Below, piece after piece: positions 1 through 64,000 of a DNA stretch of 64,000 nucleotides. The notes beneath the pieces were generated by a model. The model had not been told where the DNA came from. It searched no databases and worked only from the letters and a program-made list of their open reading frames with translations. Position 1 is the first letter of the stretch; each line of letters opens with the position of its first letter. This DNA comes from Halorussus salilacus (lineage in GTDB: Archaea > Halobacteriota > Halobacteria > Halobacteriales > Haladaptataceae): NCBI RefSeq assembly GCF_024138125.1, contig NZ_CP099993.1, forward strand, positions 310,001 to 374,000, written 5' to 3'. The position numbers and the translations under genes were made by a program.

Positions 1-1185
1 GGTCCGCACGTCGGTCGACTCGCCCAGCAGTTCCACGTCCACGACCGAGACCTTCTCGTTGCTCACGTTCTCGGCGTAGGTCACGGTGTAGCCGCCGACC
101 TCGACCGCGGGGCCGCCGCCGGGCGCGCCCGCGTCGGTCACGGTTCCGAGGTTGACCGGGATGGCGACCCCGGCCATCGCGGCCAGCGGCAGGAGGAGCG
201 CGAGCAAGCCGACCTGCTGGCGCGAGACGTTCCCGAACAGGGGTCGGCGGTCGGCGGTCGCCGCGAGGGTCGTCACCGCCGCGAGCGCGACGACGAAGAC
301 GACGCCGAGCCCGCGGTAGAGGACGTAACTGCTCTCGCCGCGGTACCACCAGAGCGCCCAGAGGGTCATCGTGGTCCCGAGGACGACCGCGCCGGTCCAG
401 AGCCGGAGCGCGCTCGGACGCTCGCGACGACGGTAGAGGACCGCGACTCCGAGAATCGCACCGAGCAGGAGGCCGAGCGCGTGGCCCTGGACCGCGACGC
501 CGTACCACCACGGTTCGCTGAAGCCGGGGCCTGCCGACCCGACGACGACGGGGTCCCGGAGCGCGTTGTAGACGGTCCCGACGACCTCCTGGCCCGACAC
601 CGCCACCACGGTCAGCAGGGGGTAGCGCACCAGCGCGAAGCCGACGAACGCGAACACGACCCCCGAGAATCCGATGATGGGTCCCCACGAGAACAGGCTG
701 GTAGCGAGTCCCACGACGAGCACCCCGGCCGGGAAGACCACGAACGCCCTGACGTAGGGGTCGGTCGACCACGACGAGAAGGGGTTCTCGCCGCGCTCCG
801 CCCGGAAGTGGCCGAAGAAGTACTCCGCGAGGGGCGCGACCGCGAGCGCGGTGGTCAGATTGCCTAGCAGGTGGCCCGACCCCGCGTGGGAGAACGCCGC
901 GAACACCCACCCGGTCGGGTAGAGGTACGACCACGACGAGAACGGAAGCGTCAGGGGCGCGTGCCATCGCTGTGCGCCCTGCTGGGCGAACAGGTACACC
1001 GCGAGGACGACGCCGAGCGACACGAGGCTCCCCCACGGCACGCCGAGGACGAACCGCGTCCGGAGTCGCTGGCCCCACCGCCCTCGCGGCCGGTCGAGTC
1101 GCCACACCAGCGCGAACGACAGCAGGAACGCGAGCGGGATGGCGACCTGCTCGGGCGCGGGGAGCCACGGCGGAACGTCGAGCAT
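1..1185 (-). CDS. Rhomboid-family intramembrane serine protease (3' end outside window)
   Basis: The visible 395 codons encode a multi-spanning membrane protein with rhomboid hallmarks. There is an HxxxxHxxxN motif (H100, H105, N109; HAGSGHLLGN), a GxSG nucleophile motif (GFSG, Ser174) and a partner histidine (His235 in QGHALG). Rhomboids cleave transmembrane substrates inside the bilayer using a Ser-His dyad. After the core come further hydrophobic segments and a polar C-terminal part running off the left edge, longer than a minimal rhomboid. The ATG at 1185 was chosen because a TATA-like box lies about 25-30 bases upstream, which fits a leaderless transcript. It is divergent from rpoL. Substrate unknown. 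Confidence 0.85.
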   Translation of the reverse strand, partial: MLDVPPWLPAPEQVAIPLAFLLSFALVWRLDRPRGRWGQRLRTRFVLGVPWGSLVSLGVVLAVYLFAQQGAQRWHAPLTLPFSSWSYLYPTGWVFAAFSHAGSGHLLGNLTTALAVAPLAEYFFGHFRAERGENPFSSWSTDPYVRAFVVFPAGVLVVGLATSLFSWGPIIGFSGVVFAFVGFALVRYPLLTVVAVSGQEVVGTVYNALRDPVVVGSAGPGFSEPWWYGVAVQGHALGLLLGAILGVAVLYRRRERPSALRLWTGAVVLGTTMTLWALWWYRGESSYVLYRGLGVVFVVALAAVTTLAATADRRPLFGNVSRQQVGLLALLLPLAAMAGVAIPVNLGTVTDAGAPGGGPAVEVGGYTVTYAENVSNEKVSVVDVELLGESTDVRT

Positions 1186-1209
1186 GTCCCAGCGTTTCGA
1201 CCGAGACGG

Positions 1210-1216
1210 TATAAAT
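1210..1216 (-). promoter_or_regulatory. TATA-like box of the rhomboid gene
   Basis: On the minus strand the bases read TTTATA, about 25-30 bases before the ATG at 1185, the usual spacing for a leaderless haloarchaeal transcript. It is an isolated AT stretch in GC-rich surroundings. Inferred from position and composition only. Confidence 0.55.
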
Positions 1217-1304
1217 TCGGGGCGAATCGCTCCGATTGGCGTCGCGTGCCCGACGGAACCGAGCTTTCGCAATATTGAAACGGCCGACGACAGAACAGAG
1301 GTGT

Positions 1305-1589
1305 ATGGAACTCCGGGTCATCGAGAAGGCCGAGGACGAGATCTCTATCGAAATCGCCGGGGAGGACCACACCTTCATGAACGTGCTGAAGGGCACCCTC
1401 CTCGAACGCGAGGGCGTCGCCGCCGCGACGTACGACGTGAACCCCGAGCAGTCGGGCGGACAGACCGAGCCCATCCTGACCATCAAGACCGAGGACGGCA
1501 CCGACCCCCTCGACGCGCTGGAGGCGGCCGCGAACGACATCAAGGACAAGACGACCGCGTTCCGGGACGCCTACGAGAGCGCGGCCTGA
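1305..1589 (+). CDS. rpoL: DNA-directed RNA polymerase subunit L (Rpo11)
   Basis: This 94-residue protein matches archaeal RNA polymerase subunit L, which pairs with subunit D in the assembly platform (the bacterial alpha-dimer equivalent). The N-terminus MELRVIEK, the central [12 protein letters not shown] segment and the C-terminal helix with [13 protein letters not shown] are typical, and length is normal. An in-frame extension upstream to 1236 is possible but is basic and unlike the family, so the ATG at 1305 is preferred. An AT-rich stretch (AATATTG) about 30 bases upstream could be its TATA box. A GAGGTG sits almost against the start. Confidence 0.93.
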
Positions 1590-1931
1590 TTCTCCCGGAC
1601 CGCTCACGCCGTTCAGACGGCCGAATGGCGGTTCAGATTGTCGAATCGCGGTTCAGACGGTGGAATCGACGTTCGCGCTCCCGAGCGGCGGCGCTCGCGG
1701 CCGACCGCGAGCGCCGCCGCCCGTCTCGAACCGCCTGAATCGCCTCGACCTGCCAGAATCGCCTCGACCGTCCAGAACCGCCCCGGCCGTCGGTCGCGCC
1801 GTCGCGCCGACGAACCGCCGGACTGCGCTCGGTCGCCCGCGCGGTAAGCGGTCCGTAACGGCCGTAATCGGCCACGGAAGGTCGAAACGGTGAGCGCCGT
1901 TTATTGACGCGGTCGGTGAGCCACAGAGCGC
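1590..1931. repeat. Non-coding spacer with two short tandem repeats and a 15-bp-arm hairpin
   Basis: No gene is seen in this 342-base gap. From 1611 a 20-bp unit starting GTTCAGACGG repeats about 3.2 times (starts 1611, 1631, 1651, partial at 1671). From 1737 a 19-bp unit beginning GAATCGCCTCGACC repeats three times (starts 1737, 1756, 1775, the last degenerate). Between them lies a perfect inverted repeat: arms 1686-1700 and 1705-1719, 4-base loop. The reading frames here are arginine-rich and look spurious. The hairpin may help end rpoL transcription. Confidence 0.7.
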
Positions 1932-2684
1932 ATGAGAACCAACGCAGTAGTCGTAGCTACGCTCGTCCTGCTCGCTGGCGCGTCGTCGGCGGTGGCGGCG
2001 GCCGACGCGCCGCGCGCGAGCGCGTCCGGCGGCGCGACGGACGCGCTCGCGGCGCAGGACGCCCAGAACGACACCGAAGTCGAGGTGGAGAATCTGACCA
2101 TCGAGGAGCTCCAGATGACCGACGTCGGCGTCGACGACGCCCAACTCCGGAACACGGTCCTCGAACGCGAGACGGGCGACACCAACCCGCTCGGCAACGC
2201 CACGGCGTCGAACCTGACGGTCACCAACGCGACGCTGGAGAACGTGACGATGACGAACGTCACCGTCCGGAACGAGACCGTCGCCGACCAGTTGCTCGGC
2301 GGCGAGGACCCCGAGGACGGGTCGGTGACCCTCGACAACGCCACGCTCGAAGACGCCCGCATCGAGTCGCTCGTGGTCGAGGAGAGCCGCGTCGGCGAAG
2401 TCGGCGTCGAGAACGTCTCGGCCGACATCTCCCCCGCGACGACGCCCGAGGAGACCGACGAGACCGACGCGGAACCCACCATGGCGGTCGGGAACATGAC
2501 GGTCGATAACGTCCAGCTCGACGAGGTCGCGGCCGAGAGCGCGAGCGTCGAGAACGCCTCGGCCGGTATCGGCTCGGTCCTCGGCGGCGGCGTGGGCGAC
2601 GACGGACTGGACGGAACCGAGACGACCGTCGAAGGAAACGAGACCACCGACGACACCGAGGCGCTTCGGGCATCCGAACGGTAG
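1932..2684 (+). CDS. Secreted, asparagine/threonine-rich protein of unknown function
   Basis: The 250-residue product starts with a Sec-type signal peptide (MRTNAVVVATLVLLAGASSA, likely cleaved after an Ala-rich stretch near residue 25). It continues as an acidic chain with many N-x-T/S sequons (NLT, NAT, NVT, NET, NMT, NAS) spaced at roughly regular intervals. The repeated N-[LAV]-T-[VL]-x-N pattern suggests a beta-solenoid-like surface protein, possibly heavily N-glycosylated. No enzyme motif is visible. A TTTATTG box near 1900 fits a TATA box. It converges on hisF. Function unknown. Confidence 0.75.
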   Translation: MRTNAVVVATLVLLAGASSAVAAADAPRASASGGATDALAAQDAQNDTEVEVENLTIEELQMTDVGVDDAQLRNTVLERETGDTNPLGNATASNLTVTNATLENVTMTNVTVRNETVADQLLGGEDPEDGSVTLDNATLEDARIESLVVEESRVGEVGVENVSADISPATTPEETDETDAEPTMAVGNMTVDNVQLDEVAAESASVENASAGIGSVLGGGVGDDGLDGTETTVEGNETTDDTEALRASER

Positions 2685-2715
2685 ACGAGACCCGAGAACC
2701 AGACCGACAGAAGCG

Positions 2716-2752
2716 CCCGCGGTTCGGCCCGCGGTGCGGGCCGAACCGCGGG
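2716..2752. terminator. Bidirectional hairpin between the secreted protein gene and hisF
   Basis: A perfect inverted repeat with 17-bp arms (2716-2732 and 2736-2752) and a 3-base loop fills the gap between two converging genes, three bases from the hisF stop codon. Position suggests a shared transcription end. There is no long T run, so the terminator role is inferred. Confidence 0.6.
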
Positions 2753-2754
2753 AC

Positions 2755-3570
2755 TCAGAGCCGAATCGGCAGTCCCTTCTCGTCGAGGTACTCCTTGACC
2801 TCGCCGACCGAGTACTCGTCGTAGTGGAAGATGGAGGCCGCGAGCGCGGCGTCGGCACCCGCTTCGGTGAACACCTCGTACATGTCTTCGGGACCGCCGC
2901 AGCCCGAGGAGGCGATGACCGGAGTGTCGACGGCGTCGCAGACCGCCTTCGTGAGCGGGATGTCGTAGCCCTCCTCGGTGCCGTCGGCGTCGATGGAGTT
3001 GACGAACAGCTCGCCCGCGCCGCGGTCCTCGGCCTCTGCCGACCACTCGACCACGTCGAGGCCGGTCCCCTCGCGGCCGCCCTTGACCGTGCACTCGAAC
3101 CAGCAGGACTCGCCGTCGACCTCGACGTAGTGCTCGCCGCGCTCGTCGAAGCGCCGCTTGGCGTCGACGCTGATGACGATGCACTGACTGCCGAACGCCT
3201 CCGCGCCCTGCGTGACGAGGTCGGGGTTCGCTATCGCGCCGGAGTTTATCGAGACCTTGTCCGCGCCCGCCCGGAGGGTCTCCTTGATGTCCTCGCGGGT
3301 CCGGATGCCCCCGCCCACGGTCAGGGGGATGAAAATCTCGTCGGCCACGTCCTCGACCACGCCGAGCATGGTCTCGCGGCCGTCGGCGCTCGCGGTGATG
3401 TCGAGGAAGACGAACTCGTCGGCCCCCGACTCGTTGTACCGGCGGGCCATCTCGACCGGGTCGCCGGTGTATTCGAGGTTCTCGAAGTTGACGCCCGTGT
3501 ACACCGCCGCGTTCCCGTCCTCGTCTACGTCCACGTCGATGCACGGGATGATGCGCTTGGTGAGGGTCAT
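2755..3570 (-). CDS. hisF: Imidazole glycerol phosphate synthase subunit HisF (cyclase)
   Basis: The 271-residue protein is a full-length HisF (beta/alpha)8 barrel. It converts PRFAR plus HisH-derived ammonia to imidazole glycerol phosphate and AICAR in histidine synthesis. It shows the N-terminal RIIPCIDVD with catalytic Asp12, the second catalytic Asp136 in VISVDAKRR, and phosphate-binding loops TVGGGIR and ASSGCGG. Its first 25 codons lie in a perfect 76-bp repeat (3495-3570) found again at 5780-5855. The original upstream region appears to have been displaced by a 2.3-kb insert, which now supplies a TATA-like box 26-33 bases before the ATG. The coding region looks intact. Confidence 0.95.
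   Translation of the reverse strand: MTLTKRIIPCIDVDVDEDGNAAVYTGVNFENLEYTGDPVEMARRYNESGADEFVFLDITASADGRETMLGVVEDVADEIFIPLTVGGGIRTREDIKETLRAGADKVSINSGAIANPDLVTQGAEAFGSQCIVISVDAKRRFDERGEHYVEVDGESCWFECTVKGGREGTGLDVVEWSAEAEDRGAGELFVNSIDADGTEEGYDIPLTKAVCDAVDTPVIASSGCGGPEDMYEVFTEAGADAALAASIFHYDEYSVGEVKEYLDEKGLPIRL
3495..3570 (-). repeat. 76-bp direct repeat, copy 1 (5' end of intact hisF)
   Basis: These 76 bases are identical to 5780-5855 and cover the ATG and first 25 codons of hisF. Identity stops exactly at the start codon on one side and inside codon 26 on the other. This looks like one of two attachment-site-like ends of the insert at 3571-5855. Confidence 0.85.
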
Positions 3571-3595
3571 CTAGGGCTTACTATGAACTATCCCA

Positions 3596-3603
3596 TGATA
3601 AAC
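3596..3603 (-). promoter_or_regulatory. hisF: TATA-like box for hisF supplied by the insert
   Basis: On the minus strand the bases read GTTTATCA, 26-33 bases upstream of the hisF ATG, the expected TATA position. It lies inside the inserted DNA, so hisF probably now uses an imported promoter. Inference from spacing. Confidence 0.5.
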
Positions 3604-3668
3604 TACCCGAAGGAACCAACACTAAGTGCCTTTCAGGGTCGCGAATTCGGCGCTTTAGTCGTAGTCGG

Positions 3669-4016
3669 TTACTCGTATATTAAATAGTAGGCGACACTGA
3701 GAACTCCAATGAAACTCATCAGCCTGATGATGAGGAGGACTCGAATCGAGTCCGAAATCGGTCCCCAGGTCTGGAACGCGGCGTACGGAACCAGAGTAAG
3801 GCCAATTACTGCCAAGAGGAACTTGGCAAATCGGCTGAGGTCCAAATCCAATCGCACGCCGAGTACGTATCCGACGACAGGTGCGCCGAAGACGCTTGCA
3901 ATCGTTACATACCCCCATACTGGTGTCATAACTACTATTAGTCCGTTGGCTAGACCTATCAGTAGCCAAGCTCCTACCGTACAGAGGGTGAACTTCTTCA
4001 GACCTTCAGGGACCAT
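3669..4016 (-). CDS. Small multi-spanning membrane protein, unknown function
   Basis: The 115-residue product has about four hydrophobic stretches (for example residues 15-35, 37-52, 64-80 and 93-112), separated by short polar turns such as LDLDLSRF. No recognised family. It starts 9 bases after the stop of the larger exported-protein gene on the same strand, so the two are probably one transcript. Codon use is AT-richer than in neighbouring host genes, in keeping with recent transfer. It could be a membrane partner of the exported protein; that is inference. Confidence 0.6.
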   Translation of the reverse strand: MVPEGLKKFTLCTVGAWLLIGLANGLIVVMTPVWGYVTIASVFGAPVVGYVLGVRLDLDLSRFAKFLLAVIGLTLVPYAAFQTWGPISDSIRVLLIIRLMSFIGVLSVAYYLIYE

Positions 4017-4024
4017 TTTTTACT

Positions 4025-5161
4025 CTACTGCTCCCAGTTAATCTGGATATGATCTAGTTCCACGAAGTTCTTTTTACCGCTTTCGGTATTGTTCAGATTG
4101 CCTTTCTTGTGCGAGGTTTCGTTAGAGAAGTCCGAGACGTGGACACGTCCACTTCCCGGTCCCTTGGTGAAGGTCTCCGTGTCCGCACGAACTCGGATTC
4201 CGATGTGATACTCTTTACCGGGTTCGATAGTGGAAACCGGAACCACATTGGAATCATCAGTTGCCAGCTTCCCTTCGTTGTACCAGAGGGGGTTGTAGAA
4301 CTGAGGATCTGTCAGACCGCTTCCATTACTTGATACTGTAGTCTGAGAACGCTCAAGAATCTCCTGGGTCTTGATTGTGTTCGTTCCGGTGCTCGTCACT
4401 TCACGAACGAACCCTTCAATTGAGAAGCTTGCGCTTCCGAGTGCCGCGAATAGATTCGCCTCCCAGTCTCCGTCGAACACGATGTCCACTTCTGCGGACC
4501 GGGAACCAGAAACATCTACGTGGGCGAAGACTTCAGACCAAGCGAAGGCACCGCCAGCGAAGTTACTCGTACAACTGACTTCTGCTCGACCGCCATCAAC
4601 CCAGTCAGCAGAAGTGTATTCCAAGAGCGGAACGTTCGTGTCATCTAAAGTGCCAGACACTCGTCCACCAACATCGACATTTCCGTGTTCGATGTCCCAC
4701 GAGTAGAGAGTAGTAGAGGTTCCAGCATCTCCAACCGTGAGATCGACAGGTGTCGTCTCATCTGAAGTTGGTGCTCCACTCCCTGCCGAGCTGTCTAACG
4801 CATTTCTCACGTCTGCCTGATGATTCTGAAATTTATTGATGTCAGAGTCACTGATGTACAGGTCGTACGTCGTTCCACCTGATGAATCATACTTCGTTTC
4901 AGCACTTACATCTCGATTAGATGATCGAATTCCGTACTGAGTTTCGTTGTAACCATCCTCGAACTTGAAGTAAGATTTCCACCGATCCGAGTAACTGGTA
5001 CAGTCGGTCGAAAGATCAGATTCGGTTCCACACGGATCATCATCCTCGCCGGTACTTTCAGTATCTCCGTGTTGACTGGAAAGGTCATTCATATATCCGT
5101 TGTACGTGCTGGCCGCATCTACCTGACCAACGAACAACGACCCCCGTACTGACCGTTCCAA
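4025..5161 (-). CDS. Putative Tat-exported protein with a frameshifted N-terminus
   Basis: The open frame of 378 codons (TTG start at 5161) encodes an acidic Ser/Thr/Asn-rich protein without recognised domains. Its C-terminal half looks like a beta-rich extracellular domain (GKEYHIGIRVRAD, SGRVHVSDFSN). Just upstream, in another frame at about 5135-5195, the DNA encodes a twin-arginine signal (RRSVLKGMTALGTVSTG), while an ATG at 5206 lies in the main frame but hits a stop after nine codons. Two compensating one-base shifts would join ATG, Tat signal and body. The gene is thus either a recent pseudogene or affected by sequencing error. Surface location and link to the downstream membrane protein are inferred. 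Confidence 0.6.
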   Translation of the reverse strand: MERSVRGSLFVGQVDAASTYNGYMNDLSSQHGDTESTGEDDDPCGTESDLSTDCTSYSDRWKSYFKFEDGYNETQYGIRSSNRDVSAETKYDSSGGTTYDLYISDSDINKFQNHQADVRNALDSSAGSGAPTSDETTPVDLTVGDAGTSTTLYSWDIEHGNVDVGGRVSGTLDDTNVPLLEYTSADWVDGGRAEVSCTSNFAGGAFAWSEVFAHVDVSGSRSAEVDIVFDGDWEANLFAALGSASFSIEGFVREVTSTGTNTIKTQEILERSQTTVSSNGSGLTDPQFYNPLWYNEGKLATDDSNVVPVSTIEPGKEYHIGIRVRADTETFTKGPGSGRVHVSDFSNETSHKKGNLNNTESGKKNFVELDHIQINWEQ

Positions 5162-5218
5162 GGGCTGTCATCCCTTTCAGAACCGATCGTCGGGGACTCT
5201 GTGCATCTTAGTTCTCGC

Positions 5219-5244
5219 TTGCACTATCTTCTGCTATAGTGCAA
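5219..5244. repeat. 9-bp inverted repeat in the AT-rich spacer
   Basis: TTGCACTAT (5219-5227) and ATAGTGCAA (5236-5244) form a perfect inverted repeat with an 8-base gap. It lies between a TATA-like AT stretch (about 5261-5275, minus strand) and the presumed original ATG of the exported protein at 5206. It could be an operator or a leader hairpin. Confidence 0.5.
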
Positions 5245-5395
5245 TCAAAACATCAGATAGGTATAATTTATATTTTCCTAATCAAATATTATGTAATAGC
5301 TATATATTAAGGATATTTAATATCATGGTTGGATGTAGGGTTGGCGTTTGAGAATACTCGAACTTTCACAACAATCTCACACGAACTCTCACGTC

Positions 5396-5720
5396 ATGTC
5401 CTGCAAGATGGTGATTCTCGCGACCTGCAAAGACATCACGACCCACGAGGAGTGCATCAACTACATGTACGGGGAGTACGCGCCCTTGTGAACGAATACC
5501 CCAACCTCTAGTGATACACCCTCTCGGTCCTCATCGACCCGAGAAGGCGGGCTACGACTACGTGGCCCAACCCTGGTTCGACAGGCCCTGGGAAATGAAT
5601 AAGTCCTCAAAGGCCGGGACCTGACGGGGAGTCCAGCAGGGCACGACGACGTTCCTCAGCATGAATGCAACAGTGATGATTCCGACTACGGTCAAGATGA
5701 CCCACTACGAGGCGGAGTAG
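5396..5720 (+). pseudogene. Decayed EthD-like small protein gene
   Basis: Reading across frames from the ATG at 5396 gives an EthD-like outline (about 100 residues, dimeric alpha-beta-barrel family). The pieces are MSCKMVILATCKD with HEECINYMYGEYAPL, then VNEYPNL in a shifted frame, then YTLSVLID, then EKAGYDYVAQPWFD, and finally GTTTFLSMNATVMIPT up to the stop at 5718-5720. A TGA at 5489 and several later stops and shifts break the frame, so it cannot make the full protein. Family assignment is from memory of the HAPLV and WFD-like motifs. It lies inside the insert beside the hisF stub. Confidence 0.5.
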
Positions 5721-5779
5721 ATTTGAGGTTCCGTTTCCGGAACGCCGTGGCGGCTCCGAAGAGTTCTCTCGGTCGTTGT

Positions 5780-5855
5780 CCGTGTACACCGCCGCGTTCC
5801 CGTCCTCGTCTACGTCCACGTCGATGCACGGGATGATGCGCTTGGTGAGGGTCAT
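5780..5855 (-). pseudogene. hisF 5' fragment (76-bp direct repeat, copy 2)
   Basis: Identical to 3495-3570, this stub holds the hisF ATG (5853-5855 on the plus strand) and 25 codons. It then runs into unrelated sequence (DNDRENSSEPP...) with an open frame to 5607. It lacks the rest of the barrel and cannot be functional. It is the right-hand boundary of the insert and marks where hisF originally began, next to the divergent gene at 5967. Confidence 0.85.
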
Positions 5856-5966
5856 TCGTTGCGCGGGGGTTGGCACGACGGAGGTTTCACGGTTTCGACT
5901 GTGGCGGGTGGCACCGGCCGCTCGGATTCGGCTACGTTTAAGTGCGCGCGACGGCAACGTCGGGCC

Positions 5967-6149
5967 ATGAGCGACCACGACGACCACGGCCACGACGACC
6001 ACGGCGAGACGCACGGCCACGACATCGAGGGACTGGAGCGGACGACCTCGCCGATGCAGGAGTTCACGACCCGGGAGGTCGGCATCGGCTTCGCGGTCCT
6101 CGTCGTCGGCCTGCTGGTGGCGTTCGCGCTCCCGCTTCTGGCGGCCTGA
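5967..6149 (+). CDS. Small His/Asp-rich single-span membrane protein
   Basis: The 60-residue protein begins with a histidine- and aspartate-rich segment (MSDHDDHGHDDHGETHGHD) that could bind metal ions. It ends in one transmembrane helix (residues 38-59, IGFAVLVVGLLVAFALPLL). It resembles a conserved haloarchaeal small-protein family (I recall DUF7550, not checked). The ATG at 5967 is preferred over an upstream in-frame start because a TTTAAG box lies about 27 bases before it. It is divergent from the original position of the hisF start. Confidence 0.75.
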   Translation: MSDHDDHGHDDHGETHGHDIEGLERTTSPMQEFTTREVGIGFAVLVVGLLVAFALPLLAA

Positions 6150-6166
6150 AACGCCCGTCGAACGAC

Positions 6167-6715
6167 TCACTTCTCTTCGAGTTTCAACTCCTCGACCGCC
6201 TCCGGGTCGGTCTCGGGCGCGAGCGCGACGGCGTCGATCCGAGCGACCCGCTTGCCGGTCCTGACGCCGGAGACGCCGGGCGCGACGAACCGCGGGGCGT
6301 CGAGCGGTTCGCCCGCACTGCGATGGGCGAGCAGGCCGTCCAGCGCGGCCGAGACCGGTACGCAGACCCGATAGCCGTCGTCGCCCTCGACCGCGACGTG
6401 GGTGGTCGCGTCCGGGGCCTCGGCGGCGTCGAGGAGGTCCGAGACGGGGACGCCGGTCCACGGCCCGCCGATCTCGCTGCCCGAGGCGCATCGGAACGAC
6501 CACGCCGCGGTCTCGGGGTCGGCGTCGACGCCGACCCCGAGACCGCCGTCGCCGTCGCTGTCACGCTCCCCCGAGTGGACGGGGACCGCCAGTTCCCGGC
6601 TTCCGACCACGGTCACCGGCTCGCGGCCGTCGAGTCGGCCGTTTCGGTGGATTCGGTCGGTCCGCTCGCCGTCCGACTCGCGCGATTCGGTTGCGGCGGA
6701 TTGCCCACCTGACAT
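6167..6715 (-). CDS. Molybdopterin-dependent oxidoreductase-like protein (sulfite oxidase fold)
   Basis: The 182-residue protein contains a sulfite-oxidase-type molybdopterin-binding domain. WSFRCASGSEIGGPWTGVPV resembles the C-x-G-x-W-x-G-V/I-P-L region whose Cys binds molybdenum. It is followed by YRVCVPVSAALDG and PRFVAPGVSGVRTGKRVARI, like the R/K-V-W-V-x-R-I end of the fold. It is shorter than typical enzymes and has no signal peptide. A perfect 40-bp palindrome (6507-6546) sits in its coding sequence. Whether it binds cofactor is uncertain. Convergent with the gene at 5967. Confidence 0.65.
   Translation of the reverse strand: MSGGQSAATESRESDGERTDRIHRNGRLDGREPVTVVGSRELAVPVHSGERDSDGDGGLGVGVDADPETAAWSFRCASGSEIGGPWTGVPVSDLLDAAEAPDATTHVAVEGDDGYRVCVPVSAALDGLLAHRSAGEPLDAPRFVAPGVSGVRTGKRVARIDAVALAPETDPEAVEELKLEEK
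6507..6546. repeat. Perfect 40-bp palindrome inside a coding sequence
   Basis: Bases 6507-6526 are the exact reverse complement of 6527-6546, with no spacer. It encodes the GVGVDADPETA region of the molybdopterin-oxidoreductase-like protein. A zero-spacer 40-bp palindrome is far beyond chance in coding DNA. Confidence 0.9.
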
Positions 6716-6938
6716 GGGCTATCGGAGGCCGGGCGCGACCCGCGCAGTCTCGCGGTCCTCGGGGCATCCGCGCTCCCGCTCGTCGCGGCGGGAATCGGGG
6801 TCGACTCTCATCTCCGTGGTCCCGCAGAGTGTCGAAACGAATCACTCCGCAACACCCCGTGACTTTCTTTTAATAAAGAAATGAAAGTTAAAAATTATAT
6901 ACACAAGAGCTTTATTCCTGTAATTGCGAAAACAAGAT

Positions 6939-7583
6939 ATGGAGAGACGAAAACTCGTTATCGGGCTCAGTTCGACCTGTCTCAGTGGACTCGCTGGCTG
7001 TATGACCTCGATAACAGCGCCAACTGACTCGCGGGAAGAGTCCGAGACGCGAACGCTGACGGACGGCGGGAGGGAGAATGAGTCGGTTCGTCCGACCGGG
7101 AGCCCCGAGTCGGTCCCACAGGAATGGCGGTGTACGGACGACGAATTCACCCGCTACCCGACGAACTACGAGACCGTAGAGTGGGGAGACACCGACGAGA
7201 TTTCCCTCCGGGTATCTGATACTTATTTCGACTACGGTGATACCGCTCGGATAACGCTCGTAAACGTGTCCGACGAGTATGTTAGTACCGGTGACGAATC
7301 GGACTGGGGGCTCGAAGTACACACGGACGACGGCTGGGAGGAGGTCAGGGGCAAGACCGACGGCGATACGTTCGACGACACTGATCTGGGTGCCGACCTC
7401 CCACCGGACGAGGGATTCGAATGGGAGATCGAGTTGACCGAGGAGGGTATCGTCGAGCCCACTCCAGAACTGACCGTCTGTCCGGACTTGGAATCCGGTC
7501 GGTATCGGTTCGTGTACTGGGGAATCGAGCCAGCTGTCGCCGTCGCCTTCGATCTCGTCCACGAGGGGTCCACCGAGGCCTAA
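6939..7583 (+). CDS. Lipoprotein of unknown function
   Basis: The 214-residue product starts MERRKLVIGLSSTCLSGLAGC: twin arginines, a short hydrophobic run and a lipobox ending at Cys21. It should therefore be exported and lipid-anchored outside the membrane. The rest is acidic and beta-rich with WGDTDEISLRVSDTYFDYGD and PGRYRFVYWG-like strands, suggesting one immunoglobulin-like domain. The ATG at 6939 is preferred to the in-frame start at 6924 because it places ERRK at the N-terminus. A very AT-rich stretch (6850-6905) holds the promoter. Composition is AT-richer than nearby host genes. No family recognised. Confidence 0.7.
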   Translation: MERRKLVIGLSSTCLSGLAGCMTSITAPTDSREESETRTLTDGGRENESVRPTGSPESVPQEWRCTDDEFTRYPTNYETVEWGDTDEISLRVSDTYFDYGDTARITLVNVSDEYVSTGDESDWGLEVHTDDGWEEVRGKTDGDTFDDTDLGADLPPDEGFEWEIELTEEGIVEPTPELTVCPDLESGRYRFVYWGIEPAVAVAFDLVHEGSTEA

Positions 7584-7605
7584 AAAGAGTTCTGGGGATA
7601 CCCCG

Positions 7606-8841
7606 CTAGGGGACGACGTTCAGGACTTCTTCGACTCGCTCGATTCCGTTCCCTTTGCCAGTCGCCCAGTTGTGGACACCGATGATGTAGTAGCTATCGT
7701 CGTCGACCTCGTAGTAGATTCCTCCGGAATCACCACCATCGCTGTCGCAGGTCGAGTTGAATTTGTGTTCGGTCTCGTTTTCGACCTCGTCGATGGTGCC
7801 GGTCGTCCGGCCCGTCGTTTTCCCTTGTTTGATGAACTCCGTGTAGTGGCCCTCAGCTTGGAGCCATTCCAGACTCCGGGTTCCCGAGAGGGTCTCGTCT
7901 CTGTAGCCGTTGCCGTTCGGCTCGGCAATCCCCGGGAACTGGTCGACCGACACCTCGAACCAGCCAGCGTCGAAATCATCGTACACCTCCCACCCATCGT
8001 CGTCGTAGTCGTAGGAGACGGTTTCGTCGTGGTTCGGTTGTTCGACGCCGGGCCACCCATCGACGACGTGGCCGGACGTCAGCATGACGCGCTCTTCGCG
8101 TTCCTTGTGCCAGACCGAGAAACAGGTCGACCCTGCACCGTTACCGTCGAGTTCCCCGATATGACAGCCGCCGACGATTGGCCGGTATTTCTCCCACTCG
8201 AAGTCGCTTTCTTGCTCGTCGACCTTCTCGGAGACAACCACGGGGAAATCCGAGAAGGTCTGCTCGAAGTCGTCGTCCGCGAACCTTCCGTCGGCCGTCG
8301 TCGGTGCGACCTCTTCGAGTCGTTCGAGCGAAACGTTGGGCTCGAATCTCATCTCACTGCCGTCCGGCCCGCGCCTGACCTTCGTTTTGTAGTTGACGGA
8401 AATCTCGAGGTCCGTGTTGGTCTTCGACGACGAGTTGTATTTGACACCAACGGTTACTGGCTTGGCGTTCGAGACGCTCGCGTCGCTTTTGGATCGTCCG
8501 GCGACTGTATATCCGAGGGACGCTTCCTCGGCGGTAGCAGCCAACTCCCGGCTCAGAGACGCTTCGACCGTCCGTGCTGCGTCGTATGCCGCCTGTATTT
8601 TGGCCCATCGATCATACGCGATGGTCTTGTGGATCGGTTCGACGACGGGCGCTGAGTCGTATCCATCCGGATAGGTGTGCTCGTGGCCGACCAGTATCGG
8701 GACTTGGTCCGTCGGATCGTCGGTCAGCGCGGCGAGACCCTCCTGTGAGAGAGTCTGTATCGTTCCCACTGAAACGCCCATCGCTGACAATATCTGCATG
8801 AATCTACGTCGACTCGCCGTCTGCAGTTCTTTTCGTTTCAT
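7606..8841 (-). CDS. Tat-exported chymotrypsin-like serine protease
   Basis: The 411-residue precursor has a twin-arginine signal (SRRRFMQILSAMGVSVG, residues 10-26), a propeptide-like region with coiled segments, and a C-terminal PA-clan protease domain. The triad is visible as His258 (LTSGHVVDG), Asp291 (DDFDAGWF) and Ser372 (CDSDGGDSGG). Four Cys residues in the domain (226, 240, 365 and near the N-terminus) could form disulfides. It probably cuts proteins outside the cell. It is convergent with the lipoprotein gene, in the same AT-richer patch, and starts next to an AT-rich promoter (8845-8885). Substrate unknown. Confidence 0.85.
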   Translation of the reverse strand: MKRKELQTASRRRFMQILSAMGVSVGTIQTLSQEGLAALTDDPTDQVPILVGHEHTYPDGYDSAPVVEPIHKTIAYDRWAKIQAAYDAARTVEASLSRELAATAEEASLGYTVAGRSKSDASVSNAKPVTVGVKYNSSSKTNTDLEISVNYKTKVRRGPDGSEMRFEPNVSLERLEEVAPTTADGRFADDDFEQTFSDFPVVVSEKVDEQESDFEWEKYRPIVGGCHIGELDGNGAGSTCFSVWHKEREERVMLTSGHVVDGWPGVEQPNHDETVSYDYDDDGWEVYDDFDAGWFEVSVDQFPGIAEPNGNGYRDETLSGTRSLEWLQAEGHYTEFIKQGKTTGRTTGTIDEVENETEHKFNSTCDSDGGDSGGIYYEVDDDSYYIIGVHNWATGKGNGIERVEEVLNVVP

Positions 8842-9027
8842 CGCAATCTAATTTAGATTCCTACATTAATATATTTTTATTTTACCACATAGGAAAAATT
8901 AATAAGGGGTGGGTCTGGACAGATAATGTTCCGGTCGATGGCATGGAACATCCGAGCGACCGATTGGTAGCGGGGTATCGAGTGTGGGCGGCGAGGACCG
9001 CACGAGGAACTTGCCTGAGGACTTCGC

Positions 9028-9399
9028 CCGGGCCGTCCCTTCATGCACCCGCGGGGGTTCCAGTGCTGGCTCACGTCGGCGTTCTCGTAGCCGCCGGGGC
9101 CGGGGCTGGCCTCCTCGTCGTGATAGACCTACTCGGCCCGGATGAGAACCCCGTTCTTCATGTAGAAGTTGAGCGCGCACGACTGGGTGCAGTTGGGGTG
9201 ACACCCCGTCCAGTCCACCGAGTCGCAGGCGTAGATGTCGTGGTAGACCTGCTCCCAGTCGCGATTCGTACGACTTGAGCGGGTTGTCCACGTCGGTCAC
9301 CGGGTCGATGCTCTGGGTCGCCTCCCAGCCGCTCCCGAGGAGCGCGCCGACGGTGCCCGCTCCGGCACCGCGGATGAAGTCGCGCCGCGAGAGGCTCAC
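9028..9399 (-). pseudogene. Truncated DMSO-reductase-family molybdoenzyme alpha subunit
   Basis: From the GTG at 9399 the frame reads a Tat signal (SLSRRDFIRGAGAG, then IDPVTDVDNPLKSYE). A one-base insertion near 9265 shifts it. In the second frame it continues DWEQVYHDIYACDSVDWTG, CHPNCTQSC (iron-sulfur ligands), NFYMKNGVLIRAE, a TAG where CAG is expected, then VYHDEEASPGPGGYEN and NPRGCMKG. This is the N-terminal 4Fe-4S region of a NarG/DmsA-type catalytic subunit. Homology stops near 9028, so more than 80 percent of the gene is missing. It is a dead remnant of an anaerobic respiratory enzyme. Frameshift, stop and truncation are seen directly. Confidence 0.75.
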
Positions 9400-9576
9400 C
9401 GCGAATCACCTCGGCTGGTCGGCCGTCTGCCGGTCGGATGGCGTGACATACGCCACACTGGAGCCAACTCGTCCTTCAAGCCGGAACCCAGTTTTCGGGC
9501 CTAGAACGCACCTGAACGTGTTCGGCTCGAGAGTTATCAGTCGAGAGGGGGTCGTCGGTGGTCGAACCGGCCACGC

Positions 9577-9819
9577 TCACGTCGGCCGGCCCTCGGCGAG
9601 GACCTTGTACGCGATGGCGACGACACCGGCGAGGACCGCGAGTGCGCCCGCCACGACACCGGCGAGGGCGAGGAACCGAACTCCAGCCTGCACGGACGTG
9701 CGAGCGACAAACTCGCCGACCGCCATCGCACTCCACCCGCCCACGAGGACGCCGTAGAGCTTCAGCATCTCGTCGTCGGTCGCGTAGCGGAGGGCCTCTC
9801 GGGCGGAGATATCGGACAT
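9577..9819 (-). CDS. Small two-helix membrane protein
   Basis: The 80-residue protein (ATG at 9819, MSDISAREALRYATDDE) has an acidic cytoplasmic start and two hydrophobic helices (about residues 21-38 and 46-70). The in-frame extension to 9879 is basic (MRPRREPKKTR) and unlikely. It looks like a conserved haloarchaeal small membrane protein, but no function can be read from it. It stands alone between the molybdoenzyme remnant and purL. Confidence 0.65.
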   Translation of the reverse strand: MSDISAREALRYATDDEMLKLYGVLVGGWSAMAVGEFVARTSVQAGVRFLALAGVVAGALAVLAGVVAIAYKVLAEGRPT

Positions 9820-9992
9820 ACGCGTCCCGTCGGACGCCGGTGACAAACGTGTTTTCTTCGGCTCACGTCTCGGCCGCATCCTACGGATAGCGTATCGCGG
9901 TTATCCGTTTATCGGTGGGCGTTCCCTCCGCGCTCAGCGGCGCGTTCTCGCGACGTAAGAGGAGATAAAACGGCTCTAGCGGCCAAATCGGT

Positions 9993-12116
9993 TCAGTCGA
10001 GTTCCCGGGCCAGCACGTCCCGCAGGTCCGAGATCTCGCTGGCGTCGTACGAGAGCGTCTCGTCGTCGACGGTCAGGTCGAGCGCGGCCGACGAGTCGGC
10101 CGCGCCGACCTCTTCGACCGGGGCCACGCCCTCGAACGCCTCGCCGACCGCGTCGGGGTCGGTCGTCTCCACGACCGCACGGCCGGGCGTCTCGGCGAAC
10201 AGGAGTTCTGCGGAGCTCGCATCGCCCGACAGTTCGACCGTCGCGCCCGCCTCGTCGGTGACCATCTCGGCGAGCGCTACCGCGAGACCGCCGTGGCTCA
10301 CGTCGTGGACCGCCAACGTGTCGGGGTGGTCTGCCACCTCCGCGAGCGCCGCCACGACCTCACGGGGGTTCTCGGGAAGCGCGGGGAAGCGGTCGGTCCC
10401 ACCGAACCGGGCGAGGTACTCCGACCCGCCCAACCGCGCGCCGCCGTCGTCTCCGACGACGAGCAGGGCCCCCTCGCCAGAGAGCGAGGCGGGCGGCGCT
10501 TCGAACCCGTCCTTCGTGCCGGTCATCGCGAGCGTCGGGGTCGGCGGAATCGGCCCCGAGGGCGAATCGTTGTAGAGCGAGACGTTACCGCCGACGACCG
10601 GCGCGCCGAGCGCCGCACACATATCTGCGAGACCGTCCACGATACCCTTGAAACCGCCGTACACGTCGGGTTTCTCGGGGTTGCCGCCGTTGAGGCAGTC
10701 CACGGCGGCGAGCGGTGTCGCTCCCTTCGCCGCGAGGTTGGTCGCATTTTCGAGCGCCACCGCGCGAGCGCCGTCGTAGGGCGCGGCGGTCGTCCAGTTG
10801 GGGTCTGCGCCCGACGAGAAGGCCAGCCCCTTCTCTGCGTCCCGGAGCGCCAACACCGCCGAATCGTCGCCCGGCCCGGTCGCGGTCCGGACCTGCACCT
10901 CGTGGTCGTACTGGCGGTAGACCCACCGCTTGCTCGCGGTGTTGGGGCTGGAGACGACCGCCTCGAACGCCGATTCGAGGTCGGAATCTGGGAGGTCGCG
11001 GTCGGGCTGGGTCGGCTCCTCGGCGGGCAGGTCGTTCATCGGCGCGCCGTCGGCGAGGAACTCCGGCGGTGCGTCGACCACCACGTCGCCCTCGAACGTG
11101 CAGACGTAGTTGCCCTCGGTCACTTCGCCGATGACCGAGCAACCGAGGTCGTACTTCTCGGCGACCTGCTCTACCGCGTCGACGTTCTCGGGGCGGACCT
11201 CGTAGCACATCCGCTCTTGGGACTCGGCGAGCAGGATTTCCAGCGCGTTCATGTTCGGCTCGCGCTGGTGGACTCGTTCGAGTTCGATCTCGCAACCGAG
11301 ACCGCCCTTGGCGACCATCTCGGAGGACGCGCCACCGAGTCCGGCCGCGCCGAGGTCGCGGGCCGCCTCCACGAGGTCGCGGTCGAGCAGGGCCTCGTTG
11401 GCTTCGATCAGGAGCTTCTCGGTGTAGGGGTCGCCGACCTGGACCGCCGGGCGGTCCTCGGTCTCGGCGTCCTCCGAGAGGTCCTCGCTGGCGAAACTCG
11501 CGCCGCCGAGGCCGTCCCGGCCGGTCGCGTTCCCGACGAGGACGAGCGCGTTTCCGAGCTCTTTCGCGTCGGCCGTGACGAGGCGCTCGTCGTCGAGCAG
11601 GCCCACGCAGGCCACGTTGACGAGGGGATTGCCCTCGTAGTCGTCGTGGAACGCGGTGCTACCGGCCACGGTCGGCACGCCGATGGAGTTGCCGTAGTCC
11701 GAGATTCCCTCGACGACGCCCTCCAGCAGGTAGCGCGAGTGCTCGCGGTCGAAGTCGCCGAAGTACAGCGAGTCGGCGAGCGCGATGGGGTACGCGCCCA
11801 TCGAGAGGGTGTCGCGGACGATGCCGCCGACGCCGGTGGCCGCGCCGTCGTAGGGGTCCACGAACGAGGGGTGGTTGTGGCTCTCGATACCCATCGTGAC
11901 GTAGGTGTCGTCGGTGACCGCGACCACCGCCGCGTCGTCGCCCGGCCCGACGACGACCTGCTCGCCCGACGAGTCGAACGCCGAGAGCAGGGGTCGCGAG
12001 GAGCGGTACGCGCAGTGTTCGCTCCAGAGGTTCTCGAACAGGGCTGACTCCGCCGGGGTCGGCTCCCGGCCGAGTTCGTCGACGACCCGTTCGCGGTCTG
12101 GCTCGGAGAGGCTCAT
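9993..12116 (-). CDS. purL: Phosphoribosylformylglycinamidine synthase subunit PurL
   Basis: The 707-residue protein is the small-type PurL, which works with PurQ and PurS to convert FGAR, glutamine and ATP to FGAM in purine synthesis. It shows [16 protein letters not shown] near the N-terminus, the nucleotide loop [30 protein letters not shown], and the second half-domain with [11 protein letters not shown] and [16 protein letters not shown]. Length is typical. A TTAATCC box about 28 bases before the ATG at 12116 and a GGAGAG just upstream support this start. PurQ and PurS are not in the window. Confidence 0.95.
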
Positions 12117-12468
12117 TCACTCTCCTGTACAGACAGCGCGGATTAATGCCTTTCTATACGCAAGTACGTGTATACCACCAGCGGCCGTCCCGGTCGTCGG
12201 CTCGCGTCGGCGACCGTGACGGGAACAAGGCGGTCTGAGGATGGAAAAATCGGCAGTCCGGCGCGAAATAGTCGGAAATCCATTACTAATGCCGTTCGAC
12301 GTACAACTCATAAATCCTATTTCGATATATAGAAAGTCATCGCGTGCGGCTCACTCAGGACGGCCGGAATCCGCCCGGAGGCGGCGACTCGGCCCGGGAA
12401 TTCTCCGCCGAGACCGACCGCGCCGCCGTACCGAGTCGCTTTTGCCACCGCCCTGCCAACCCTCTCCC
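12117..12468. other. Spacer between purL and the PHP gene
   Basis: No convincing gene. It holds the purL promoter (TTAAT near 12143-12147) and, just upstream of it, an imperfect inverted repeat around 12154-12175 (TATAC...GTATA arms) that could be an operator. From 12241 to 12345 it is AT-rich. The frame of the following PHP gene stays open through 12241, but that stretch is basic and unlike the protein body. The PHP promoter is probably the TTTT-containing segment near 12438. Confidence 0.5.
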
Positions 12469-13152
12469 GTGCTATCGGTCGAGCTTCACGCCCACTCGTC
12501 GCTCTCGTACGACGGCCGCGACGACGTCGACCTCCTGCTGGAGCAGGCGGCGGCCGTCGGACTCGACGCGCTGGCCATCACCGACCACGACGAAATCGAC
12601 GCGAGCCTCGAAGCCGCCGAAAAGGCCGACGAGTACGGCCTCGTCGCCATTCCGGGAATCGAGATCAGCTCTGCGGCGGGCCACGTCCTCGGTCTCGGCG
12701 TGCGCGAGCGGGTCCCCGCCGGACTCTCGTTCGGGGAGACGCTCGAACGGATTCGAGATCAGGGCGGCGTCGCGGTCGTCCCCCACCCGTTCCAGAAGTC
12801 CCGCAGCGGCGTCATGGCGAACATCACCGAGACCGAACTCGCGACCGCCGACGCCATCGAGGTGTACAACTCCCGGTTGTTGACCGGCCGCGGGAACCGA
12901 AAGGCGAGGGAGTTTGCCGAGCGCCGCGGTCTCCCCCAGACCGCCGGGAGCGACGCCCACATCAGCGAGATGGTCGGGCAGGCCGTCACCTGCATCGACG
13001 CCGAGGAGCCCACCACCGAGGCCGTCCTCGACGCGATTCGCGAGGGACGGACCACGGTCGAGGGCAAGCGGACCCCGTGGCGGATCAGCTTCCGACAGGC
13101 CGCGGGCGGGGCCAAGCGCCGGGTGAAGAACCGACTCGCTGAACTCCTATGA
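12469..13152 (+). CDS. PHP-domain phosphoesterase
   Basis: The 227-residue protein has a full polymerase-and-histidinol-phosphatase metal site: HAHSSLSYDG at the N-terminus, ITDHDEID, an Glu in IPGIEIS, VPHPF and GSDAHIS. Such proteins hydrolyse phosphoesters (nucleoside, sugar or trinucleotide phosphates). The GTG at 12469 (VLSVELHAH) puts the first metal motif at residue 6-8, as usual in the family; the open frame further upstream is judged untranslated. Its stop overlaps the start of the PP-loop gene by 4 bases, so the two are translationally coupled. Substrate not predictable. Confidence 0.85.
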   Translation: MLSVELHAHSSLSYDGRDDVDLLLEQAAAVGLDALAITDHDEIDASLEAAEKADEYGLVAIPGIEISSAAGHVLGLGVRERVPAGLSFGETLERIRDQGGVAVVPHPFQKSRSGVMANITETELATADAIEVYNSRLLTGRGNRKAREFAERRGLPQTAGSDAHISEMVGQAVTCIDAEEPTTEAVLDAIREGRTTVEGKRTPWRISFRQAAGGAKRRVKNRLAELL

Positions 13153-14315
13153 TGCGCGGCGCGTCGGCTGACCGGGTCGCGGGGGCCCTCGCCGACCGCG
13201 ACCCGCTCCCGGGCGCGGATTCCGGCGCTCGCGCCGGAATCCGCGGTTTCGCCGGAGAACTCCCCGACGGCCGACTCGTCCGCGACGTGCTCGGCCGCCA
13301 GCCGCTTTTCGTCGAGGGCGGCGAGTCGGGCGGAAGCGACTGGTCGTTCTCGCCCGCCGACCTCGCCGACCCCGAACCCCTCCCGGCGGGATGCGTGCGC
13401 TCGGAATCGGGCGTCGAGCGGGTCTTCTCGCTCCCGGAGCCTTCACCGACCCGCGAGGGCGTCCCGGACCGCGACCGCGCGGTCGCGGTCCGGGACGCCC
13501 TCGCGGGAAGCCTCGATTCGGTGGCCGAAGCCGAGGTCGAGAGCGAGGCCGAGGACGCCGACGAAGGCGACCTCGCGGTCGCCTTCTCCGGCGGCGTGGA
13601 CTCGACGGTCGTCGCGAGCGCCATCGACGCGCCCCTCTACGTCGTCGGGTTCCCGGACAGCCACGACGTGAGCGCTGCCCGGCGGGCCGCCCGACTCATG
13701 GGCCGCGAGGACGACCTCCGGGTGGTCGAACTCGACGCCTCGGACCTCGAACGCGCGGTCCCCGAGGTCGCCCGCGCGACCGGCCGGACGAACGCGATGG
13801 ACGTTCAGATAGCGCTCCCACTCTTTCTCGCGGGCCAGCGGGCGGCCCGCGACGGCCACGACCGCCTCGCGGTCGGACAGGGGGCCGACGAACTGTTCGG
13901 CGGCTACGCCAAGGTGGCCCGCGCGCCCGAGGACCCCCGAGTCGAGGCCGACACGGTCCGGGGGGCCACCCGCGAGGTGATCCGCACCCTCCCCGCCCAA
14001 CTGGAGCGGGACGTGCTCGCGCTCCGGGCGGCGGGCGTCGAACCCGTCGCGCCCCTGCTCGACGACCGGGTGGTTCGGGCGGCGCTCGGGCTTCCGGGCG
14101 ACCTGCTCGTGGACTCGCGGGGCGAGCGCAAGAAGGCGCTCCGGCTCGCCGCCCGCGAGTTCGTCCCCGACTCGGTGGCGTTCCGCGAGAAGAAGGCGGT
14201 CCAGTACGGGAGTCTGGTCGCCCGGGAACTCGACCGGCTGGCTCGACGGGCGGGGTTCAAGCGCCGGATGGACGACCACGTCTCGAAGTACGTCGAGTCG
14301 CGGGTCGGCGGTTAG
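13149..14315 (+). CDS. Asparagine-synthetase-like PP-loop ATPase
   Basis: The 388-residue protein carries the C-terminal half of asparagine synthetase B. The PP-loop is FSGGVDST at residues 146-153, followed by GQGADELFGGYAK near 240 and FREKKAVQYGS near 340. The N-terminus is short and has no Cys2 glutaminase nucleophile, so it cannot use glutamine as class II enzymes do. It may use ammonia or adenylate another substrate. Overlap with the PHP gene suggests a shared pathway. A perfect 58-bp palindrome encodes residues about 101-120, a variable linker before the PP-loop. Two start codons in tandem (13149, 13152) are both possible. Confidence 0.75.
   Translation: MMRGASADRVAGALADRDPLPGADSGARAGIRGFAGELPDGRLVRDVLGRQPLFVEGGESGGSDWSFSPADLADPEPLPAGCVRSESGVERVFSLPEPSPTREGVPDRDRAVAVRDALAGSLDSVAEAEVESEAEDADEGDLAVAFSGGVDSTVVASAIDAPLYVVGFPDSHDVSAARRAARLMGREDDLRVVELDASDLERAVPEVARATGRTNAMDVQIALPLFLAGQRAARDGHDRLAVGQGADELFGGYAKVARAPEDPRVEADTVRGATREVIRTLPAQLERDVLALRAAGVEPVAPLLDDRVVRAALGLPGDLLVDSRGERKKALRLAAREFVPDSVAFREKKAVQYGSLVARELDRLARRAGFKRRMDDHVSKYVESRVGG
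13214..13245. repeat. 15-bp-arm inverted repeat inside the PP-loop gene
   Basis: Arms 13214-13228 and 13231-13245 are perfectly complementary with a 2-base spacer. It encodes the residue 22-33 region (GADSGARAGIRG), another low-conservation part of the protein. Confidence 0.85.
13450..13507. repeat. Perfect 58-bp palindrome inside the PP-loop gene
   Basis: Bases 13450-13478 are the exact reverse complement of 13479-13507 (29-bp arms, no spacer). It encodes the REGVPDRDRAVAVRDALAG segment. This is the longest perfect palindrome found in the window; DNA of this form can extrude a cruciform and is usually unstable. Confidence 0.92.
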
Positions 14316-14836
14316 GAGTCGCTCGCCAGTCGGTCGAGCGTCGCCGCGACCTCCTCGTCCGCGGAGAACGTGAGTCGCTGGCGCTCGTTGTCGATGACGA
14401 CGGTCACGGTCGCTTCCTGCGAGTAATCTCCGACGACGCGTCCGCCGACGAGCATGACGAGCGAGAGCGCGATAAGCCCGACCCCGTCGACCGCACTCCG
14501 GGTCACCACGACGAGACCGACGAGCAGACCGACGCCGCCACAGACCAGAAGCGGCGTCGAGAGGTTCGCGCTCACGCCCGCGTCGACCTCGACCGCGCGG
14601 ACGTGGTCCCACCCGACCGAGGTGGTCGTCTCGCCGGTCGAGAACAGGAGCCGCCGGTCGGTCGCGGCGAACGACGACGGCGAGGGCCGAATCCCCGACT
14701 CGTTGGCCCACCGCGCCTGCGCCGCGGTCCACGAACAGCGGACCTCTTCGCCGGGGGCCAGCGCGTCGGCGAATCGGCCGACTGCATCGTCCTCGGAGCG
14801 CTCCGGGCGCTGGTCTCCGACCGACCCTGCACTCAT
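14312..14836 (-). CDS. Conserved membrane-associated protein with two helices
   Basis: The 174-residue protein has an N-terminal soluble part (LAPGEEVRCSWTAAQARW, FAATDRRLLFSTGETTTSVGW) that reads like a small PH/GRAM-type strand domain. A pair of transmembrane helices follows (about residues 96-135), then a C-terminal strand region (ATVTVVIDNERQRLTF). The ATG at 14836 is preferred because CTTAATTATC lies about 28 bases upstream. It overlaps the PP-loop gene by 4 bases tail to tail. Function unknown; it may sense or bind lipids, by analogy. Confidence 0.65.
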   Translation of the reverse strand: MSAGSVGDQRPERSEDDAVGRFADALAPGEEVRCSWTAAQARWANESGIRPSPSSFAATDRRLLFSTGETTTSVGWDHVRAVEVDAGVSANLSTPLLVCGGVGLLVGLVVVTRSAVDGVGLIALSLVMLVGGRVVGDYSQEATVTVVIDNERQRLTFSADEEVAATLDRLASDS

Positions 14837-14976
14837 GTACGGAAACCATGGTTTCCGGGGGATAATTAAGCTTGCCGAGCCCGAAAGCTCCGGGGAACGG
14901 TATCCGAAGGAAAGGGGAACGATACTCGGAGGAAAGGTGAAACCGTGCTGGGGAAAACGCCGCGACAGACTCGCGG

Positions 14977-15450
14977 TCAGCGTGCTTGCACTCGCTCGAT
15001 GGCCTCCGCGCCGAGTTCGACGACTTCGCTCGTGAGACCGTCGAACCGCCGGAGGTCCTCGCGGCCGAACCACTCCCACTCGTCGGCGCTCGCCTCGCCG
15101 TCGGCGGGCGAGATATCGCGGTTCTCAGCCTCCCCGAAGTAGACGAAGTCGACGTGCTGGTGGCCGACCTCGCCGTCGGGGTAGACGTCGATGTCGAACA
15201 GCATCACATGCTCGGGCGGCGGGAGTTCACGCCCCGCCTCGACGGCGAGGCCGGTCTCGGGTTCGAGGATGTCCACGTCGAGGCCGGTCTCCTCGCGGAC
15301 CTCCCGGCGGGCGGTCTCGCGGGGTCGTTCGTCGCGGCCGACGTGGCCCCCCGGCGGGAGCCACATGTCGAGTCGGTCGTGGTGGTGCAGGGCGACCGCG
15401 CCGTCGTGGACGACGTAGACGGTCGCGGTGAAGTGGCGCGTGGTCTCCAT
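14977..15450 (-). CDS. NUDIX hydrolase
   Basis: The 157-residue protein has a complete Nudix box, GGHVGRDERPRETARREV followed by REETGL (G-x5-E-x7-R-E-x-x-E-E-x-G), which binds metal and cleaves nucleoside diphosphates linked to another moiety. The preceding HHHDRLDMWLPPGGH is typical. The C-terminal part (DEWEWFGREDLRRF) is usual for the fold. Substrate unclear. It is separated from the downstream gene at 14836 by 140 bases holding no gene. Confidence 0.85.
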   Translation of the reverse strand: METTRHFTATVYVVHDGAVALHHHDRLDMWLPPGGHVGRDERPRETARREVREETGLDVDILEPETGLAVEAGRELPPPEHVMLFDIDVYPDGEVGHQHVDFVYFGEAENRDISPADGEASADEWEWFGREDLRRFDGLTSEVVELGAEAIERVQAR

Positions 15451-15528
15451 GCCGGAGAGATGTCGGAGTCGGGATTTGCGAGTTACGGTCCGGTCCAGTC
15501 GGGTCCGGTCCGGTCCACTCGCGCTACC

Positions 15529-16593
15529 TTATCGGTCGAGAAGCGCGCGGGCGTCGGCTCGGATGCGGTCCATCACCGCCGGTTCGGTCCCATCCGGGAG
15601 GTCGAGGTGCTCGAAGTCGTTCATGATGCGAACCATCGCCAGCGCCTCGTAGACCGGTTCGGGGGTCGAAACCGATTCGGCGCGGTTCGGGGCCACCGCG
15701 CGATACCCCGACAGCATCGCTTCGCGGACCAGCGAGCGCCGGTCCGACACGTCGGCAAGCCCCGAGAGGAAGGCCCCGCCGAAGAGGTAGACGGCGAACT
15801 CGAAGTCGTAGGCCGGTGGCACGGCGAGCGTGTAGCCCCAGTCGAGCATCGCGGTGATCTCGCCCGTTTCCGGGTCGACGAGGAGGTTGTGGAGTCCGTG
15901 GTCGTTGCGCCCCAGAACGGGGTCGAAGGGACCGTCGAGGCTCGCGATGCCCGCTTCGAACCACCGGGTCAGTTCGGGCGTCAGGTCCGAGAACCGCGAG
16001 TCGGCGTGTCGGTCGAGTTCCGGGTCGACGCGCTCGCGGAGGTACGTCGGCCAGTCGTCGTGCGGTTCGCTGACCGTCAGGTCCGCCGGGTCGCCCGCGG
16101 GGCGCTCGCCGGTCAGTTCGGGACCGCTGTGGCGGGCGTGTCCGAAGCTCTCTACCGCCGGAACCGAGTGTAGTTCGGCCAGGTACTGCCCCGTCTCTCG
16201 GGCGAGTCGTTCGAGCGCATCGTCAGCGAGTCGACCGACGCGTTCGTAGGCGACCTCCTCGCCGGGGAGCGCGCTCATCAGGTAGTGAGGCGTCGGGAGC
16301 GTCTCGTGGGCGTCGGTGACGGCGACCACTTCCGGAACCGGAATCGACGTGTGCGCCCGGAGAACCGCCTGAATTCGGGCTTCGGTCGGAACTGCCCAAT
16401 CTCGGCCGTCCGGCGAGGCCTTCAGGTACAGTCGTCTCGTCGTGTCGCCGTCGGCGACCGCGAGTCGGTAGACCGAACAGAACCCCCGTTCGGCCGGAGT
16501 CGCCTCCCGGAGTTCCCACGCCGGGTCGGCCGACTCGACTACCTCCCGAAGGGTCGAGTCCGGAATCGCTCGCGCCTCGGGGACCTCGTCCAT
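15529..16593 (-). CDS. Aminoglycoside-phosphotransferase-family kinase
   Basis: The 354-residue protein has an APH/choline-kinase-like fold. There is an N-lobe with a likely ATP-binding lysine in RRLYLKASP, a hinge region LMSALPGEEV, the catalytic loop GRNDHGLHNLLVD (D-H-G-x-x-x-N arrangement) and the metal-binding LDWGYTLAVPPAYDFEF. Family members phosphorylate small molecules such as sugars, choline or fructosamines, so antibiotic resistance need not be implied. The ATG at 16593 (MDEVPEAR) is preferred over an in-frame start 20 codons upstream, which lies close to the TFB gene. Confidence 0.8.
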   Translation of the reverse strand: MDEVPEARAIPDSTLREVVESADPAWELREATPAERGFCSVYRLAVADGDTTRRLYLKASPDGRDWAVPTEARIQAVLRAHTSIPVPEVVAVTDAHETLPTPHYLMSALPGEEVAYERVGRLADDALERLARETGQYLAELHSVPAVESFGHARHSGPELTGERPAGDPADLTVSEPHDDWPTYLRERVDPELDRHADSRFSDLTPELTRWFEAGIASLDGPFDPVLGRNDHGLHNLLVDPETGEITAMLDWGYTLAVPPAYDFEFAVYLFGGAFLSGLADVSDRRSLVREAMLSGYRAVAPNRAESVSTPEPVYEALAMVRIMNDFEHLDLPDGTEPAVMDRIRADARALLDR

Positions 16594-16681
16594 AATCCGG
16601 GTAGCGAGTCGTCGATTAGAATCCTTTCGGTGGTGTGGGGCCGACTCACGCACCGACGGTCGTGCCGAGTGAAACGGAAAA

Positions 16682-17659
16682 TTAGGGCGCGATGGCGTCC
16701 TCTTTGGCTTCCAGCAGTTCGTGATACCGGTTCCGAATCGTGACCTCGCTGATGTCCGAGACGTCGCTGACCTCGCTCTGGGTCACCTTCTCGTTGCTGA
16801 GCAGGGCGGCGGCGTAGACGGCCGCGGCCGCGAGTCCCACGGGCGACTTCCCGCTGTGGATGCCCTTCTCGGTCGCGGTGTCGAGGAGGTCGCGCGCGCG
16901 GCGCTCGACCTCCTCGCTCACGCCGAGGTCGGAGACGAACCGCGGGACGTAGCTCTTGGGGTCGGCGGGCTGAATCTGGAGACCCAGCTCGCGAACCACG
17001 TAGCGGTAGGTTCGGGCGATCTCGTCCTTCTCGACCCGCGAGACGTTGCTGATTTCGTCGAGGCTCCGCGGGGTCCCGGCCTGTCGCGCGGCGGCGTAGA
17101 GCGCGCTGGTGGCGACGCCCTCGATGGAGCGACCGGGCAGGAGGTCCTCGTCGAGCGCGCGCCGGTAGATGACGCTGGCGGTCTCCCGGACGTTGTCCGG
17201 CAGGCCGAGCGCGCTCGCCATGCGGTCGATCTCGCCGAGCGCCTGCTTCAGATTCCGTTCCTTCGAATCGCGGGTGCGGAACCGTTCGTTCCACTTGCGC
17301 AGACGCTGCATCTTCTCGCGCTGGCGGCTTCCGAGGGAGTTGCCGTAGGCGTCCTTGTCCTGCCAGCCGATGTTGGTCGACAGCCCCTTGTCGTGCATCG
17401 TGTTGGTGGTCGGGGCGCCCACCCGGGACTTCTCGTCTTTCTCCTTGGCGTCGAACGCCCGCCACTCCGGGCCGGGGTCGATCTGTCCTTCGTCGACCAC
17501 GAGGCCGCACTCCGCGCAGACGGTCTCCCCGCGTTCCTCGTCGGAGACGAGGTTGCCGCCGCACTCGGGACAGCGGTGCTCCTCCCGCTCACTTCGTTCG
17601 CGTTCCGTTTCGTCGTTCGTGTGTTCGTCGGCTCGGTTACGGGTGCGTGTATCGGTCAT
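16682..17659 (-). CDS. tfb: Transcription initiation factor IIB (TFB)
   Basis: The 325-residue protein is an archaeal TFB, which bridges TBP at the TATA box and RNA polymerase. Its N-terminal zinc ribbon uses Cys30, Cys33, Cys48 and Cys51 (CPECGG, CAECGLVVDEG). The B-finger/linker includes RVGAPTTNTMHDKGLSTNIG, and two cyclin repeats follow, ending in the helix-turn-helix SEVTIRNRYHELLE. The N-terminal 25 residues are a charged extension. Haloarchaea carry several TFBs, so this may be one of many. Its promoter lies at 17724-17735, giving a leader of about 40 bases. Confidence 0.95.
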   Translation of the reverse strand: MTDTRTRNRADEHTNDETERERSEREEHRCPECGGNLVSDEERGETVCAECGLVVDEGQIDPGPEWRAFDAKEKDEKSRVGAPTTNTMHDKGLSTNIGWQDKDAYGNSLGSRQREKMQRLRKWNERFRTRDSKERNLKQALGEIDRMASALGLPDNVRETASVIYRRALDEDLLPGRSIEGVATSALYAAARQAGTPRSLDEISNVSRVEKDEIARTYRYVVRELGLQIQPADPKSYVPRFVSDLGVSEEVERRARDLLDTATEKGIHSGKSPVGLAAAAVYAAALLSNEKVTQSEVSDVSDISEVTIRNRYHELLEAKEDAIAP

Positions 17660-17723
17660 GGTCTGGGTATGGGCGAGATAGCCAACGGTAGACGGTGCGC
17701 TGGACCGCAGGTGTAGAAGACAG

Positions 17724-17735
17724 TATTTTATAATA
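17724..17735 (-). promoter_or_regulatory. tfb: Strong TATA box of the TFB gene
   Basis: A run of A/T (TATTATAAAATA on the minus strand) lies 65-76 bases before the TFB start codon. It implies a transcript with a leader, unlike most promoters in this window. Confidence 0.55.
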
Positions 17736-17929
17736 GCCGATACAACTTAAATACTTCGGCTCGGCGAACGCCGGGTCGTTCGACAGACCGAATTCTCGTC
17801 GGCCGAAACTGTCGTATTCAGTCCTTAACGGTTTTGCCCTCTAGATGCAATTCTCCGACTTTTTAAATACGACTTTCCGAGAGGTCCCGTATCGAAACCC
17901 TTACCGCTGGCCCGCGAAACCCTACGAGT

Positions 17930-18208
17930 ATGAGCGAGACGTCGCCCGGCCCCGAGGAGGTCCGCCACGTCGCTCGCCTCGCGCGCGTCGGACTCGACGA
18001 CGACGAGGTCGAGCGGTTCACCGACCAGTTCGCCGACATCCTCGACTACTTCGAGACGCTGGACGAGGTGCCCGAGGTCGACCGCGAGGCCGACCTCGTG
18101 AACGTGATGCGCGACGACGAGGTGCGCGAGTCGCTGAGCCCGGAGGAGGCGCTGGCGAACGCGCCCGAGACCGAGGACGGCTACTTCAAGGGCCCGAACG
18201 TCTCGTAA
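17930..18208 (+). CDS. gatC: Asp-tRNA(Asn)/Glu-tRNA(Gln) amidotransferase subunit GatC
   Basis: The 92-residue protein matches GatC: EEVRHVARLARVGLDDDE, ERFTDQFADILDYFETLDEV and the C-terminal DGYFKGPNVS. GatC wraps around GatA and GatB and stabilises the amidotransferase that makes Asn-tRNA or Gln-tRNA from mischarged tRNA. It precedes gatA by 9 bases on the same transcript. A likely promoter element (AAACCCTTA) lies near 17896-17904. Confidence 0.93.
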   Translation: MSETSPGPEEVRHVARLARVGLDDDEVERFTDQFADILDYFETLDEVPEVDREADLVNVMRDDEVRESLSPEEALANAPETEDGYFKGPNVS

Positions 18209-18217
18209 TCGCCAATC

Positions 18218-19492
18218 ATGAGTACGGACCACAACATCTTCGTCACCGAGGAGACCGTCGAGGGCGAGTCCGAGGGTCCCCTCGCCGACGCCACCGTCGC
18301 GGTCAAGGACAACATCAGCACCGAGGGCGTGCGCACGACCTGCGGCTCGGAGATGCTCGACGACTACGTGCCGCCCTACGACGCGACCGTCGTCGAACGC
18401 CTGAAGGCGGCGGGTGCGACCGTCGTCGGCAAGGCCAACATGGACGAGTTCGGGATGGGCTCGACCACCGAGACCTCGGCGTTCGGTCCGGTCGACAACC
18501 CCGCCGCGCCCGGCCGGGTCCCCGGCGGTTCGTCGGGCGGGAGCGCGGCCGCGGTCGCCGCGGGCGCGGCCGACCTCGCGCTCGGGTCCGATACGGGCGG
18601 GTCGGTCCGCAACCCCGCGGCGTTCTGCGGCGTGGTCGGCATCAAGCCCACCTACGGGCTGGTCTCGCGCTACGGCCTCGTTGCCTACGCCAACAGCCTC
18701 GAACAGATCGGCCCGCTCGCGCCCACAGTCGAGGCTGCCGCCGAACTGCTGGACGTAATCGCTGGCCCGGACGAGCGCGACGCCACGACGCGCGAGGAAG
18801 GAGCCGACAGCGACTACGCCGGGGCCGCCGACGGCGACGTCGGCGGGACGACCGTCGGCGTCCCCACCGAACTCGTGGAGGGCGCAGACGAGGGCGTCGT
18901 CGAGCGCTTCGAGGAAGCGCTCGACGACCTCCGCGCGCAGGGCGCGACGGTCGAGGAGGTCTCGCTCCCCTCGGTCGAGCACGCGGTGGAAGCCTACTAC
19001 GTCATCGCGATGTCGGAGGCCTCCTCGAACCTCGCGCGCTTCGACGGCGTCCGGTACGGAAATTCCGGCGGCTTCGAAGGCAACTGGAACGAGGCGTTCA
19101 GCGAGTCCCGCGAGGCCTTCGGCGAGGAGGTCAAGCGACGCATCCTGCTGGGCACCTACGCGCTCTCGGCGGGCTACCACGACAAGTACTACAAGCAGGC
19201 CCAGAACGCCCGAGCGTGGGTCAAGCAGGACTTCGACGAGGCGTTCGCCGACGTGGACGTGCTGGCGAGCCCCACGATGCCGACCCCGCCGTTCGAGCGG
19301 GGCGAGAGTCTGGACGACCCGCTCCAGATGTACCTCGCCGACGCCAACACCGTGCCGGTGAATCTGGCCGACCTGCCCGCCATCTCGGTTCCTGCTGGCG
19401 AAGTCGAGGGCGGCCCGGTCGGCATCCAGTTCGTCGGCCCGGCGTTCGGCGAGGAGGAGATCATCCGGGTCGGGAGTGCGGTGGAGAACTGA
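18218..19492 (+). CDS. gatA: Asp-tRNA(Asn)/Glu-tRNA(Gln) amidotransferase subunit GatA
   Basis: The 424-residue protein is the amidase-signature subunit that releases ammonia from glutamine for the GatCAB complex. The catalytic Ser-cisSer-Lys triad is visible as Lys30 in AVKDNIS, a Ser in PGGSSGGSAAAVAAG and a Ser in GSDTGGSVRNPAAFCG. The C-terminal ASPTMPTPPF and GGPVGIQFVGP are typical. It is slightly shorter than bacterial GatA (about 485), as in other haloarchaea. GatB is not in this window. Confidence 0.95.
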   Translation: MSTDHNIFVTEETVEGESEGPLADATVAVKDNISTEGVRTTCGSEMLDDYVPPYDATVVERLKAAGATVVGKANMDEFGMGSTTETSAFGPVDNPAAPGRVPGGSSGGSAAAVAAGAADLALGSDTGGSVRNPAAFCGVVGIKPTYGLVSRYGLVAYANSLEQIGPLAPTVEAAAELLDVIAGPDERDATTREEGADSDYAGAADGDVGGTTVGVPTELVEGADEGVVERFEEALDDLRAQGATVEEVSLPSVEHAVEAYYVIAMSEASSNLARFDGVRYGNSGGFEGNWNEAFSESREAFGEEVKRRILLGTYALSAGYHDKYYKQAQNARAWVKQDFDEAFADVDVLASPTMPTPPFERGESLDDPLQMYLADANTVPVNLADLPAISVPAGEVEGGPVGIQFVGPAFGEEEIIRVGSAVEN

Positions 19493-19522
19493 CGAGAGGC
19501 GACGCTCCGCGTTCTCGGTGGA

Positions 19523-20443
19523 TCAGTCGACCACTTCTACGTCGAACTTGGCCGTCCAGCGATAGCGCCGCCCGCCCCAGACGAAGGTGGGCCGGAGCAG
19601 GCCGTAGGCCAAAAGCGGGACCGACAGCATCACCGCGGGATACGCGAGCAGGAACGTCCACCGACGGAGGCCGAACCCGGCGTACAGCACTGCGAGCAAC
19701 GCGGTCAGGACGACGGCCGCCGGAAGCGGTGCCAGCAGTCCGCTCGCGGTCGCGAGCGTCCCGAGGGCCGCGTTGAACGCGCTCCCCGCGGGGTCGTGGT
19801 ACCGGGCGATCTTGGTGAACCGGACGTGGCGCTCGACGGACTCGCGGAGGGTACCGCCGACCTCGACGCGACGGACTCGCTTGACGGGCGTCACGTCGAT
19901 ACGGTCGGTGAGCAGGCCGTCGTCGCTGACGGTTCGGCGGAGGTCCTCGACGAAGGCGTCCTCGTCGGGGAGGTCGTCGCGCTCGAAGACGACCGCACCG
20001 GCCCACGCGATTCCCCCGCCGTAGACGCCAGCCGTGCCCGCGATGGCGTACAGCGGTTCGAGGAGGACCGCGAGCGGGTCGCGACCGACGAAGAACGGGA
20101 GCTCGGTCGTCGGGCCGTGACGGTCGTAGTCGTCGTGTAGCCGGTCGAGCCAGTCGCCGGGGTGCTCGAAGTCGTCGTCCGTCCACACGATGCGGTCGTT
20201 GTCGGCGGCCTCCATCCCGGCGGCGATGGCGTTGGCCTTCCCTGAACAGCCCGCGGGGTCGCCAGCGACGACGAGTCGCGCCCGTTCGGGGAACTCTCCG
20301 GTCCGGTCGGTGACGGGGTCGGTCTCGGCGTCGCAGACGACGAGGAGTTCGTCCGAGGGGCCGAGCTGGTCGCCGACCTCCTCGATGACGGGCGTCCACG
20401 AGACGGCGGGAAGGAGAACGCTCGTCGGGGGGCGCGAGGACAT
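19523..20443 (-). CDS. Family 2 glycosyltransferase with C-terminal membrane helices
   Basis: The 306-residue protein has a GT-A domain: SVLLPAVSW at the N-terminus, an ELLVVCDAETD strand, GCSGKANAIAAGMEAA, and the metal-binding acidic motif VWTDDDFEHP. After the catalytic part come hydrophobic segments (roughly residues 218-240 and 244-275). It resembles ceramide-glucosyltransferase-like GT2 enzymes that transfer sugars from nucleotide donors at the membrane. The ATG at 20443 is preferred over an upstream in-frame start (20557) whose extension is not part of the fold. Acceptor unknown. Confidence 0.8.
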   Translation of the reverse strand: MSSRPPTSVLLPAVSWTPVIEEVGDQLGPSDELLVVCDAETDPVTDRTGEFPERARLVVAGDPAGCSGKANAIAAGMEAADNDRIVWTDDDFEHPGDWLDRLHDDYDRHGPTTELPFFVGRDPLAVLLEPLYAIAGTAGVYGGGIAWAGAVVFERDDLPDEDAFVEDLRRTVSDDGLLTDRIDVTPVKRVRRVEVGGTLRESVERHVRFTKIARYHDPAGSAFNAALGTLATASGLLAPLPAAVVLTALLAVLYAGFGLRRWTFLLAYPAVMLSVPLLAYGLLRPTFVWGGRRYRWTAKFDVEVVD

Positions 20444-20571
20444 GTGTCGATATCCGAAATCCGAGGACCAAAACCGGCACGGTTCCGTTCGCTCACCCGA
20501 CAGCTCCGGTCTGGTCGGGTCGTCTGCCCGGGGTCCGGTGAACTTTTCACGCGTCATGACCGAACCCTGAT

Positions 20572-21327
20572 ATGTGCTCGGCGAATCAGTTCTCGGAGGA
20601 GCTGGCCGTCTTCTACGAGGCCACCCACGACTACGGCGACATCGGCGACGAGTCGTTCTATCTCGACGCGGCGACCGACGCCGACGAACCCGTGTTGGAG
20701 GCCGCCTGCGGGACGGGGCGGCTCTACCTCGAACTCCTCCGGCGGGGCGTCGACGCCGACGGCTTCGACGTCTCGCCCGCGATGCTGGACATCCTCCGGG
20801 AGAAGGCCGACGACGAGGGGCTCACACCCACGGTCTGGGAGGCCGACCTGCGGTCGTTCGACGCCGACCGGGAGTACGCGCTGGCGCTGGTCCCCTACAA
20901 CTCGTTCTGCAACCTCCGGGGAGTCGACGACCAGCTCGCGGCCCTCGACGCGCTCCACGAGGTTTTGAAGCCCGGCGGCCGACTCCTGTTCGACGTGTAC
21001 GTCCCCCGGTACGACGTCATCGCCGAGGCCTTCGGCGAGTGGCAGGACGTTCGGGAGGTAGAATACGGCGGGACGACGCTTCGGGGGCGCTCCCGGGCGA
21101 CCATCGAAGATCAGGTGGCCCAGACCTACCGAACCGAGCAGGAGCTTCTGAACACGGACGGCGAGGTCGTGGCACGCGACGAGTTCGTCCTCTCGCACCT
21201 CCCGGCTCAGCAGGTCGAACTGCTGGCGCGCCACTCTCGGTTCGAGGGGTGGTCGGTCTCGGGCGGGTTCGACGGTGAACACCTCGAAGACGGCGACGGC
21301 GTTCAGGTGTGGGAACTGGTGAAGTAA
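20572..21327 (+). CDS. Class I SAM-dependent methyltransferase
   Basis: The 251-residue protein has motif I VLEAACGTGRLYLELL, the acidic end of the second strand in GFDVSPAMLDILRE, ADLRSFD and the post-motif LVPYNSFCNL. A later LKPGGRLLFDVYVPRYD and a beta-rich C-terminal part resemble small-molecule methyltransferases. It is divergent from the glycosyltransferase. The target is not predictable. Confidence 0.85.
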   Translation: MCSANQFSEELAVFYEATHDYGDIGDESFYLDAATDADEPVLEAACGTGRLYLELLRRGVDADGFDVSPAMLDILREKADDEGLTPTVWEADLRSFDADREYALALVPYNSFCNLRGVDDQLAALDALHEVLKPGGRLLFDVYVPRYDVIAEAFGEWQDVREVEYGGTTLRGRSRATIEDQVAQTYRTEQELLNTDGEVVARDEFVLSHLPAQQVELLARHSRFEGWSVSGGFDGEHLEDGDGVQVWELVK

Positions 21328-21364
21328 GAGCGCGTTACCACCGACGGGACCCACCGGTCGCGAG

Positions 21365-22051
21365 CTACTCCTCCCTCCGGACCACCAGCACCGGCCCGAC
21401 GGTCTCGGCCGCGACGCGCTCGGTCTCCTCGCCGAACACCAGCGACCGGAGCGACGGCGCTCGCTCGCCCATCACGACGGCGTCGTGGCCCGCGACGGCG
21501 TCGACGAGCGCCTCGAACGCCGGGCTGTCGGTCGCGAGTTCGGTTCGAACGTCGATACCGGCCGCGGCGAGTGCCTCGGCGGCTTCGTCGAGCTCCGTCC
21601 GGTCCTCGGGTGTCTCGGCGTCGGCGGCCCGGAACAGCGTGACGCCGATGTCTCGGTCGCCGACGAGGTCGGCCACGAACGACAGGATGCGCTCGACCGC
21701 GACCTCGCCGGTCAGCGGGACGAGCAGGCGCTCGACCGGACCGGTCGTCCCGGTGATGGCGTAGGCCTCCGCGCCGACCTCGTCGACGACGCGGTCGACT
21801 GTCTGCTCGCGGTCGTGGGTGAACACGAGTCGGTGGTCGGCCGCGCCGCCCGCCTGCCGGAACTCCTCTGCGAGGTCTTCGAGCGCCTCGGTCGCGCGGT
21901 CCTCGTACTGGATGCGCGCCTGGTCGGGCGGCGTCTGTTCGGGCAGGACGTGGTAGCCGAGCACCGTCACGTCGGCGGTGGCGAGCAGGCCGGTCAGGCC
22001 GGTCGAGACCGATTCGCCTTCGAGCACCGCCACGGGTACGAGTACGCGCAT
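21365..22051 (-). CDS. Universal stress protein (UspA family), tandem-like
   Basis: The 228-residue protein starts MRVLVPVAVLEGES and shows Usp features. Its end, GHDAVVMGERAPSLRSLVFGEETERVAAETVGPVLVVR, carries the G-x2-G-x9-G-[ST]-like nucleotide region in modified form. The length suggests one full and one degenerate Usp domain. The start lies 2 bases after the stop of the APC transporter, so it is made with that permease. In haloarchaea Usp proteins often accompany transporters and may sense ATP. Confidence 0.8.
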   Translation of the reverse strand: MRVLVPVAVLEGESVSTGLTGLLATADVTVLGYHVLPEQTPPDQARIQYEDRATEALEDLAEEFRQAGGAADHRLVFTHDREQTVDRVVDEVGAEAYAITGTTGPVERLLVPLTGEVAVERILSFVADLVGDRDIGVTLFRAADAETPEDRTELDEAAEALAAAGIDVRTELATDSPAFEALVDAVAGHDAVVMGERAPSLRSLVFGEETERVAAETVGPVLVVRREE

Positions 22052-22053
22052 CG

Positions 22054-23478
22054 TCAGAGTTCCCCCTTGAGGGTCACGTCCCGAGCGTAATAGAGGTACC
22101 ACCCGGCGCTCGCGAGCATGACGGCGACGCCGATGACCTGCGAAGCGGGTTGCATGAACCCCACGAGCGCGAAGCTCGCGACCGCGCCGAGCACGGGCAC
22201 GGCGGGATAGCCCGGCACCCGGAAGTCCGGGTCGTACCACTCGGGCTCGTCGCGCCGGAGCGCGACGAGCGCGACGCACATCAGCCCGTACATCACTAGG
22301 TGCAGGAACGACGCCACCTCCGCGAGTATCTCGACCTGCCCCGTCGCCACCAGCACGAGGACGGGCCCGCCAGCCAACCCCAGCGCGACGTGGGGCGTGC
22401 CGTATTTGAGGTTGATGCGACTCGCCCATCGGGGCAACAGGGCGTCCTTCGAGACGGCGTAAATCGCCCGCGAGGTGCTGAGGACCGACGCGTTGGCGCT
22501 GGACATCGTGGCGAGGAGTCCGCCGAAGACGATGGCGAGCGCGCCCGCCTGCCCGAGGAACTCGCGGCCCACCTCGACCATCGCGGTCTCGCCGAGCGCC
22601 GCGAGGCGGTCGCTACCGAACGCGCTCGTCGCGACGAAGATGGTCGCGACGTACATCACCCCGACCACGACGACCGACCCGACCATCGCCAGCGGGAGGT
22701 TCCGACCGGGTCGCTTCATCTCCCCGGCGACCGTCGCCACCTGCGCGAACCCGAGGTAGGACGTGAACACCAGCGCCGCGGTGGTCAGGACGGGGACCGA
22801 ACCGAACGGCGCGAACGTCTCGGGCGCGCTGGATTCGCCGATGATTCCCAGCGCGTCGAGACCGCCGTAGACGAGGAACACCGCGAGTATCGAGAGTAAC
22901 AGCGCGACGATTCCGTTCTGGAGCTTCGCGGCGTTCTCGGTGCCGGTGACGTTCAGGACCGTGAACCCCGCACCGAACACGAGTGCCAGCGGAATCACGA
23001 GTCCCTCGCCGACGGTCACGCCGAGTTCGACGAGCGTGTCGACGGCGTAGAAGCCGAAGCCGACGAGGTAGAAGGCGGTCGCGAACACCAGTCCGAACCA
23101 CAGCGAGAGGCCGACGACAGCGCCAGCGAGCGTCCCGAGGCCGCGAGAGATGAAGTAGTAGCCCCCGCCGCTCTTGGGCATCGCCGTGGCGAGTTCGGAG
23201 GCGGGTAGCGCGACAAGAAGCGCGATGACCGCGCCGATGGCGAACGACCCCGCCGCGGCGGGACCGGCACGCCCGGCCGCCAACCCCGGGAAGACGAAGA
23301 TTCCCGCACCGATCATCGTCCCGATGCCGATGGCGAGGCCGCCGGAGAGCCCAAGCGTGCGCTCCAACTCGGCGTCCTCGGTGATGGTCGCCTCGTCGGT
23401 CTCGACCGCGGGCTCGGCGTCGGGGGCCCGGCCCTCGATGTTGGTTCCCCTCGGCGGTGGCGGCGTCTCGCTTCCCAT
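22054..23478 (-). CDS. APC-superfamily amino acid permease
   Basis: The 474-residue protein has about twelve transmembrane segments. The APC signature in the first helix ([15 protein letters not shown]) forms the unwound substrate-binding site, and the sixth-helix region [21 protein letters not shown] is also typical. The N-terminal 40 residues are an acidic cytoplasmic extension. It likely imports an amino acid or polyamine by ion coupling. It is the first gene of a two-gene unit with the universal stress protein. Confidence 0.87.
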
Positions 23479-23560
23479 GGCGCACCTGATTCCCGCCAGA
23501 CAGATATCTCTACTGCCGAAACGGTCGGGCCAACAAAAAACGGCCGGGGCAAAAAGAGCG

Positions 23561-23610
23561 AGTGGGAGAGAGCGGGAGAGAGCAGGAGAGAACGCGAGAG
23601 AACGCGAGAT
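23561..23610. repeat. Purine-rich 10-bp tandem repeat
   Basis: Five units of 10 bp (23561, 23571, 23581, 23591, 23601; consensus AGCGGGAGAG) form an uninterrupted purine tract. It lies between two minus-strand genes, just after the winged-helix gene stop in sequence order. It may form unusual DNA structure. Confidence 0.7.
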
Positions 23611-23626
23611 GGAACGTCAGAGCCGC

Positions 23627-23971
23627 CTACTCGCTGTACGCGAGGTTCATGATCCACTGCGAGAAGGCGTCGCTCTCGGGGTCTATCTCCTCCTCGCCGA
23701 TGAACGGCGAGAGCATGTCCCCGGCCATCAGAAGCGAGAAGTCCAAATCCCGAGCCGCGGGCGTGATGAGGTAGGTGTTGTGCCCGTCGTAGACGGTCTC
23801 CTCGCGCTGGACCAGTCCCATCTCGTCGAGCGACTCGACGATGCGGCTCCCCTTCCGGGAGTCGACGCCCAGTTCCTTCCAGAAGTCGCTCTGGTGGATG
23901 CCGCCCGACTCCCGGACGAGTTCGAGCCCCGCGCGCTCCTCCTCGCTGAGGTCCTCCTCGGATACTGCCAT
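23627..23971 (-). CDS. Winged helix-turn-helix transcription regulator
   Basis: The 114-residue protein has an N-terminal wHTH domain (SGGIHQSDFWKELGVDSRKGSRIVESLDEMGLVQREE, about residues 20-60, wing to about 75). A short acidic tail follows. It resembles small MarR/Lrp-like haloarchaeal regulators that act as DNA-binding dimers. No ligand domain is visible. Targets may include the adjacent permease operon, but nothing in the sequence proves it. It starts 26 bases from the stop of the NRDE gene. Confidence 0.75.
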   Translation of the reverse strand: MAVSEEDLSEEERAGLELVRESGGIHQSDFWKELGVDSRKGSRIVESLDEMGLVQREETVYDGHNTYLITPAARDLDFSLLMAGDMLSPFIGEEEIDPESDAFSQWIMNLAYSE

Positions 23972-23996
23972 ACCCGGAACACGGACCCCGAGCGGT

Positions 23997-24707
23997 TTAA
24001 ATGTGACCGTCCTCGCCGCCGACCGCGACCGCCTCGTAGTCGGTCTCGCAGGGTCTGCCCTCGGCGAACCAATAGCGACCCCCTCGGTCGGCGTCGATTG
24101 CCACCAGCGACGACGACCGGGTGCCGAACGCCTCGCCGTGGACGCAGGCGTCGAGGTCGTGGTCCCGAAGGACCGCCCCGGCGCGCTCGAACCACTCCTC
24201 GGCGTCGGTCTCGGGGTCGGGTCGGACCGCCTCGCGGATTCGCTCGGCCTTCGGCGCGTCGGCGTCGTGGCCCTCGTTGACGACGACGTGGACGCCGGGG
24301 TCGAAGCGGGTCTCCCGGAGGACGCCGTCCCACGCCAGCAGAGCCGCGTCGTCGGCGTCGGCCACCACGAGGTTGAACCCCGCGTAGTCGGTGCCAGCCA
24401 GTTCGCTTCTGACGAACGAGACGGCCTCGCGCGCCGACTCGCGGGCGAGCGCGTCCCGAACGAGCAGGCCGCGCGAGCGCCCGCCCTCGACCTCGGCCCG
24501 GCGGTTGGTCACCGCGACGAACAGCCCCGCGTCGTTGTAGCCGATCCACGTTCCGCCCGCCTCCTCGTCCCGCGGAGCGACGACCTCGGGCTCGGAGTCG
24601 ATGACGCCCGGCGGTCGCGACGGGCGACCGAGCGCCTCGTCGCGGTTCGCCGCGGCGGCTATCGGCGTCCCCTCGAACACCCGCCACGCGAGGATGAGCG
24701 TACACAC
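23997..24707 (-). CDS. NRDE (TANGO2-like) family protein
   Basis: The 236-residue protein begins MCTLILAWRV with Cys2 as potential N-terminal nucleophile and carries the family tetrad NRDE at residues 21-24, then GGTWIGYNDAGLFVAVTNR. Family members (eukaryotic TANGO2, bacterial HtpA) have been linked to haem handling or hydrolysis, but the biochemical role is unsettled. Length is normal. It probably precedes the winged-helix gene on the same transcript. Confidence 0.85.
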   Translation of the reverse strand: MCTLILAWRVFEGTPIAAAANRDEALGRPSRPPGVIDSEPEVVAPRDEEAGGTWIGYNDAGLFVAVTNRRAEVEGGRSRGLLVRDALARESAREAVSFVRSELAGTDYAGFNLVVADADDAALLAWDGVLRETRFDPGVHVVVNEGHDADAPKAERIREAVRPDPETDAEEWFERAGAVLRDHDLDACVHGEAFGTRSSSLVAIDADRGGRYWFAEGRPCETDYEAVAVGGEDGHI

Positions 24708-24776
24708 GCCCGGAGCTACGTCCTCACCCCTCTAAAGAGTCGCGGGCCGAAACGTTCCGTTCCGTTGACCGAAACG

Positions 24777-24819
24777 CTCCGGGTCGCTGGCCGAGGTCGC
24801 CTCGGCCAGCGACCCGGAG
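24777..24819. repeat. 20-bp-arm perfect inverted repeat
   Basis: Arms 24777-24796 and 24800-24819 are perfectly complementary with a 3-base loop. It lies in the 196-base gap between two divergent genes, where a terminator is not expected. Nearby, around 24868-24882, CAATAAC and GTTATTG form a second small inverted repeat that overlaps the likely TATA position of the next gene. Confidence 0.8.
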
Positions 24820-24903
24820 GGACGACACCGCCCCCGAACCACCGCCCGGGGGGCCGACGCGAACTGCAATAACCGTTATTGACGGTGGCGTCGTGGCCCT
24901 GCT

Positions 24904-26103
24904 ATGGTCGACCACACCCGACGCCGTTTCCTCTCCGCGGGCGTGACGGCGGGTCTCGCGGGCATCGCTGGCTGTTCCACCCGGAGCCTGCTCGGGGCGA
25001 CGCGGGACGGCGAGACGAGCGACGGCGACAAGACGGACGGGCCCGCAGCGCCCGCCGAACTCACTTTCGAGGAGTCGGCCGACGAACGCGACCCCCTCGA
25101 CGTCCGCGGCGCTATCTACGTCCCGGCGCGGGCGTTCAACGTCTACCAGCAGTGGGCCGACTACGACCACGAGGTCGTCGAGCGCGACCTCGGGTACGCG
25201 ACCGAGGTGAACCTGAACGCCATCCGAGCGTGGGCGAGCTTCGAGTTCTGGGAGGAAGCCCCCGAGGCCCACGCCGAGCGCCTCGACCACTTCCTGTCTG
25301 CGGCCGACGACCGCGACCTGTCGGTCGTCCTCAGCCTCTTCGACTTCGCGGGGAAAGAACCCAGCGAGGAACGCCTCCGTGACACCGACCCCCGGACCGC
25401 CACCGGAGTCAAGTCGCCCGCCTCTTCGGTCATGAAGCGGAAATCGCGGTGGGACGCCCCGATGGAGTACGTCGGCTGGGCGATGGAGCGCTACGGCGAC
25501 GACGACCGCCTACTGGCGCTCGAAGCCATGAACGAACCCGGCTGGACGAGCCACTCGACCGAGTTCGCCCGCGGGGTGTTCGAGACGATGGCCGACGACC
25601 GCGGGTCGGTCGCGCTGACCGTCGGGTCGACCAGCATGGCGAACAACGCCGAATACCTCGACTGGGGCTCTGACGCTCTCCAGTTTCACTACAACTTCGC
25701 TGAGAGCCGAGCCACCTACCGCGAGATGCTCGAATCGAATCGGGCGGTCGCCGACGAACTCGACGCGCCGGTCTGGCTCTCGGAGTGGCAGCGGGTCCGG
25801 GAGGCGACGGGGTTCGCCGCCGAACCGCCCGACGACCAGAAGGGGCCGAACTACGCGTCGCTCGCGCCGCTCGTCCACGAGGCCGGATTCGGCAGTTTCT
25901 TCTGGTCGCTGATGGTCAAGCCCGCGTTCGTTCCGGCCCAGCGGAAACACGGCGTGCTCAACGGCCTGTTCCACGAGGACGGAACGGTGTACAGCGCCGA
26001 GGACGCCCGGGCCATCGCGGCGATGTCGGGCGAGGCGTCGTTCGACGGCGAGGAGCGCCGCGAGTGGCCCGAGTGGGCCGCGGCGGTCTCGGACGGGACC
26101 TAG
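24904..26103 (+). CDS. Exported glycoside hydrolase, GH5-like (mannanase/cellulase type)
   Basis: The 399-residue protein starts with a combined Tat/lipoprotein signal (HTRRRFLSAG, lipobox GIAGC with Cys24) and should be anchored outside the cell. The catalytic domain is a barrel: LNAIRAWASFEFW, acid/base Glu211 in LEAMNEPGW and candidate nucleophile Glu294 in VWLSEWQR. A loop resembles endo-beta-mannanase-like enzymes. Substrate is probably a beta-linked polysaccharide or glycoside, but clan A outliers can have other roles. The stop overlaps menE tail to tail by 4 bases. Confidence 0.72.
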   Translation: MVDHTRRRFLSAGVTAGLAGIAGCSTRSLLGATRDGETSDGDKTDGPAAPAELTFEESADERDPLDVRGAIYVPARAFNVYQQWADYDHEVVERDLGYATEVNLNAIRAWASFEFWEEAPEAHAERLDHFLSAADDRDLSVVLSLFDFAGKEPSEERLRDTDPRTATGVKSPASSVMKRKSRWDAPMEYVGWAMERYGDDDRLLALEAMNEPGWTSHSTEFARGVFETMADDRGSVALTVGSTSMANNAEYLDWGSDALQFHYNFAESRATYREMLESNRAVADELDAPVWLSEWQRVREATGFAAEPPDDQKGPNYASLAPLVHEAGFGSFFWSLMVKPAFVPAQRKHGVLNGLFHEDGTVYSAEDARAIAAMSGEASFDGEERREWPEWAAAVSDGT

Positions 26104-27713
26104 CTCTTTCGAAGGCGCTCGCGGACCGCCTCGCGCTCGACGGTCCCCGACGCGGTCCGGGGGAGTTCGTCGGCGAACTCGACCGTTCTGGGGCGCTTGT
26201 ACCCCGCGAGGCGGCCCTCGAAGTGGGCTTCGAGGGCCGCCACCGAGAGCTCCGCATCCCCCTCGGGGACGACCAGCGCCGCGACGCGCTCGCCCCACTC
26301 CTCGTCGTCGAGGCCGACGACCGCGGCGTCGCGCACCCCCGAGTGCTCGCGGAGGACCTCGACCACCTCGCCGGGGTGGACGTTCTCGCCGCCGGTGACG
26401 ATGCGGTCCTCGCGGCGGTTGAGCACCCAGATACGGCCGCCCTCGTCGCGGTAGCCCACGTCGCCGGTGCGGAGGCCGTGGGGCCCGAACGCCGCCGCGG
26501 TGGCCTCCCGGTCGCCGTAGTACCCCGCCATCACGGTCGGTCCCGAGACCGCGAGTTCGCCGACCTCGCCCTCGGGCAGTGGATTCCCGTCCCCGTCGAT
26601 TACGGTCACGTCGGTCCACAGGAGCGGTCGGCCGACGGTGCCCCGGTGCTCGAACGCCTCGCGGGGCCGTGCGGTCGCTATCTGGGAGGCGGTCTCGGTC
26701 ATCCCGTAGGTCGGGTGGACCGGTACGCCGAGCGTCTCGCAGCGCGATATCAGGTCGTCGGAGGCGGGCGCGCCCCCCAGCAGGACGAATCGCAGGGAAT
26801 CCGCGAGTCCCTCCCCCTCGCTCGCGTCGAGCATCCGCCGGAGCATCGTCGGCACCAGCGAGACGCCAGTCGCCTCGTACTCCGCGATTGCGTCGACCGC
26901 GGCCCCGGCGTCGAACCCCTCTTGCAGGACCACGGTCGCGCCGTAGAGCGCCGACCGGAGGACGACCGAGAGCCCGCCCATGTGGTACATCGACAGACAG
27001 AGGAGCCACCGGTCGTCGGGGGTCGCGCCCAGCCTGAACGCCGAGGCGGTCGCGCTCGCGAGGAAGTTCCCCATCGAGAGTTCGACCGCCTTCGGGTCGC
27101 CGGTGGTGCCCGACGTGAACAGCATCGCCTGCGTGTCGCTACGCGACCACTCGGCGGGCGCGAAGTCGCCGGAACCGGCGACTTCGCGCCCGGAGTCGGC
27201 GAGCTCTCCCCCAGAATCGAGGTCGCCGCGCTCCGCGGCGCGGAGCGCGGCGACCGACTCGCATTCGGGCGAATCGACCGACGCGACAGGAAGCTCCGGG
27301 ACCGCGGCCGGGAGGTCCGAGCCCGCGACCGCCTCCGCGACGGCGACCGCGTCGGCCTCGGTCTCGCGCTCGCAGACCACGAGGGTCAGGTCGGCCGTCT
27401 CGGCCTGCCGGGCCAGTTCGGGCCGGGCGAGCCGGGCGTTCAGGGGCACCAGCACCGCGCCGAGTCGCATCGCGGCGTGGACCAGCCGGACGAACGCGAC
27501 ACTGGTCTCCATCAGCACGCCGAGGTGGTCGCCCTCCCGGACGCCCAGCGCCGCGAGTCGGCCCGCGGTCTCCGAAACGGCCGAGTCGAGTTCGGCGTAT
27601 GTCCGCTCGGTCCCGTCTCCGGCCTCCACGAGCGCGGTCGCCTCGGGCGAGGTCCGCGCCCGGTGGGTCAGCCAGTCGCGGGTGGTCTCCGAATCCCGAC
27701 CGTTCTCACGCAT
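26100..27713 (-). CDS. menE: o-Succinylbenzoate--CoA ligase MenE
   Basis: The 537-residue AMP-forming acyl-CoA synthetase shows the P-loop LFTSGTTGDPKAV, YGMTETASQ and TGDVGYRDEGG, with the C-terminal lysine motif in LPRTASGTVERE. Its place directly after menA-menC identifies it as MenE, activating o-succinylbenzoate in menaquinone synthesis. It overlaps menC by 8 bases. Around residues 150-195 a low-complexity linker (ERGDLDSGGELADSGREVAG) is encoded by two long inverted repeats, probably a lineage-specific insertion. The ATG at 27713 is preferred over an arginine-rich upstream extension. Confidence 0.9.
   Translation of the reverse strand: MRENGRDSETTRDWLTHRARTSPEATALVEAGDGTERTYAELDSAVSETAGRLAALGVREGDHLGVLMETSVAFVRLVHAAMRLGAVLVPLNARLARPELARQAETADLTLVVCERETEADAVAVAEAVAGSDLPAAVPELPVASVDSPECESVAALRAAERGDLDSGGELADSGREVAGSGDFAPAEWSRSDTQAMLFTSGTTGDPKAVELSMGNFLASATASAFRLGATPDDRWLLCLSMYHMGGLSVVLRSALYGATVVLQEGFDAGAAVDAIAEYEATGVSLVPTMLRRMLDASEGEGLADSLRFVLLGGAPASDDLISRCETLGVPVHPTYGMTETASQIATARPREAFEHRGTVGRPLLWTDVTVIDGDGNPLPEGEVGELAVSGPTVMAGYYGDREATAAAFGPHGLRTGDVGYRDEGGRIWVLNRREDRIVTGGENVHPGEVVEVLREHSGVRDAAVVGLDDEEWGERVAALVVPEGDAELSVAALEAHFEGRLAGYKRPRTVEFADELPRTASGTVEREAVRERLRKS
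27155..27254. repeat. Two long inverted repeats inside menE
   Basis: First: arms 27155-27172 and 27175-27192 (18 bp, 2-base spacer). Second: arms 27222-27237 and 27239-27254 (16 bp, 1-base spacer). Both are perfect and together encode the linker around residues 150-190 of MenE. Confidence 0.88.
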
Positions 27714-28755
27714 CGTCGGGCCACACCTCCGGAGTTCCGTTGCCGGGGGCCTGCGGGACGACCGCACGCCCGTCCTCGACCGACGCTGGGTCCGGTCCGA
27801 GGTCGGATTCGAGCAGGTCGGCGGTCGCGAGACCACACGCCGGGCGTTCCGGAATCGCGGCCGCGACGTGGACCGCCGCGGTCCGGGCGACGACGCCGTC
27901 GATGGTGGTCGTCACGACGGGGAGAACCCCCGCCTCGCGCGCCCGCTCGGCGGCCGCGACCGCCGGTCGCGGCCCGCCGAGCGCCATCGGCTTCAGGACG
28001 ACCGCGTCGGGGTCGGCGTCGAGGGCGTCCTCGAACGCGACCCGAGCGAGGGTCTCGTCGAGCGCGACCGGGCCCGAGAGCGCCGCGAGTCCGGCGAGGT
28101 CGGTCGCGGGCAGGGGCTGTTCGACGTAGGCGAGTCGGTTCCCGACCGCGTCGAGGAACCGCTGGGCCTCGGGGCGGGTCCAAGCGCCGTTGGCGTCGGC
28201 ACGGAGTTCGGCGTCGGCGAGCGCGTCGGCGACCGCCTCGACGCGCTCGATATCGGCCGCGAGGGGGCGGGAACCGACCTTCAGCTTGACGCAGTCGAAG
28301 CCGGATTCGACCGCGCGCTCGGCGACTTCGACCGTCTCCTCGACTCCGGCGTCGCCGACGGTCGCGTTGACCGGCACGCTCTCCACCCGGTCCGACGCGC
28401 CGAGGAAGCGATAGAGCGCGAGGCCCTCGCGCGAGGCCCGGAGGTCGGCGAGCGCGAGGTCGAGGGCGTGGCGGGCGGCGGGGGTCGCGCCGCGCGCGAC
28501 CCCGCCGCCGAGGTCGGCGAGGACCGATTCCGGTCGCTCGCCCGATTCGAGTGCGCTCGCGGCGTCGTCCAGCGCCGCCTCGCACTCCTCGCGGGACTCG
28601 GTCCACCCCGGGAGCGGGGCGGCCTCGCCGACCCCGACCGAACCCTCGGCGTCCTCCACGCGGAGCAAGAATCCTTCGCGCCGCTCGATTGGGCCGCGGG
28701 CGGTGTCGAGGGGGTCGGCGAGCGCGAGCGAGAAGGGCCGGGTTTCGGCGTTCAT
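27706..28755 (-). CDS. menC: o-Succinylbenzoate synthase MenC
   Basis: The 349-residue protein belongs to the enolase superfamily and dehydrates SHCHC to o-succinylbenzoate. Acid/base lysines lie in CVKLKVGS and VLKPMALGG. Metal ligands lie in RADANGAW, AYVEQPL and VALDETLA. The start at 28755 overlaps the menA stop by 4 bases (ATGA), so the two are coupled. Length and motif order are as expected. Confidence 0.9.
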   Translation of the reverse strand: MNAETRPFSLALADPLDTARGPIERREGFLLRVEDAEGSVGVGEAAPLPGWTESREECEAALDDAASALESGERPESVLADLGGGVARGATPAARHALDLALADLRASREGLALYRFLGASDRVESVPVNATVGDAGVEETVEVAERAVESGFDCVKLKVGSRPLAADIERVEAVADALADAELRADANGAWTRPEAQRFLDAVGNRLAYVEQPLPATDLAGLAALSGPVALDETLARVAFEDALDADPDAVVLKPMALGGPRPAVAAAERAREAGVLPVVTTTIDGVVARTAAVHVAAAIPERPACGLATADLLESDLGPDPASVEDGRAVVPQAPGNGTPEVWPDDA

Positions 28756-29693
28756 GCGAGCAGCCCCAGCGCGAACAGCACCGAGTAGCCCGCGAGCAGT
28801 TTCCCGGTCTGCTCCAGCGCGGGGTTCAGGGCCTCGCCCGAGGCGTCGGTGAGGACAGTTCGGGCGACCGACGCGGCGTAGGGAATCGTCACGAGCGGCA
28901 GGACGACCGCCGGAGCGTAGCCCTCCGAGAGCCAGAACCAGAACGGGACGGCGTACGCGACCGCGAGCATCCCGACGAACTCCGCCCTGCTGGCGGTGTA
29001 GCCGACGAGGACCGCGAGCGTCTTCTTGCCCGCCTTCCGGTCGGTTTCGAGGTCCCTGACGTTGTTGACCACGAGGATGTTCGTGGAGATGGCCGCGACC
29101 GGGAGGCTGGCGACGAACGCCGCGAGGGTAACCGTTCCCTCGGGAATCGCGGTGGGGAAGGCGGGGGCGAGGACCGCGGCCGCCTGCACGTAGAAGGTGC
29201 CCATCACGGCGACGACGCCGAAGAAGACGAAGACGAACAGGTCGCCGAGACCGTGGGAGCCGAGGGGGTAGGGACCGCCCGCGTAGGCCACGCCCGAAAT
29301 CACGCTCGCGAGACCGATGACGAGGATGGGCAGGCCGCCGACCCAGACGAGGTAGACCCCGACGAGTATCGCGAGCGCGAAGGTGGCGTACATCGCGCGC
29401 TTGACCGACTCGGGCGCGATGAGCCCCGACTGGGTGACCCGGGTGAACCCCTCGCGCTCGTCGGTGTCGACGCCCTTCACGGCGTCGTAGTAGTCGTTGG
29501 CGAAGTTGGTGCCGATCTGGATGAGCGCCGCGCCGAGGAAGGCCGCCAGCGCCGGAAGCGCCGCGAACACGCCCTCGTGGACCGCGAGGCCGGTGCCGAC
29601 GATGACGGGCGCGGCCGCCGCGGGAAGGGTGTGGGGCCGGGCGGCCATCAGCCACGCCTCCCGGCGAGAGCGTTCGGTCGTCGTTTCGGTCAT
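28752..29693 (-). CDS. menA: 1,4-Dihydroxy-2-naphthoate polyprenyltransferase MenA
   Basis: The 313-residue UbiA-family membrane protein has about nine helices. The two prenyl-diphosphate/Mg motifs are NFANDYYDAVKGVD and VNNVRDLETDRKAGKKTL. It attaches the isoprenoid tail to dihydroxynaphthoate to make demethylmenaquinone. It is first in the menA-menC-menE unit. The ATG at 29693 is preferred because it starts a short hydrophilic N-terminus, whereas the upstream in-frame start adds a basic stretch. Confidence 0.93.
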   Translation of the reverse strand: MTETTTERSRREAWLMAARPHTLPAAAAPVIVGTGLAVHEGVFAALPALAAFLGAALIQIGTNFANDYYDAVKGVDTDEREGFTRVTQSGLIAPESVKRAMYATFALAILVGVYLVWVGGLPILVIGLASVISGVAYAGGPYPLGSHGLGDLFVFVFFGVVAVMGTFYVQAAAVLAPAFPTAIPEGTVTLAAFVASLPVAAISTNILVVNNVRDLETDRKAGKKTLAVLVGYTASRAEFVGMLAVAYAVPFWFWLSEGYAPAVVLPLVTIPYAASVARTVLTDASGEALNPALEQTGKLLAGYSVLFALGLLA

Positions 29694-29852
29694 CGTCCGG
29701 AGGTTACGGCGAGCGAACAATAGCACCTGTGGTTTTCGCGGCGCGGGAGCTACCGAACGAGAGTCACCGAGAGAACCGTTCTCCGCTCGTATCTACTCCT
29801 TGTCGCCAGAACCACTTAAACGAATGACGGAGGCAGGATGGTGAAGCGACGC

Positions 29853-30869
29853 TCAGTCGTCGCCCGCGGCGAACTCGCGGGCCGCCTGCCGTAGCTTTTC
29901 AGAGACGCCAGGAACGTCGTCGGGCGGGACTTCGCCCTCGGATTCGATGTCGGCGAGTGACTTCGGGAACTCCCGGAGGGAGTAGTGAACCGCAATGCCC
30001 GCGTTCGCTCCCTCGCCCATCGCCACCGGAATCTGGCTGTGGCCGGGCGTGAGGTCGCCGACCGCGTAGACGCCCTCCACGCTGGTCTCGCCGCTCTCGT
30101 CCACGAGGACCGCCCCGTCGTCGCCGAGGTCGCAACCCAGCTCCGCCGCGAGGCCGTTGTTGTACCGCCTGCCGTACATCGGGAAGCCGCCGCGGTACTC
30201 CCGGAAACGTCCGTCCTCGAACTCGAAGCCCGCCAGCCAGCCGTCGTCGCCCTTCTCCATGCCGACGACCTCCTCGTGGACGATATCGACCGGGTGGGCC
30301 CGGAGCTGTCGGTCGGTCTCGTCGCTCCACTCGGGGTCCTCGCCTCGGGTCAGCAGGTCCACGTCGGCGGTGAAGTTGAGCATGACCATCGCGACGTGGG
30401 CGGCCGACTCGCCCGCGCCCATCACGAACACCGGTTCGTCCACGAACATGTAGGCGTCGCAGTGCAGGCAGTAGTGGAGTCCCCGGCCGGTGGGCGGGAG
30501 CGGCGGGTCGGGTTCGGCGTCCGAGAAGCCGGTCGCCAGCACCACCGCGTCGGCGACGAAGTCGGCGTCTCGGGCGTCCAGACGGAACCGCCCGTCGTCG
30601 CGTCGTTCGGCCGACTCGACGAACCCGCGGACGTAGTCGGTCCCGTAGCTCTCGACCTGCTCGCGGGCCGTCTCGAGGAACTCCTTGCCCGACACGTCCT
30701 CGGTGACGCCGACCACGTTGTGGGTGTCGGCCATCATGGCGGCGCGGCCGCCGCCGCGGTTCACGACGACCGTGTCGTGGCCGAGTCGCGTGGTGTACAG
30801 CGCGGCCGTGAGCCCGGCGGGACCGCCGCCGACGACTGCGACTTCGTACTCCCGAGTCTCGTCGGTCAT
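29853..30869 (-). CDS. Thioredoxin-reductase-like FAD-dependent oxidoreductase
   Basis: The 338-residue flavoprotein has an FAD-binding VVGGGPAGLTAALYTTRLG near the N-terminus and a second dinucleotide fold VMGAGESAAHVAM. The redox motif CLHC (Cys134, Cys137) sits in the position of the thioredoxin reductase active site, and YAVGDLTPGHSQIPVAMGEG near the C-terminus contacts FAD. It may reduce a thioredoxin or a related disulfide; some haloarchaeal relatives have lost NADPH specificity. The ATG at 30869 is chosen because the Rossmann motif then begins at residue 10. It lies between menA and vapBC. Confidence 0.87.
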   Translation of the reverse strand: MTDETREYEVAVVGGGPAGLTAALYTTRLGHDTVVVNRGGGRAAMMADTHNVVGVTEDVSGKEFLETAREQVESYGTDYVRGFVESAERRDDGRFRLDARDADFVADAVVLATGFSDAEPDPPLPPTGRGLHYCLHCDAYMFVDEPVFVMGAGESAAHVAMVMLNFTADVDLLTRGEDPEWSDETDRQLRAHPVDIVHEEVVGMEKGDDGWLAGFEFEDGRFREYRGGFPMYGRRYNNGLAAELGCDLGDDGAVLVDESGETSVEGVYAVGDLTPGHSQIPVAMGEGANAGIAVHYSLREFPKSLADIESEGEVPPDDVPGVSEKLRQAAREFAAGDD

Positions 30870-30928
30870 GTGGTTCGAATTGGACGTTGACGGCCTTAAG
30901 CGGGCTGGCGGCCGGGTCGGGGGTGTCG

Positions 30929-31324
30929 TCAGTACGTTTCGACCTCGACGCCGAGGCGCTCGAAGTCGGCTACGTTGTCGGTGAGGACAGGCTGGTCGAG
31001 AACGTTCGCAATCGCGGCGATGTGAGCGTCGTTCCAACCCACTCCGCTATCTTCGCCCGAGTCGTCGTCTGCGCTTGCGAGCAGTTGGCCCGCGGCGCGG
31101 CTTAGCTCTTCGTTCAGGTCGATTCGGGGATACCCGAGTAGCCGATTCCGAATCTCGAACTTGGTGGTGTCGCTTCGCTCTGTCGCCGCGCCGTAGAACG
31201 TCTCCGCGACGACGGGAACCGGGAGCCACTGGAGTTCGCCCCGCTCGACTATCTCGACGCCTTTCTCGAACGCGCCCCGGTCTTCTGCCATCAGGTCGAA
31301 GACGTACGTCGAGTCGAGTATCAT
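30929..31324 (-). CDS. vapC: PIN-domain toxin VapC
   Basis: The 131-residue protein has the PIN-domain acidic set: Asp4 (MILDSTYV), Glu41 (VVAETFYG), Asp99 (GWNDAHIAA) and Asp116 (VLTDNVADF). VapC toxins are Mg-dependent ribonucleases that cleave tRNA or rRNA to stop growth. Its ATG overlaps the vapB stop by 4 bases, the usual antitoxin-first order. All catalytic residues are present, so it is probably active. Confidence 0.88.
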   Translation of the reverse strand: MILDSTYVFDLMAEDRGAFEKGVEIVERGELQWLPVPVVAETFYGAATERSDTTKFEIRNRLLGYPRIDLNEELSRAAGQLLASADDDSGEDSGVGWNDAHIAAIANVLDQPVLTDNVADFERLGVEVETY

Positions 31325-31560
31325 TCGTCGCTCGAAAAGGCCTCTCGCGCTCGGCGTTTTCGCTCTGCGTCGCCTTCACGGAGCCGCTTTACCGCTTCCT
31401 TCATCTCCTCGGCTTCCTCCGGAGTGAAGAGGCCAGTGACCTCGCTCGGGTGCGCTCGGCGAGTGAGACGCCGGAGCGCGTCCTCCATCGTCTCGTCCTC
31501 GCGCTTGCGGGACTCCACCCACGAGTAGAACTCCTCGGAGACGCGGATGGTCTCGTCCAT
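31321..31560 (-). CDS. vapB: VapB-type antitoxin
   Basis: The 79-residue protein starts MDETIRVSEEFYSWVESRK, a ribbon-helix-helix-like N-terminus for DNA binding. A charged C-terminal helix (EEAEEMKEAVKRLREGDAERKRRAREAF) likely binds and blocks VapC. The ATG at 31560 is favoured over the in-frame one at 31587 because an AATATT box lies about 30 bases upstream of 31560 but only 3 bases from the alternative. The pair probably autoregulates through this promoter. Confidence 0.8.
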   Translation of the reverse strand: MDETIRVSEEFYSWVESRKREDETMEDALRRLTRRAHPSEVTGLFTPEEAEEMKEAVKRLREGDAERKRRAREAFSSDE

Positions 31561-31994
31561 GTCGGCAATACGCTTCCGCGCGTTCATCAATATTCCCCCG
31601 ATTAGCGTCCGTATCGAGGGGAACGGTCGGCCAGCATCCACGCCGAGTACGGTCATGGCCCGAGTTGGTCCCGGCTTCGTATTTGAATGTGTGGCCGTAG
31701 CGAAGAGTGACACCGACCACCGCGCAGGACGCGAAGCGTCCGCACCAGTAGCACCGACAGCGCGCGAAGCGCGCGCACCGGTTTCAGAACCACGAGTGCG
31801 GCGATTTCGGGCCGCCGAGCGGCCCGAAATCGCCGAACGAGTGGCTCTTTTTTGGTCTCTTCGTGAGCGAAGCGAACGAAGGCTCGTGGGAGCTCGCCTC
31901 CCACGGTGCAGATTTTTTCGAGGAGGGTGGGCAAGCAGAGGCGACCGCATCGCGGTCGCCTCTGCGCGCACCCGACGAAGAAAAAAGGTGGGTC
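31561..31994. repeat. Hairpin-rich non-coding spacer between vapB and menB
   Basis: No credible gene in these 434 bases. Perfect inverted repeats: arms 31799-31814/31820-31835 (16 bp, 5-base loop) and 31935-31948/31952-31965 (14 bp, 3-base loop). Between them, around 31862-31905, lies a stretch of the GAGCGAAGCGAACGAAGG type plus a small GTGGGAG...CTCCCAC hairpin. A similar stretch recurs at 63725-63770. The A6 run at 31981-31986 reads as T6 on the minus strand straight after the menB stop and probably ends that transcript. Confidence 0.7.
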
Positions 31995-32888
31995 CTAGTA
32001 GTGCCAGTCGAACTCGTCGAAATCGGGTTCCCGACCCTCGACGAAGGCGTCCCGGCCCTCCTTGGCCTCGTCGGTCATGTACGCCAGTCGCGTCGCCTCG
32101 CCCGCGAACACCTGCTGGCCGACCATGCCGTCCGAATCGAGGTTGAAGGCGTACTTGAGCATCCGAATGGCGGTCGGACTCTTCGAGTTTATCTCCTCGG
32201 CCCACTCCAGCGCGACCTCCTCCAGTTCGTCGTGGGGGACCACCTCGTTGACCATCCCCATGTCGGCGGCCTCCTCGGCGCTGTAGTCCTTCCCGAGGTA
32301 GAATATCTCGCGGGCCTTCTTCTGGCCGACCTGCCGGGCGAGGTAGGCCGACCCGAACCCGCCGTCGAAGGAGGCCACGTCGGGGTCGGTCTGCTTGAAC
32401 ACGGCGTGGTCCTCGCTGGCGATGGTCATGTCACAGACGACGTGGAGGCTGTGGCCGCCGCCGACCGCCCACCCGGGGACCACGCAGACCACGGGCTTGG
32501 GGATGTGGCGGATGAGCCGCTGGACTTCGAGGATGTGGAGGCGACCGCCCTTCGCGGCGCGGTCGGTCTCGCCGTCCTCGCCGCGATATTCGTACCCCTC
32601 ATCGCCCCGGACCGTCTGGTCGCCGCCCGCGCAGAACGCCCACCCGCCGTCCTTCGGGGAGGGGCCGTTGCCGGTCAGCAGGACGCAGCCCACGTCGGTC
32701 TGGCGCTTGGCGTGGTCGAGCGCGTCGTAGAGTTCGTCCACCGTCTTCGGTCGGAAGGCGTTCCGCACCTCGGGGCGGTCGAACGCGATCCGGACCGTGC
32801 CCGAATCGACCGCGCGGTGGTAGGTGATGTCGTCGAAGTCGGGTCCCGCGGGCTCCCACGCCTCTGGGTCGAAGATGTCGGATACCAT
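31995..32888 (-). CDS. menB: 1,4-Dihydroxy-2-naphthoyl-CoA synthase MenB
   Basis: The 297-residue crotonase-fold protein closes the second ring of the naphthoquinone from o-succinylbenzoyl-CoA. It has FDRPEVRNAFRPKTVDEL, the oxyanion loop WAFCAGGDQTVRG, VPGWAVGGGHSLHVVCDMT and FGSAYLARQVGQKKAREI with the family tyrosines near the C-terminus (LAYMTDEAKEGRDAF). It stands alone between the menA-C-E and menF-D blocks, with repeats on both sides. A T run follows the stop. Confidence 0.94.
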   Translation of the reverse strand: MVSDIFDPEAWEPAGPDFDDITYHRAVDSGTVRIAFDRPEVRNAFRPKTVDELYDALDHAKRQTDVGCVLLTGNGPSPKDGGWAFCAGGDQTVRGDEGYEYRGEDGETDRAAKGGRLHILEVQRLIRHIPKPVVCVVPGWAVGGGHSLHVVCDMTIASEDHAVFKQTDPDVASFDGGFGSAYLARQVGQKKAREIFYLGKDYSAEEAADMGMVNEVVPHDELEEVALEWAEEINSKSPTAIRMLKYAFNLDSDGMVGQQVFAGEATRLAYMTDEAKEGRDAFVEGREPDFDEFDWHY

Positions 32889-32989
32889 GTGTCGGGGTCG
32901 GGGTGGGACGCCCAAATAGGTTCCTCGTTCGCTTGTAGGGGATTGGTCTGGAGCGTGTGTTCGCGGGACTCTTTCCGCTGTCCGAGTGC

Positions 32990-33175
32990 CCTCCTCGAAA
33001 GCCCCCGCTCGCCCGGTACAGAACGGAGACGACGGAGTCAAGAACCGCCAGAAAGCCCCCGCCCGCTCGCGGTCGCTCTGCGGGATATTTCCGCGGCTCT
33101 CCGCACCGCCCGCCGCGGAAATAGTTGCCCGCAGAGGCGACTGAAGTGAACGCGAGCGGGCGGCCCCTTTCAGTC
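32990..33175 (-). repeat. Dispersed non-coding repeat, copy 1
   Basis: Read on the minus strand this segment begins CTGAAAGGGGCCGCCCGCTC, contains a hairpin-rich centre, then GAGCGGGCGGGGGCTTTCTG, and ends with a second GGGGGCTTTCGAGG. The same ordered blocks appear on the plus strand at 63631-63858 with a different centre. It shows long arginine-rich reading frames that do not look translated. It lies between menB and an aminotransferase gene. Confidence 0.7.
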
Positions 33176-33182
33176 CCACCCG

Positions 33183-33294
33183 GGTGGACCGGTTCACCGG
33201 CAGATTCGCCGGTGGATTGGTTCACCGGCAGATTCGTCGGTGGATTGGTTCACCGGCAGATTCGCCGGTGGATTGGTTCACCGGCAGATGTCCC
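33183..33294. repeat. 28-bp minisatellite, four copies
   Basis: Units start at 33183, 33211, 33239 and 33267; the shared part is GGTGGATTGGTTCACCGGCA plus GATTCGCC, with a few substitutions in the first and last. Unit length is not a multiple of three, so it is not a protein repeat. Each unit contains a small inverted repeat (CCGGTG...CACCGG). It ends 124 bases before the aminotransferase start. Confidence 0.85.
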
Positions 33295-33417
33295 GGCGGT
33301 TGGTCGGCGGGCGCGATACTCCGTGGAAAGATTCGCCAGCCGACACCTCCGAGGGCGAATCCGGCAACCGCCCCGCACGCACCAAACTACTTGATGGGGG
33401 ACTCCGTGTCCTTGCCC

Positions 33418-34605
33418 ATGACCGACGCCAGCCAGCGGCCCCCGACTGCCCGACTCGCCGCACGGACCGGCGACCTCGAACGCTCGAAGATACGCGTGAT
33501 GTTCGACCTCGCCGAGGAGTACGACGGCGACCCGGTTCGCCTCCACGTCGGCGTACCCGACTTCAACACGCCCGAACACGTCATCGACGCCGCGGAGGCG
33601 GCGGCCCGTGAGGGCCACACCGAGTACACCCAGAACGCGGGAATCCCCGAGCTCCGGGCGGCCATCGCCGAGACGCTGGCCCGCGAGGACGGCGTCGAAG
33701 TGAGTCCCGAGCAGGTCACCGTCAAGAACGGCGCGATGGAGGCGCTGTCGCTCGCGGTCCTCGCGGTCGCGGGACCGGGCGAGGAGGTCGTGATTCCGAC
33801 GCCCGCGTGGCCGAACTACGTCAACCACGCCGTTGTCGCGGGTGCGAACCCGGTCGAGGTGCCCTTGCCCGCCGACGAGGGGTTCGACCTCGACCCCGAA
33901 CTCGTCGGCGAGGCCATCACCGACGACACCGCGGCGGTCATCCTGACGACCCCATCGAACCCGACCGGCCGAGTCTACGACGAGGACGCGGTCAGCGCAG
34001 TGGCGGACGTCGCGGCCGACCACGACGCCTACGTCATCGCCGACGAGGTGTACGGTCGCCTGACCTACGACCGGGAGTTCCGGGGGATGGCGTCGTACGT
34101 CGACCACCCAGACCGCGTGCTGACCGTGGGGTCGTGCTCGAAGACCTACGCCATGACCGGGTGGCGACTGGGGTGGCTTGCCGGACCTCAGCCGGTGGTC
34201 GACGCGGTCAGCCGCCTTGGTGAGAGCACGACGGCCTGCACGTCGAGCGTGAGCCAGCACGCCGCGCTCGCGGCGCTGACCGGCCCACAGGAGCCGGTCG
34301 CCGAGATGAAGGCCGCGTTCGAGGAACGCCGGGACTACGTGGTCGAGCGCGTCGCGGAGATTCCGGGGGTCTCGTGTCCCCGGCCCGAGGGGGCCTTCTA
34401 CGCCTTCCTCGACGTGAGCGATTTCCCGGGCACCAGCTTCGAGGTGGCCGAGCGACTGCTCGACGAGTACGGCGTCGTCACCGCGCCGGGCGACGGCTTC
34501 GGCGAGGCGGGCGAGGGCTACATCCGGCTCAGCTTCGCCAACAGCGTCGAGCGCATCGGCGAGGGCCTCGACCGAATCGAGGAGATGGCCCACGAGCGCC
34601 GGTAA
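33418..34605 (+). CDS. PLP-dependent class I/II aminotransferase
   Basis: The 395-residue protein has the fold-type I signature SCSKTYAMTGWRLGW, whose Lys holds PLP, and the substrate and cofactor motifs NAGIPELRAAIAE, TPAWPNY, TTPSNPTGRVYD and VIADEVYGRL. It resembles aspartate/aromatic aminotransferases. The ATG at 33418 is preferred to 33394 because an AT-rich box (AAACTA) lies about 30 bases upstream. Exact amino donor not predictable. It is a plus-strand gene set within the minus-strand menaquinone region. Confidence 0.88.
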   Translation: MTDASQRPPTARLAARTGDLERSKIRVMFDLAEEYDGDPVRLHVGVPDFNTPEHVIDAAEAAAREGHTEYTQNAGIPELRAAIAETLAREDGVEVSPEQVTVKNGAMEALSLAVLAVAGPGEEVVIPTPAWPNYVNHAVVAGANPVEVPLPADEGFDLDPELVGEAITDDTAAVILTTPSNPTGRVYDEDAVSAVADVAADHDAYVIADEVYGRLTYDREFRGMASYVDHPDRVLTVGSCSKTYAMTGWRLGWLAGPQPVVDAVSRLGESTTACTSSVSQHAALAALTGPQEPVAEMKAAFEERRDYVVERVAEIPGVSCPRPEGAFYAFLDVSDFPGTSFEVAERLLDEYGVVTAPGDGFGEAGEGYIRLSFANSVERIGEGLDRIEEMAHERR

Positions 34606-34623
34606 GACGACTCCTCGGTTGCA

Positions 34624-34998
34624 TTAGCGGTCCATCGCCTCCATGCACTTGCCGACGAAGGTGTTGTGGACCGCGAACACCTCGCCGTCGAGCGCGACCG
34701 CGGTCCCGCTCGTCTCGTCGCGGGGGAAGTGCATCTCGACAGCGTCGTCGAAGCATCGGACCGTGCAGTTCAGCCGACCGTGGGCGTAGAGGTCCTCCTG
34801 ATGCGGTTTCTCGACGGCTTCGAGTCGAACGTCGTCGACGACTCGCCCGATCTCGTCTTCGGAGTACTGTTCGGCGACGTCGTCGCGGACGTACAGGAGC
34901 TCCGCGCCGTCCTCGTCGTAGAATATCACGCTCCGCAGGTGGTCGCCGACGTAGTCTTGCAGAAATTCGGTGAGGGCTTCGGAGGGCGTCTCTGACAT
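34624..34998 (-). CDS. Conserved haloarchaeal protein of unknown function
   Basis: The 124-residue acidic protein has an alpha/beta pattern (VIFYDEDGAELLYVRDDVAEQYSEDEI, TAVALDGEVFAVHNTFVGKCMEAM) and no catalytic motif I recognise. It looks like a short haloarchaeal family (I recall DUF7522, unverified). The start at 34998 is supported by a GATTAATAT box about 28 bases upstream. It is convergent with the aminotransferase and lies just downstream of menD on the same strand. Confidence 0.7.
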   Translation of the reverse strand: MSETPSEALTEFLQDYVGDHLRSVIFYDEDGAELLYVRDDVAEQYSEDEIGRVVDDVRLEAVEKPHQEDLYAHGRLNCTVRCFDDAVEMHFPRDETSGTAVALDGEVFAVHNTFVGKCMEAMDR

Positions 34999-35083
34999 GC
35001 GATTGGCTGATTTTTCACTCCGCACCGATATTAATCTTCCAGCCGATTATCAGAATTTGCAATCGTGGTCTCCGGAGGCCGGG

Positions 35084-36940
35084 CTATCCGAGTCGGTCGG
35101 CCACCCGACCCGCCAGTTCCTCGCGGAACCGATGGCTCGACTCCGAGTCGGTGACGACCTCCACGACCTGCGTCCCCTCGCTCCCGACCGACTCGCGGAA
35201 CGCCGACCGGAACGAGGGCAGGCCGTCGACGCGCTCGAACTCCAGCCCGTAGATGTCGCCGGTGGGCTCGAAGTCGAGGCCGTGGGGCGTGCGGAACTGC
35301 TCGGTGAAGGGCGGGTCGAACTCCTCGATGGGGAGCATGTGGAAGATGCCGCCGCCGTCGTTGTTTATGAGGACGACGGTCGCATCGACCCCGCACCGCG
35401 AAATCGCGAGCAGGCCGTTCATGTCGTGGTAGTACGCGAGGTCGCCGGTCACGATTACGAGCGGGTCGTCGGTGGCGCTCCCCGCGCCGAGTCCCGTGCT
35501 CGCGATGCCGTCGATGCCGCTCGCGCCGCGGTTGCCCAGCACCGTCAGGTCGGCCGCCCGGGGTCGGCCGAACCGGTCCAGATCCCGGACCGGCATGCTG
35601 TTCGAGACCATCACGGTCGCGGGGTCGGGGGCGTCCTCGGCGACCGCCGAGAGGACGCCGCCCTCGAAGAGTCGCTCCTCGCGGGCGTCGGCGACGAGGT
35701 CCCAGTAGCGGCGCTCGGCGTCGGCGAAGCGGGCGCGCCACGCTTCGGTCGCGTCCCCTCCGTCTCTCTCGCCCCCTCCGCCTCCCGCGGCGGAACCGAG
35801 ACCCGACGCGAGTCGCCGAGCGACTCGCGTCGGGTCGGCCGCGAGCAGGTCGGTCGCGGTGAACGTCGCCTCGCGCCATCCCGCCGCGGGGTCGACGAGG
35901 AACTGGCGGGCGTCGCTCGATTCGAGGTACCGGCGCAGGACCTTCGAGGTCGGGGACGCGCCGAAGCGCACGACGACCTCGGGGTCGGGCCACGAGTCGC
36001 CGACCGCGTCGAGGTAGCCGTCGTAGCCGCCGAGGACCAACGGGGCCTCCGGGCCGACGGGAGTGCTCTCGCTGGCGTCGAGAGCACTCCCGTCGTGGCC
36101 GAACCGGTGGTCCGAGAGCGGGTCGGCGAGGACCGGGAAGCCGGTCGCTCGCGCCAGCGCCGCGAGCGCGTCGCGCTCGGGCGCTGGCGCGTCGGTCGGT
36201 CCGACCACGAACAGGCCGCGGTCGGCGTCGGAGAGGGCGTCGCGCACCCGGCGCAGGTCGTCATCCGCAAGCTCCGGGCGACCCCCCGCGGTTCGGACGA
36301 AGGGACCCTCCCGGCCCCCGGCGGCGAGGGGGTTCTCGTCGGCGAAGCCGTCGGGCACGTCACCTGGCACCTCGGTCGGTTCGAGGGGCTTGCGGAACGG
36401 GACGTTGAGGTGGACCGGACCCGGCGGGGTGCCGGTCGCCTGCGCGAGCGCGCGTGCCGCGGCCGTCCGGAGCGACCGGAGCTTCCGGGCGTCGGCTTCC
36501 GGTTCCGCGAGGTCGGCGTACCACCGGACCGCGTCGCCGTAGAGCTTCTGCTGGTCTATGGTCTGGTTCGCGCCCGAGTCCCGGAGTTCCGGGGGTCGGT
36601 CGGCGGTCAGCACGAGCATCGGAACGCGGGCCTGACTCGCCTCGATGACCGCGGGATGGAAGTTCGCCGCGGCCGTTCCGGAGGTGCAGACCAGCGGGGT
36701 GACCTCGCCGGTCCGCTTGGCCCGGCCGAGCGCGAAGAAGGCCGCCGACCGCTCGTCGAGGTGCGAGAACGCCCGAATCTCGCTCTCGGCGAACGCGACC
36801 GTCAGGGGCGTCGAGCGGCTTCCGGGCGCGATGCAGACCGCCTCGACCCCGGCGGCTTCGAGTTCGGCGACGAGCGCCCGGGCCCAGAGGGTGTTCCGAT
36901 TCGGGGCGGGACCGGAACCGGGGTCGTCGCGGTCGGTCAT
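35084..36940 (-). CDS. menD: SEPHCHC synthase MenD
   Basis: The 618-residue ThDP enzyme joins 2-oxoglutarate and isochorismate in menaquinone synthesis. It shows CIAPGSRSTPLTVAFAE at the N-terminus, VCTSGTAAANFHPAV, LTADRPPELRDSGANQTIDQ and the ThDP/Mg loop VLINNDGGGIFHMLP near the C-terminus. It overlaps menF by 4 bases. Two intragenic inverted repeats lie in variable loops (35800-35836 and 36055-36095). An arginine-rich upstream extension of the frame was rejected. Confidence 0.93.
   Translation of the reverse strand: MTDRDDPGSGPAPNRNTLWARALVAELEAAGVEAVCIAPGSRSTPLTVAFAESEIRAFSHLDERSAAFFALGRAKRTGEVTPLVCTSGTAAANFHPAVIEASQARVPMLVLTADRPPELRDSGANQTIDQQKLYGDAVRWYADLAEPEADARKLRSLRTAAARALAQATGTPPGPVHLNVPFRKPLEPTEVPGDVPDGFADENPLAAGGREGPFVRTAGGRPELADDDLRRVRDALSDADRGLFVVGPTDAPAPERDALAALARATGFPVLADPLSDHRFGHDGSALDASESTPVGPEAPLVLGGYDGYLDAVGDSWPDPEVVVRFGASPTSKVLRRYLESSDARQFLVDPAAGWREATFTATDLLAADPTRVARRLASGLGSAAGGGGGERDGGDATEAWRARFADAERRYWDLVADAREERLFEGGVLSAVAEDAPDPATVMVSNSMPVRDLDRFGRPRAADLTVLGNRGASGIDGIASTGLGAGSATDDPLVIVTGDLAYYHDMNGLLAISRCGVDATVVLINNDGGGIFHMLPIEEFDPPFTEQFRTPHGLDFEPTGDIYGLEFERVDGLPSFRSAFRESVGSEGTQVVEVVTDSESSHRFREELAGRVADRLG
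35800..35836. repeat. 17-bp-arm inverted repeat inside menD
   Basis: Arms 35800-35816 and 35820-35836 are perfectly complementary with a 3-base spacer. It encodes the ADPTRVARRLASGLG region next to a glycine-rich low-complexity loop. Confidence 0.87.
36055..36095. repeat. 17-bp-arm inverted repeat inside menD
   Basis: Arms 36055-36071 and 36079-36095 are perfectly complementary with a 7-base spacer. It encodes the HDGSALDASESTPVG stretch, a probable surface loop. Confidence 0.87.
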
Positions 36941-38268
36941 CGCTGGAGCTCGTCGAGGATGGGTCGGTACTTCAACTGTACCTCCTCGTACTCGGCGTCG
37001 GGGTCGCTGTCGGCGACGATGCCGTTGCCCGCGAACAGGGTCACGGTGTCGCCCTCGGCGACGCCCGACCGCAGGCCGACCGCGAAGGTGCCGTCGCCGT
37101 CGGCGTCGAACCAGCCGACCGGCGCGGCGTACCAGCCGCGGTCGAAGGTCTCGACAGCCCGAATCGTCCGGAGCGCCTCGTCGAGCGGGAGGCCCCCGAC
37201 CGCGGGGGTCGGGTGGAGCGCCTCCACGATGTCGAGGACGTGGCCGTCCCCGGGGAGGTCGGCCTCGATGGGGGTCCAGAGGTGCTGGATGGTCGCCAGC
37301 TTCCGGACCTGCCGGTCGTCGACCCGGACCTCGTCGGCGAGGGGCCCGAGCTGGTCGCGTATCTCGCCGACCACGAGGTCGTGCTCGTGAGCCATCTTCT
37401 CGCTGTCGCGCAGGTCGGCTTCGAGTCGGTCGTCGGCCTCGGGGGTGTCGCCGCGGCCGACCGTCCCGGCCAGCGCCTCGGTCTCGACGGTCCGGCCCTG
37501 CAGGGTCGCGAGTCGCTCGGGCGTCGCGCCGAAGAAGGCGGCCTCGGCGGAGGGTTCGACCATGAACCGGAAGCAGTCGGGGTACGACTCGCCGAGGCGT
37601 TCGAGCACGTCCGGCACCGAGACAGGGCCGTCGAGGCTCGCCGCGAGCGCCTGCGCGAGCGTGACCTTCCGGAGGTCGCCGCGCCTGATTCGGTCGACCG
37701 CGTGGCGGACCTGGTCGGCCCACTCCTCGCGGGTCGCGGTCGGTTCGGTCCCGAGGACGGTCGGCGGGCGCTGGGGCTCGTCCCCGTCGCCGAGTCGGTC
37801 GGCGACCGCGTCGAGTTCGTCCTCGACCGCCTCGGGGGCAGCGTCGCGGGCCGACACCGTCAGCCACGTCTCGCCGTCGGCGCGGGTCAACTGAGTCCGT
37901 GGGAGCACGAACTCCGCGGGTGGGAATCCGCGCCACGGCGGTTCGGATTCGTGGTCGGCGTGGAACGAGAAGCCGCCGAACAGCCGCGGTCGCGCGGCGT
38001 CCGGTCCCTCGTAGTCGAGGCGGTCGAAGAGGTCGTCGGCCGACTCGCGGACGCGCTCGAATCGGTCTGGTCCGGTCGCGGTGATGCGAGCTGCGAGGCC
38101 GCCGCCCGCGAGTTCCGGGCCGTAGGGGCTGGTCCAGTAGACGCGCGGGGCGTCCCGCCCGACGAGAAACGGCCGAGCGGCGCAGTCCGAGAGCTTTCGA
38201 ACCCGACTCACGAGGGCGGAGCCGGTCGGTTCGGCCGACACCTGTCCGTCGCGGGGCGGAGACTCCAT
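36937..38268 (-). CDS. menF: Isochorismate synthase MenF
   Basis: The 443-residue chorismate-utilising enzyme makes isochorismate from chorismate. It has LRKVTLAQALAASL, AAFFGATPERLATLQG, TEALAGTVGRG, the DSEKMAHEHDLVVGEIRD metal segment and the C-terminal GWYAAPVGWFDADGDGTFAV. It is first in the menF-menD unit. The N-terminal third is variable as in other isochorismate synthases. The short gap to the next gene upstream (33 bases) holds no clear TATA box. Confidence 0.9.
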   Translation of the reverse strand: MESPPRDGQVSAEPTGSALVSRVRKLSDCAARPFLVGRDAPRVYWTSPYGPELAGGGLAARITATGPDRFERVRESADDLFDRLDYEGPDAARPRLFGGFSFHADHESEPPWRGFPPAEFVLPRTQLTRADGETWLTVSARDAAPEAVEDELDAVADRLGDGDEPQRPPTVLGTEPTATREEWADQVRHAVDRIRRGDLRKVTLAQALAASLDGPVSVPDVLERLGESYPDCFRFMVEPSAEAAFFGATPERLATLQGRTVETEALAGTVGRGDTPEADDRLEADLRDSEKMAHEHDLVVGEIRDQLGPLADEVRVDDRQVRKLATIQHLWTPIEADLPGDGHVLDIVEALHPTPAVGGLPLDEALRTIRAVETFDRGWYAAPVGWFDADGDGTFAVGLRSGVAEGDTVTLFAGNGIVADSDPDAEYEEVQLKYRPILDELQR

Positions 38269-38300
38269 TCAGTCGAACTCAGGAGCGGTGACCCTTGAGT

Positions 38301-38897
38301 CTAACTGTATCGCTCCTCGTTCCACGGGTTCGCGGTGTTGGAGTAACCGCGCTTCTCCCAGTAACCGCGCTCGGGTTCGGTGAGGAACTCGACGCCGTCG
38401 ACCCACTTCGCGCCCTTGTAGGCGTACTTGTGGGGCGTCACCACGCGCAGGGGACCGCCGTGTTCGCGCGCGAGCGGTTCGCCGTCGAAGTCGTATGCGA
38501 ACACGACCTCCTCGCGCATGCAGTCGGAAAGCGGGAGGTTCGTGGTGTAGCCGTCGAGCGCCGAGAACATGACGTGGACCGCGTCGTCCTCGACCCCGGC
38601 CGCCTCGGCGAGCGTCGGGAACGTGACTCCCGTGAACTCGCAGTCGAACTTGCTCCACCCGGTCACGCAGTGGAAGTCCTGTCGCTGGGTCTCGCTCGGC
38701 AGGTCGCGGAACTCCTCGAACGACAGCGCGAGTTCGTCCTCGACCGCGCCCGTCACCGTGAACTCCCACGTCTCGGGGTCCCAGTCGGGCGTCGAACCCT
38801 TCGAGAGGACGGGGAACTTGCTCGTCTTCCGCTGGCCGGGCGGGAGGCGCTCGCCGTCGAACTCCTCGTGGAGGTCGGTCACGTCGGTGACGCTCAT
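38301..38897 (-). CDS. Molybdopterin-dependent oxidoreductase (sulfite oxidase/MsrP type)
   Basis: The 198-residue protein has the molybdenum site QDFHCVTGWSKFDCEFTGV (Cys77 the likely ligand), GYTTNLPLSDCMREEVVFAY and the closing PLRVVTPHKYAYKGAKWVDGVEF typical of the family. No Tat signal is seen, so it may be cytoplasmic. It could act on sulfite, methionine sulfoxide or another oxo-acceptor. It lies just upstream of menF on the same strand (32-base gap) and may share its transcript. Confidence 0.85.
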   Translation of the reverse strand: MSVTDVTDLHEEFDGERLPPGQRKTSKFPVLSKGSTPDWDPETWEFTVTGAVEDELALSFEEFRDLPSETQRQDFHCVTGWSKFDCEFTGVTFPTLAEAAGVEDDAVHVMFSALDGYTTNLPLSDCMREEVVFAYDFDGEPLAREHGGPLRVVTPHKYAYKGAKWVDGVEFLTEPERGYWEKRGYSNTANPWNEERYS

Positions 38898-39076
38898 GCG
38901 TCCGAATCGGGAGGCGAGGTAGGTAGGTGTGTCGAATCCGGCCGGTTTCCGGCGACGAGACGGGCCTCCAATCGGACGTTTCGAGCGACGTAATCCCCGA
39001 ATACTTCCCGAACCCCTCGATACTCTCGGGTATCGGCTCAATAACAAAGGACTCGCTGACCCAAAACAGACTCGCA

Positions 39077-39361
39077 ATGGCAACTCAACAGCAACGGATG
39101 GAAGAACCGGCGACCAAGGAGGCCGCCCAGCAGTCGACGACGGACCCTGCAGTGCTCGCCGCCGTGGGTTCGGTACTGCTCGCGCAGTACCAGTACTTCA
39201 TGCGCGGGAACAAGATGATGGGTATCTTCATCGGTCTGTGGGCACCGACGTTCCTCTCGTTCGCCAGCTACTTCAACCAGCGGCGGATGGAGGAGAAGCT
39301 CTCGTCGGTCGGCCCGAGCCGGATCATGAACTCGCTCGAACAGATGCTCAGCAGTCGGTAG
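39077..39361 (+). CDS. Small conserved membrane protein
   Basis: The 94-residue protein has a polar N-terminus (MATQQQRMEEPATKEAAQQS) and two short hydrophobic stretches (DPAVLAAVGSVLLAQYQYF and GIFIGLWAPTFLSFASYF), then a charged tail. It looks like a conserved haloarchaeal family without known role. The ATG at 39077 fits this pattern; an open frame further upstream is judged non-coding. It is divergent from the molybdopterin oxidoreductase. Confidence 0.72.
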   Translation: MATQQQRMEEPATKEAAQQSTTDPAVLAAVGSVLLAQYQYFMRGNKMMGIFIGLWAPTFLSFASYFNQRRMEEKLSSVGPSRIMNSLEQMLSSR

Positions 39362-39565
39362 ACGAAGGGCTATCACGGTCTACACGTTCTTTCCGAGCAT
39401 AATTTCTCGGTTCAGGGTTTCGATATATACTACCTTTTTGTGAATAGGAACCGCTCGTTGGAGGTTCGAGAACGATTCTTTCCGCTACGAGCGAAATGAT
39501 TCGCACTCGCCGGTACTCTCCCCGTCAGACTTAAGAACACCCCTCCCGAACCCTCGAATGTTCCA

Positions 39566-39784
39566 ATGCCGAAGGTAGAGATAACTATCCCGGAGCATCT
39601 CGAAATGCAGATCGCCCAGATGGTCGAACAGGGCGAATTCGTCAACCGCGAGGAGGCCATCGAGGACCTCCTCTCGACGGGCCTGAAGGCCTACAAGACG
39701 AGCGGGCCGATGGACGACGACGACCGCGAACCAGGACTCGAAGACGAGGGGATGATGGGGCACGAAGACGAGTACGTTTTCTAG
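39566..39784 (+). CDS. Ribbon-helix-helix-like small regulator
   Basis: The 72-residue protein begins MPKVEITIPEHLEMQIAQMVEQGEFVNREEAIEDLL, a ribbon strand followed by two helices as in CopG/MetJ-type DNA-binding dimers. An acidic tail follows. It could be a local transcription regulator. A CTTAAG box about 30 bases upstream supports the start. No toxin partner is adjacent. Confidence 0.72.
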   Translation: MPKVEITIPEHLEMQIAQMVEQGEFVNREEAIEDLLSTGLKAYKTSGPMDDDDREPGLEDEGMMGHEDEYVF

Positions 39785-39849
39785 TTATTTGTCTCGCGTG
39801 CGAACGCTTCTCAGAAACCCTTAAACCGAACACTTCCGTACCCACGGAC

Positions 39850-40128
39850 ATGCACAAAGACGAGCTTCTGGAACTCCACGAGGAGATGGTGCTCATCATG
39901 GAGTACTTCCAGGACCGCGAGAGCGTGACCGACGGCCTGTTCGAACCGTACGAGGAACTCGACGTGGACCCCTCGCACGTCCACAAGTCCAAGAGCGAGC
40001 ACAAGCACGCGGTCTTCGTGCTCGGCAACGCCCTCGCGACCGCGATGAGCGACGACGAATTCAGCGAGGCGGGCCGCATCGGCAAGCGGATGCAGGAGCT
40101 CGCCGACGACGCCGAATCCAAGATCTAG
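39850..40128 (+). CDS. UPF0058 family protein
   Basis: The 92-residue helical protein (MHKDELLELHEEMVLIMEYF, VDPSHVHKSKSEHKHAVFVLGNALATAM) matches the archaeal UPF0058 family as I remember it. All-helical, no catalytic motif; function unknown. A CTTAAA box lies about 28 bases before the ATG. It is followed by a T run and hairpin that likely end transcription. Confidence 0.82.
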   Translation: MHKDELLELHEEMVLIMEYFQDRESVTDGLFEPYEELDVDPSHVHKSKSEHKHAVFVLGNALATAMSDDEFSEAGRIGKRMQELADDAESKI

Positions 40129-40133
40129 ACGCG

Positions 40134-40184
40134 TCCTTTTACTGTGCGAAAGACCCGCGAGCCTCCGGCTCGCCGGTCTTTCGC
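40134..40184 (+). terminator. T run plus hairpin after the UPF0058 gene
   Basis: A run of T (CCTTTTA, from about 40135) follows the stop codon, then an inverted repeat: outer arms 40145-40154/40175-40184, inner arms 40156-40162/40166-40172, separated by one mismatched pair. Archaeal termination depends mainly on the T run. Confidence 0.55.
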
Positions 40185-40297
40185 TGGTGATATCGCCAGG
40201 CGCTGCGCGGAGCAGACCGGAGAACGTTCGACCGAGCGCGGCGAACGGCGGGGGCCGGGCCGCAAGATATTTGAGAGGGCTTTGGTTTGACCGTAAT

Positions 40298-42514
40298 ATG
40301 GAAACGCGCACGGTCGAGCAGGTCGAAAATTGGAGTACCCGTCGGTTCTCTGAGGGGTACGCTGGCCTGCGCGAACTCTCCGACGGGGAGTTCTCGGGGG
40401 CAGTTCGGGCGGGTGGCGCGTGGCTGTTCATGCTCAACGGGCGAGTCATCGGCATCCACGAGGGCAGTCTCGACGACTTCGAGGACGCCGACGGCAAGGC
40501 CTACGCCGCGCCCCACCCGTCCCTGCCGCTTCTCTTCAACATGAAAGAGGAGGGCGGAGAGACGCAGGCGAAGTACTACACGAACGACACGCCGCTGTCG
40601 GAGGCCGACTCGACGCTCTCGAAGGGGGGATTCACCGGGTACGTCGAACTCAGCGAGAACGTCCTGAGCGGCGACTACTACGTGGTCTACTACGGCGGGC
40701 GCTCGATGAGCGTCGCGTTCGTCGGCGCGAGCGAGCAGGTCGTCTCGGGCGACGAGGCGTTCAAGCGCGCGGCCGACGAAGTCGGTATCTACGAGGTCAG
40801 GGACGTCGACATCGAGGTGATCGACCTGCCAGAACCGGAGGAGCCAGACGATTCCGACGAGCCCGAACCGGCGACCGGGAGCGGAACCGCGGCCGCCTCC
40901 GACGGTTCCAGCGCCGGGCCCGGCTCCGACCGGTCCGGTGCGAACGCGGATACCGGTCCGTCCGGCCCGAACCCGGATTCCTCGCACGGGTCGAACGCCG
41001 GTCCCTCGCCCGACCCCACCGACACGTCCCAGCAACGCGGAGCCACCGATTCGCCCGCTGGAAGCGCAACGACGGCGACCGGGCAGACCGCCCGGTCGCC
41101 CGAGAGCGACGCGACGTCGAGCGGTTCGGCCCCTGAGGCGCGAACGAGCGTCGGCGAGGCCGAGTCGGCGACCGAGGTCGACTCGACTCCGGACACACCC
41201 GAGGTCGAAACGGAGAGCACGGACGCGCCCGGCCGTACCCCGGACGACTCGGACCGCACCGAATCGGCGAGCGAGCAGACGACCGACGACGAGGGGATGT
41301 TCGGCGAGGAGGAGCGGTGGCGCGAGACCACGACCATCCCGTCGCTCGACCCCGACCGGACCGAGGGAGGGGACGACGCCCCGGCGGCGACCGCGCAGGG
41401 GGCCGCCCAGACCCGGGAACAGTCGGACGCCGCGAGCGGCGAGTCTCGCGCTCGACGCTCGAAGTCGGTGGCGGGGAGCGCGTCGGGAAAGAGTAGCACG
41501 TCGGACGCAGGTACCGCGTCCGAGTCGAGCGGTCGGTCCGGACGGGGGAACGCGGCGGCGGCAAGCGCGGCCGACGACTCGGCCGCCGACGAGGCGAACG
41601 CCCGCGTCGAGGAGCTCCGGTCCCGACTCCGCCAGCGCGAACAACAGGTCGAGCGACTGGAGAACAGCCTCTCGACCGTGCGCTCGGAGCGCAACGAACT
41701 CAAGCGCGAGCGCGACGCGCTCCGACAGGAGGTCGAGCGACTCGAAGCGGAACTCGAATCCGCGAAATCGGGCGGCGCGGCGAGCGGGGCCGACCGGCGG
41801 CTCGACCGCGCGCAGGCGTTCGACGGGACCAACCTCTTCGTCCGGTACCGCTCGAAGGGTGAACCGACCCTGAAGGAGGCGGCGGCGGGCAACGCCGACG
41901 CCGAGGACGTGAACGGGAACCTCCGGCTCGAACACCACACCCAGTTCGAGGCCGACGACGCCGCGGTCGACGGGCGGCCCTTCGAGGAGTTCCTCACCGA
42001 TTCGTTCGAACACCGCTTCGTGTCGTGGCTGGTCGAGGAGCTTCTGTACGAAATCCGCGACACCGGCCACCGGAACGGCCTTCGAGAGCTCTACGACGCG
42101 ATTCCCCGGATCGACCGGGTCGACCTTCACGGCTCGGTGAGCGCGGGGACCGACGACGAGGACACCCGACAGGAGTCGTTCGACGTCATCGCGCGCGACC
42201 GGATGGGCAACCCGCTCGTCGTCGCCGACCTCAACGGCTCGCGGGACCCGACGACGGGCGAGATGATGGGCACTCACGTCGACGCCGCGACCGGCGTAGC
42301 CGAGGCTCACGACGAACTCGCTGGCGCGTTCCAGGTCACGGAAAGTTTCTTCGAACCGGAGGCACTCGAAACCGCCGAGTCGGCGACCAGCGGGGGACTG
42401 CTGAGCCGCGAGAAGAGAGAGAGCTTCGTGAAACTCTCCCGCAAGCGGGGCTACCACCTCTGTCTGGTGGAGTCACGTAGCGGCGGCTTCCATCTGAACG
42501 TCCCGGAGCTCTAG
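40298..42514 (+). CDS. Large haloarchaeal protein: N-terminal domain, disordered linker, coiled coil, nuclease-like C-terminal domain
   Basis: The 738-residue protein has three parts. Residues 1-175 form a compact alpha/beta domain (RELSDGEFSGAVRAGGAWLF). About 180-435 is a Ser/Thr/Asp/Pro-rich acidic linker without structure. About 435-490 is a coiled coil (VEELRSRLRQREQQVERLEN), followed by a C-terminal domain. In that domain, FDVIARDRMGNPLVVADLNG resembles the D...(E/D)xN core of restriction-endonuclease-like folds, though nuclease activity is only a guess. I recall related haloarchaeal proteins listed as DUF7527. The ATG at 40298 follows an AAGATATTTGAG box. A bare-DNA or membrane-surface role cannot be told from sequence. 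Confidence 0.65.
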   Translation: METRTVEQVENWSTRRFSEGYAGLRELSDGEFSGAVRAGGAWLFMLNGRVIGIHEGSLDDFEDADGKAYAAPHPSLPLLFNMKEEGGETQAKYYTNDTPLSEADSTLSKGGFTGYVELSENVLSGDYYVVYYGGRSMSVAFVGASEQVVSGDEAFKRAADEVGIYEVRDVDIEVIDLPEPEEPDDSDEPEPATGSGTAAASDGSSAGPGSDRSGANADTGPSGPNPDSSHGSNAGPSPDPTDTSQQRGATDSPAGSATTATGQTARSPESDATSSGSAPEARTSVGEAESATEVDSTPDTPEVETESTDAPGRTPDDSDRTESASEQTTDDEGMFGEEERWRETTTIPSLDPDRTEGGDDAPAATAQGAAQTREQSDAASGESRARRSKSVAGSASGKSSTSDAGTASESSGRSGRGNAAAASAADDSAADEANARVEELRSRLRQREQQVERLENSLSTVRSERNELKRERDALRQEVERLEAELESAKSGGAASGADRRLDRAQAFDGTNLFVRYRSKGEPTLKEAAAGNADAEDVNGNLRLEHHTQFEADDAAVDGRPFEEFLTDSFEHRFVSWLVEELLYEIRDTGHRNGLRELYDAIPRIDRVDLHGSVSAGTDDEDTRQESFDVIARDRMGNPLVVADLNGSRDPTTGEMMGTHVDAATGVAEAHDELAGAFQVTESFFEPEALETAESATSGGLLSREKRESFVKLSRKRGYHLCLVESRSGGFHLNVPEL

Positions 42515-42528
42515 TCGTTTCCGGAGCC

Positions 42529-42834
42529 CTAGTCGTCGGCCTCGGCCGTCTCGCTGATCTTCATCTCGTCGAGCTTGTCGGATATCTCGTCGATCTTGCC
42601 GTCGAGTTCGGAGACGAACTCCTCGGTCCGGTCGGTCGTGATGGCTCCCTGGCTCGACGGCTCGATGAGGTTCTCCTCTTCGAGGACGCGGAGGGAGTAT
42701 CGGACCTTGTGATGGGGATAGCCCGTCTCGTTGGACATCTTCACGATACCGATGGGTTCGCTCTCGATGACCATCTTCAGGACCTGCAGATGGCGTTCCA
42801 ACATATCGACTTCCTTCTCAAGCCTATCTATCAT
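42529..42834 (-). CDS. Winged-helix transcription regulator with coiled-coil ends
   Basis: The 101-residue protein has an N-terminal helix (MIDRLEKEVDMLERHLQVL), a wHTH core (IGIVKMSNETGYPHHKVRYSLRVLEEENLIEPS) and a C-terminal helix (EEFVSELDGKIDEISDKLDEM). The flanking helices suggest dimerisation. It resembles small conserved haloarchaeal regulators. A TTTTAAAAGT box lies about 30 bases before the ATG. It is divergent from purA; a regulatory link is possible but unproven. Confidence 0.78.
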   Translation of the reverse strand: MIDRLEKEVDMLERHLQVLKMVIESEPIGIVKMSNETGYPHHKVRYSLRVLEEENLIEPSSQGAITTDRTEEFVSELDGKIDEISDKLDEMKISETAEADD

Positions 42835-43084
42835 GGCATGTGTTAACTTGTCTTAGAGACTTTTAAAAGTTGCTGTCGACAGGCAGGAACGTCCGGACAG
42901 TGTCCCGGACTTATCGGTGGGAGTAGTTAACAGTTCTGGTCAGTGCCGGGTGCGAATCTCCCGCGGAGTATCCTCGAAGGTGCGGGTTTTGGAGAGCACC
43001 TCCGGGGGTGTATCCGCGAACGTGTACAGCTTCGGTCGACGGACCGTAATCGGTTTAGGGAGCGGGCGGGAATCACTCCGCGTA

Positions 43085-44464
43085 ATGACCGTAACCATCG
43101 TCGGTTCGCAACTCGGCGACGAGGGGAAGGGCGGCATCGTCGACCTCTGGGGCGACGCCGCCGACGTGGTCGCTCGCTATCAGGGCGGGGACAACGCAGG
43201 CCACACCGTCGTCGAGGACGGCACCGAGTACAAGCTATCGCTCGTCCCGAGCGGGGCGGTCCGCGGCAAGGTCGGCGTCCTCGGCAACGGTTGCGTCGTC
43301 AACCCCGCGACGCTGTTCGACGAGATAGACGCCCTCCGCGAGCGCGGTCTCGACCCCGACGTGCGGGTCGCGCGTCGCGCGCACGTCATCCTCCCGTATC
43401 ACCGCGTGCTCGACGGCATCGAGGAGGAGGTCAAGAGCGACTCGGACAGCGAGGTCGGCACGACCGGCCGGGGCATCGGCCCGACCTACGAGGACAAGGC
43501 GGGTCGGCGCGGCCTCCGCGTCGGCGACCTGCTCGACTCCGAGGTCCTGCGCGAGAAGCTCGAATACGTCGTCTCCCAGAAGCGCGCGCTCGTCGAGGAC
43601 GTGTACGGCGTCGCCGTCACCGACCTCGACGACCCCGACGCGTTCGACGTCGAGGCCCTCTTCGAGGAGTACCGCGAGTACGGCCGCAGACTCGCCGACA
43701 ACGACATGACCGTCAACGCGGGCGACTTCCTCGCCGACCGCCTCGACGACGGCCAGGAGGTCATGTTCGAGGGCGCGCAGGGGACCATCATCGACATCGA
43801 CCACGGTAACTACCCCTACGTCACCTCCTCGAACCCGACCGCTGGCGGTGCCGCGACCGGGACCGGACTCTCGCCCGGCGTCGTCGGCAACGGCGAGGTC
43901 GTCGGCATCGTCAAGGCCTACCTCACGCGGGTCGGGAGCGGCCCGATGCCGACCGAACTCGGCGGCGTGGTCGGCGACACCCCCGGCTACGACGAGCAGG
44001 GCGGCGGCGACAACGAGGAACTCGCCACCTACATCCGCGAGGAGGGCGGCGAGTACGGCACCGTCACCGGCCGCCCGCGCCGGGTCGGGTGGCTCGACGT
44101 GCCGATGCTCCGCCACGCCGCGCGCGCGAACGGATTCACGGGGCTCGCGGTCAATCACATCGACGTGCTGGCGGGACTCGACGAGGTGAAGGTCGGCCAC
44201 AGCTACGACCTCGACGGCGAGGAGGTCTTCGCGATGCCCGCCACCACCGAGCGGTGGGCCGACTGCGAACCCAACTTCCGCAGCTTCGACGGCTGGGACG
44301 ACGTGGACTGGTCGGCGGTCGCCGAGGCGGGCTACGACGCCATCCCCGAGAACGCCCGGGCGTACCTCGACTACGTCAGCGACGAACTCGATACGGACAT
44401 CTACGCGGTGGGCGTCGGCCCGGGCCGCGAGGAGTCGGTCGTCGTCGAGAACCCGTTCCGGTAG
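43085..44464 (+). CDS. purA: Adenylosuccinate synthetase
   Basis: The 459-residue protein converts IMP, aspartate and GTP to adenylosuccinate in AMP synthesis. It shows the N-terminal P-loop VGSQLGDEGKGGIVDLW, the IMP-contact GGDNAGHTVV, GTTGRGIGPTYEDKAGRRG and FEGAQGTIIDIDHGNYPYVT. The frame is open upstream to 42917, but the ATG at 43085 puts the P-loop at the usual place and has a GTTTAGG box about 32 bases upstream. Length is slightly above the bacterial 430. Confidence 0.95.
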   Translation: MTVTIVGSQLGDEGKGGIVDLWGDAADVVARYQGGDNAGHTVVEDGTEYKLSLVPSGAVRGKVGVLGNGCVVNPATLFDEIDALRERGLDPDVRVARRAHVILPYHRVLDGIEEEVKSDSDSEVGTTGRGIGPTYEDKAGRRGLRVGDLLDSEVLREKLEYVVSQKRALVEDVYGVAVTDLDDPDAFDVEALFEEYREYGRRLADNDMTVNAGDFLADRLDDGQEVMFEGAQGTIIDIDHGNYPYVTSSNPTAGGAATGTGLSPGVVGNGEVVGIVKAYLTRVGSGPMPTELGGVVGDTPGYDEQGGGDNEELATYIREEGGEYGTVTGRPRRVGWLDVPMLRHAARANGFTGLAVNHIDVLAGLDEVKVGHSYDLDGEEVFAMPATTERWADCEPNFRSFDGWDDVDWSAVAEAGYDAIPENARAYLDYVSDELDTDIYAVGVGPGREESVVVENPFR

Positions 44465-44540
44465 GACCCGCGGATTTCGCCGGAGTTTCCGGCCCATCGA
44501 ACCCGTCACGCTTTTGGCCCGCCCCTCCGCAGTGGTGACC

Positions 44541-44729
44541 ATGAAGCAGTCGCTGATGGACATCATCTGTTGTCCGCTCGACAAGCAGGAACTCGAACTC
44601 GACGCCACCGAGACCGACGACGAGGAGGTCATCTCCGGGACCCTGACCTGCACGGAGTGCGGCGAGACCTACCCCATCGAGGACGGCATCCCGAACCTCC
44701 TGCCGCCGGACATGCGCGAGGAGGCCTGA
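44541..44729 (+). CDS. Trm112-like methyltransferase activator
   Basis: The 62-residue protein matches the Trm112 zinc-binding family. It starts MKQSLMDIICCPLDKQELEL with CCP near the N-terminus, then GTLTCTECGETYPIEDGIPNLLP. Archaeal Trm112 binds and activates several tRNA and protein methyltransferases. The ATG at 44541 is chosen because nine upstream residues of the open frame are not part of the family. Confidence 0.88.
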   Translation: MKQSLMDIICCPLDKQELELDATETDDEEVISGTLTCTECGETYPIEDGIPNLLPPDMREEA

Positions 44730-44765
44730 AGTTTTTTCTACCCTCCGTGGGAGGTACGAGTAGCC

Positions 44766-45341
44766 GTGTCAGAGAGCCTCTCCGTCGACCTGAACGACGA
44801 GCGCCTCCACGACATCCGGACAGCCGCGGCGTTCGAGGCGACGGACTCGTTTCCCATCCTGCTGAAGAACGGCGACGCGCCGGTCCACGTCCACCTCCAC
44901 CTCGACGACGCGCTCTCGGAGGTCGCGTCGATTCCCGCCAACAACCACTTCGTGAACGCCGACACCACCAGACAGGTCGACGTCGAGGTCGCAGAGGGTC
45001 CCCGGCCGGTCGAGGGACGGCTCAAGATCGTCACCGGCCACGGCGCGGAGACCGCGTACGTGGACGTGTCCGTGGTCGAACCCGACGAGAGCGCCGACGC
45101 CGTGGACGTGGACGAGACCCTCCGCGTCCCGGCGCGCGACCCCGACGGTGACCCCGAGGGCCAGGGGTTCGACCTCCCCGACCTCCGACTCGCGGAGAAC
45201 GCGCCCGTCGTCGCGCTCGGCCTGCTCGCGCTGGCGGCCGCGGTCAGTTCGGCGATGCTGGCCGACAGCGCCGTCGTCCTGCTGGGCGCGCTGGCGGTCG
45301 TCGGGAGCCTCGCGACCGCGGGCTACCTCCTCGTGCGGTAG
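44766..45341 (+). CDS. Membrane-anchored conserved haloarchaeal protein
   Basis: The 191-residue protein (GTG start) has a soluble beta-rich part (SFPILLKNGDAPVHVHLHLDDALSEVASI and RLKIVTGHGAETAYVDVSVVEPD), like an Ig-type fold. A C-terminal pair of transmembrane helices follows (about residues 146-165 and 168-188). It would sit tail-anchored in the membrane. I recall a DUF7524 label for such proteins, unverified. It follows trm112 by 36 bases with a T-rich stretch between. Confidence 0.72.
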   Translation: MSESLSVDLNDERLHDIRTAAAFEATDSFPILLKNGDAPVHVHLHLDDALSEVASIPANNHFVNADTTRQVDVEVAEGPRPVEGRLKIVTGHGAETAYVDVSVVEPDESADAVDVDETLRVPARDPDGDPEGQGFDLPDLRLAENAPVVALGLLALAAAVSSAMLADSAVVLLGALAVVGSLATAGYLLVR

Positions 45342-45416
45342 TCTCTCGTTCGGACCCCGTCCACGCACCGCCGGACCACCGCATCGCTTTTGTCACTCGC
45401 CTTCCATCCCCCGCAC

Positions 45417-45923
45417 ATGTCACTCGCCGAGGAAACGCGGGCGGCGGTCCGGCGTCGCCCGTTCCTGCTGGCGGCGCTCCGGGCGGGCGTGGTCAACTAC
45501 ACCGCGGCGGCGCGGTGGTTGGACGAGGCGGTCGAGGGCGACGCCGACTCGGTGGCGACCGCGCTCCGCCGGTTCGCCGGGTCGCTCCCGGCGTACGACG
45601 CCGACTCGCGGGACGCCCGCGTGAGCATGCGCAGCGGCCTCGGAGAAGTCGCCGACGGCGACTTCTCCGAGGCGCTTTTCGAAATCGGCGGGGTCGGCCT
45701 CGTCCCGGATGCGGGGTCGCTCACGGGCGTCCTCGCCGAGGGCGACGTGGACGCCACCGCGCTGACCCACGTCCTCGGACGACTCGACGCCGCGGGCGTC
45801 GAGGTCCGCGTCGCTGGCGTCGCTGGCGACTCGTTGCTCGTCGCGGTCGAGCGCAGGGACGGCCCGAACGCGGTCCGGGCCGTCGAGGACGCGCTCGCGG
45901 CCGTGCCGACCCGAGAGGGGTAG
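45417..45923 (+). CDS. Conserved haloarchaeal protein of unknown function
   Basis: The 168-residue protein starts with a helical region (MSLAEETRAAVRRRPFLLAALRAGVVNYTAAARWLDE) that could bind nucleic acid. An ACT-like C-terminal part follows (LTHVLGRLDAAGVEVRVAGVAGDSLLVAVERRDGPNAVRAVEDAL). I recall a DUF7523 label, unverified. A 17-bp-arm inverted repeat (45637-45673) sits in the loop between the two. The ATG at 45417 is preferred over an upstream in-frame start. Confidence 0.7.
   Translation: MSLAEETRAAVRRRPFLLAALRAGVVNYTAAARWLDEAVEGDADSVATALRRFAGSLPAYDADSRDARVSMRSGLGEVADGDFSEALFEIGGVGLVPDAGSLTGVLAEGDVDATALTHVLGRLDAAGVEVRVAGVAGDSLLVAVERRDGPNAVRAVEDALAAVPTREG
45637..45673. repeat. 17-bp-arm inverted repeat inside a coding sequence
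   Basis: Arms 45637-45653 and 45657-45673 are perfectly complementary with a 3-base spacer; it encodes GLGEVADGDFSEA. Confidence 0.87.
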
Positions 45924-46098
45924 CGGTGTCGTCCCGGTACCCGGTCGGAGCGCCCTCGTTCCGACGACCTTCCCTTTCGACCCCGGCGTACTGACTGCGT
46001 GAGGGCTCCGTAGGGCGGTTCGGTTCCCGGCGCGAAGGCGTCGGCGCGTAGTGTCCCTATCGACGCTTTGAAACGGCCGCTGGGGGTAGAGAGAGGTA

Positions 46099-47547
46099 AT
46101 GACGCTCCATGTGACGAACACCCTCTCGGGCGAGCGCGAGGCGTTCGAACCGCAGGACCCCGATTCGGTGCTCCTCTACTACTGCGGGCTGACGGTGTCG
46201 GACTACGCCCACCTCGGCCACGCCCGGTCGTGGGTCCACGTCGACGTGATGGCCCGCTGGCTCGAACACCTCGGCTACGACGTGCGACACGTCGAGAACT
46301 TCACCGACGTGAACGAGAAGATCGTCGCTCGGACGGGCGAGGACGACCTCGGCGACACCGAGAGCGAGGTCGCTCGCACCTTCATCGGCGAGGTAATCGA
46401 GGACATGCGGTCGCTCAACCTCGCGCGCGCGGAGGTCTACCCCCGCGTGAGCGAGCACGTCCCCGAAATCGTCGACCTCGTCGAGACCCTCGTCGAGAAG
46501 GGCTACGCCTACGAGTCGAACGGGTCGGTCTACTTCGACGTGACCGAGTTCGAGGAGTACGGCAAGCTCTCGAACCAGAACGTCGAGGAGATGGAGGCCC
46601 AAGGCGAGGAGAGCGAGCGCGCGGAGAAGCGCCACCCCGCCGACTTCGCGCTCTGGAAGGCCGGGGAGGCCCACCCCGACGACGCGCCGCCCGGCGGTCA
46701 GACGTGGGACTCGCCGTGGGGCGAGGGCCGTCCCGGCTGGCACATCGAGTGCTCGGCGATGAGCATGACCCACCTCGGCGAGACGCTCGACGTCCACGTC
46801 GGCGGCCAAGACCTCGTGTTCCCCCACCACGAGAACGAGATCGCCCAGAGCGAGGCCGCCACGGGCCAGCGGTTCGCGAAGTACTGGCTCCACGTCAGCC
46901 TGCTGGAGACCGGCGGCGAGAAGATGTCTTCGAGCCTCCAGAACTACTTCACGGTCCGGAACGCGGTCTCGGAGTTCGGCCCGAACGCCGTCCGGATGTT
47001 CCTGCTGTCGACCTCGTACAACAACCGCCAGACCTACAGCGAGGCGACCATCGACGAGGCGGTCGAGCGCTGGGAGCGACTCGAACGCGGTTACGACCGC
47101 GCGGTCGAGACCGTCGACGGCGTCGACGCCCGGACCAAGGTCGAGGACGCCGACCTCCGGGCGGCGGTCGCCGAGACGCGCGAGGCGTTCGCCGAGGCGA
47201 TGGACGACGACTTCAACACCCGCGAGGCCATCACCGCCCTGCTCGAACTCGTCTCGGCGGTCAACAGGCACGTCGACGACCGCGAGGAGTACGACTACCG
47301 GGGGCTCAGGGACGCGGTCGAGGCGTTCGAGGACCTCGGCGAGTGCGTCCTCGGGTTCGCGCTCGCGGGCGACGCCGAGGGCGAGGTCCGCCTGCTCGAC
47401 GAACTGGTCGAGCTCGTGCTCGACGTGCGCGAACGCGAGCGCGAGGCCGGAAACTACGACCGGGCTGACGACCTGCGCGACGACCTCGCGGCGCTCGGCA
47501 TCGAGGTTCAGGACACCGACGAGGGCGCGACCTTCCGCGTCGAGTAG
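46099..47547 (+). CDS. cysS: Cysteinyl-tRNA synthetase
   Basis: The 482-residue class I synthetase charges tRNA(Cys). It shows the zinc ligand Cys29 in [18 protein letters not shown], the HIGH equivalent HLGH at 38-41, further zinc ligands in WHIECSAMS and [16 protein letters not shown], and the KMSKS equivalent [10 protein letters not shown]. The C-terminal DALR-type and anticodon region is complete. It is preceded by a short spacer with no clear TATA box. Confidence 0.95.
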
Positions 47548-47633
47548 CCCCTCCGACGCGGTCGCTCGGGGCGTCCGGCCCGCTCGTTCCCGGTCGCGGG
47601 ATTGATTAGGCCCCCCCGAGAATCGGGGTGCAC

Positions 47634-48272
47634 ATGGCACGCAACGTAGCTGCTGGCGTCGTCCTCGCCGCGCTGGTCGTCCTCGGCGGATGCACCGGCG
47701 TCCTCTCGGGGCCGGTCACGTTCTCGGCGTCCGAGGCGACCGTGAGCGACGAGGCGCTCGAATCGACGGGGTACGAACACAACCGGACCGACAACGTGAC
47801 CGTCGAGCGGGAGTTCTCGGCGGCCGGACAGACCAAGGAGGTCGAGGTCAAAAATCGCGTCTCCGAGTACCACGAGTCGGTCGGTATCGACGGGCTGGCC
47901 GAACAGCCCGTCGCGGTGTTCACCACCTTCGCCAGCCCCAAGGTCGAGGTGCTCGGCAAGTCGTTCAACCCCCTCGGCGAGTACGACAACCGCGAACTCG
48001 CCCAGCAGTTCACCGACCAACTCGACGACGTGGGCGACCTCCGAGAGGTGAGTAGCCGGAAGCTCACGATGCTCGGAACCGAGACGGAGGTGACCAAGTT
48101 CGAGGCGACCGTGACCACCGCGGGCGGCCTCCAGTTCGACGCCTACGTCCACGTCACGAAGGTCGAGCACGGCGACGACCACGTCGCCGCGGTCGGCGCC
48201 TACCCCCAGAAGCTACCCGGCCAGCAGGAGAAGGTCAACGAACTCATCCGCGGCGTCGAACACGACGAGTAG
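47634..48272 (+). CDS. Haloarchaeal lipoprotein (DUF6517-like)
   Basis: The 212-residue protein has a signal with lipobox (VLAALVVLGGC, Cys near residue 20) and a beta-rich extracellular domain (VTFSASEATVSDEALESTGYEH, EVKNRVSEYHESVGIDG, VEVLGKSFNPLGEYDNREL). This arrangement matches what I recall as DUF6517. Function unknown. An upstream GTG at 47628 is an alternative start differing by two residues. Confidence 0.75.
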   Translation: MARNVAAGVVLAALVVLGGCTGVLSGPVTFSASEATVSDEALESTGYEHNRTDNVTVEREFSAAGQTKEVEVKNRVSEYHESVGIDGLAEQPVAVFTTFASPKVEVLGKSFNPLGEYDNRELAQQFTDQLDDVGDLREVSSRKLTMLGTETEVTKFEATVTTAGGLQFDAYVHVTKVEHGDDHVAAVGAYPQKLPGQQEKVNELIRGVEHDE

Positions 48273-48310
48273 CGCCAAACGCTTTTCTCCCCCGCGTCGG
48301 AGATACTGGT

Positions 48311-48475
48311 ATGAACGGCGCGCTCGCCGCCGGAACGGCGCTCACGGCGGTCGGCCTGCTCGGGTACGTCGTCGGCGTCGCCGCGGCGTATCCCGGCCGG
48401 GCGTTCTCGGTGACGGCGGTGCTGGTCGGAGTGACGCTCTTCGCCATCGGCATCGCGGGGGAGGACCGACCGTGA
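48311..48475 (+). CDS. Tiny two-helix membrane protein coupled to corA
   Basis: This 54-residue open frame (MNGALAAGTALTAVGLLGYV, then FSVTAVLVGVTLFAIGIAG) encodes two transmembrane helices. Its stop overlaps the corA GTG start by 4 bases (GTGA), so translation is coupled. Such a partner could stabilise or regulate the magnesium channel; this is inference from context. Confidence 0.7.
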   Translation: MNGALAAGTALTAVGLLGYVVGVAAAYPGRAFSVTAVLVGVTLFAIGIAGEDRP

Positions 48476-49452
48476 CGATCCGCTCCGTCGTGTACACGAC
48501 CGAGGGCGCGACCGTCCACACCGACCTCGAAACCGCCCGCGACGCGCCCGGGACGACGTGGGTCCGGGCGTCCGGCGCGTCGCCCCGGGAACTCGACCGG
48601 GTCGCCGAGACGTTCGGAATCCACTCGCTGTCGGTCGAGGACGTGCGCAACACCGTCCGGCCGAAGACCGAGGAGTTCGACGACCACGCGTTCGTCCTGC
48701 TCAAGACCGCGACCCTCCGCCGGGGCGAGACCACCTTCCGGGAGGAGATCGGGACCGAATCGCTCGGCCTGTTCGTCGGCGAGGACTGGCTGGTGACCCT
48801 CTCGACCGAGGAGGTCGACGCGGTCGAGCGCGTCTGGGGCATGGTCGCCGCCGAGGAGGGGCGCATCCTCCGGCAGGGGCCCGACTTCGCCGCCTACCGC
48901 ATCGCCGACGCCATCGTCGACGAGTACTTCGAGGTGCTGGACGCCATCGAGGACCAGATCGAGGCGGTCGAGGAGAACGTGACCACCGCGACCGACACCG
49001 AGACGCTGGAGACCATCAACAACGTCCGGCGGGAGCTCCTCTCGTTCCGCAAGCTGCTGTGGCCCTCGCGGGAGGCGGTGGGGTACCTCGCCCGCGGCGA
49101 CCCCGAGCAGGTGCGCGAGCAGACCGAGAAGTACTATCGGGACGTGTACGACCACCTCGTCCAGTTGGTCGACCTGACGGAGACGTACCGCGACCTCGCC
49201 AGCGGCGCGCGCGACATCTACCTCAACACGCTGTCGCTTTCGACCAACGAGGTGATGAAGCGCCTGACCGTCGTGGCGACCATCGTCCTGCCGCTCACGT
49301 TCGTCGCTGGCGTCTACGGCATGAACTTCGAGGGAAGCGCGTACAACATGCCCGAACTCGGGTGGGCGTTCGGCTACCCCGCGGTGATGCTCGGAATGCT
49401 CGGGATGACGGTGATTCTGGTGCTGTACTTCCGGGAGTCGGAGTACGTCTGA
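48472..49452 (+). CDS. corA: CorA-type magnesium/cobalt transporter
   Basis: The 326-residue protein has an N-terminal acidic cytoplasmic domain, a long helix region (EYFEVLDAIEDQIEAVEENV) and two C-terminal transmembrane helices. The selectivity motif GMN lies in GVYGMNFEGS, near residue 285. CorA forms pentameric Mg2+ channels. The GTG start overlaps the preceding small gene. A perfect 38-bp palindrome overlaps the stop codon and likely ends the transcript. Confidence 0.92.
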   Translation: MTIRSVVYTTEGATVHTDLETARDAPGTTWVRASGASPRELDRVAETFGIHSLSVEDVRNTVRPKTEEFDDHAFVLLKTATLRRGETTFREEIGTESLGLFVGEDWLVTLSTEEVDAVERVWGMVAAEEGRILRQGPDFAAYRIADAIVDEYFEVLDAIEDQIEAVEENVTTATDTETLETINNVRRELLSFRKLLWPSREAVGYLARGDPEQVREQTEKYYRDVYDHLVQLVDLTETYRDLASGARDIYLNTLSLSTNEVMKRLTVVATIVLPLTFVAGVYGMNFEGSAYNMPELGWAFGYPAVMLGMLGMTVILVLYFRESEYV

Positions 49453-49488
49453 GACCGGTTCCGGACCGCGCGGTCCGGAACCGGTCTC
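49451..49488 (+). terminator. Perfect 38-bp palindrome at the corA stop codon
   Basis: Bases 49451-49469 are the exact reverse complement of 49470-49488, with no spacer, overlapping the last two bases of the corA stop. Terminator role is inferred from position. Confidence 0.75.
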
Positions 49489-49552
49489 AGGGGTCACGAC
49501 TCCGAGGGTTCAAGTAGGAGAAGGCGACCAGTCCTGCCCGGACGCTTCGCGC

Positions 49553-49790
49553 GGTCACGCGAGCGAAAGCGAGTGTGACCTCGGTGGGCGCAGATTTCCC
49601 ACCGGCGTCTCGCCGGACGCAGGACGGCGAGGCTCGGAAGACACGGTTTGTCTTCCGGTGGTCACGGGCAGATAGCTGGCGTCTCGGCCAGCAGTGTCGA
49701 GCAGGCGGGGGTGTCGCCCGCGTCGCGGGCGACGCCCCCGCCCCTACCCCGTGACCGCCAGTCCGACTACCCCGAAAGGGCTGAGCCAAT
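49553..49790 (+). ncRNA. Candidate structured RNA or hairpin cluster
   Basis: The 531-base gap between corA and the DsrE-like gene has no credible gene but many helices. GGTCAC/GTGACC (49553-49558/49575-49580), GGTGGG/CCCACC (49583-49588/49598-49603) and a 9-bp stem (49635-49643/49649-49657) come first. A 12-bp closing stem with one G-U pair (49657-49668/49748-49759) then encloses a 6-bp stem (49675-49680/49687-49692) and an 18-bp stem with one G-U pair (49704-49721/49725-49742). A CCC-GAAA-GGG hairpin (49771-49780) follows. The GNRA loop favours plus-strand RNA. No known RNA family was recognised and no promoter is obvious, so this may be only repeat DNA. Bases 49790-49983 show nothing clear. 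Confidence 0.35.
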
Positions 49791-49983
49791 CCCCGACGAG
49801 CGACGACTGTCACTCGGTCTGAGCGGGCGCGACAGCACCGAGGACCAGCACCGTCTCGGTCGCGGCCGGGCGAGTGATGGGTCTGCAGAGTAGGACCAGC
49901 GGTGCGACTGCACGAACGGTCGAACGGCCTCGACCCGGAGAACGGGCGTGGTCCGGCGGTCGATACGCCAGAAGGTGTATCCG

Positions 49984-50583
49984 CTAGATCAGCAGTTGGA
50001 TGTCGGCCTCGGCCATGTCCTGGACCGCGGTAGCCGCGCCGACGCCCGTGGTGACGCCGTCGTAGAAGTCGTCCTCGTCGTAGTCCATCAGCTCGATGGT
50101 CATCTGGCACGCCTGGAACTCCACGCCCATGTCGAGGGAGGTCTCGATGAGTTCCTCGATGGTCGCGGTGTCGTTGTCGGCGATCTTCTTCTCCATCATC
50201 GAGGTGGTCACTCGGTCCATCCCGGGGAGCGCCCCCACGGCGTTCGGTACCGGCATGTTGGGGTTGCCGACGGAGCTGAGCTTGAGGTTCTTCGAACGCT
50301 CCTCGTGGAGGATGTCGAGTCCCCAGAACGTGTGGAACACCGTCACCTCGTAGCCGAACGCGGCGGCGGTGCTCGCGAGGATGAGCGGCGGGTACGCCAT
50401 GTCGAGCGTCCCCTTGGTCGCGATGATGCTCATCTTCTTCGTTCCGTCTTCGTCGTCGCTCGCGACCGCGGCCAGCTGTTCTTCCAGTTCCTCGACGCGG
50501 GCGGCGAGTTCTTCGCGCGACGGCGCGTCGGCGGACTCGTCGGACAACTCTTCGGCCGACGCGTCGGGTGCGTCCGTACTCAT
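49984..50583 (-). CDS. DsrE/DsrF/DrsH-like sulfur-relay protein
   Basis: The 199-residue protein has an acidic coiled N-terminus (REELAARVEELEEQLAAV) and then a DsrE-type domain. The domain contains MSIIATKGTLDMAYPPLILA, GYEVTVFHTFWGL, VPNAVGALPGM and one cysteine in EFQACQMTIELM, the likely persulfide carrier. DsrE2-like proteins pass sulfane sulfur to or from TusA. It starts 2 bases after the tusA stop and is co-transcribed with it. Confidence 0.87.
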   Translation of the reverse strand: MSTDAPDASAEELSDESADAPSREELAARVEELEEQLAAVASDDEDGTKKMSIIATKGTLDMAYPPLILASTAAAFGYEVTVFHTFWGLDILHEERSKNLKLSSVGNPNMPVPNAVGALPGMDRVTTSMMEKKIADNDTATIEELIETSLDMGVEFQACQMTIELMDYDEDDFYDGVTTGVGAATAVQDMAEADIQLLI

Positions 50584-50585
50584 CG

Positions 50586-50831
50586 TCACTCCGTCTTCCG
50601 CACGTAGTGTTTGTAGACGTCGCCGTCCTCGACCTGGTCGAGGAGTTCGACGCCAGCGGTGCTGGACGCCCAGCCGTCGATGTCGCTCATGCTACCCGAG
50701 TCCGTCGCCAGCACTTCCAGTACCTCGCCCTCACCGAGGTCGTCGATAGCCGACTTCGTCTTGACGACCGGCATGGGACACGATGCGCCTTTCACGTCGA
50801 GCGTCTCCGTGATGTCGAATTCTGCACTCAT
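50586..50831 (-). CDS. tusA: TusA-family sulfur carrier
   Basis: The 81-residue protein has the TusA motif DVKGASCPMPVVKTKSAI with the persulfide-carrying Cys18. TusA shuttles sulfane sulfur between rhodaneses, DsrE-like proteins and sulfur-using enzymes. It is the first gene of the tusA-dsrE unit. The ATG at 50831 is preferred; a TATA-like GTTTTTAACC near 50886-50896 puts the transcription start near 50865, right at the shared operator-like motif. Confidence 0.9.
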   Translation of the reverse strand: MSAEFDITETLDVKGASCPMPVVKTKSAIDDLGEGEVLEVLATDSGSMSDIDGWASSTAGVELLDQVEDGDVYKHYVRKTE

Positions 50832-50863
50832 GTTGAATCTGCCCCGTTGTTCTGTATTGGAGC

Positions 50864-50877
50864 TATCACACAATACC
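50864..50877 (-). promoter_or_regulatory. Operator-like motif, tusA-dsrE unit
   Basis: On the minus strand the bases read GGTATTGTGTGATA, containing the core TATTGTGT shared by five sulfur units. It overlaps the predicted transcription start, a position where a bound regulator would block initiation. Confidence 0.55.
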
Positions 50878-51064
50878 GTTTCCGCGGTTAAAAACGTGCC
50901 GGTTCTTGCACGATTCGAGAACAGCCGCGCGTCCGTTCGGGGTTCACCAAGGCACGGACGCTACCGTAAATAGTCTCTCGTGCACGCGTTCGGACCCCGA
51001 ATCGGCGAACATATCCGAATCACGACCCTGCCGAACTGGTCTCGGGGCGAACACCGGTCCAACC

Positions 51065-51080
51065 TATATTGTGTGGTTAT
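51065..51080 (+). promoter_or_regulatory. Operator-like motif, rhodanese-dioxygenase unit
   Basis: TATATTGTGTGGTTAT contains TATTGTGT at 51067-51074. It lies about 56-70 bases before the ATG at 51136, just upstream of the probable promoter element (AAATCCTTTT, 51094-51103). Confidence 0.55.
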
Positions 51081-51135
51081 CGGATTACTATGCAAATCCT
51101 TTTGTGTGTCCGGCCGGTACGTTGGGATACACACG

Positions 51136-52329
51136 ATGAACGCAGACGACTTCCCGACCCCCGACGCATCGGTCGAGACCATCGACCCGGAATCGCTCAA
51201 AGACCGCATCGACGCTGGCGAGGACGTCACGCTCCTCGACGCGCGCATGGAATCCGACTACGAGGAGTGGCGCATCGACGGCGAGAACGTCACGTCGATC
51301 AACGTCCCCTACTTCGAGTTCCTCGACGACGAGATCGACGACGAGGTACTCGACCGGATTCCCGACGACCGACCGGTGACCGTCCTCTGTGCGAAGGGCG
51401 GTGCCAGCGAGTACGTCGCTGGCACGCTCGCGGAGCGCGGCTACGACGTCGACCACCTCGAAGACGGCATGAACGGCTGGGCGAGCATCTACGAAGCGGT
51501 CGAAGTCGACCGCTACGACGGCGCGGGGACGCTCCTCCAGTACCAGCGCCCGTCCTCGGGCTGTCTCGGCTACCTCGTCTACGACGACGGGGAGGCCGCT
51601 ATCATCGACCCGCTACGGGCGTTCACCGACCGCTACCTCGCCGACGCCGACGAACTGGGCGTCGAACTGAAGTACGCTATCGACACCCACATCCACGCCG
51701 ACCACCTCTCGGGCGTCCGCGCGCTCGACGACGCGGGCGTCGAGGGCGTCATCCCCGAGGCGGCCGTCGACCGCGGCGTCACGTACGCCGACGAGATGAC
51801 GCTCGCGGCCGACGGCGACACCTTCGCCGTCGGTGACGCCACCGTCGAAGCCGTCTACACCCCCGGTCACACGACCGGGATGACCTCGTACCTCGTCGAC
51901 GACAGCCTGCTCGCGACCGGCGACGGCCTGTTCGTCGAGAGCGTCGCCCGGCCCGACCTCGAAGAGGGCGACGACGGCGCACCCGACGCCGCCAGGATGC
52001 TCTACGAGTCGCTTCAGGAGCGCGTCCTGACGCTCCCCGACGACACCCTCGTCGGCGGGGCCCACTTCAGCGACGCCGCCGAGTCCGCGAACGACGGCAC
52101 CTACACGGCACCGATTGGCGAGCTCGTCGAGGAGATGGACGCGCTGACGATGGACGAAGACGAGTTCGTCGAACTCGTCCTCTCGGACATGCCCCCGCGG
52201 CCCGCCAACTACGAGGACATCATCGCGACCAACCTCGGGCAGAACGAGGTCGACGACGAGGAGGCGTTCACGCTCGAACTCGGACCGAACAACTGCGCCG
52301 CAAGCCAGGAATCCCTCGCGGGTGACTAA
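51136..52329 (+). CDS. Rhodanese / persulfide dioxygenase (ETHE1-like) fusion
   Basis: The 397-residue protein has a rhodanese domain (residues about 15-120, active Cys85 in VLCAKGGASEYV) joined to a metallo-beta-lactamase domain. The metal site in the latter is THIHADHLSG (His185, His187, Asp189, His190), His245 in TPGHTTGMT and Asp263 in LLATGDGLF. The second domain resembles persulfide dioxygenases that oxidise glutathione- or CoA-type persulfide to sulfite. The rhodanese could move sulfane sulfur to a thiol for this reaction, or to thiosulfate. It leads an operon with the YeeE halves and the PiT-type permease. Confidence 0.87.
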   Translation: MNADDFPTPDASVETIDPESLKDRIDAGEDVTLLDARMESDYEEWRIDGENVTSINVPYFEFLDDEIDDEVLDRIPDDRPVTVLCAKGGASEYVAGTLAERGYDVDHLEDGMNGWASIYEAVEVDRYDGAGTLLQYQRPSSGCLGYLVYDDGEAAIIDPLRAFTDRYLADADELGVELKYAIDTHIHADHLSGVRALDDAGVEGVIPEAAVDRGVTYADEMTLAADGDTFAVGDATVEAVYTPGHTTGMTSYLVDDSLLATGDGLFVESVARPDLEEGDDGAPDAARMLYESLQERVLTLPDDTLVGGAHFSDAAESANDGTYTAPIGELVEEMDALTMDEDEFVELVLSDMPPRPANYEDIIATNLGQNEVDDEEAFTLELGPNNCAASQESLAGD

Positions 52330-52337
52330 CGACGCCA

Positions 52338-52895
52338 ATGGTGACTGACCCCATACTGCTCCAGACGGCCGCCGAGCTGTTTCCCAACGGAATCAGTCGC
52401 TACGCCGTCGGCGGGCTACTCGTCGGCCTCGGGACCGTCCTGATCTACCTCGGGACCGGGATTCCCGCTGGCGCGAGTACCTTTCTGGAATCGACGCTGT
52501 CGTACGTCTCCGACCAGCCGCGGTTCCAGCAGTACGTGTCCTCGCGCGACTGGCGCGTCGTGTTCACGGCTGGCATCGTCTTGGGCGGAGCGGCGTTCGC
52601 TGCGACGTTCCAGTCTGGCCTAGTATCGAGCTCGCTCTACCAACCGGGAACCACCGGACAGCTGTACGAGGTCGCGGGCGTGACGCTCTGGACGACCGAG
52701 GTCCAGCCGTGGCGGTTGTTCCTGGGCGGCATCCTCGTCGGTATCGGCACCCGGGTCGGCAAGGGCTGTACGTCGGGCCACGGCGTCTGTGGCGTCGGTT
52801 CGGCGTCGAAGACGTCGCTCGTCGGCGTGCTGACGTTCCTGACCGTGGCAATCGGTACCGCGCAGGTCGTCGCCGCGCTGGGGGTGAGCCCATGA
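52338..52895 (+). CDS. YeeE/YedE (TsuA-like) transporter, N-terminal half
   Basis: The 185-residue membrane protein has about five helices. It carries the signature GKGCTSGHGVCGVGSAS, whose cysteines line the thiosulfate path in bacterial TsuA. It covers only half of the full transporter; the other half is the next gene, whose ATG overlaps its stop by 4 bases. It probably imports thiosulfate or another sulfur compound. Confidence 0.87.
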   Translation: MVTDPILLQTAAELFPNGISRYAVGGLLVGLGTVLIYLGTGIPAGASTFLESTLSYVSDQPRFQQYVSSRDWRVVFTAGIVLGGAAFAATFQSGLVSSSLYQPGTTGQLYEVAGVTLWTTEVQPWRLFLGGILVGIGTRVGKGCTSGHGVCGVGSASKTSLVGVLTFLTVAIGTAQVVAALGVSP

Positions 52896-53350
52896 GCGAC
52901 CGCCACCCCCTGTTCGTGCCGCTGATCTTCGTCGGCGGCCTGATATTCGGGTTCGGGCTCGGGTTCAGCCACATGGCGCGCCCGGAAGTCGTGCTGGACT
53001 TCCTCCAGTTCGAGGACCTCGGACTCCCGTTCGTCATGTTCGGTGCCGCAATCGTCTCCGGGGTCGCGTTCGCACTGCTCCCCCGCATCCGGGACGCCGC
53101 ACCCCTCACAGGGAAGCCCTACGAGCGCCGGTTGAAGCCGTTCGACCGGAACGTCCTCGTCGGCGGCGCGATATTCGGCGTCGGCTGGGGCCTGTCCGGT
53201 ATCTGTCCGGGTGCGGCGTACGCGAGCCTCGGGGTCGGTAACGTCACCATCCTCTGGGCGCTCGCCGGGATGTTCCTCGGCGCGTACCTCCAGGGCTGGT
53301 GGCGCAGTCGCACTCGGACTCGTGACACTGCGGCGACCGGCGCAGACTGA
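52892..53350 (+). CDS. YeeE/YedE transporter, C-terminal half
   Basis: The 152-residue membrane protein has FVGGLIFGFGLGFSHMARPEVVLDF and the second conserved motif GWGLSGICPGAAYASLG. Together with the preceding gene it makes a complete pseudo-twofold YeeE-type channel. Its short C-terminus is basic (RSRTRTRD). Overlap of 4 bases suggests equal synthesis of the two halves. Confidence 0.87.
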   Translation: MSDRHPLFVPLIFVGGLIFGFGLGFSHMARPEVVLDFLQFEDLGLPFVMFGAAIVSGVAFALLPRIRDAAPLTGKPYERRLKPFDRNVLVGGAIFGVGWGLSGICPGAAYASLGVGNVTILWALAGMFLGAYLQGWWRSRTRTRDTAATGAD

Positions 53351-53364
53351 GTTCTCCGATTTCC

Positions 53365-54540
53365 ATGGACCTCGCTCTCATCGCCCTCTTCGCCGGTGCA
53401 GGGCTCGCCAGCCTGTTCATGGCGTGGGTCATCGGTGCCGGGTCGAGCGGTGCCACCCCGTTCGCTCCCGCCGTCGGGGCGAACGCCATCGGGACGATGC
53501 GGGCCGCCCTTCTGGTCGGTCTCTTCGGGTTCGCCGGTGCCGTCACGCAGGGTGGCAACGTCTCGGAAGCCGTCGGGAGCGGTCTGGTCGGCGGTATGAG
53601 TATGCCCGTCGCTGGCGTCATCCTCGTGTTGGTGTTGGGTGCCGGACTGATGGCAGTCGGCATCATCACGGGGTACCCGATTGCGACCGCGTTCACAGTG
53701 ACCGGAGCCGTCATCGGCGTCGGTCTCGCCCTCGGTGGCACGCCGGTCTGGCCGAAGTACCAGCAGATCGCCGCCGTCTGGGTGTTGACACCGTTCGTGG
53801 GTAGCGGGGTCGCGTACGCCATCGCGAGTATCCTCCCGCGACCCGACGTACCCGAACGGTACAGCGTCCCCGTCCTCGTCGGCCTCGTCGCGGCCGTCCT
53901 CGTGAACGTCGAGTTCGGTTTCCTCGGCGGGGCCAACTCCGCAGGGACTCTCCGAGAGGTCGGCCAGCAGGTACTGGCGGTCGACGGAGGTGCATCGGCG
54001 GTCGTCGTTACCGGCGGTGTAGCAGTGGCCGTCGCGACCGTCGTCTGGTGGGATATCGGCCGAGACCAGCACGGGGGGTTGCAACGCGTGTTGCTCGCGC
54101 TCGGTTCGCTCGTCGCGTTCTCCGCGGGCGGTAGTCAGGTCGGACTCGCGGTCGGGCCGCTGATTCCGCTCCTCGACGAGGTCGAGATGGTTTCGATGGT
54201 CGCCGTGCTCGTCGGTGGTGGCCTCGGGATGCTCGCGGGGTCGTGGACGGGTGCCCCGAGGATGATCAAGTCGCTGGCGCAGGACTACTCGTCGCTGGGA
54301 CCGCGGCGCGCTATCTCGGCACTCGTCCCGTCGTTCCTGATCGCACAGCTGGCCGTCCTGTTAGGCGTCCCCGTGTCGTTCAACGAGGTCGTCGTTAGCG
54401 CCATCATCGGGAGCGGTGCGGCAGTGGGTGGACGGGATGCGGTCGACGCACGGAAGATCGGCGTGACGCTGGGAGCGTGGGTGGGTTCGTTCGCGCTCTC
54501 GTTCGGGCTCGCGTACGTCGCTACCGCTATGGCCCTGTAG
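53365..54540 (+). CDS. PiT-family anion permease (phosphate/sulfate type)
   Basis: The 391-residue protein has about ten helices and the duplicated PiT pattern. The first repeat is FMAWVIGAGSSGATPFAPAV with GANAIGTMRAALLVG; the second is the intracellular signature PRMIKSLAQDYSSLGPRRAI, then VSFNEVVVSAIIGSG. Relatives such as CysP carry sulfate rather than phosphate. Its place after the rhodanese-dioxygenase and YeeE genes suggests an oxyanion such as sulfate, sulfite or thiosulfate. It begins 15 bases after the previous stop. Confidence 0.78.
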   Translation: MDLALIALFAGAGLASLFMAWVIGAGSSGATPFAPAVGANAIGTMRAALLVGLFGFAGAVTQGGNVSEAVGSGLVGGMSMPVAGVILVLVLGAGLMAVGIITGYPIATAFTVTGAVIGVGLALGGTPVWPKYQQIAAVWVLTPFVGSGVAYAIASILPRPDVPERYSVPVLVGLVAAVLVNVEFGFLGGANSAGTLREVGQQVLAVDGGASAVVVTGGVAVAVATVVWWDIGRDQHGGLQRVLLALGSLVAFSAGGSQVGLAVGPLIPLLDEVEMVSMVAVLVGGGLGMLAGSWTGAPRMIKSLAQDYSSLGPRRAISALVPSFLIAQLAVLLGVPVSFNEVVVSAIIGSGAAVGGRDAVDARKIGVTLGAWVGSFALSFGLAYVATAMAL

Positions 54541-54986
54541 TCTGTCGCGGAGGGAGTCTCGGTGTCCGTCGTTCGACCACACGAACCGACCTCGCCTTCG
54601 GGGCGAGTCGGCTCTCGCCGACGACTGTTTTCCGTCAGACCAACCGCTCGACGAGTCTGCTGGCTGTTCGAGATTCTCCCGTCGCTTTGTACTGGCCGGT
54701 CGGGCATGCGTACCGTCTTCGTACGAACCGTTCCGCCGACCGGCGTCAATACGGCTATGTTCCATTTCCGTCACTGGATGCGCGGCCCATGGAGGTGGCC
54801 GGGCCGTTTCCGGAGTCGGTCGGCCCTATATCTTATCCATAAGTTATCGATACTCCAGTCGAGGTTACGCGAATATAGTATTGTGTAGTAGACCCAAAAC
54901 TGTTAAACGCACGAACCGGGTAGAGGGTATTGAGCAGAAATGTACCAACACCGAATTTCCGCGGTCGGAGATCAGAGGGAGAATCG
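54541..54986. other. Spacer upstream of the tauE unit
   Basis: No credible gene in 446 bases; an open plus-strand frame at 54562-54888 is arginine-rich and ends in unrelated sequence. The right part is AT-rich. It holds the operator-like motif (54876-54890) and a TATA-like CTGTTAAACG (54899-54908), giving a leader of about 55 bases before the ATG at 54987. Confidence 0.55.
54876..54890 (+). promoter_or_regulatory. Operator-like motif, tauE unit
   Basis: TAGTATTGTGTAGTA contains TATTGTGT at 54879-54886 and sits about 10-20 bases upstream of the likely TATA box. Confidence 0.55.
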
Positions 54987-55151
54987 ATGGCAGGATTAGA
55001 AGTACCGACGTGGGATCCGGAGACGGCCTTGCTCATCGGCACGATACTACTCGAAGCAATCGTGCTGTACGTGGGCTACGGCGGTCTCGAACGGCTACTC
55101 GGACCCTACATCATGGAACTCCTAGTCGAGGGTGAACAGAATGCTCGATAA
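54987..55151 (+). CDS. Tiny membrane protein coupled to the TauE/SafE exporter
   Basis: The 54-residue protein (MAGLEVPTWDPETALLIGTI) has one transmembrane helix and an acidic C-terminus. It overlaps the exporter gene by 11 bases. I recall such small proteins next to haloarchaeal TauE genes (DUF7512), unverified. It may be a subunit of the exporter. Confidence 0.72.
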   Translation: MAGLEVPTWDPETALLIGTILLEAIVLYVGYGGLERLLGPYIMELLVEGEQNAR

Positions 55152-56199
55152 GCTATTCGACGGACTCGGGGTACTGGAGACGAGCCCGGAGATGCTGGTC
55201 CTGTTCGTCGGATTCGGTCTCGTCGTCGGCGTGCTGTTCGGGTTCTTCGGCATGGGTGGGTCGTTCCTCGTCACCCCCGCCCTGCTGATGTTAGACTACC
55301 CGGCACCCGTCGCGGTCGGTAGCGGGATGGCGTTCGTCTTCGGCACCGCAGTCATCGCGACCCTGAAACACCACGACCTCGGGCAGGTCGACTACAAACT
55401 CGGCGTAATCATGATCACCGGAACGACCATCGGAATCGAGGCCGGACGCGCCAGCGTCTACTATCTCGAATCGCTGGGACTGGCCGGTGGCATCATCAGT
55501 ATCGCCTACGTCGTCCTGCTGGGCGGGGTCGGAGCGATGGTCACCCGTGACGCCCTGACGAGCGATGGTGACGGTGGTATCGACCACGAGGCGGCCGACA
55601 AGGACCTCAGCGAGTACGAGATTCCCGAGGTCGCGAAGACGATTCAACGGACGGTTCGGATTCCGCCGATGGTGACGCTTCGCGGCGATGTCCGCGTCTC
55701 CGCGTGGGTCATCACGGCCGTCGCCTTCGCGACCGGCCTCCTGTCGGGATTCCTCGGTGTCGGTGGCGGATTCATCCGGATGCCTGCGATGATATACGCC
55801 ATCGGCGTCCCGGTCCCGGTCGCGGTCGGGACCGACCTCTTCGAGATCGTCTTCTCCGGTGGTCTGGGGAGTTACCTCTACGGTCAGGGAGGTGGCGTCG
55901 ACCTCGGTATCGTCGCGCCGCTGTTGCTGGGGAGCGCGCTCGGCGCTCGCATCGGCTCTGCAGCGACCGCCGTCGTCGACGCCGACGACATCAAGATCTA
56001 CTTCGGCGGGATGCTACTGGTCGGGGCCGCCGCTGTCGGCGTCGGTGAGGTCGGCTCCTACGTCGGCAACTCGACCCTCGAACTGCTCGGACTGGTGCTC
56101 GTCATCGGCGCGGCAGTCGTCGTCGCTATCGCCATCCTCTACACGACCGTTTCGTCGCTACGTGTGACGAATCGCCAGCAAGCGTCCACCGCCGACTGA
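55141..56199 (+). CDS. TauE/SafE family sulfite/sulfonate exporter
   Basis: The 352-residue membrane protein has about nine helices in two homologous halves, each with the family glycine motif: FGFFGMGGSFLVTPALL and SGFLGVGGGFIRMPAMIYA. A 50-residue acidic loop joins them. Such carriers export sulfite, sulfonates or related anions. In this cluster it would remove sulfite formed by the persulfide dioxygenase. The ATG at 55141 is preferred to the GTG at 55132. Confidence 0.87.
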   Translation: MLDKLFDGLGVLETSPEMLVLFVGFGLVVGVLFGFFGMGGSFLVTPALLMLDYPAPVAVGSGMAFVFGTAVIATLKHHDLGQVDYKLGVIMITGTTIGIEAGRASVYYLESLGLAGGIISIAYVVLLGGVGAMVTRDALTSDGDGGIDHEAADKDLSEYEIPEVAKTIQRTVRIPPMVTLRGDVRVSAWVITAVAFATGLLSGFLGVGGGFIRMPAMIYAIGVPVPVAVGTDLFEIVFSGGLGSYLYGQGGGVDLGIVAPLLLGSALGARIGSAATAVVDADDIKIYFGGMLLVGAAAVGVGEVGSYVGNSTLELLGLVLVIGAAVVVAIAILYTTVSSLRVTNRQQASTAD

Positions 56200-56343
56200 T
56201 TCGTTTTCGCTCGGTGTTCGAGAGTGAAAGTCCCGCCAGATGGAGTGGCCGACCGCCGGGCGACACCGACGTTCCGCTCTTCGACTACCGGCTTCCCCGC
56301 AGAATCGCTCTCCGGGTGACCCACTCCGGACCCGAGTTGTATC

Positions 56344-56357
56344 TCACAATATTGTGA
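56344..56357. promoter_or_regulatory. Perfect 14-bp palindromic operator-like motif
   Basis: TCACAATATTGTGA is its own reverse complement and carries the shared core on both strands. It lies about 10 bases upstream of the TATA-like AATACTTTT (56366-56374), which is about 30 bases before the ATG at 56401. It is the most complete copy of the motif and suggests binding by a symmetric dimer. Confidence 0.65.
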
Positions 56358-56400
56358 AAATTGAGGAATACTTTTGGTCCTGTCGGTCGAACTGTTGAAT

Positions 56401-57747
56401 ATGAGCGATACGTTCGTGGTCGTCGGCGGGGACGCCGCAGGGATGAGCGCCGCGAGCAAGGCCAAGCGCGAGGACCCGCAACTAAACGTCGTCGTCTTCG
56501 AGAAGGGCGAGTGGGTGTCCTACGCCGCCTGCGGGATGCCCTACTACGTCAAAGGCGAGGTAGAGAGCCTCGACGACTTGGTCGCCGTGACGGCCGAGGA
56601 GTTCCGAGAGGAGCGCGACATCGACTTACGAACCGGCCACGAGGTCGTCGAAGTCGACCCGGAGGCCGAGACCGTCACCGTCGAGGGTGACGGCGATACG
56701 TTCGAACAGCCCTACGACCACCTCCTCGTTGCGACCGGGGCGACCGCCGTCGAACCGCCGTTCGACGGCCTCGACCTCGACGGCGTGTTCACCATCCACG
56801 ACATGGACGAAGCCGGTGCCATCGAGGACTACGTGACCGAGCGCGCGCCCGACACCGCGGGCATCGTCGGCGGGGGATACGTCGGCATCGAGATGGCCGA
56901 AGCCCTGTCGGCACGGGGAGCCGAGGTCCACCTCTACGAGATGCTCCCTCACGTCCTCCAGCCGTTCGGTGACGCGGTCGCGGAGGTCGTCGAGGACCAC
57001 CTGCGAGAGCAGGGCGTCCATCTGCACCTCGACACCGCGGTTTCGGGGTTCGACGGTGACGGGGCCGTCGAGCGCGTCGTCCTCGAAGACGGGGCTCGTC
57101 CCGCCGATATCGCGATAGTCGGCGTCGGCGTCGCGCCGAACACCGGCCTCGCCGAGGACGCTGGCATCGAAGTGGGCGAGACCGGAGCCATCGCGACCGA
57201 CGAATTCGGCCGGACGAACGACGAGAACGTCTACGCCGCGGGCGACTGCGCGGAGGCCCGCCACGTCGTGACTGGCGAGCCCGACCACGTACCGCTGGCG
57301 CTGACCGCGAACCGCGCTGGCCGTGCAATCGGCCAGACCGTCGCTGGCGACCCGGAACCGGTCGGTGAGACCGCCGGGACGGCCATCGTCAAGGCGTTCG
57401 ACCTCGGCGCTTCCCGCACAGGCATCGTCGACGAACGGCGGGCGCGAGAGGCTGGCTTCGACCCCGTCTCGGTCTCGATTTCGGCACCGTCGAGAGCCCA
57501 CTACTACCCCGGCGGGGACGAACTGACCGTCACGCTGCTGGCTGACCGGGAGTCCGGCCGACTGCTCGGCGGAACGGTCGTCGGTCGCGAGGGCGCAAAG
57601 CGAATCGACACGATTGCGATGGCGCTGACGGCGGGCATGACGGTGACCGAACTGCGGAACGCAGACCTGGCCTACGCGCCGCCGTTCAGCCCCGTCTGGG
57701 ACCCGGTCCTCACGGCGGCGAAAGTCCTCGGCGGCAAACTCGACTGA
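56401..57747 (+). CDS. CoA-disulfide-reductase-like FAD oxidoreductase
   Basis: The 448-residue protein has an FAD motif VVVGGDAAGMSAAS, the single active Cys44 in SYAACGMPYYV, an NAD(P)-binding GIVGGGYVGIEMAEAL, and the C-terminal dimerisation domain (AYAPPFSPVWDPVLTAA). Family members reduce CoA disulfide, CoA persulfide or polysulfide. Here it likely acts on a low-molecular-weight persulfide or disulfide. The transcript is leaderless and starts under the palindromic motif. The next gene begins 2 bases after its stop. Confidence 0.87.
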   Translation: MSDTFVVVGGDAAGMSAASKAKREDPQLNVVVFEKGEWVSYAACGMPYYVKGEVESLDDLVAVTAEEFREERDIDLRTGHEVVEVDPEAETVTVEGDGDTFEQPYDHLLVATGATAVEPPFDGLDLDGVFTIHDMDEAGAIEDYVTERAPDTAGIVGGGYVGIEMAEALSARGAEVHLYEMLPHVLQPFGDAVAEVVEDHLREQGVHLHLDTAVSGFDGDGAVERVVLEDGARPADIAIVGVGVAPNTGLAEDAGIEVGETGAIATDEFGRTNDENVYAAGDCAEARHVVTGEPDHVPLALTANRAGRAIGQTVAGDPEPVGETAGTAIVKAFDLGASRTGIVDERRAREAGFDPVSVSISAPSRAHYYPGGDELTVTLLADRESGRLLGGTVVGREGAKRIDTIAMALTAGMTVTELRNADLAYAPPFSPVWDPVLTAAKVLGGKLD

Positions 57748-57749
57748 CC

Positions 57750-59033
57750 ATGCGCGACGGTACCCCGGCCGCGCACGTCCGAGCGAACCGCGAGGAGTTG
57801 GTCGAACTCGCCCTCGAACTGCTCGCGGTCGACACGTCGAACCCACCCGGCGATACCCGACATATCGTCGACGCAATCGAGGATTTCCTCGACGCGCTAC
57901 CGGTCGACGTCGAGCGATTCGCGGCCGACTCGGCGAAGCCGAACCTCCTCGTTCGGGTCCCCGGAGCCTCGGACCGCACGCTGTTGTACAACGGACATCT
58001 CGATACCGTACCGTTCGACGCCGATGCGTGGACGCACGACCCGCTTGGCGAACGCGTCGGCGAGCGTCTCTACGGTCGCGGGGCGACCGACATGAAAGGC
58101 AGCGTCGCGTCGATGCTGTTCGCGATTCGGGCGTTTACAGCGACCGATACCGAGCCGCCGGTCGACCTCCTGTTCGCTCTGGTGAGCGACGAGGAGGTCG
58201 GCGGGGACGCCGGTCTGCCCGCGCTGTTGGAGGGCGACCGTCTCGATGCAGACGCTTGCGTGATCGGCGAACCGACCTGCGAGACCGGGCGACACTCCGT
58301 GACCGTCGCCGACCGCGGCAGTATCTGGTTGACACTCGAGGCGAGCGGTGAGGGGGCTCACGGCTCACGGCCATCGCTCGGCGTCAACGCGATCGACCGA
58401 CTCTACGACGCCGTCGAGACCCTTCGAGGTCGCTTCGGCTCTCGGGAACTCGACCTCGATACCGACGTGGAAGCCATCGTAGACGAATCGGTCGAGTACT
58501 ACACCCCGTTGCTGGGCGAGGACGCGGCTCGCGATCTGTTCGCGTCTCCTTCGATCAATCTCGGCGTCTTCGAAGGCGGTGACGCGATAAACAGCGTCCC
58601 CGAATCGGCCCGTGCCCAGATCGACATCCGACTGACTGCGGGCGTCCAGACGCCCGAAATGCTCTCGGAGGTCCGGTCCTGCGTCGCCGACTGCGAGGGC
58701 GTCACCATCGCCGACGTGTCTCGGAGCATCGGGACCGCCGAGTCGCTCGACAGCCCTATCGTCCGAGCGGTCGCGTCGACGGCGGAGAGCGTCACGGGAG
58801 AGCGCGTGTTCCGCCGAAGCGCCACGGGCGGCGGCGACGCCAAGGCGCTCCGGAACGCGGGCATTCCGACCGTCGAGTTCGCGCTCGGGACCGACACCGT
58901 CCACGCTCCCGACGAGTACGTCCCGGTCGACGCGCTCGTCGACAACGCAGTCATCTACACGCGGATTCCGACTGCGTGGGCGTTCCAGACGGGGCGGTCG
59001 TCGTCCACCGATGATCGGACCGAGCGGTCGTAG
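57750..59033 (+). CDS. M20-family metal-dependent hydrolase
   Basis: The 427-residue protein has the di-zinc site of ArgE/DapE/carboxypeptidase G2-type enzymes: His83 and Asp85 in NGHLDTVP, Asp114 in RGATDMKGS, Glu148/Glu149 in SDEEVGG, and the dimerisation domain with EGAHGSRPSLGVNA. It cleaves an amide or peptide bond. Coupling to the flavoprotein suggests a thiol-linked amide as substrate. The last codons lie in a 30-bp tandem repeat that runs past the stop, so the tail could vary. Confidence 0.85.
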   Translation: MRDGTPAAHVRANREELVELALELLAVDTSNPPGDTRHIVDAIEDFLDALPVDVERFAADSAKPNLLVRVPGASDRTLLYNGHLDTVPFDADAWTHDPLGERVGERLYGRGATDMKGSVASMLFAIRAFTATDTEPPVDLLFALVSDEEVGGDAGLPALLEGDRLDADACVIGEPTCETGRHSVTVADRGSIWLTLEASGEGAHGSRPSLGVNAIDRLYDAVETLRGRFGSRELDLDTDVEAIVDESVEYYTPLLGEDAARDLFASPSINLGVFEGGDAINSVPESARAQIDIRLTAGVQTPEMLSEVRSCVADCEGVTIADVSRSIGTAESLDSPIVRAVASTAESVTGERVFRRSATGGGDAKALRNAGIPTVEFALGTDTVHAPDEYVPVDALVDNAVIYTRIPTAWAFQTGRSSSTDDRTERS

Positions 59034-59080
59034 TCCGCCGATGGACAGACCGAGCGGTAGCAGTCCACCGATACGGTGGG
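58991..59080. repeat. 30-bp tandem repeat across the M20 gene stop
   Basis: Three units start at 58991, 59021 and 59051 (consensus begins CGAGCGGTCGTAGTCC); the third is partly diverged. The stop codon (59031-59033) lies in the second unit. Unit length is a multiple of three, so copy-number change would add or remove whole residues. Confidence 0.75.
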
Positions 59081-59155
59081 TTGGACGGCCCGACTGATTC
59101 GGCGTCGGCCGGTCGTCGAATAAGACTTAGGTACTCGCGGTGTGTAATCGTGGGC

Positions 59156-59374
59156 ATGAAGAGCAATATCGGTGCGACGGACCGAGCGACCCGAATCGCT
59201 GTCGGCGTCGCGATGGCCGCCGTCGGAGTGGCGACGCTCGTCGGCCTACTGGGACTCGGGACGACGGTCGGCACGGTCGCGACGCTGTTGGGCGTCCTCC
59301 TCGCCCTGACGGGGGTCGTCCGGGTCTGTCTCCTGTACCGACTGCTGGGTATCGATACGTCGGGTACCAGATAG
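59156..59374 (+). CDS. DUF2892/YgaP-like small membrane protein
   Basis: The 72-residue protein starts MKSNIGATDRATRIAVGVAMA, has two helices and ends VCLLYRLLGIDTSG. This matches the DUF2892 pattern (N-terminal NxGxxDRxxR, C-terminal CPLYxLLGI) often fused or adjacent to rhodaneses. It may form a membrane site for sulfur transfer. An own promoter (ACTTAGGTA, 59125-59133) lies about 25-30 bases upstream. Confidence 0.82.
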   Translation: MKSNIGATDRATRIAVGVAMAAVGVATLVGLLGLGTTVGTVATLLGVLLALTGVVRVCLLYRLLGIDTSGTR

Positions 59375-59683
59375 GATAGAATGGTTCCAGACCATCGACC
59401 ACTCCGGCGAGTCGGTCGCCGAGACCGACCGTGACAGCGGCTACGTTGCGCGACCGGCCGTCGAATCGACGAGCAAGAGCGGTGTCGGGGGTCGACTCCG
59501 ACGAGACACGCGACGAACTCGGTTCCATTACGTCCTCGGGTTCGACTGGTCGGTCCGAGTCCTCCCTGCGGGTCGGCGACCGCCACACTCACTTGCCGAC
59601 TCCACGACCTGCTTTTTCAGTATCTTGGAATAGACGCACAATACTAATACGGTCCGCTTCCAACTACCACCCGTGAGAGACCT
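59375..59683. other. Spacer upstream of the tusA-sqr unit
   Basis: No gene in 309 bases. Its right end is AT-rich with a T-rich block (CTTTTTCAG near 59612) and the shared motif (59636-59650) close to the likely transcription start of the tusA-sqr unit. Confidence 0.55.
59636..59650 (+). promoter_or_regulatory. Operator-like motif, tusA-sqr unit
   Basis: GCACAATACTAATAC holds the reversed core CACAATA. It overlaps the probable TATA element (ACTAATAC), 34-48 bases before the ATG at 59684. Confidence 0.5.
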
Positions 59684-59920
59684 ATGACCGACATCGAACC
59701 CGACGAAACCGTCGACGCTCGAGGCGCGGCCTGCCCCGGTCCGCTGATGGACCTCATCGGAAAGACCCGGAGCGCCGAGTCCGGCGACGTGATTCGGCTC
59801 CTGAGCGACAGCGAACAATCGCTGACCGACGTTCCGGAGTGGGTCGAGGAAGCTGGCAACGAACTGCTCGCCGTCGAAGAGCCAGACGACCACTACGAGT
59901 TCTACGTGGAGAAAGCATGA
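59684..59920 (+). CDS. TusA-family sulfur carrier, second copy
   Basis: The 78-residue protein has the TusA motif DARGAACPGPLMDLIGKTR with Cys17. It differs from the first TusA in the window (CPGP instead of CPMP) and is translationally coupled to the sulfide:quinone oxidoreductase by a 4-base overlap. It may accept sulfane sulfur released by that enzyme. Confidence 0.9.
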   Translation: MTDIEPDETVDARGAACPGPLMDLIGKTRSAESGDVIRLLSDSEQSLTDVPEWVEEAGNELLAVEEPDDHYEFYVEKA

Positions 59921-61062
59921 CCGAACACGTCGTCATCGTCGGTGGCGGGACCGGTGGGGCCGTCCTCGCGAACGACCTCGCCGAACGACTCGAACCCGAA
60001 CTCGACGCCGCCGAGGTCCGCATCACGCTGGTCAACGACGACCCCGATCACGTCTACAAGCCGGTCTGGCTGTACGTGCCGTTCGGCCAGCGCGAACCCG
60101 AAGACGGTCGACGGCCTCTCGGCGACCTCGTCGACGACGCCGTCGATCTCCGAATCGACCGCGTGACCGACATCGACACCGAATCCAAGCGGCTTCGGTT
60201 CCGCGGTAACACCCCGTCGGTCGGCTACGACTACCTCGTGTTGGCGACCGGGTCGACGCTCGAACCCGAACGGATTCCCGGTCTCGCGGAAGGTGGGTAC
60301 GACTACTACAGCGAGTCGGGCGCGACCGACCTCCGCGACGAGCTTCTGGAGTTCACCGAGGGCGACCTCGTGTTGAGCGTCATCGGGACGCCACACATGT
60401 GTCCGGCGGCACCACTCGAGTTCGTCTTCATGGCCGACGACTGGTTCCGCGAGCGCGGCCTCCGCGACGAGGTCGAGGTCACCTACACGTATCCGATCCA
60501 GCGAGTCCACGGCAACCCCCACATCGCCGAGTGGGCCCGACCCATCATGGAGGAACGCGACATCGAGGTCGAGACGTTCTTCAACGCCGAGGAGGTCGAC
60601 CCCGAGGCGCAGACGATCACTTCGATGGAGGGAACCGAGCTCGGTTACGACCTCCTCGTGACGATTCCGCCCCACGGCGGCATCGACTTGATCGAGGAAG
60701 TGGGACTCGGCGACGACGGATGGGTGAACGTCGACAAGCACACCCTCGAAGCCGAGGCGGCCGAGAATGTCTACGCAATCGGCGATACCGCCGACACGGG
60801 CGTTCCCAACGCGGGTAGCGTCGCCCACTATCAGGCCAGCGTCGTCGGCCAGCGACTCGCCAGCGAGATTCGCGGTCGACCGGCGACGGCGACCTACGAC
60901 GGGAAGACGCTGTGTTTCATCGAGACGGGGATGGACTCGGCGTCGTTCGTCGAGTTCGACTTCGAGAGCCCGCCGTCACCGGCGCCCCCCTCCGAGAAGC
61001 TCCACTGGTCGAAGCTGGCGTACAACGAAGCGTACTGGCTCACCGCACGGGGGCTACTCTGA
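59917..61062 (+). CDS. sqr: Sulfide:quinone oxidoreductase-like flavoprotein
   Basis: The 381-residue protein has an FAD motif VVIVGGGTGGAVLANDLAE and exactly two cysteines: Cys162 in GTPHMCPAAPLEF and Cys333 in GKTLCFIETG. They sit where the redox pair of SQR lies. The NVYAIGDTADTGVPNAGSVAHYQ segment contacts FAD, and the C-terminal HWSKLAYNEAYWLTARGLL is a membrane-docking amphipathic helix. It oxidises sulfide to sulfane sulfur and feeds electrons to the quinone pool, here menaquinone from the pathway in the same window. Confidence 0.88.
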   Translation: MTEHVVIVGGGTGGAVLANDLAERLEPELDAAEVRITLVNDDPDHVYKPVWLYVPFGQREPEDGRRPLGDLVDDAVDLRIDRVTDIDTESKRLRFRGNTPSVGYDYLVLATGSTLEPERIPGLAEGGYDYYSESGATDLRDELLEFTEGDLVLSVIGTPHMCPAAPLEFVFMADDWFRERGLRDEVEVTYTYPIQRVHGNPHIAEWARPIMEERDIEVETFFNAEEVDPEAQTITSMEGTELGYDLLVTIPPHGGIDLIEEVGLGDDGWVNVDKHTLEAEAAENVYAIGDTADTGVPNAGSVAHYQASVVGQRLASEIRGRPATATYDGKTLCFIETGMDSASFVEFDFESPPSPAPPSEKLHWSKLAYNEAYWLTARGLL

Positions 61063-61064
61063 CC

Positions 61065-61691
61065 ATGGCCGACGGAGCCGAACCCGACCGGTCCGACCTC
61101 GAAGCGGCAATCGAGCAGAACCCCGAGGCCGTCGCCGAGTTCGTAGACCGCCTCGACGCCGTCAACGAACTGCTCGACGTACTCTCGCTGGGCGAGAGCG
61201 CGCTCACCGACGAGATGGTCCGTGACCTCTCGGCCACGGGGTCGACGCTCGCCGAATCCGCAGACGGGCTCGCGACCGACGAGACGGTCGCGCTGGCCGG
61301 GACCGTCGGCCAGAACGCCGACGAACTGGAGGACGCGCTCGAAACGCTGCTCGTCCTCCAGAGAACCGGCACGCTCGACGAGCTGGCAGAGCTCGCGGGA
61401 GTCGGGTCGCTGGCGACCGCCGCGCTCGACGACGAGATGGTCGCCTCGCTGGCCAGCACCGGCGCGTCGCTCGGCGAAGTCGCACAGACGGCCGCAGACG
61501 ACGACACCCGCGACGGTATCGAGACGTTGCTGGAAGGCGTCGGCGAAGCCCAGCGCGGCCCGCCCGAACAGGTCGGCCCCGTCGGGTTGGTTCGCGGGCT
61601 TCGTGACCCGGAGGTCCAGTACGGGCTGGGCTTCCTGCTGGCACTCGCAGGGGCGATTGGCCGTGAGCGCGCCTCCGGGGATTCACGGTAG
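61065..61691 (+). CDS. DUF1641-like helical protein, SQR partner
   Basis: The 208-residue acidic, helical protein has internal repeats of the form ALTDEMVRDLSATGSTLAE / ALDDEMVASLASTGASLGE. It ends in the DUF1641 hallmark GLVRGLRDPEVQYGLGFLLALAGAIG. Such proteins often accompany SQR or formate dehydrogenase and may anchor or activate the enzyme. It begins 2 bases after the SQR stop. Confidence 0.82.
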   Translation: MADGAEPDRSDLEAAIEQNPEAVAEFVDRLDAVNELLDVLSLGESALTDEMVRDLSATGSTLAESADGLATDETVALAGTVGQNADELEDALETLLVLQRTGTLDELAELAGVGSLATAALDDEMVASLASTGASLGEVAQTAADDDTRDGIETLLEGVGEAQRGPPEQVGPVGLVRGLRDPEVQYGLGFLLALAGAIGRERASGDSR

Positions 61692-61705
61692 CCGACATCC
61701 GGTCG

Positions 61706-61743
61706 CTCGCGTTCGCCCCTCGCGAGCGAGGGGCGAACGCGAG
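61706..61743 (+). terminator. 18-bp-arm inverted repeat after the SQR operon
   Basis: Arms 61706-61723 and 61726-61743 are perfectly complementary with a 2-base spacer, 14 bases after the stop of the DUF1641-like gene. It probably ends the tusA-sqr transcript. Confidence 0.65.
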
Positions 61744-61813
61744 TTCGTTTCGCCCGGGACGTGTAACATCACTTTGAGAAGGATTGTCGTCTCGTGCCGT
61801 CGTAGATGAGTCG

Positions 61814-63277
61814 ATGCGCGCCCTCCCAGTTCGGTCCCGGTCGCTCGTTCTCTCGGCGGTCGCCGTCGTCGTCCTCGCGAGTCTCGCGGGGTGTCTCGGG
61901 GGAATCGCCGAGCAGACCGAGACGACAGCGGGGACGGGGACCGAGACGACAGCGGCGGTCGAGGCGGTCGGCGGCCCGCCGCCGACCGCCAACGCGACCG
62001 ACGGGACCCTCTCGGTCCACTTCATCAACGTCGGGCAGGGAACGAGCGTGCTCGTGGTCGGCCCGACCGGCGAGACCCTGCTGTACGACACGGGCAACTG
62101 GAACGACGACGGCGAGCACGTCCTCGAGTACCTCCGCGAGCGCGGCGTCGAGCGAATCGACGGCCTCGTCACCTCCCACGCCGACGCCGACCACATCGGC
62201 GGCCACGCCGCGGTCATCGAGTACTACGAGACCGAGGCCGACGGCGTCGGCGCGGTGTACGACCCCGGCGTCGCGGCCGCCACGGCGACCTACGACCGGT
62301 ACCTCGACGCGGTCGAGACCCACGACGTGACCCTCTACCGGACGCAGGCTGGCGACGAGATTCCGATGGCGGGGGCCGACATCGACGTGCTCGCCCCGCC
62401 CGAGGGCGGATTCTCCGGCGAGGACCGCAACGAGAACAGCGTCGCCCTCCGGGTCGCACACGGGAACGCCAGCGTCCTGCTGACCGGCGACGCCGAGCGG
62501 ACCGGCGAGCGCTACCTCCGGGAGACGTACGGGTCGGGACTGAACGCCTCGGTGCTCGCGGCGGGCCACCACGGGAGCAACACCAGCACCGGGCCGGGCC
62601 TGCTCGACGCGAGCGATCCCCGGGCGGTCGTCGTGCAGAGCGCCTACGACTCCCGGTACGGTCACCCACACGACGAACTCCTCGCGCGCCTCGCCGACCG
62701 CGGGGTCCCGACCTACTGGACCGGGGTCCACGGCACGGTCGCGTTCGAGACCGACGGCGAGCGGTTCGCGGTCGCCACCCAGCGCGAGGCCCCGACCCGG
62801 CCGCTCGACCTCCGGGACGCGCCGGGCGTAGAACCCGGCGCGGGCGGCCCGCTCGAACTCCGGGCGCGGTTCCCGGTCGGGGGCGGGGACCGCCCGCGAG
62901 CCGCGCCCGACGGCGGCGAGCCGACGGAATCGCGGGACTCGACCGACCTCCGAGTCGCCGAGGTCCACGCCGACGCGGCGGGGGACGACTGGGAGAACCT
63001 CGACGACGAGTACGTCGTCTTCCGGAACGGGGGCGACCGGACGCTCGACCTCTCGGGGTGGACCGTCGCCGACGAGGCGGGCCATGCCTACGCGTTCCCG
63101 GAGGGGACCGCCCTCGCCCCCGGCGAGGCCCTGACGCTCCACACCGGTGAGGGGCGAGACGGCGAGGGCCGCCTCTACTGGGGCTCGGACGCCCCGGTCT
63201 GGAACAACGACGGCGACACCGTTTTCGTCCGGACCGACGAAGGCGAACTCGTCGCGGAGGAGAGCTATGGTTCCTGA
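61814..63277 (+). CDS. Exported ComEC-type metallo-beta-lactamase with lamin-tail domain
   Basis: The 487-residue lipoprotein has a signal with lipobox (VVLASLAGC, Cys near residue 21) and a Thr/Glu-rich linker. A metallo-beta-lactamase domain of the ComEC/Rec2 type follows (SVHFINVGQGTSVLV, HADADHIGG, LLTGDAE, LAAGHHGSNTSTGP, YGHPHDELL). Its C-terminal lamin-tail-like domain (DLRVAEVHADAAGDDWENLDDE, LSGWTVADEAGHAYAFPEG) is common in secreted nucleases. It could degrade extracellular DNA or another phosphodiester. The ATG at 61814 is preferred over an upstream in-frame start. Confidence 0.85.
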   Translation: MRALPVRSRSLVLSAVAVVVLASLAGCLGGIAEQTETTAGTGTETTAAVEAVGGPPPTANATDGTLSVHFINVGQGTSVLVVGPTGETLLYDTGNWNDDGEHVLEYLRERGVERIDGLVTSHADADHIGGHAAVIEYYETEADGVGAVYDPGVAAATATYDRYLDAVETHDVTLYRTQAGDEIPMAGADIDVLAPPEGGFSGEDRNENSVALRVAHGNASVLLTGDAERTGERYLRETYGSGLNASVLAAGHHGSNTSTGPGLLDASDPRAVVVQSAYDSRYGHPHDELLARLADRGVPTYWTGVHGTVAFETDGERFAVATQREAPTRPLDLRDAPGVEPGAGGPLELRARFPVGGGDRPRAAPDGGEPTESRDSTDLRVAEVHADAAGDDWENLDDEYVVFRNGGDRTLDLSGWTVADEAGHAYAFPEGTALAPGEALTLHTGEGRDGEGRLYWGSDAPVWNNDGDTVFVRTDEGELVAEESYGS

Positions 63278-63587
63278 CGGACGCTACACCGCGGTCGTCG
63301 ACCGCTTCGAGACCGGACGCCCGGGGGGTCGGGGGGACGGAGAGCGCGCCGTCCTGCTCGTCGAAGACGACGAGGACCTCGCGGGCGAACTCGCGGTCCG
63401 ACCGGGCCGACTGCCCGCCGAGGCCCGCGAGCAGGACGCCGTCCTCCGGGTGACGGTCCGGAACGGCATCCTCGTCTCGGCACGCCGCGACCCCGACGAG
63501 ACCGAGCGACGGAGCGAGGAGGCACAGTCGCGGTTCGACCGACTGGCCGAGCGCCCGGACGATTCGGGGTCCGAGCGAACTGGGTGA
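63267..63587 (+). CDS. DUF3006-like small protein
   Basis: The 106-residue protein starts MVPDGRYTAVVDRFET, then VLLVEDDEDLAGELAVRPGRLP and a short charged tail, the layout of DUF3006. These small proteins regularly accompany ComEC-type metallo-beta-lactamases. It overlaps the preceding gene by 11 bases, so the two are coupled. No signal peptide, so it is probably cytoplasmic. Role unknown. Confidence 0.8.
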   Translation: MVPDGRYTAVVDRFETGRPGGRGDGERAVLLVEDDEDLAGELAVRPGRLPAEAREQDAVLRVTVRNGILVSARRDPDETERRSEEAQSRFDRLAERPDDSGSERTG

Positions 63588-63630
63588 CGTCTTCCACGAG
63601 ATATCGCCCGGTGACGCAGACCACGGGGTG

Positions 63631-63858
63631 GGAATGAAAGGGGCCGCCCGCTCGCGCTTGCTTGGTCGTCTCGGCGACCCCTATCCGAGCGAGCGAAGCG
63701 AGCGAGGATATGTCGCCGAGCGGCCTCCTCGTGAGCGGAGCGAACGAGGGCTCGGCAGAGCTCCGCTCTGCAGGTGGCGAGCGGGCGGGGGCTTTCTGGG
63801 TGTTCGTCGTTCCGTCTCGTGAGACGGTTCGTAGCGAGCGGGCGGGGGCATTCGAGGC
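63631..63858 (+). repeat. Dispersed non-coding repeat, copy 2
   Basis: It begins AATGAAAGGGGCCGCCCGCT, has a centre rich in GAGCGAAGCGAGCGAGG-like sequence and small hairpins, then GAGCGGGCGGGGGCTTTCTG, and ends with GAGCGGGCGGGGGCATTCGA. Block order matches the minus-strand copy at 32990-33175. The rest of the 372-base gap (63588-63959) shows only the next promoter, AATTTAAG near 63928-63935. Confidence 0.7.
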
Positions 63859-63959
63859 CCACGTATCCACATCTGCTCTCGCATTCATACGTGACTTCCG
63901 TCTCCTACTCCGCGACCCCGTTTGCGCGAATTTAAGTGCGGCCGGGAGAATCTCCTGAT

Positions 63960-64000
63960 ATGCCTGAACGAGTACTTCAATCACCTTCGTTCGACGCCGA
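63960..64000 (+). CDS. Start of an unidentified gene (cut by window end)
   Basis: ATG at 63960 opens MPERVLQSPSFDA and runs off the window. A TATA-like AATTTAAG lies about 25-32 bases upstream, as for leaderless genes here. Too little is visible to name it. Confidence 0.55.
   Translation, partial: MPERVLQSPSFDA

Follow-up and report, generated by a model that had tools for sequence, protein, structure and literature searches.

The 64,000-nucleotide stretch of the Halorussus salilacus genome analyzed here (contig NZ_CP099993.1, positions 310,001 to 374,000; hereafter the window, to which all unprefixed coordinates refer) carries a perfect palindrome of 58 bp at 13450-13507, inside an asparagine-synthase-like gene and composed of two 29-bp arms that are 100% complementary and separated by no spacer. 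In our interpretation, this palindrome arose when DNA synthesis switched template locally, a reading to which we assign a probability of about 0.85. It is one member of a population of roughly 1,000 comparable palindromes in the same genome, and the elevated rate is limited to only some Halorussus lineages.

The host gene retains an intact reading frame, and its product matches the Pfam Asn_synthase family (PF00733; E 1.6e-28, 100.8 bits), with the SGGxDS PP-loop conserved in the alignment as SGGVDS, which together identify it as an Asn synthase C-terminal domain protein. Homologues are encoded in 46 of 59 related genomes and are mostly 74-81% identical within the genus. The features of this gene are as follows:

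13149-14315, + strand: asparagine-synthase-like gene, 388 aa, intact frame (ORF list; Pfam PF00733)
13214-13245, unstranded: second palindrome in the host gene, arms 15+15, spacer 2, within an N-terminal region of species-specific insertion
13450-13478, + strand: left arm of the 58-mer, derived, encoding approximately TREGVPDRDR, not conserved (protein and codon alignment)
13479-13507, + strand: right arm of the 58-mer, ancestral, encoding AVAVRDALAG (protein and codon alignment)
13587-13604, + strand: PP-loop SGGVDS of the synthetase domain, unaffected by the palindrome (sequence, alignment)

The N-terminal segment around 13214-13245 is short or missing in most orthologues.

Ancestral and derived arms were called from a protein and codon alignment of 30 Asn-synthase-like orthologues. 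The right arm aligns with the conserved motif AVxxLRDALxxSL; the left arm stands where orthologues have a variable xPxxD/DRE segment and includes three codons (+9 bp net) missing from all 29 other aligned orthologues. Because the right arm is conserved and the left arm is new, with three additional codons, the left arm is read as an inverted copy of the right. The initial annotation of the window had given the extent of the palindrome exactly (29 nt in each arm) and had correctly placed it ahead of the PP-loop, its end lying 79 bp before the SGGVDS codons. It had also proposed strand switching during replication, with orthologue alignment as the check, and the alignment supports this proposal: the segment occurs in this genome alone, its arms comprise an ancestral one and a lineage-specific inverted copy, and many other loci behave alike. 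The opposite outcome, orthologues with the same residues and no palindrome, was not seen, as the orthologues differ in the left-arm residues. In relatives (e.g. locus L002), the site reads GAC CGC GAG GCG GTC, in which inverted arms of 6 bp enclose a 3-nt loop; this sequence only approximates the true ancestor and would serve as a seed for re-priming. With DNA identity to the nearest orthologues reaching only about 82%, neither the precise sequence before the event nor how many steps it took can be reconstructed, and more than one event may have gone into building the left arm.

All palindrome counts in this study rest on genome samples, with perfect inverted repeats defined by an arm of at least 13 bp and a spacer of at most 8 nt unless otherwise stated. 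For H. salilacus, the sample together with the window, which overlaps one sample block by 10 kb, amounts to 464 kb and contains 148 such repeats, against 3 in 928 kb of a Markov-5 null and about 6 mirror repeats, a control for composition, in the same 464 kb. Extrapolation to the 3.04 Mb chromosome gives about 990 palindromes (Poisson range ~820-1,160). Every sampled 20 kb block holds between 3 and 9 of them, and they occur on both gene strands. Their arm lengths form a hump with a mode of 16-17 bp and no decaying tail, and most spacers measure 0-4 nt. No palindrome longer than the 58-mer was found in the 0.6 Mb sampled from this genome, and Markov-2 and Markov-5 simulations (928 kb each) yielded zero perfect short-spacer inverted repeats with an arm above 16 bp. 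At looser thresholds (arm at least 10, spacer at most 8), inverted repeats account for 15.4 bp per kb in H. salilacus, compared with an archaeal mean of 1.23 per kb at the same thresholds in a survey of 118,019 genomes (PMC13155455), a comparison that assumes both count base pairs. The window itself contains 18 perfect inverted repeats, among them:

6507-6546, unstranded: palindrome 20+20, spacer 0
24777-24819, unstranded: palindrome 20+20, spacer 3
27155-27192, unstranded: palindrome 18+18, spacer 2, within a protein linker of variable length
27221-27255, unstranded: palindrome 17+17, spacer 1, in the same linker as 27155-27192
49449-49490, unstranded: palindrome 21+21, spacer 0

Among the replicons, the 342 kb C2 has a density of 35 per 100 kb vs 32.5 on the chromosome, and the lower-GC replicons C3 (158,515 bp) and C4 (58,754 bp) have 1 palindrome in 80 kb (loci L262-L265). 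Density rises with local GC, and GC bins alone would predict about 9 on C3 and C4, as a rough estimate. A rich C2 beside poor C3 and C4 is consistent with, though no proof of, a process that has acted over time on DNA already resident, and palindrome density might serve as a clock for plasmid acquisition.

One ancestral arm paired with a new inverted copy was found at the Asn gene and at further loci, and codon alignments resolved three more palindromes of the window:

18896-18928, unstranded: palindrome 15+15, spacer 3, in a conserved gene of unchanged length, with arm-homogenizing substitutions
26210-26241, unstranded: palindrome 14+14, spacer 4, in a conserved gene, with one arm conserved and the other derived
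35800-35836, unstranded: palindrome 17+17, spacer 3

At the site orthologous to 35800-35836, genome G001 has a shorter imperfect inverted repeat, an approximation to the true ancestor, and in H. salilacus the arms reach 17 bp. Comparison of H. salilacus (G000) with G013 revealed clustered changes predicted by the opposite arm at two sites: at L047:14742, GCG GGG has become GCT GGC through two synonymous changes matching the left arm, one result being a GCT codon, and at L047:15021 all the clustered changes copy the left arm. At L050:12688, an arm encoding LLRAA has been copied beyond the end of the aligned orthologue, lengthening the protein. In other species, palindromes lie inside protein insertions missing from most or all compared species (G009 L179:9877, G015 L184:10137, G012 L181:10543, and G003 L173:9570). 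Both arm-homogenizing substitutions and insertions thus occur, and the derived arm can lie on either side. Two of these insertions have further features. At G003 L173:9570-9627, a 27+27 palindrome stands where G001 has a shorter insertion, and the site acts as a hot spot for insertions in several species. At G015 L184:10137-10178, the palindrome adjoins tandem EALESVE-encoding units, resembling a yeast rad27 extension with duplication.

Under the template-switch reading, the strand being synthesized through the Asn gene would have copied the present right arm, after which its 3' end would have unpaired and re-primed on the short inverted repeat in the Asp-Arg-x-Ala-Val codons (GACCGC...GCGGTC). 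The arm would then have been copied back in the opposite sense before synthesis resumed on its original template, leaving the gene 9 bp longer. The event would have fallen in a tolerant linker ahead of the PP-loop, and the 58-mer presumably persisted because the gene stayed in frame and the linker is tolerant. The same type of event, repeated about 1,000 times in the lineage, would leave hairpin-like palindromes whose arms typically span 14-18 bp and whose spacers span 0-4 nt. From these patterns we infer the replication fork as the probable site, the exact re-priming seed, and a lineage-specific mutator condition that would raise the rate. Snap-back priming cannot directly leave a zero-nt spacer; this would require that the loop bases be complementary, that the loop be lost, or that synthesis switch to another strand.

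The coding context of the palindromes bears marks of selection against damaging events. Frame is preserved in 25 of the 28 palindromes with both flanks matched to a homologue reading through the site, against a random expectation of about one third. Palindromes are depleted in coding DNA, which holds 55-62% of them vs 74-80% of random positions, and those within genes favor an axis placed so that codon position 1 pairs with position 3 (46 of 79 coding palindromes); both the depletion and the phase preference are expected if events strike everywhere and damaging ones are lost. Repeats with a full arm of at least 14 bp comprise 115 perfect cases vs 7 with inner mismatches, and fixed 15-bp arms give 93 perfect vs 39 with one mismatch, the latter ratio partly reflecting edge effects. 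This excess of perfect over slightly mismatched repeats suggests that most are young, quickly removed, or re-corrected.

Across the genus, the density of perfect repeats (arm at least 13) is strikingly uneven. It reaches 32.5 per 100 kb in H. salilacus, 17.9 in G010, 17.5 in G012, 13.3 in G002, and 9.0 in G015, with lower values in G003 (5.4), G009 (4.2), G001 and G005 (3.3 each), G006 and G017 (1.7 each), and G004 (0.8); none were found in the samples of G007, G008, G013, G014, and G016. Outgroup genera yielded 1 palindrome in 480 kb, or about 0.2 per 100 kb. The differences in density cannot be put down to GC content, because G008, at 68% GC, has none in 120 kb. A two-protein tree places H. 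salilacus and G010 as sisters, with the other high-rate species scattered, and no palindromes at shared orthologous positions were found between species. A tentative and somewhat doubtful extension of the template-switch reading is that some Halorussus lineages have a putative activity or defect through which their genomes acquire, at a high rate, inverted copies some 16-17 bp long; under this same extension, such a palindrome mutator would remodel protein linkers and would have been gained or lost several times within the genus.

The foremost rival, which we nonetheless regard as unlikely, is fold-back repair of broken ends, whereby the 3' single strand at a double-strand break folds and is extended, and the resulting hairpin is opened and rejoined. 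Such repair yields equal local inverted copies with short spacers, haloarchaea suffer DNA breaks on desiccation, and the high GC of the palindromes (82% on average vs 67% genome-wide) is what one would expect if hairpin stability matters. However, length-neutral corrections of quasi-palindromes, like the two synonymous changes at L047:14742, are explained more simply by template switches at the fork, and Rad50 and the adjoining Mre11 are present and look intact in the H. salilacus genome, the one in which Mre11 was inspected. Selection for RNA or DNA hairpins as terminators, attenuators, or protein-binding sites is improbable. Short perfect hairpins can function, and intergenic palindromes are over-represented, coding density being below random, but most palindromes lie inside ORFs, their positions are not conserved between species, they have no common sequence, T4/A4 tracts occur within 12 nt in 0 of 130, and congeners range in density between zero and 32 per 100 kb. 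The initial annotation had suggested that selection on the RNA might maintain the 58-mer; the unshared positions, the presence on both gene strands, the coding depletion, and the lack of terminator T-tracts tell against it. Its view of a lone freak palindrome likewise gives way to that of a population, and its overall interpretation is supported in part.

Insertion of a dispersed palindromic element family (REP, RPE, or transposon-derived) into the gene is very improbable, even though the number and size (~34 bp) of the palindromes resemble those of REP elements and several sites are insertions relative to orthologues. No shared sequence family or consensus was found among the palindromes, whose few common 10-mers resemble GC-rich codon strings; one arm is native sequence conserved in orthologues, unlike an inserted element; target-site duplications are absent at most sites; and no match to the reverse transcriptase family was found in the 18 Halorussus genomes. 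Enzymatic fragmentation and amplification make palindromic chimeras, so that chimeric reads might in principle have introduced the palindromes as an assembly or library artefact. This is more improbable still, given the retention of frame well above the random third, the substitution-only cases with synonymous changes, the low counts on C3 and C4 of the same assembly, and the presence of palindromes in several Halorussus genomes deposited separately and fragmented to differing degrees in assembly. Least probable of all is chance, or a coincidence of codon use in a GC-rich genome: haloarchaeal codon usage does make both strands GC-rich and similar, but the Markov-5 null and the mirror-repeat control fall far below the observed count, and the equal-GC congener G008 (0.68) has no palindrome in its 120 kb. 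The simulations thus uphold the earlier statement that the 58-mer is very unlikely by chance.

One point against the template-switch reading is that a survey of FEN1, Rad50, PolY, RNase HII, and Exonuclease VII across 18 Halorussus genomes returned no candidate gene loss that explains the lineage specificity. FEN1 (TIGR03674) is present and conserved in 18 of 18 genomes, as is RNase HII present in all 18, and Rad50 was detected in 18 of 18 through its N-terminal domain, the zinc-hook model being too insensitive for haloarchaea, with no signal in a Haloferax control. DinB/PolY is found in 17 of 18, its sole absence being from a 62%-complete genome. The Exonuclease VII large subunit is patchy, occurring in the low-rate G001, G004, G008, and G013 and also in the high-rate G012; its absence therefore does not track the rate. 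Absence is also not sufficient, because the gene is missing in 9 of 9 genomes of Haladaptatus (g3, the next genus in the family), and the one sampled genome has a low rate. Exonuclease VII large subunit genes with near-identical scores lie on the secondary contigs G013:C4, G004:C3, and G012:C4 (loci L240-L242); absent from most congeners, they look plasmid-borne and recently shared.

The type of mutation and its mechanism are already known; a density that is patchy within one archaeal genus appears to be unreported. Genome sequencing of yeast rad27 (FEN1) mutants has recorded events of this kind, one of them a perfect repeat whose 16-bp arms flank a 1-bp spacer (PMC5677150). Together with E. 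coli lacZ QP reporters (PMC6357072), this system shares with Halorussus the local inverted copy in which one arm templates the other, near-zero spacers, arms of about 16-18 bp, clusters of changes attributable to a single event, and insertions with or without duplication. Those systems concern rare laboratory mutations, however, whereas a wild Halorussus genome carries about 1,000 perfect products in the presence of FEN1 and RNase HII genes. Nematomorph mitochondrial genes (PMC6649704) also contain many perfect coding repeats with lineage-specific gain and loss, for which template switching was proposed, and share a preferred codon phase and perhaps, as the Halorussus counts are partly edge-affected, a scarcity of imperfect palindromes. 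Those palindromes are mitochondrial and reach 284 bp, whereas the Halorussus ones occupy the chromosome of a free-living archaeon, are mostly 28-42 bp, and vary within the genus.

Arm homogenization leading to multi-nucleotide and amino-acid changes in genes is likewise known from Saccharomyces proteins (PMC8604942) and RNA hairpins (PMC8794818), although template switching altered 39 genes across Saccharomyces strains (PMC8604942), compared with about 30 perfect repeats per 100 kb in Halorussus. REP and Rickettsia palindromic elements are also short, high in copy number, and sometimes located in genes, but they are dispersing sequence families, whereas the Halorussus palindromes have no consensus and derive from adjacent sequence. 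Surveys of perfect inverted repeats (PMC13155455, PMC4060949) concern the same kind of feature, and terms beginning with 'halo' are absent from their main texts. A standing density this high in a cellular chromosome, and ranging between zero and about 30 per 100 kb among members of a genus, was not found in the open-licence papers searched. Template-switch mutations are usually rare and inferred singly, and the range in Halorussus, from none to about 30 per 100 kb, offers a natural experiment on their suppressors and promoters. New peptide insertions in proteins can arise through reverse copying of a neighboring strand, and the clustered substitutions left by template switching would bias analyses that infer positive selection.

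Elsewhere in the window, the ORF at 8899-9399 (- strand) has a Tat-like signal (MSLSRRDFIRGAGAGT) at its start, followed by low-complexity sequence, and is possibly frameshifted.
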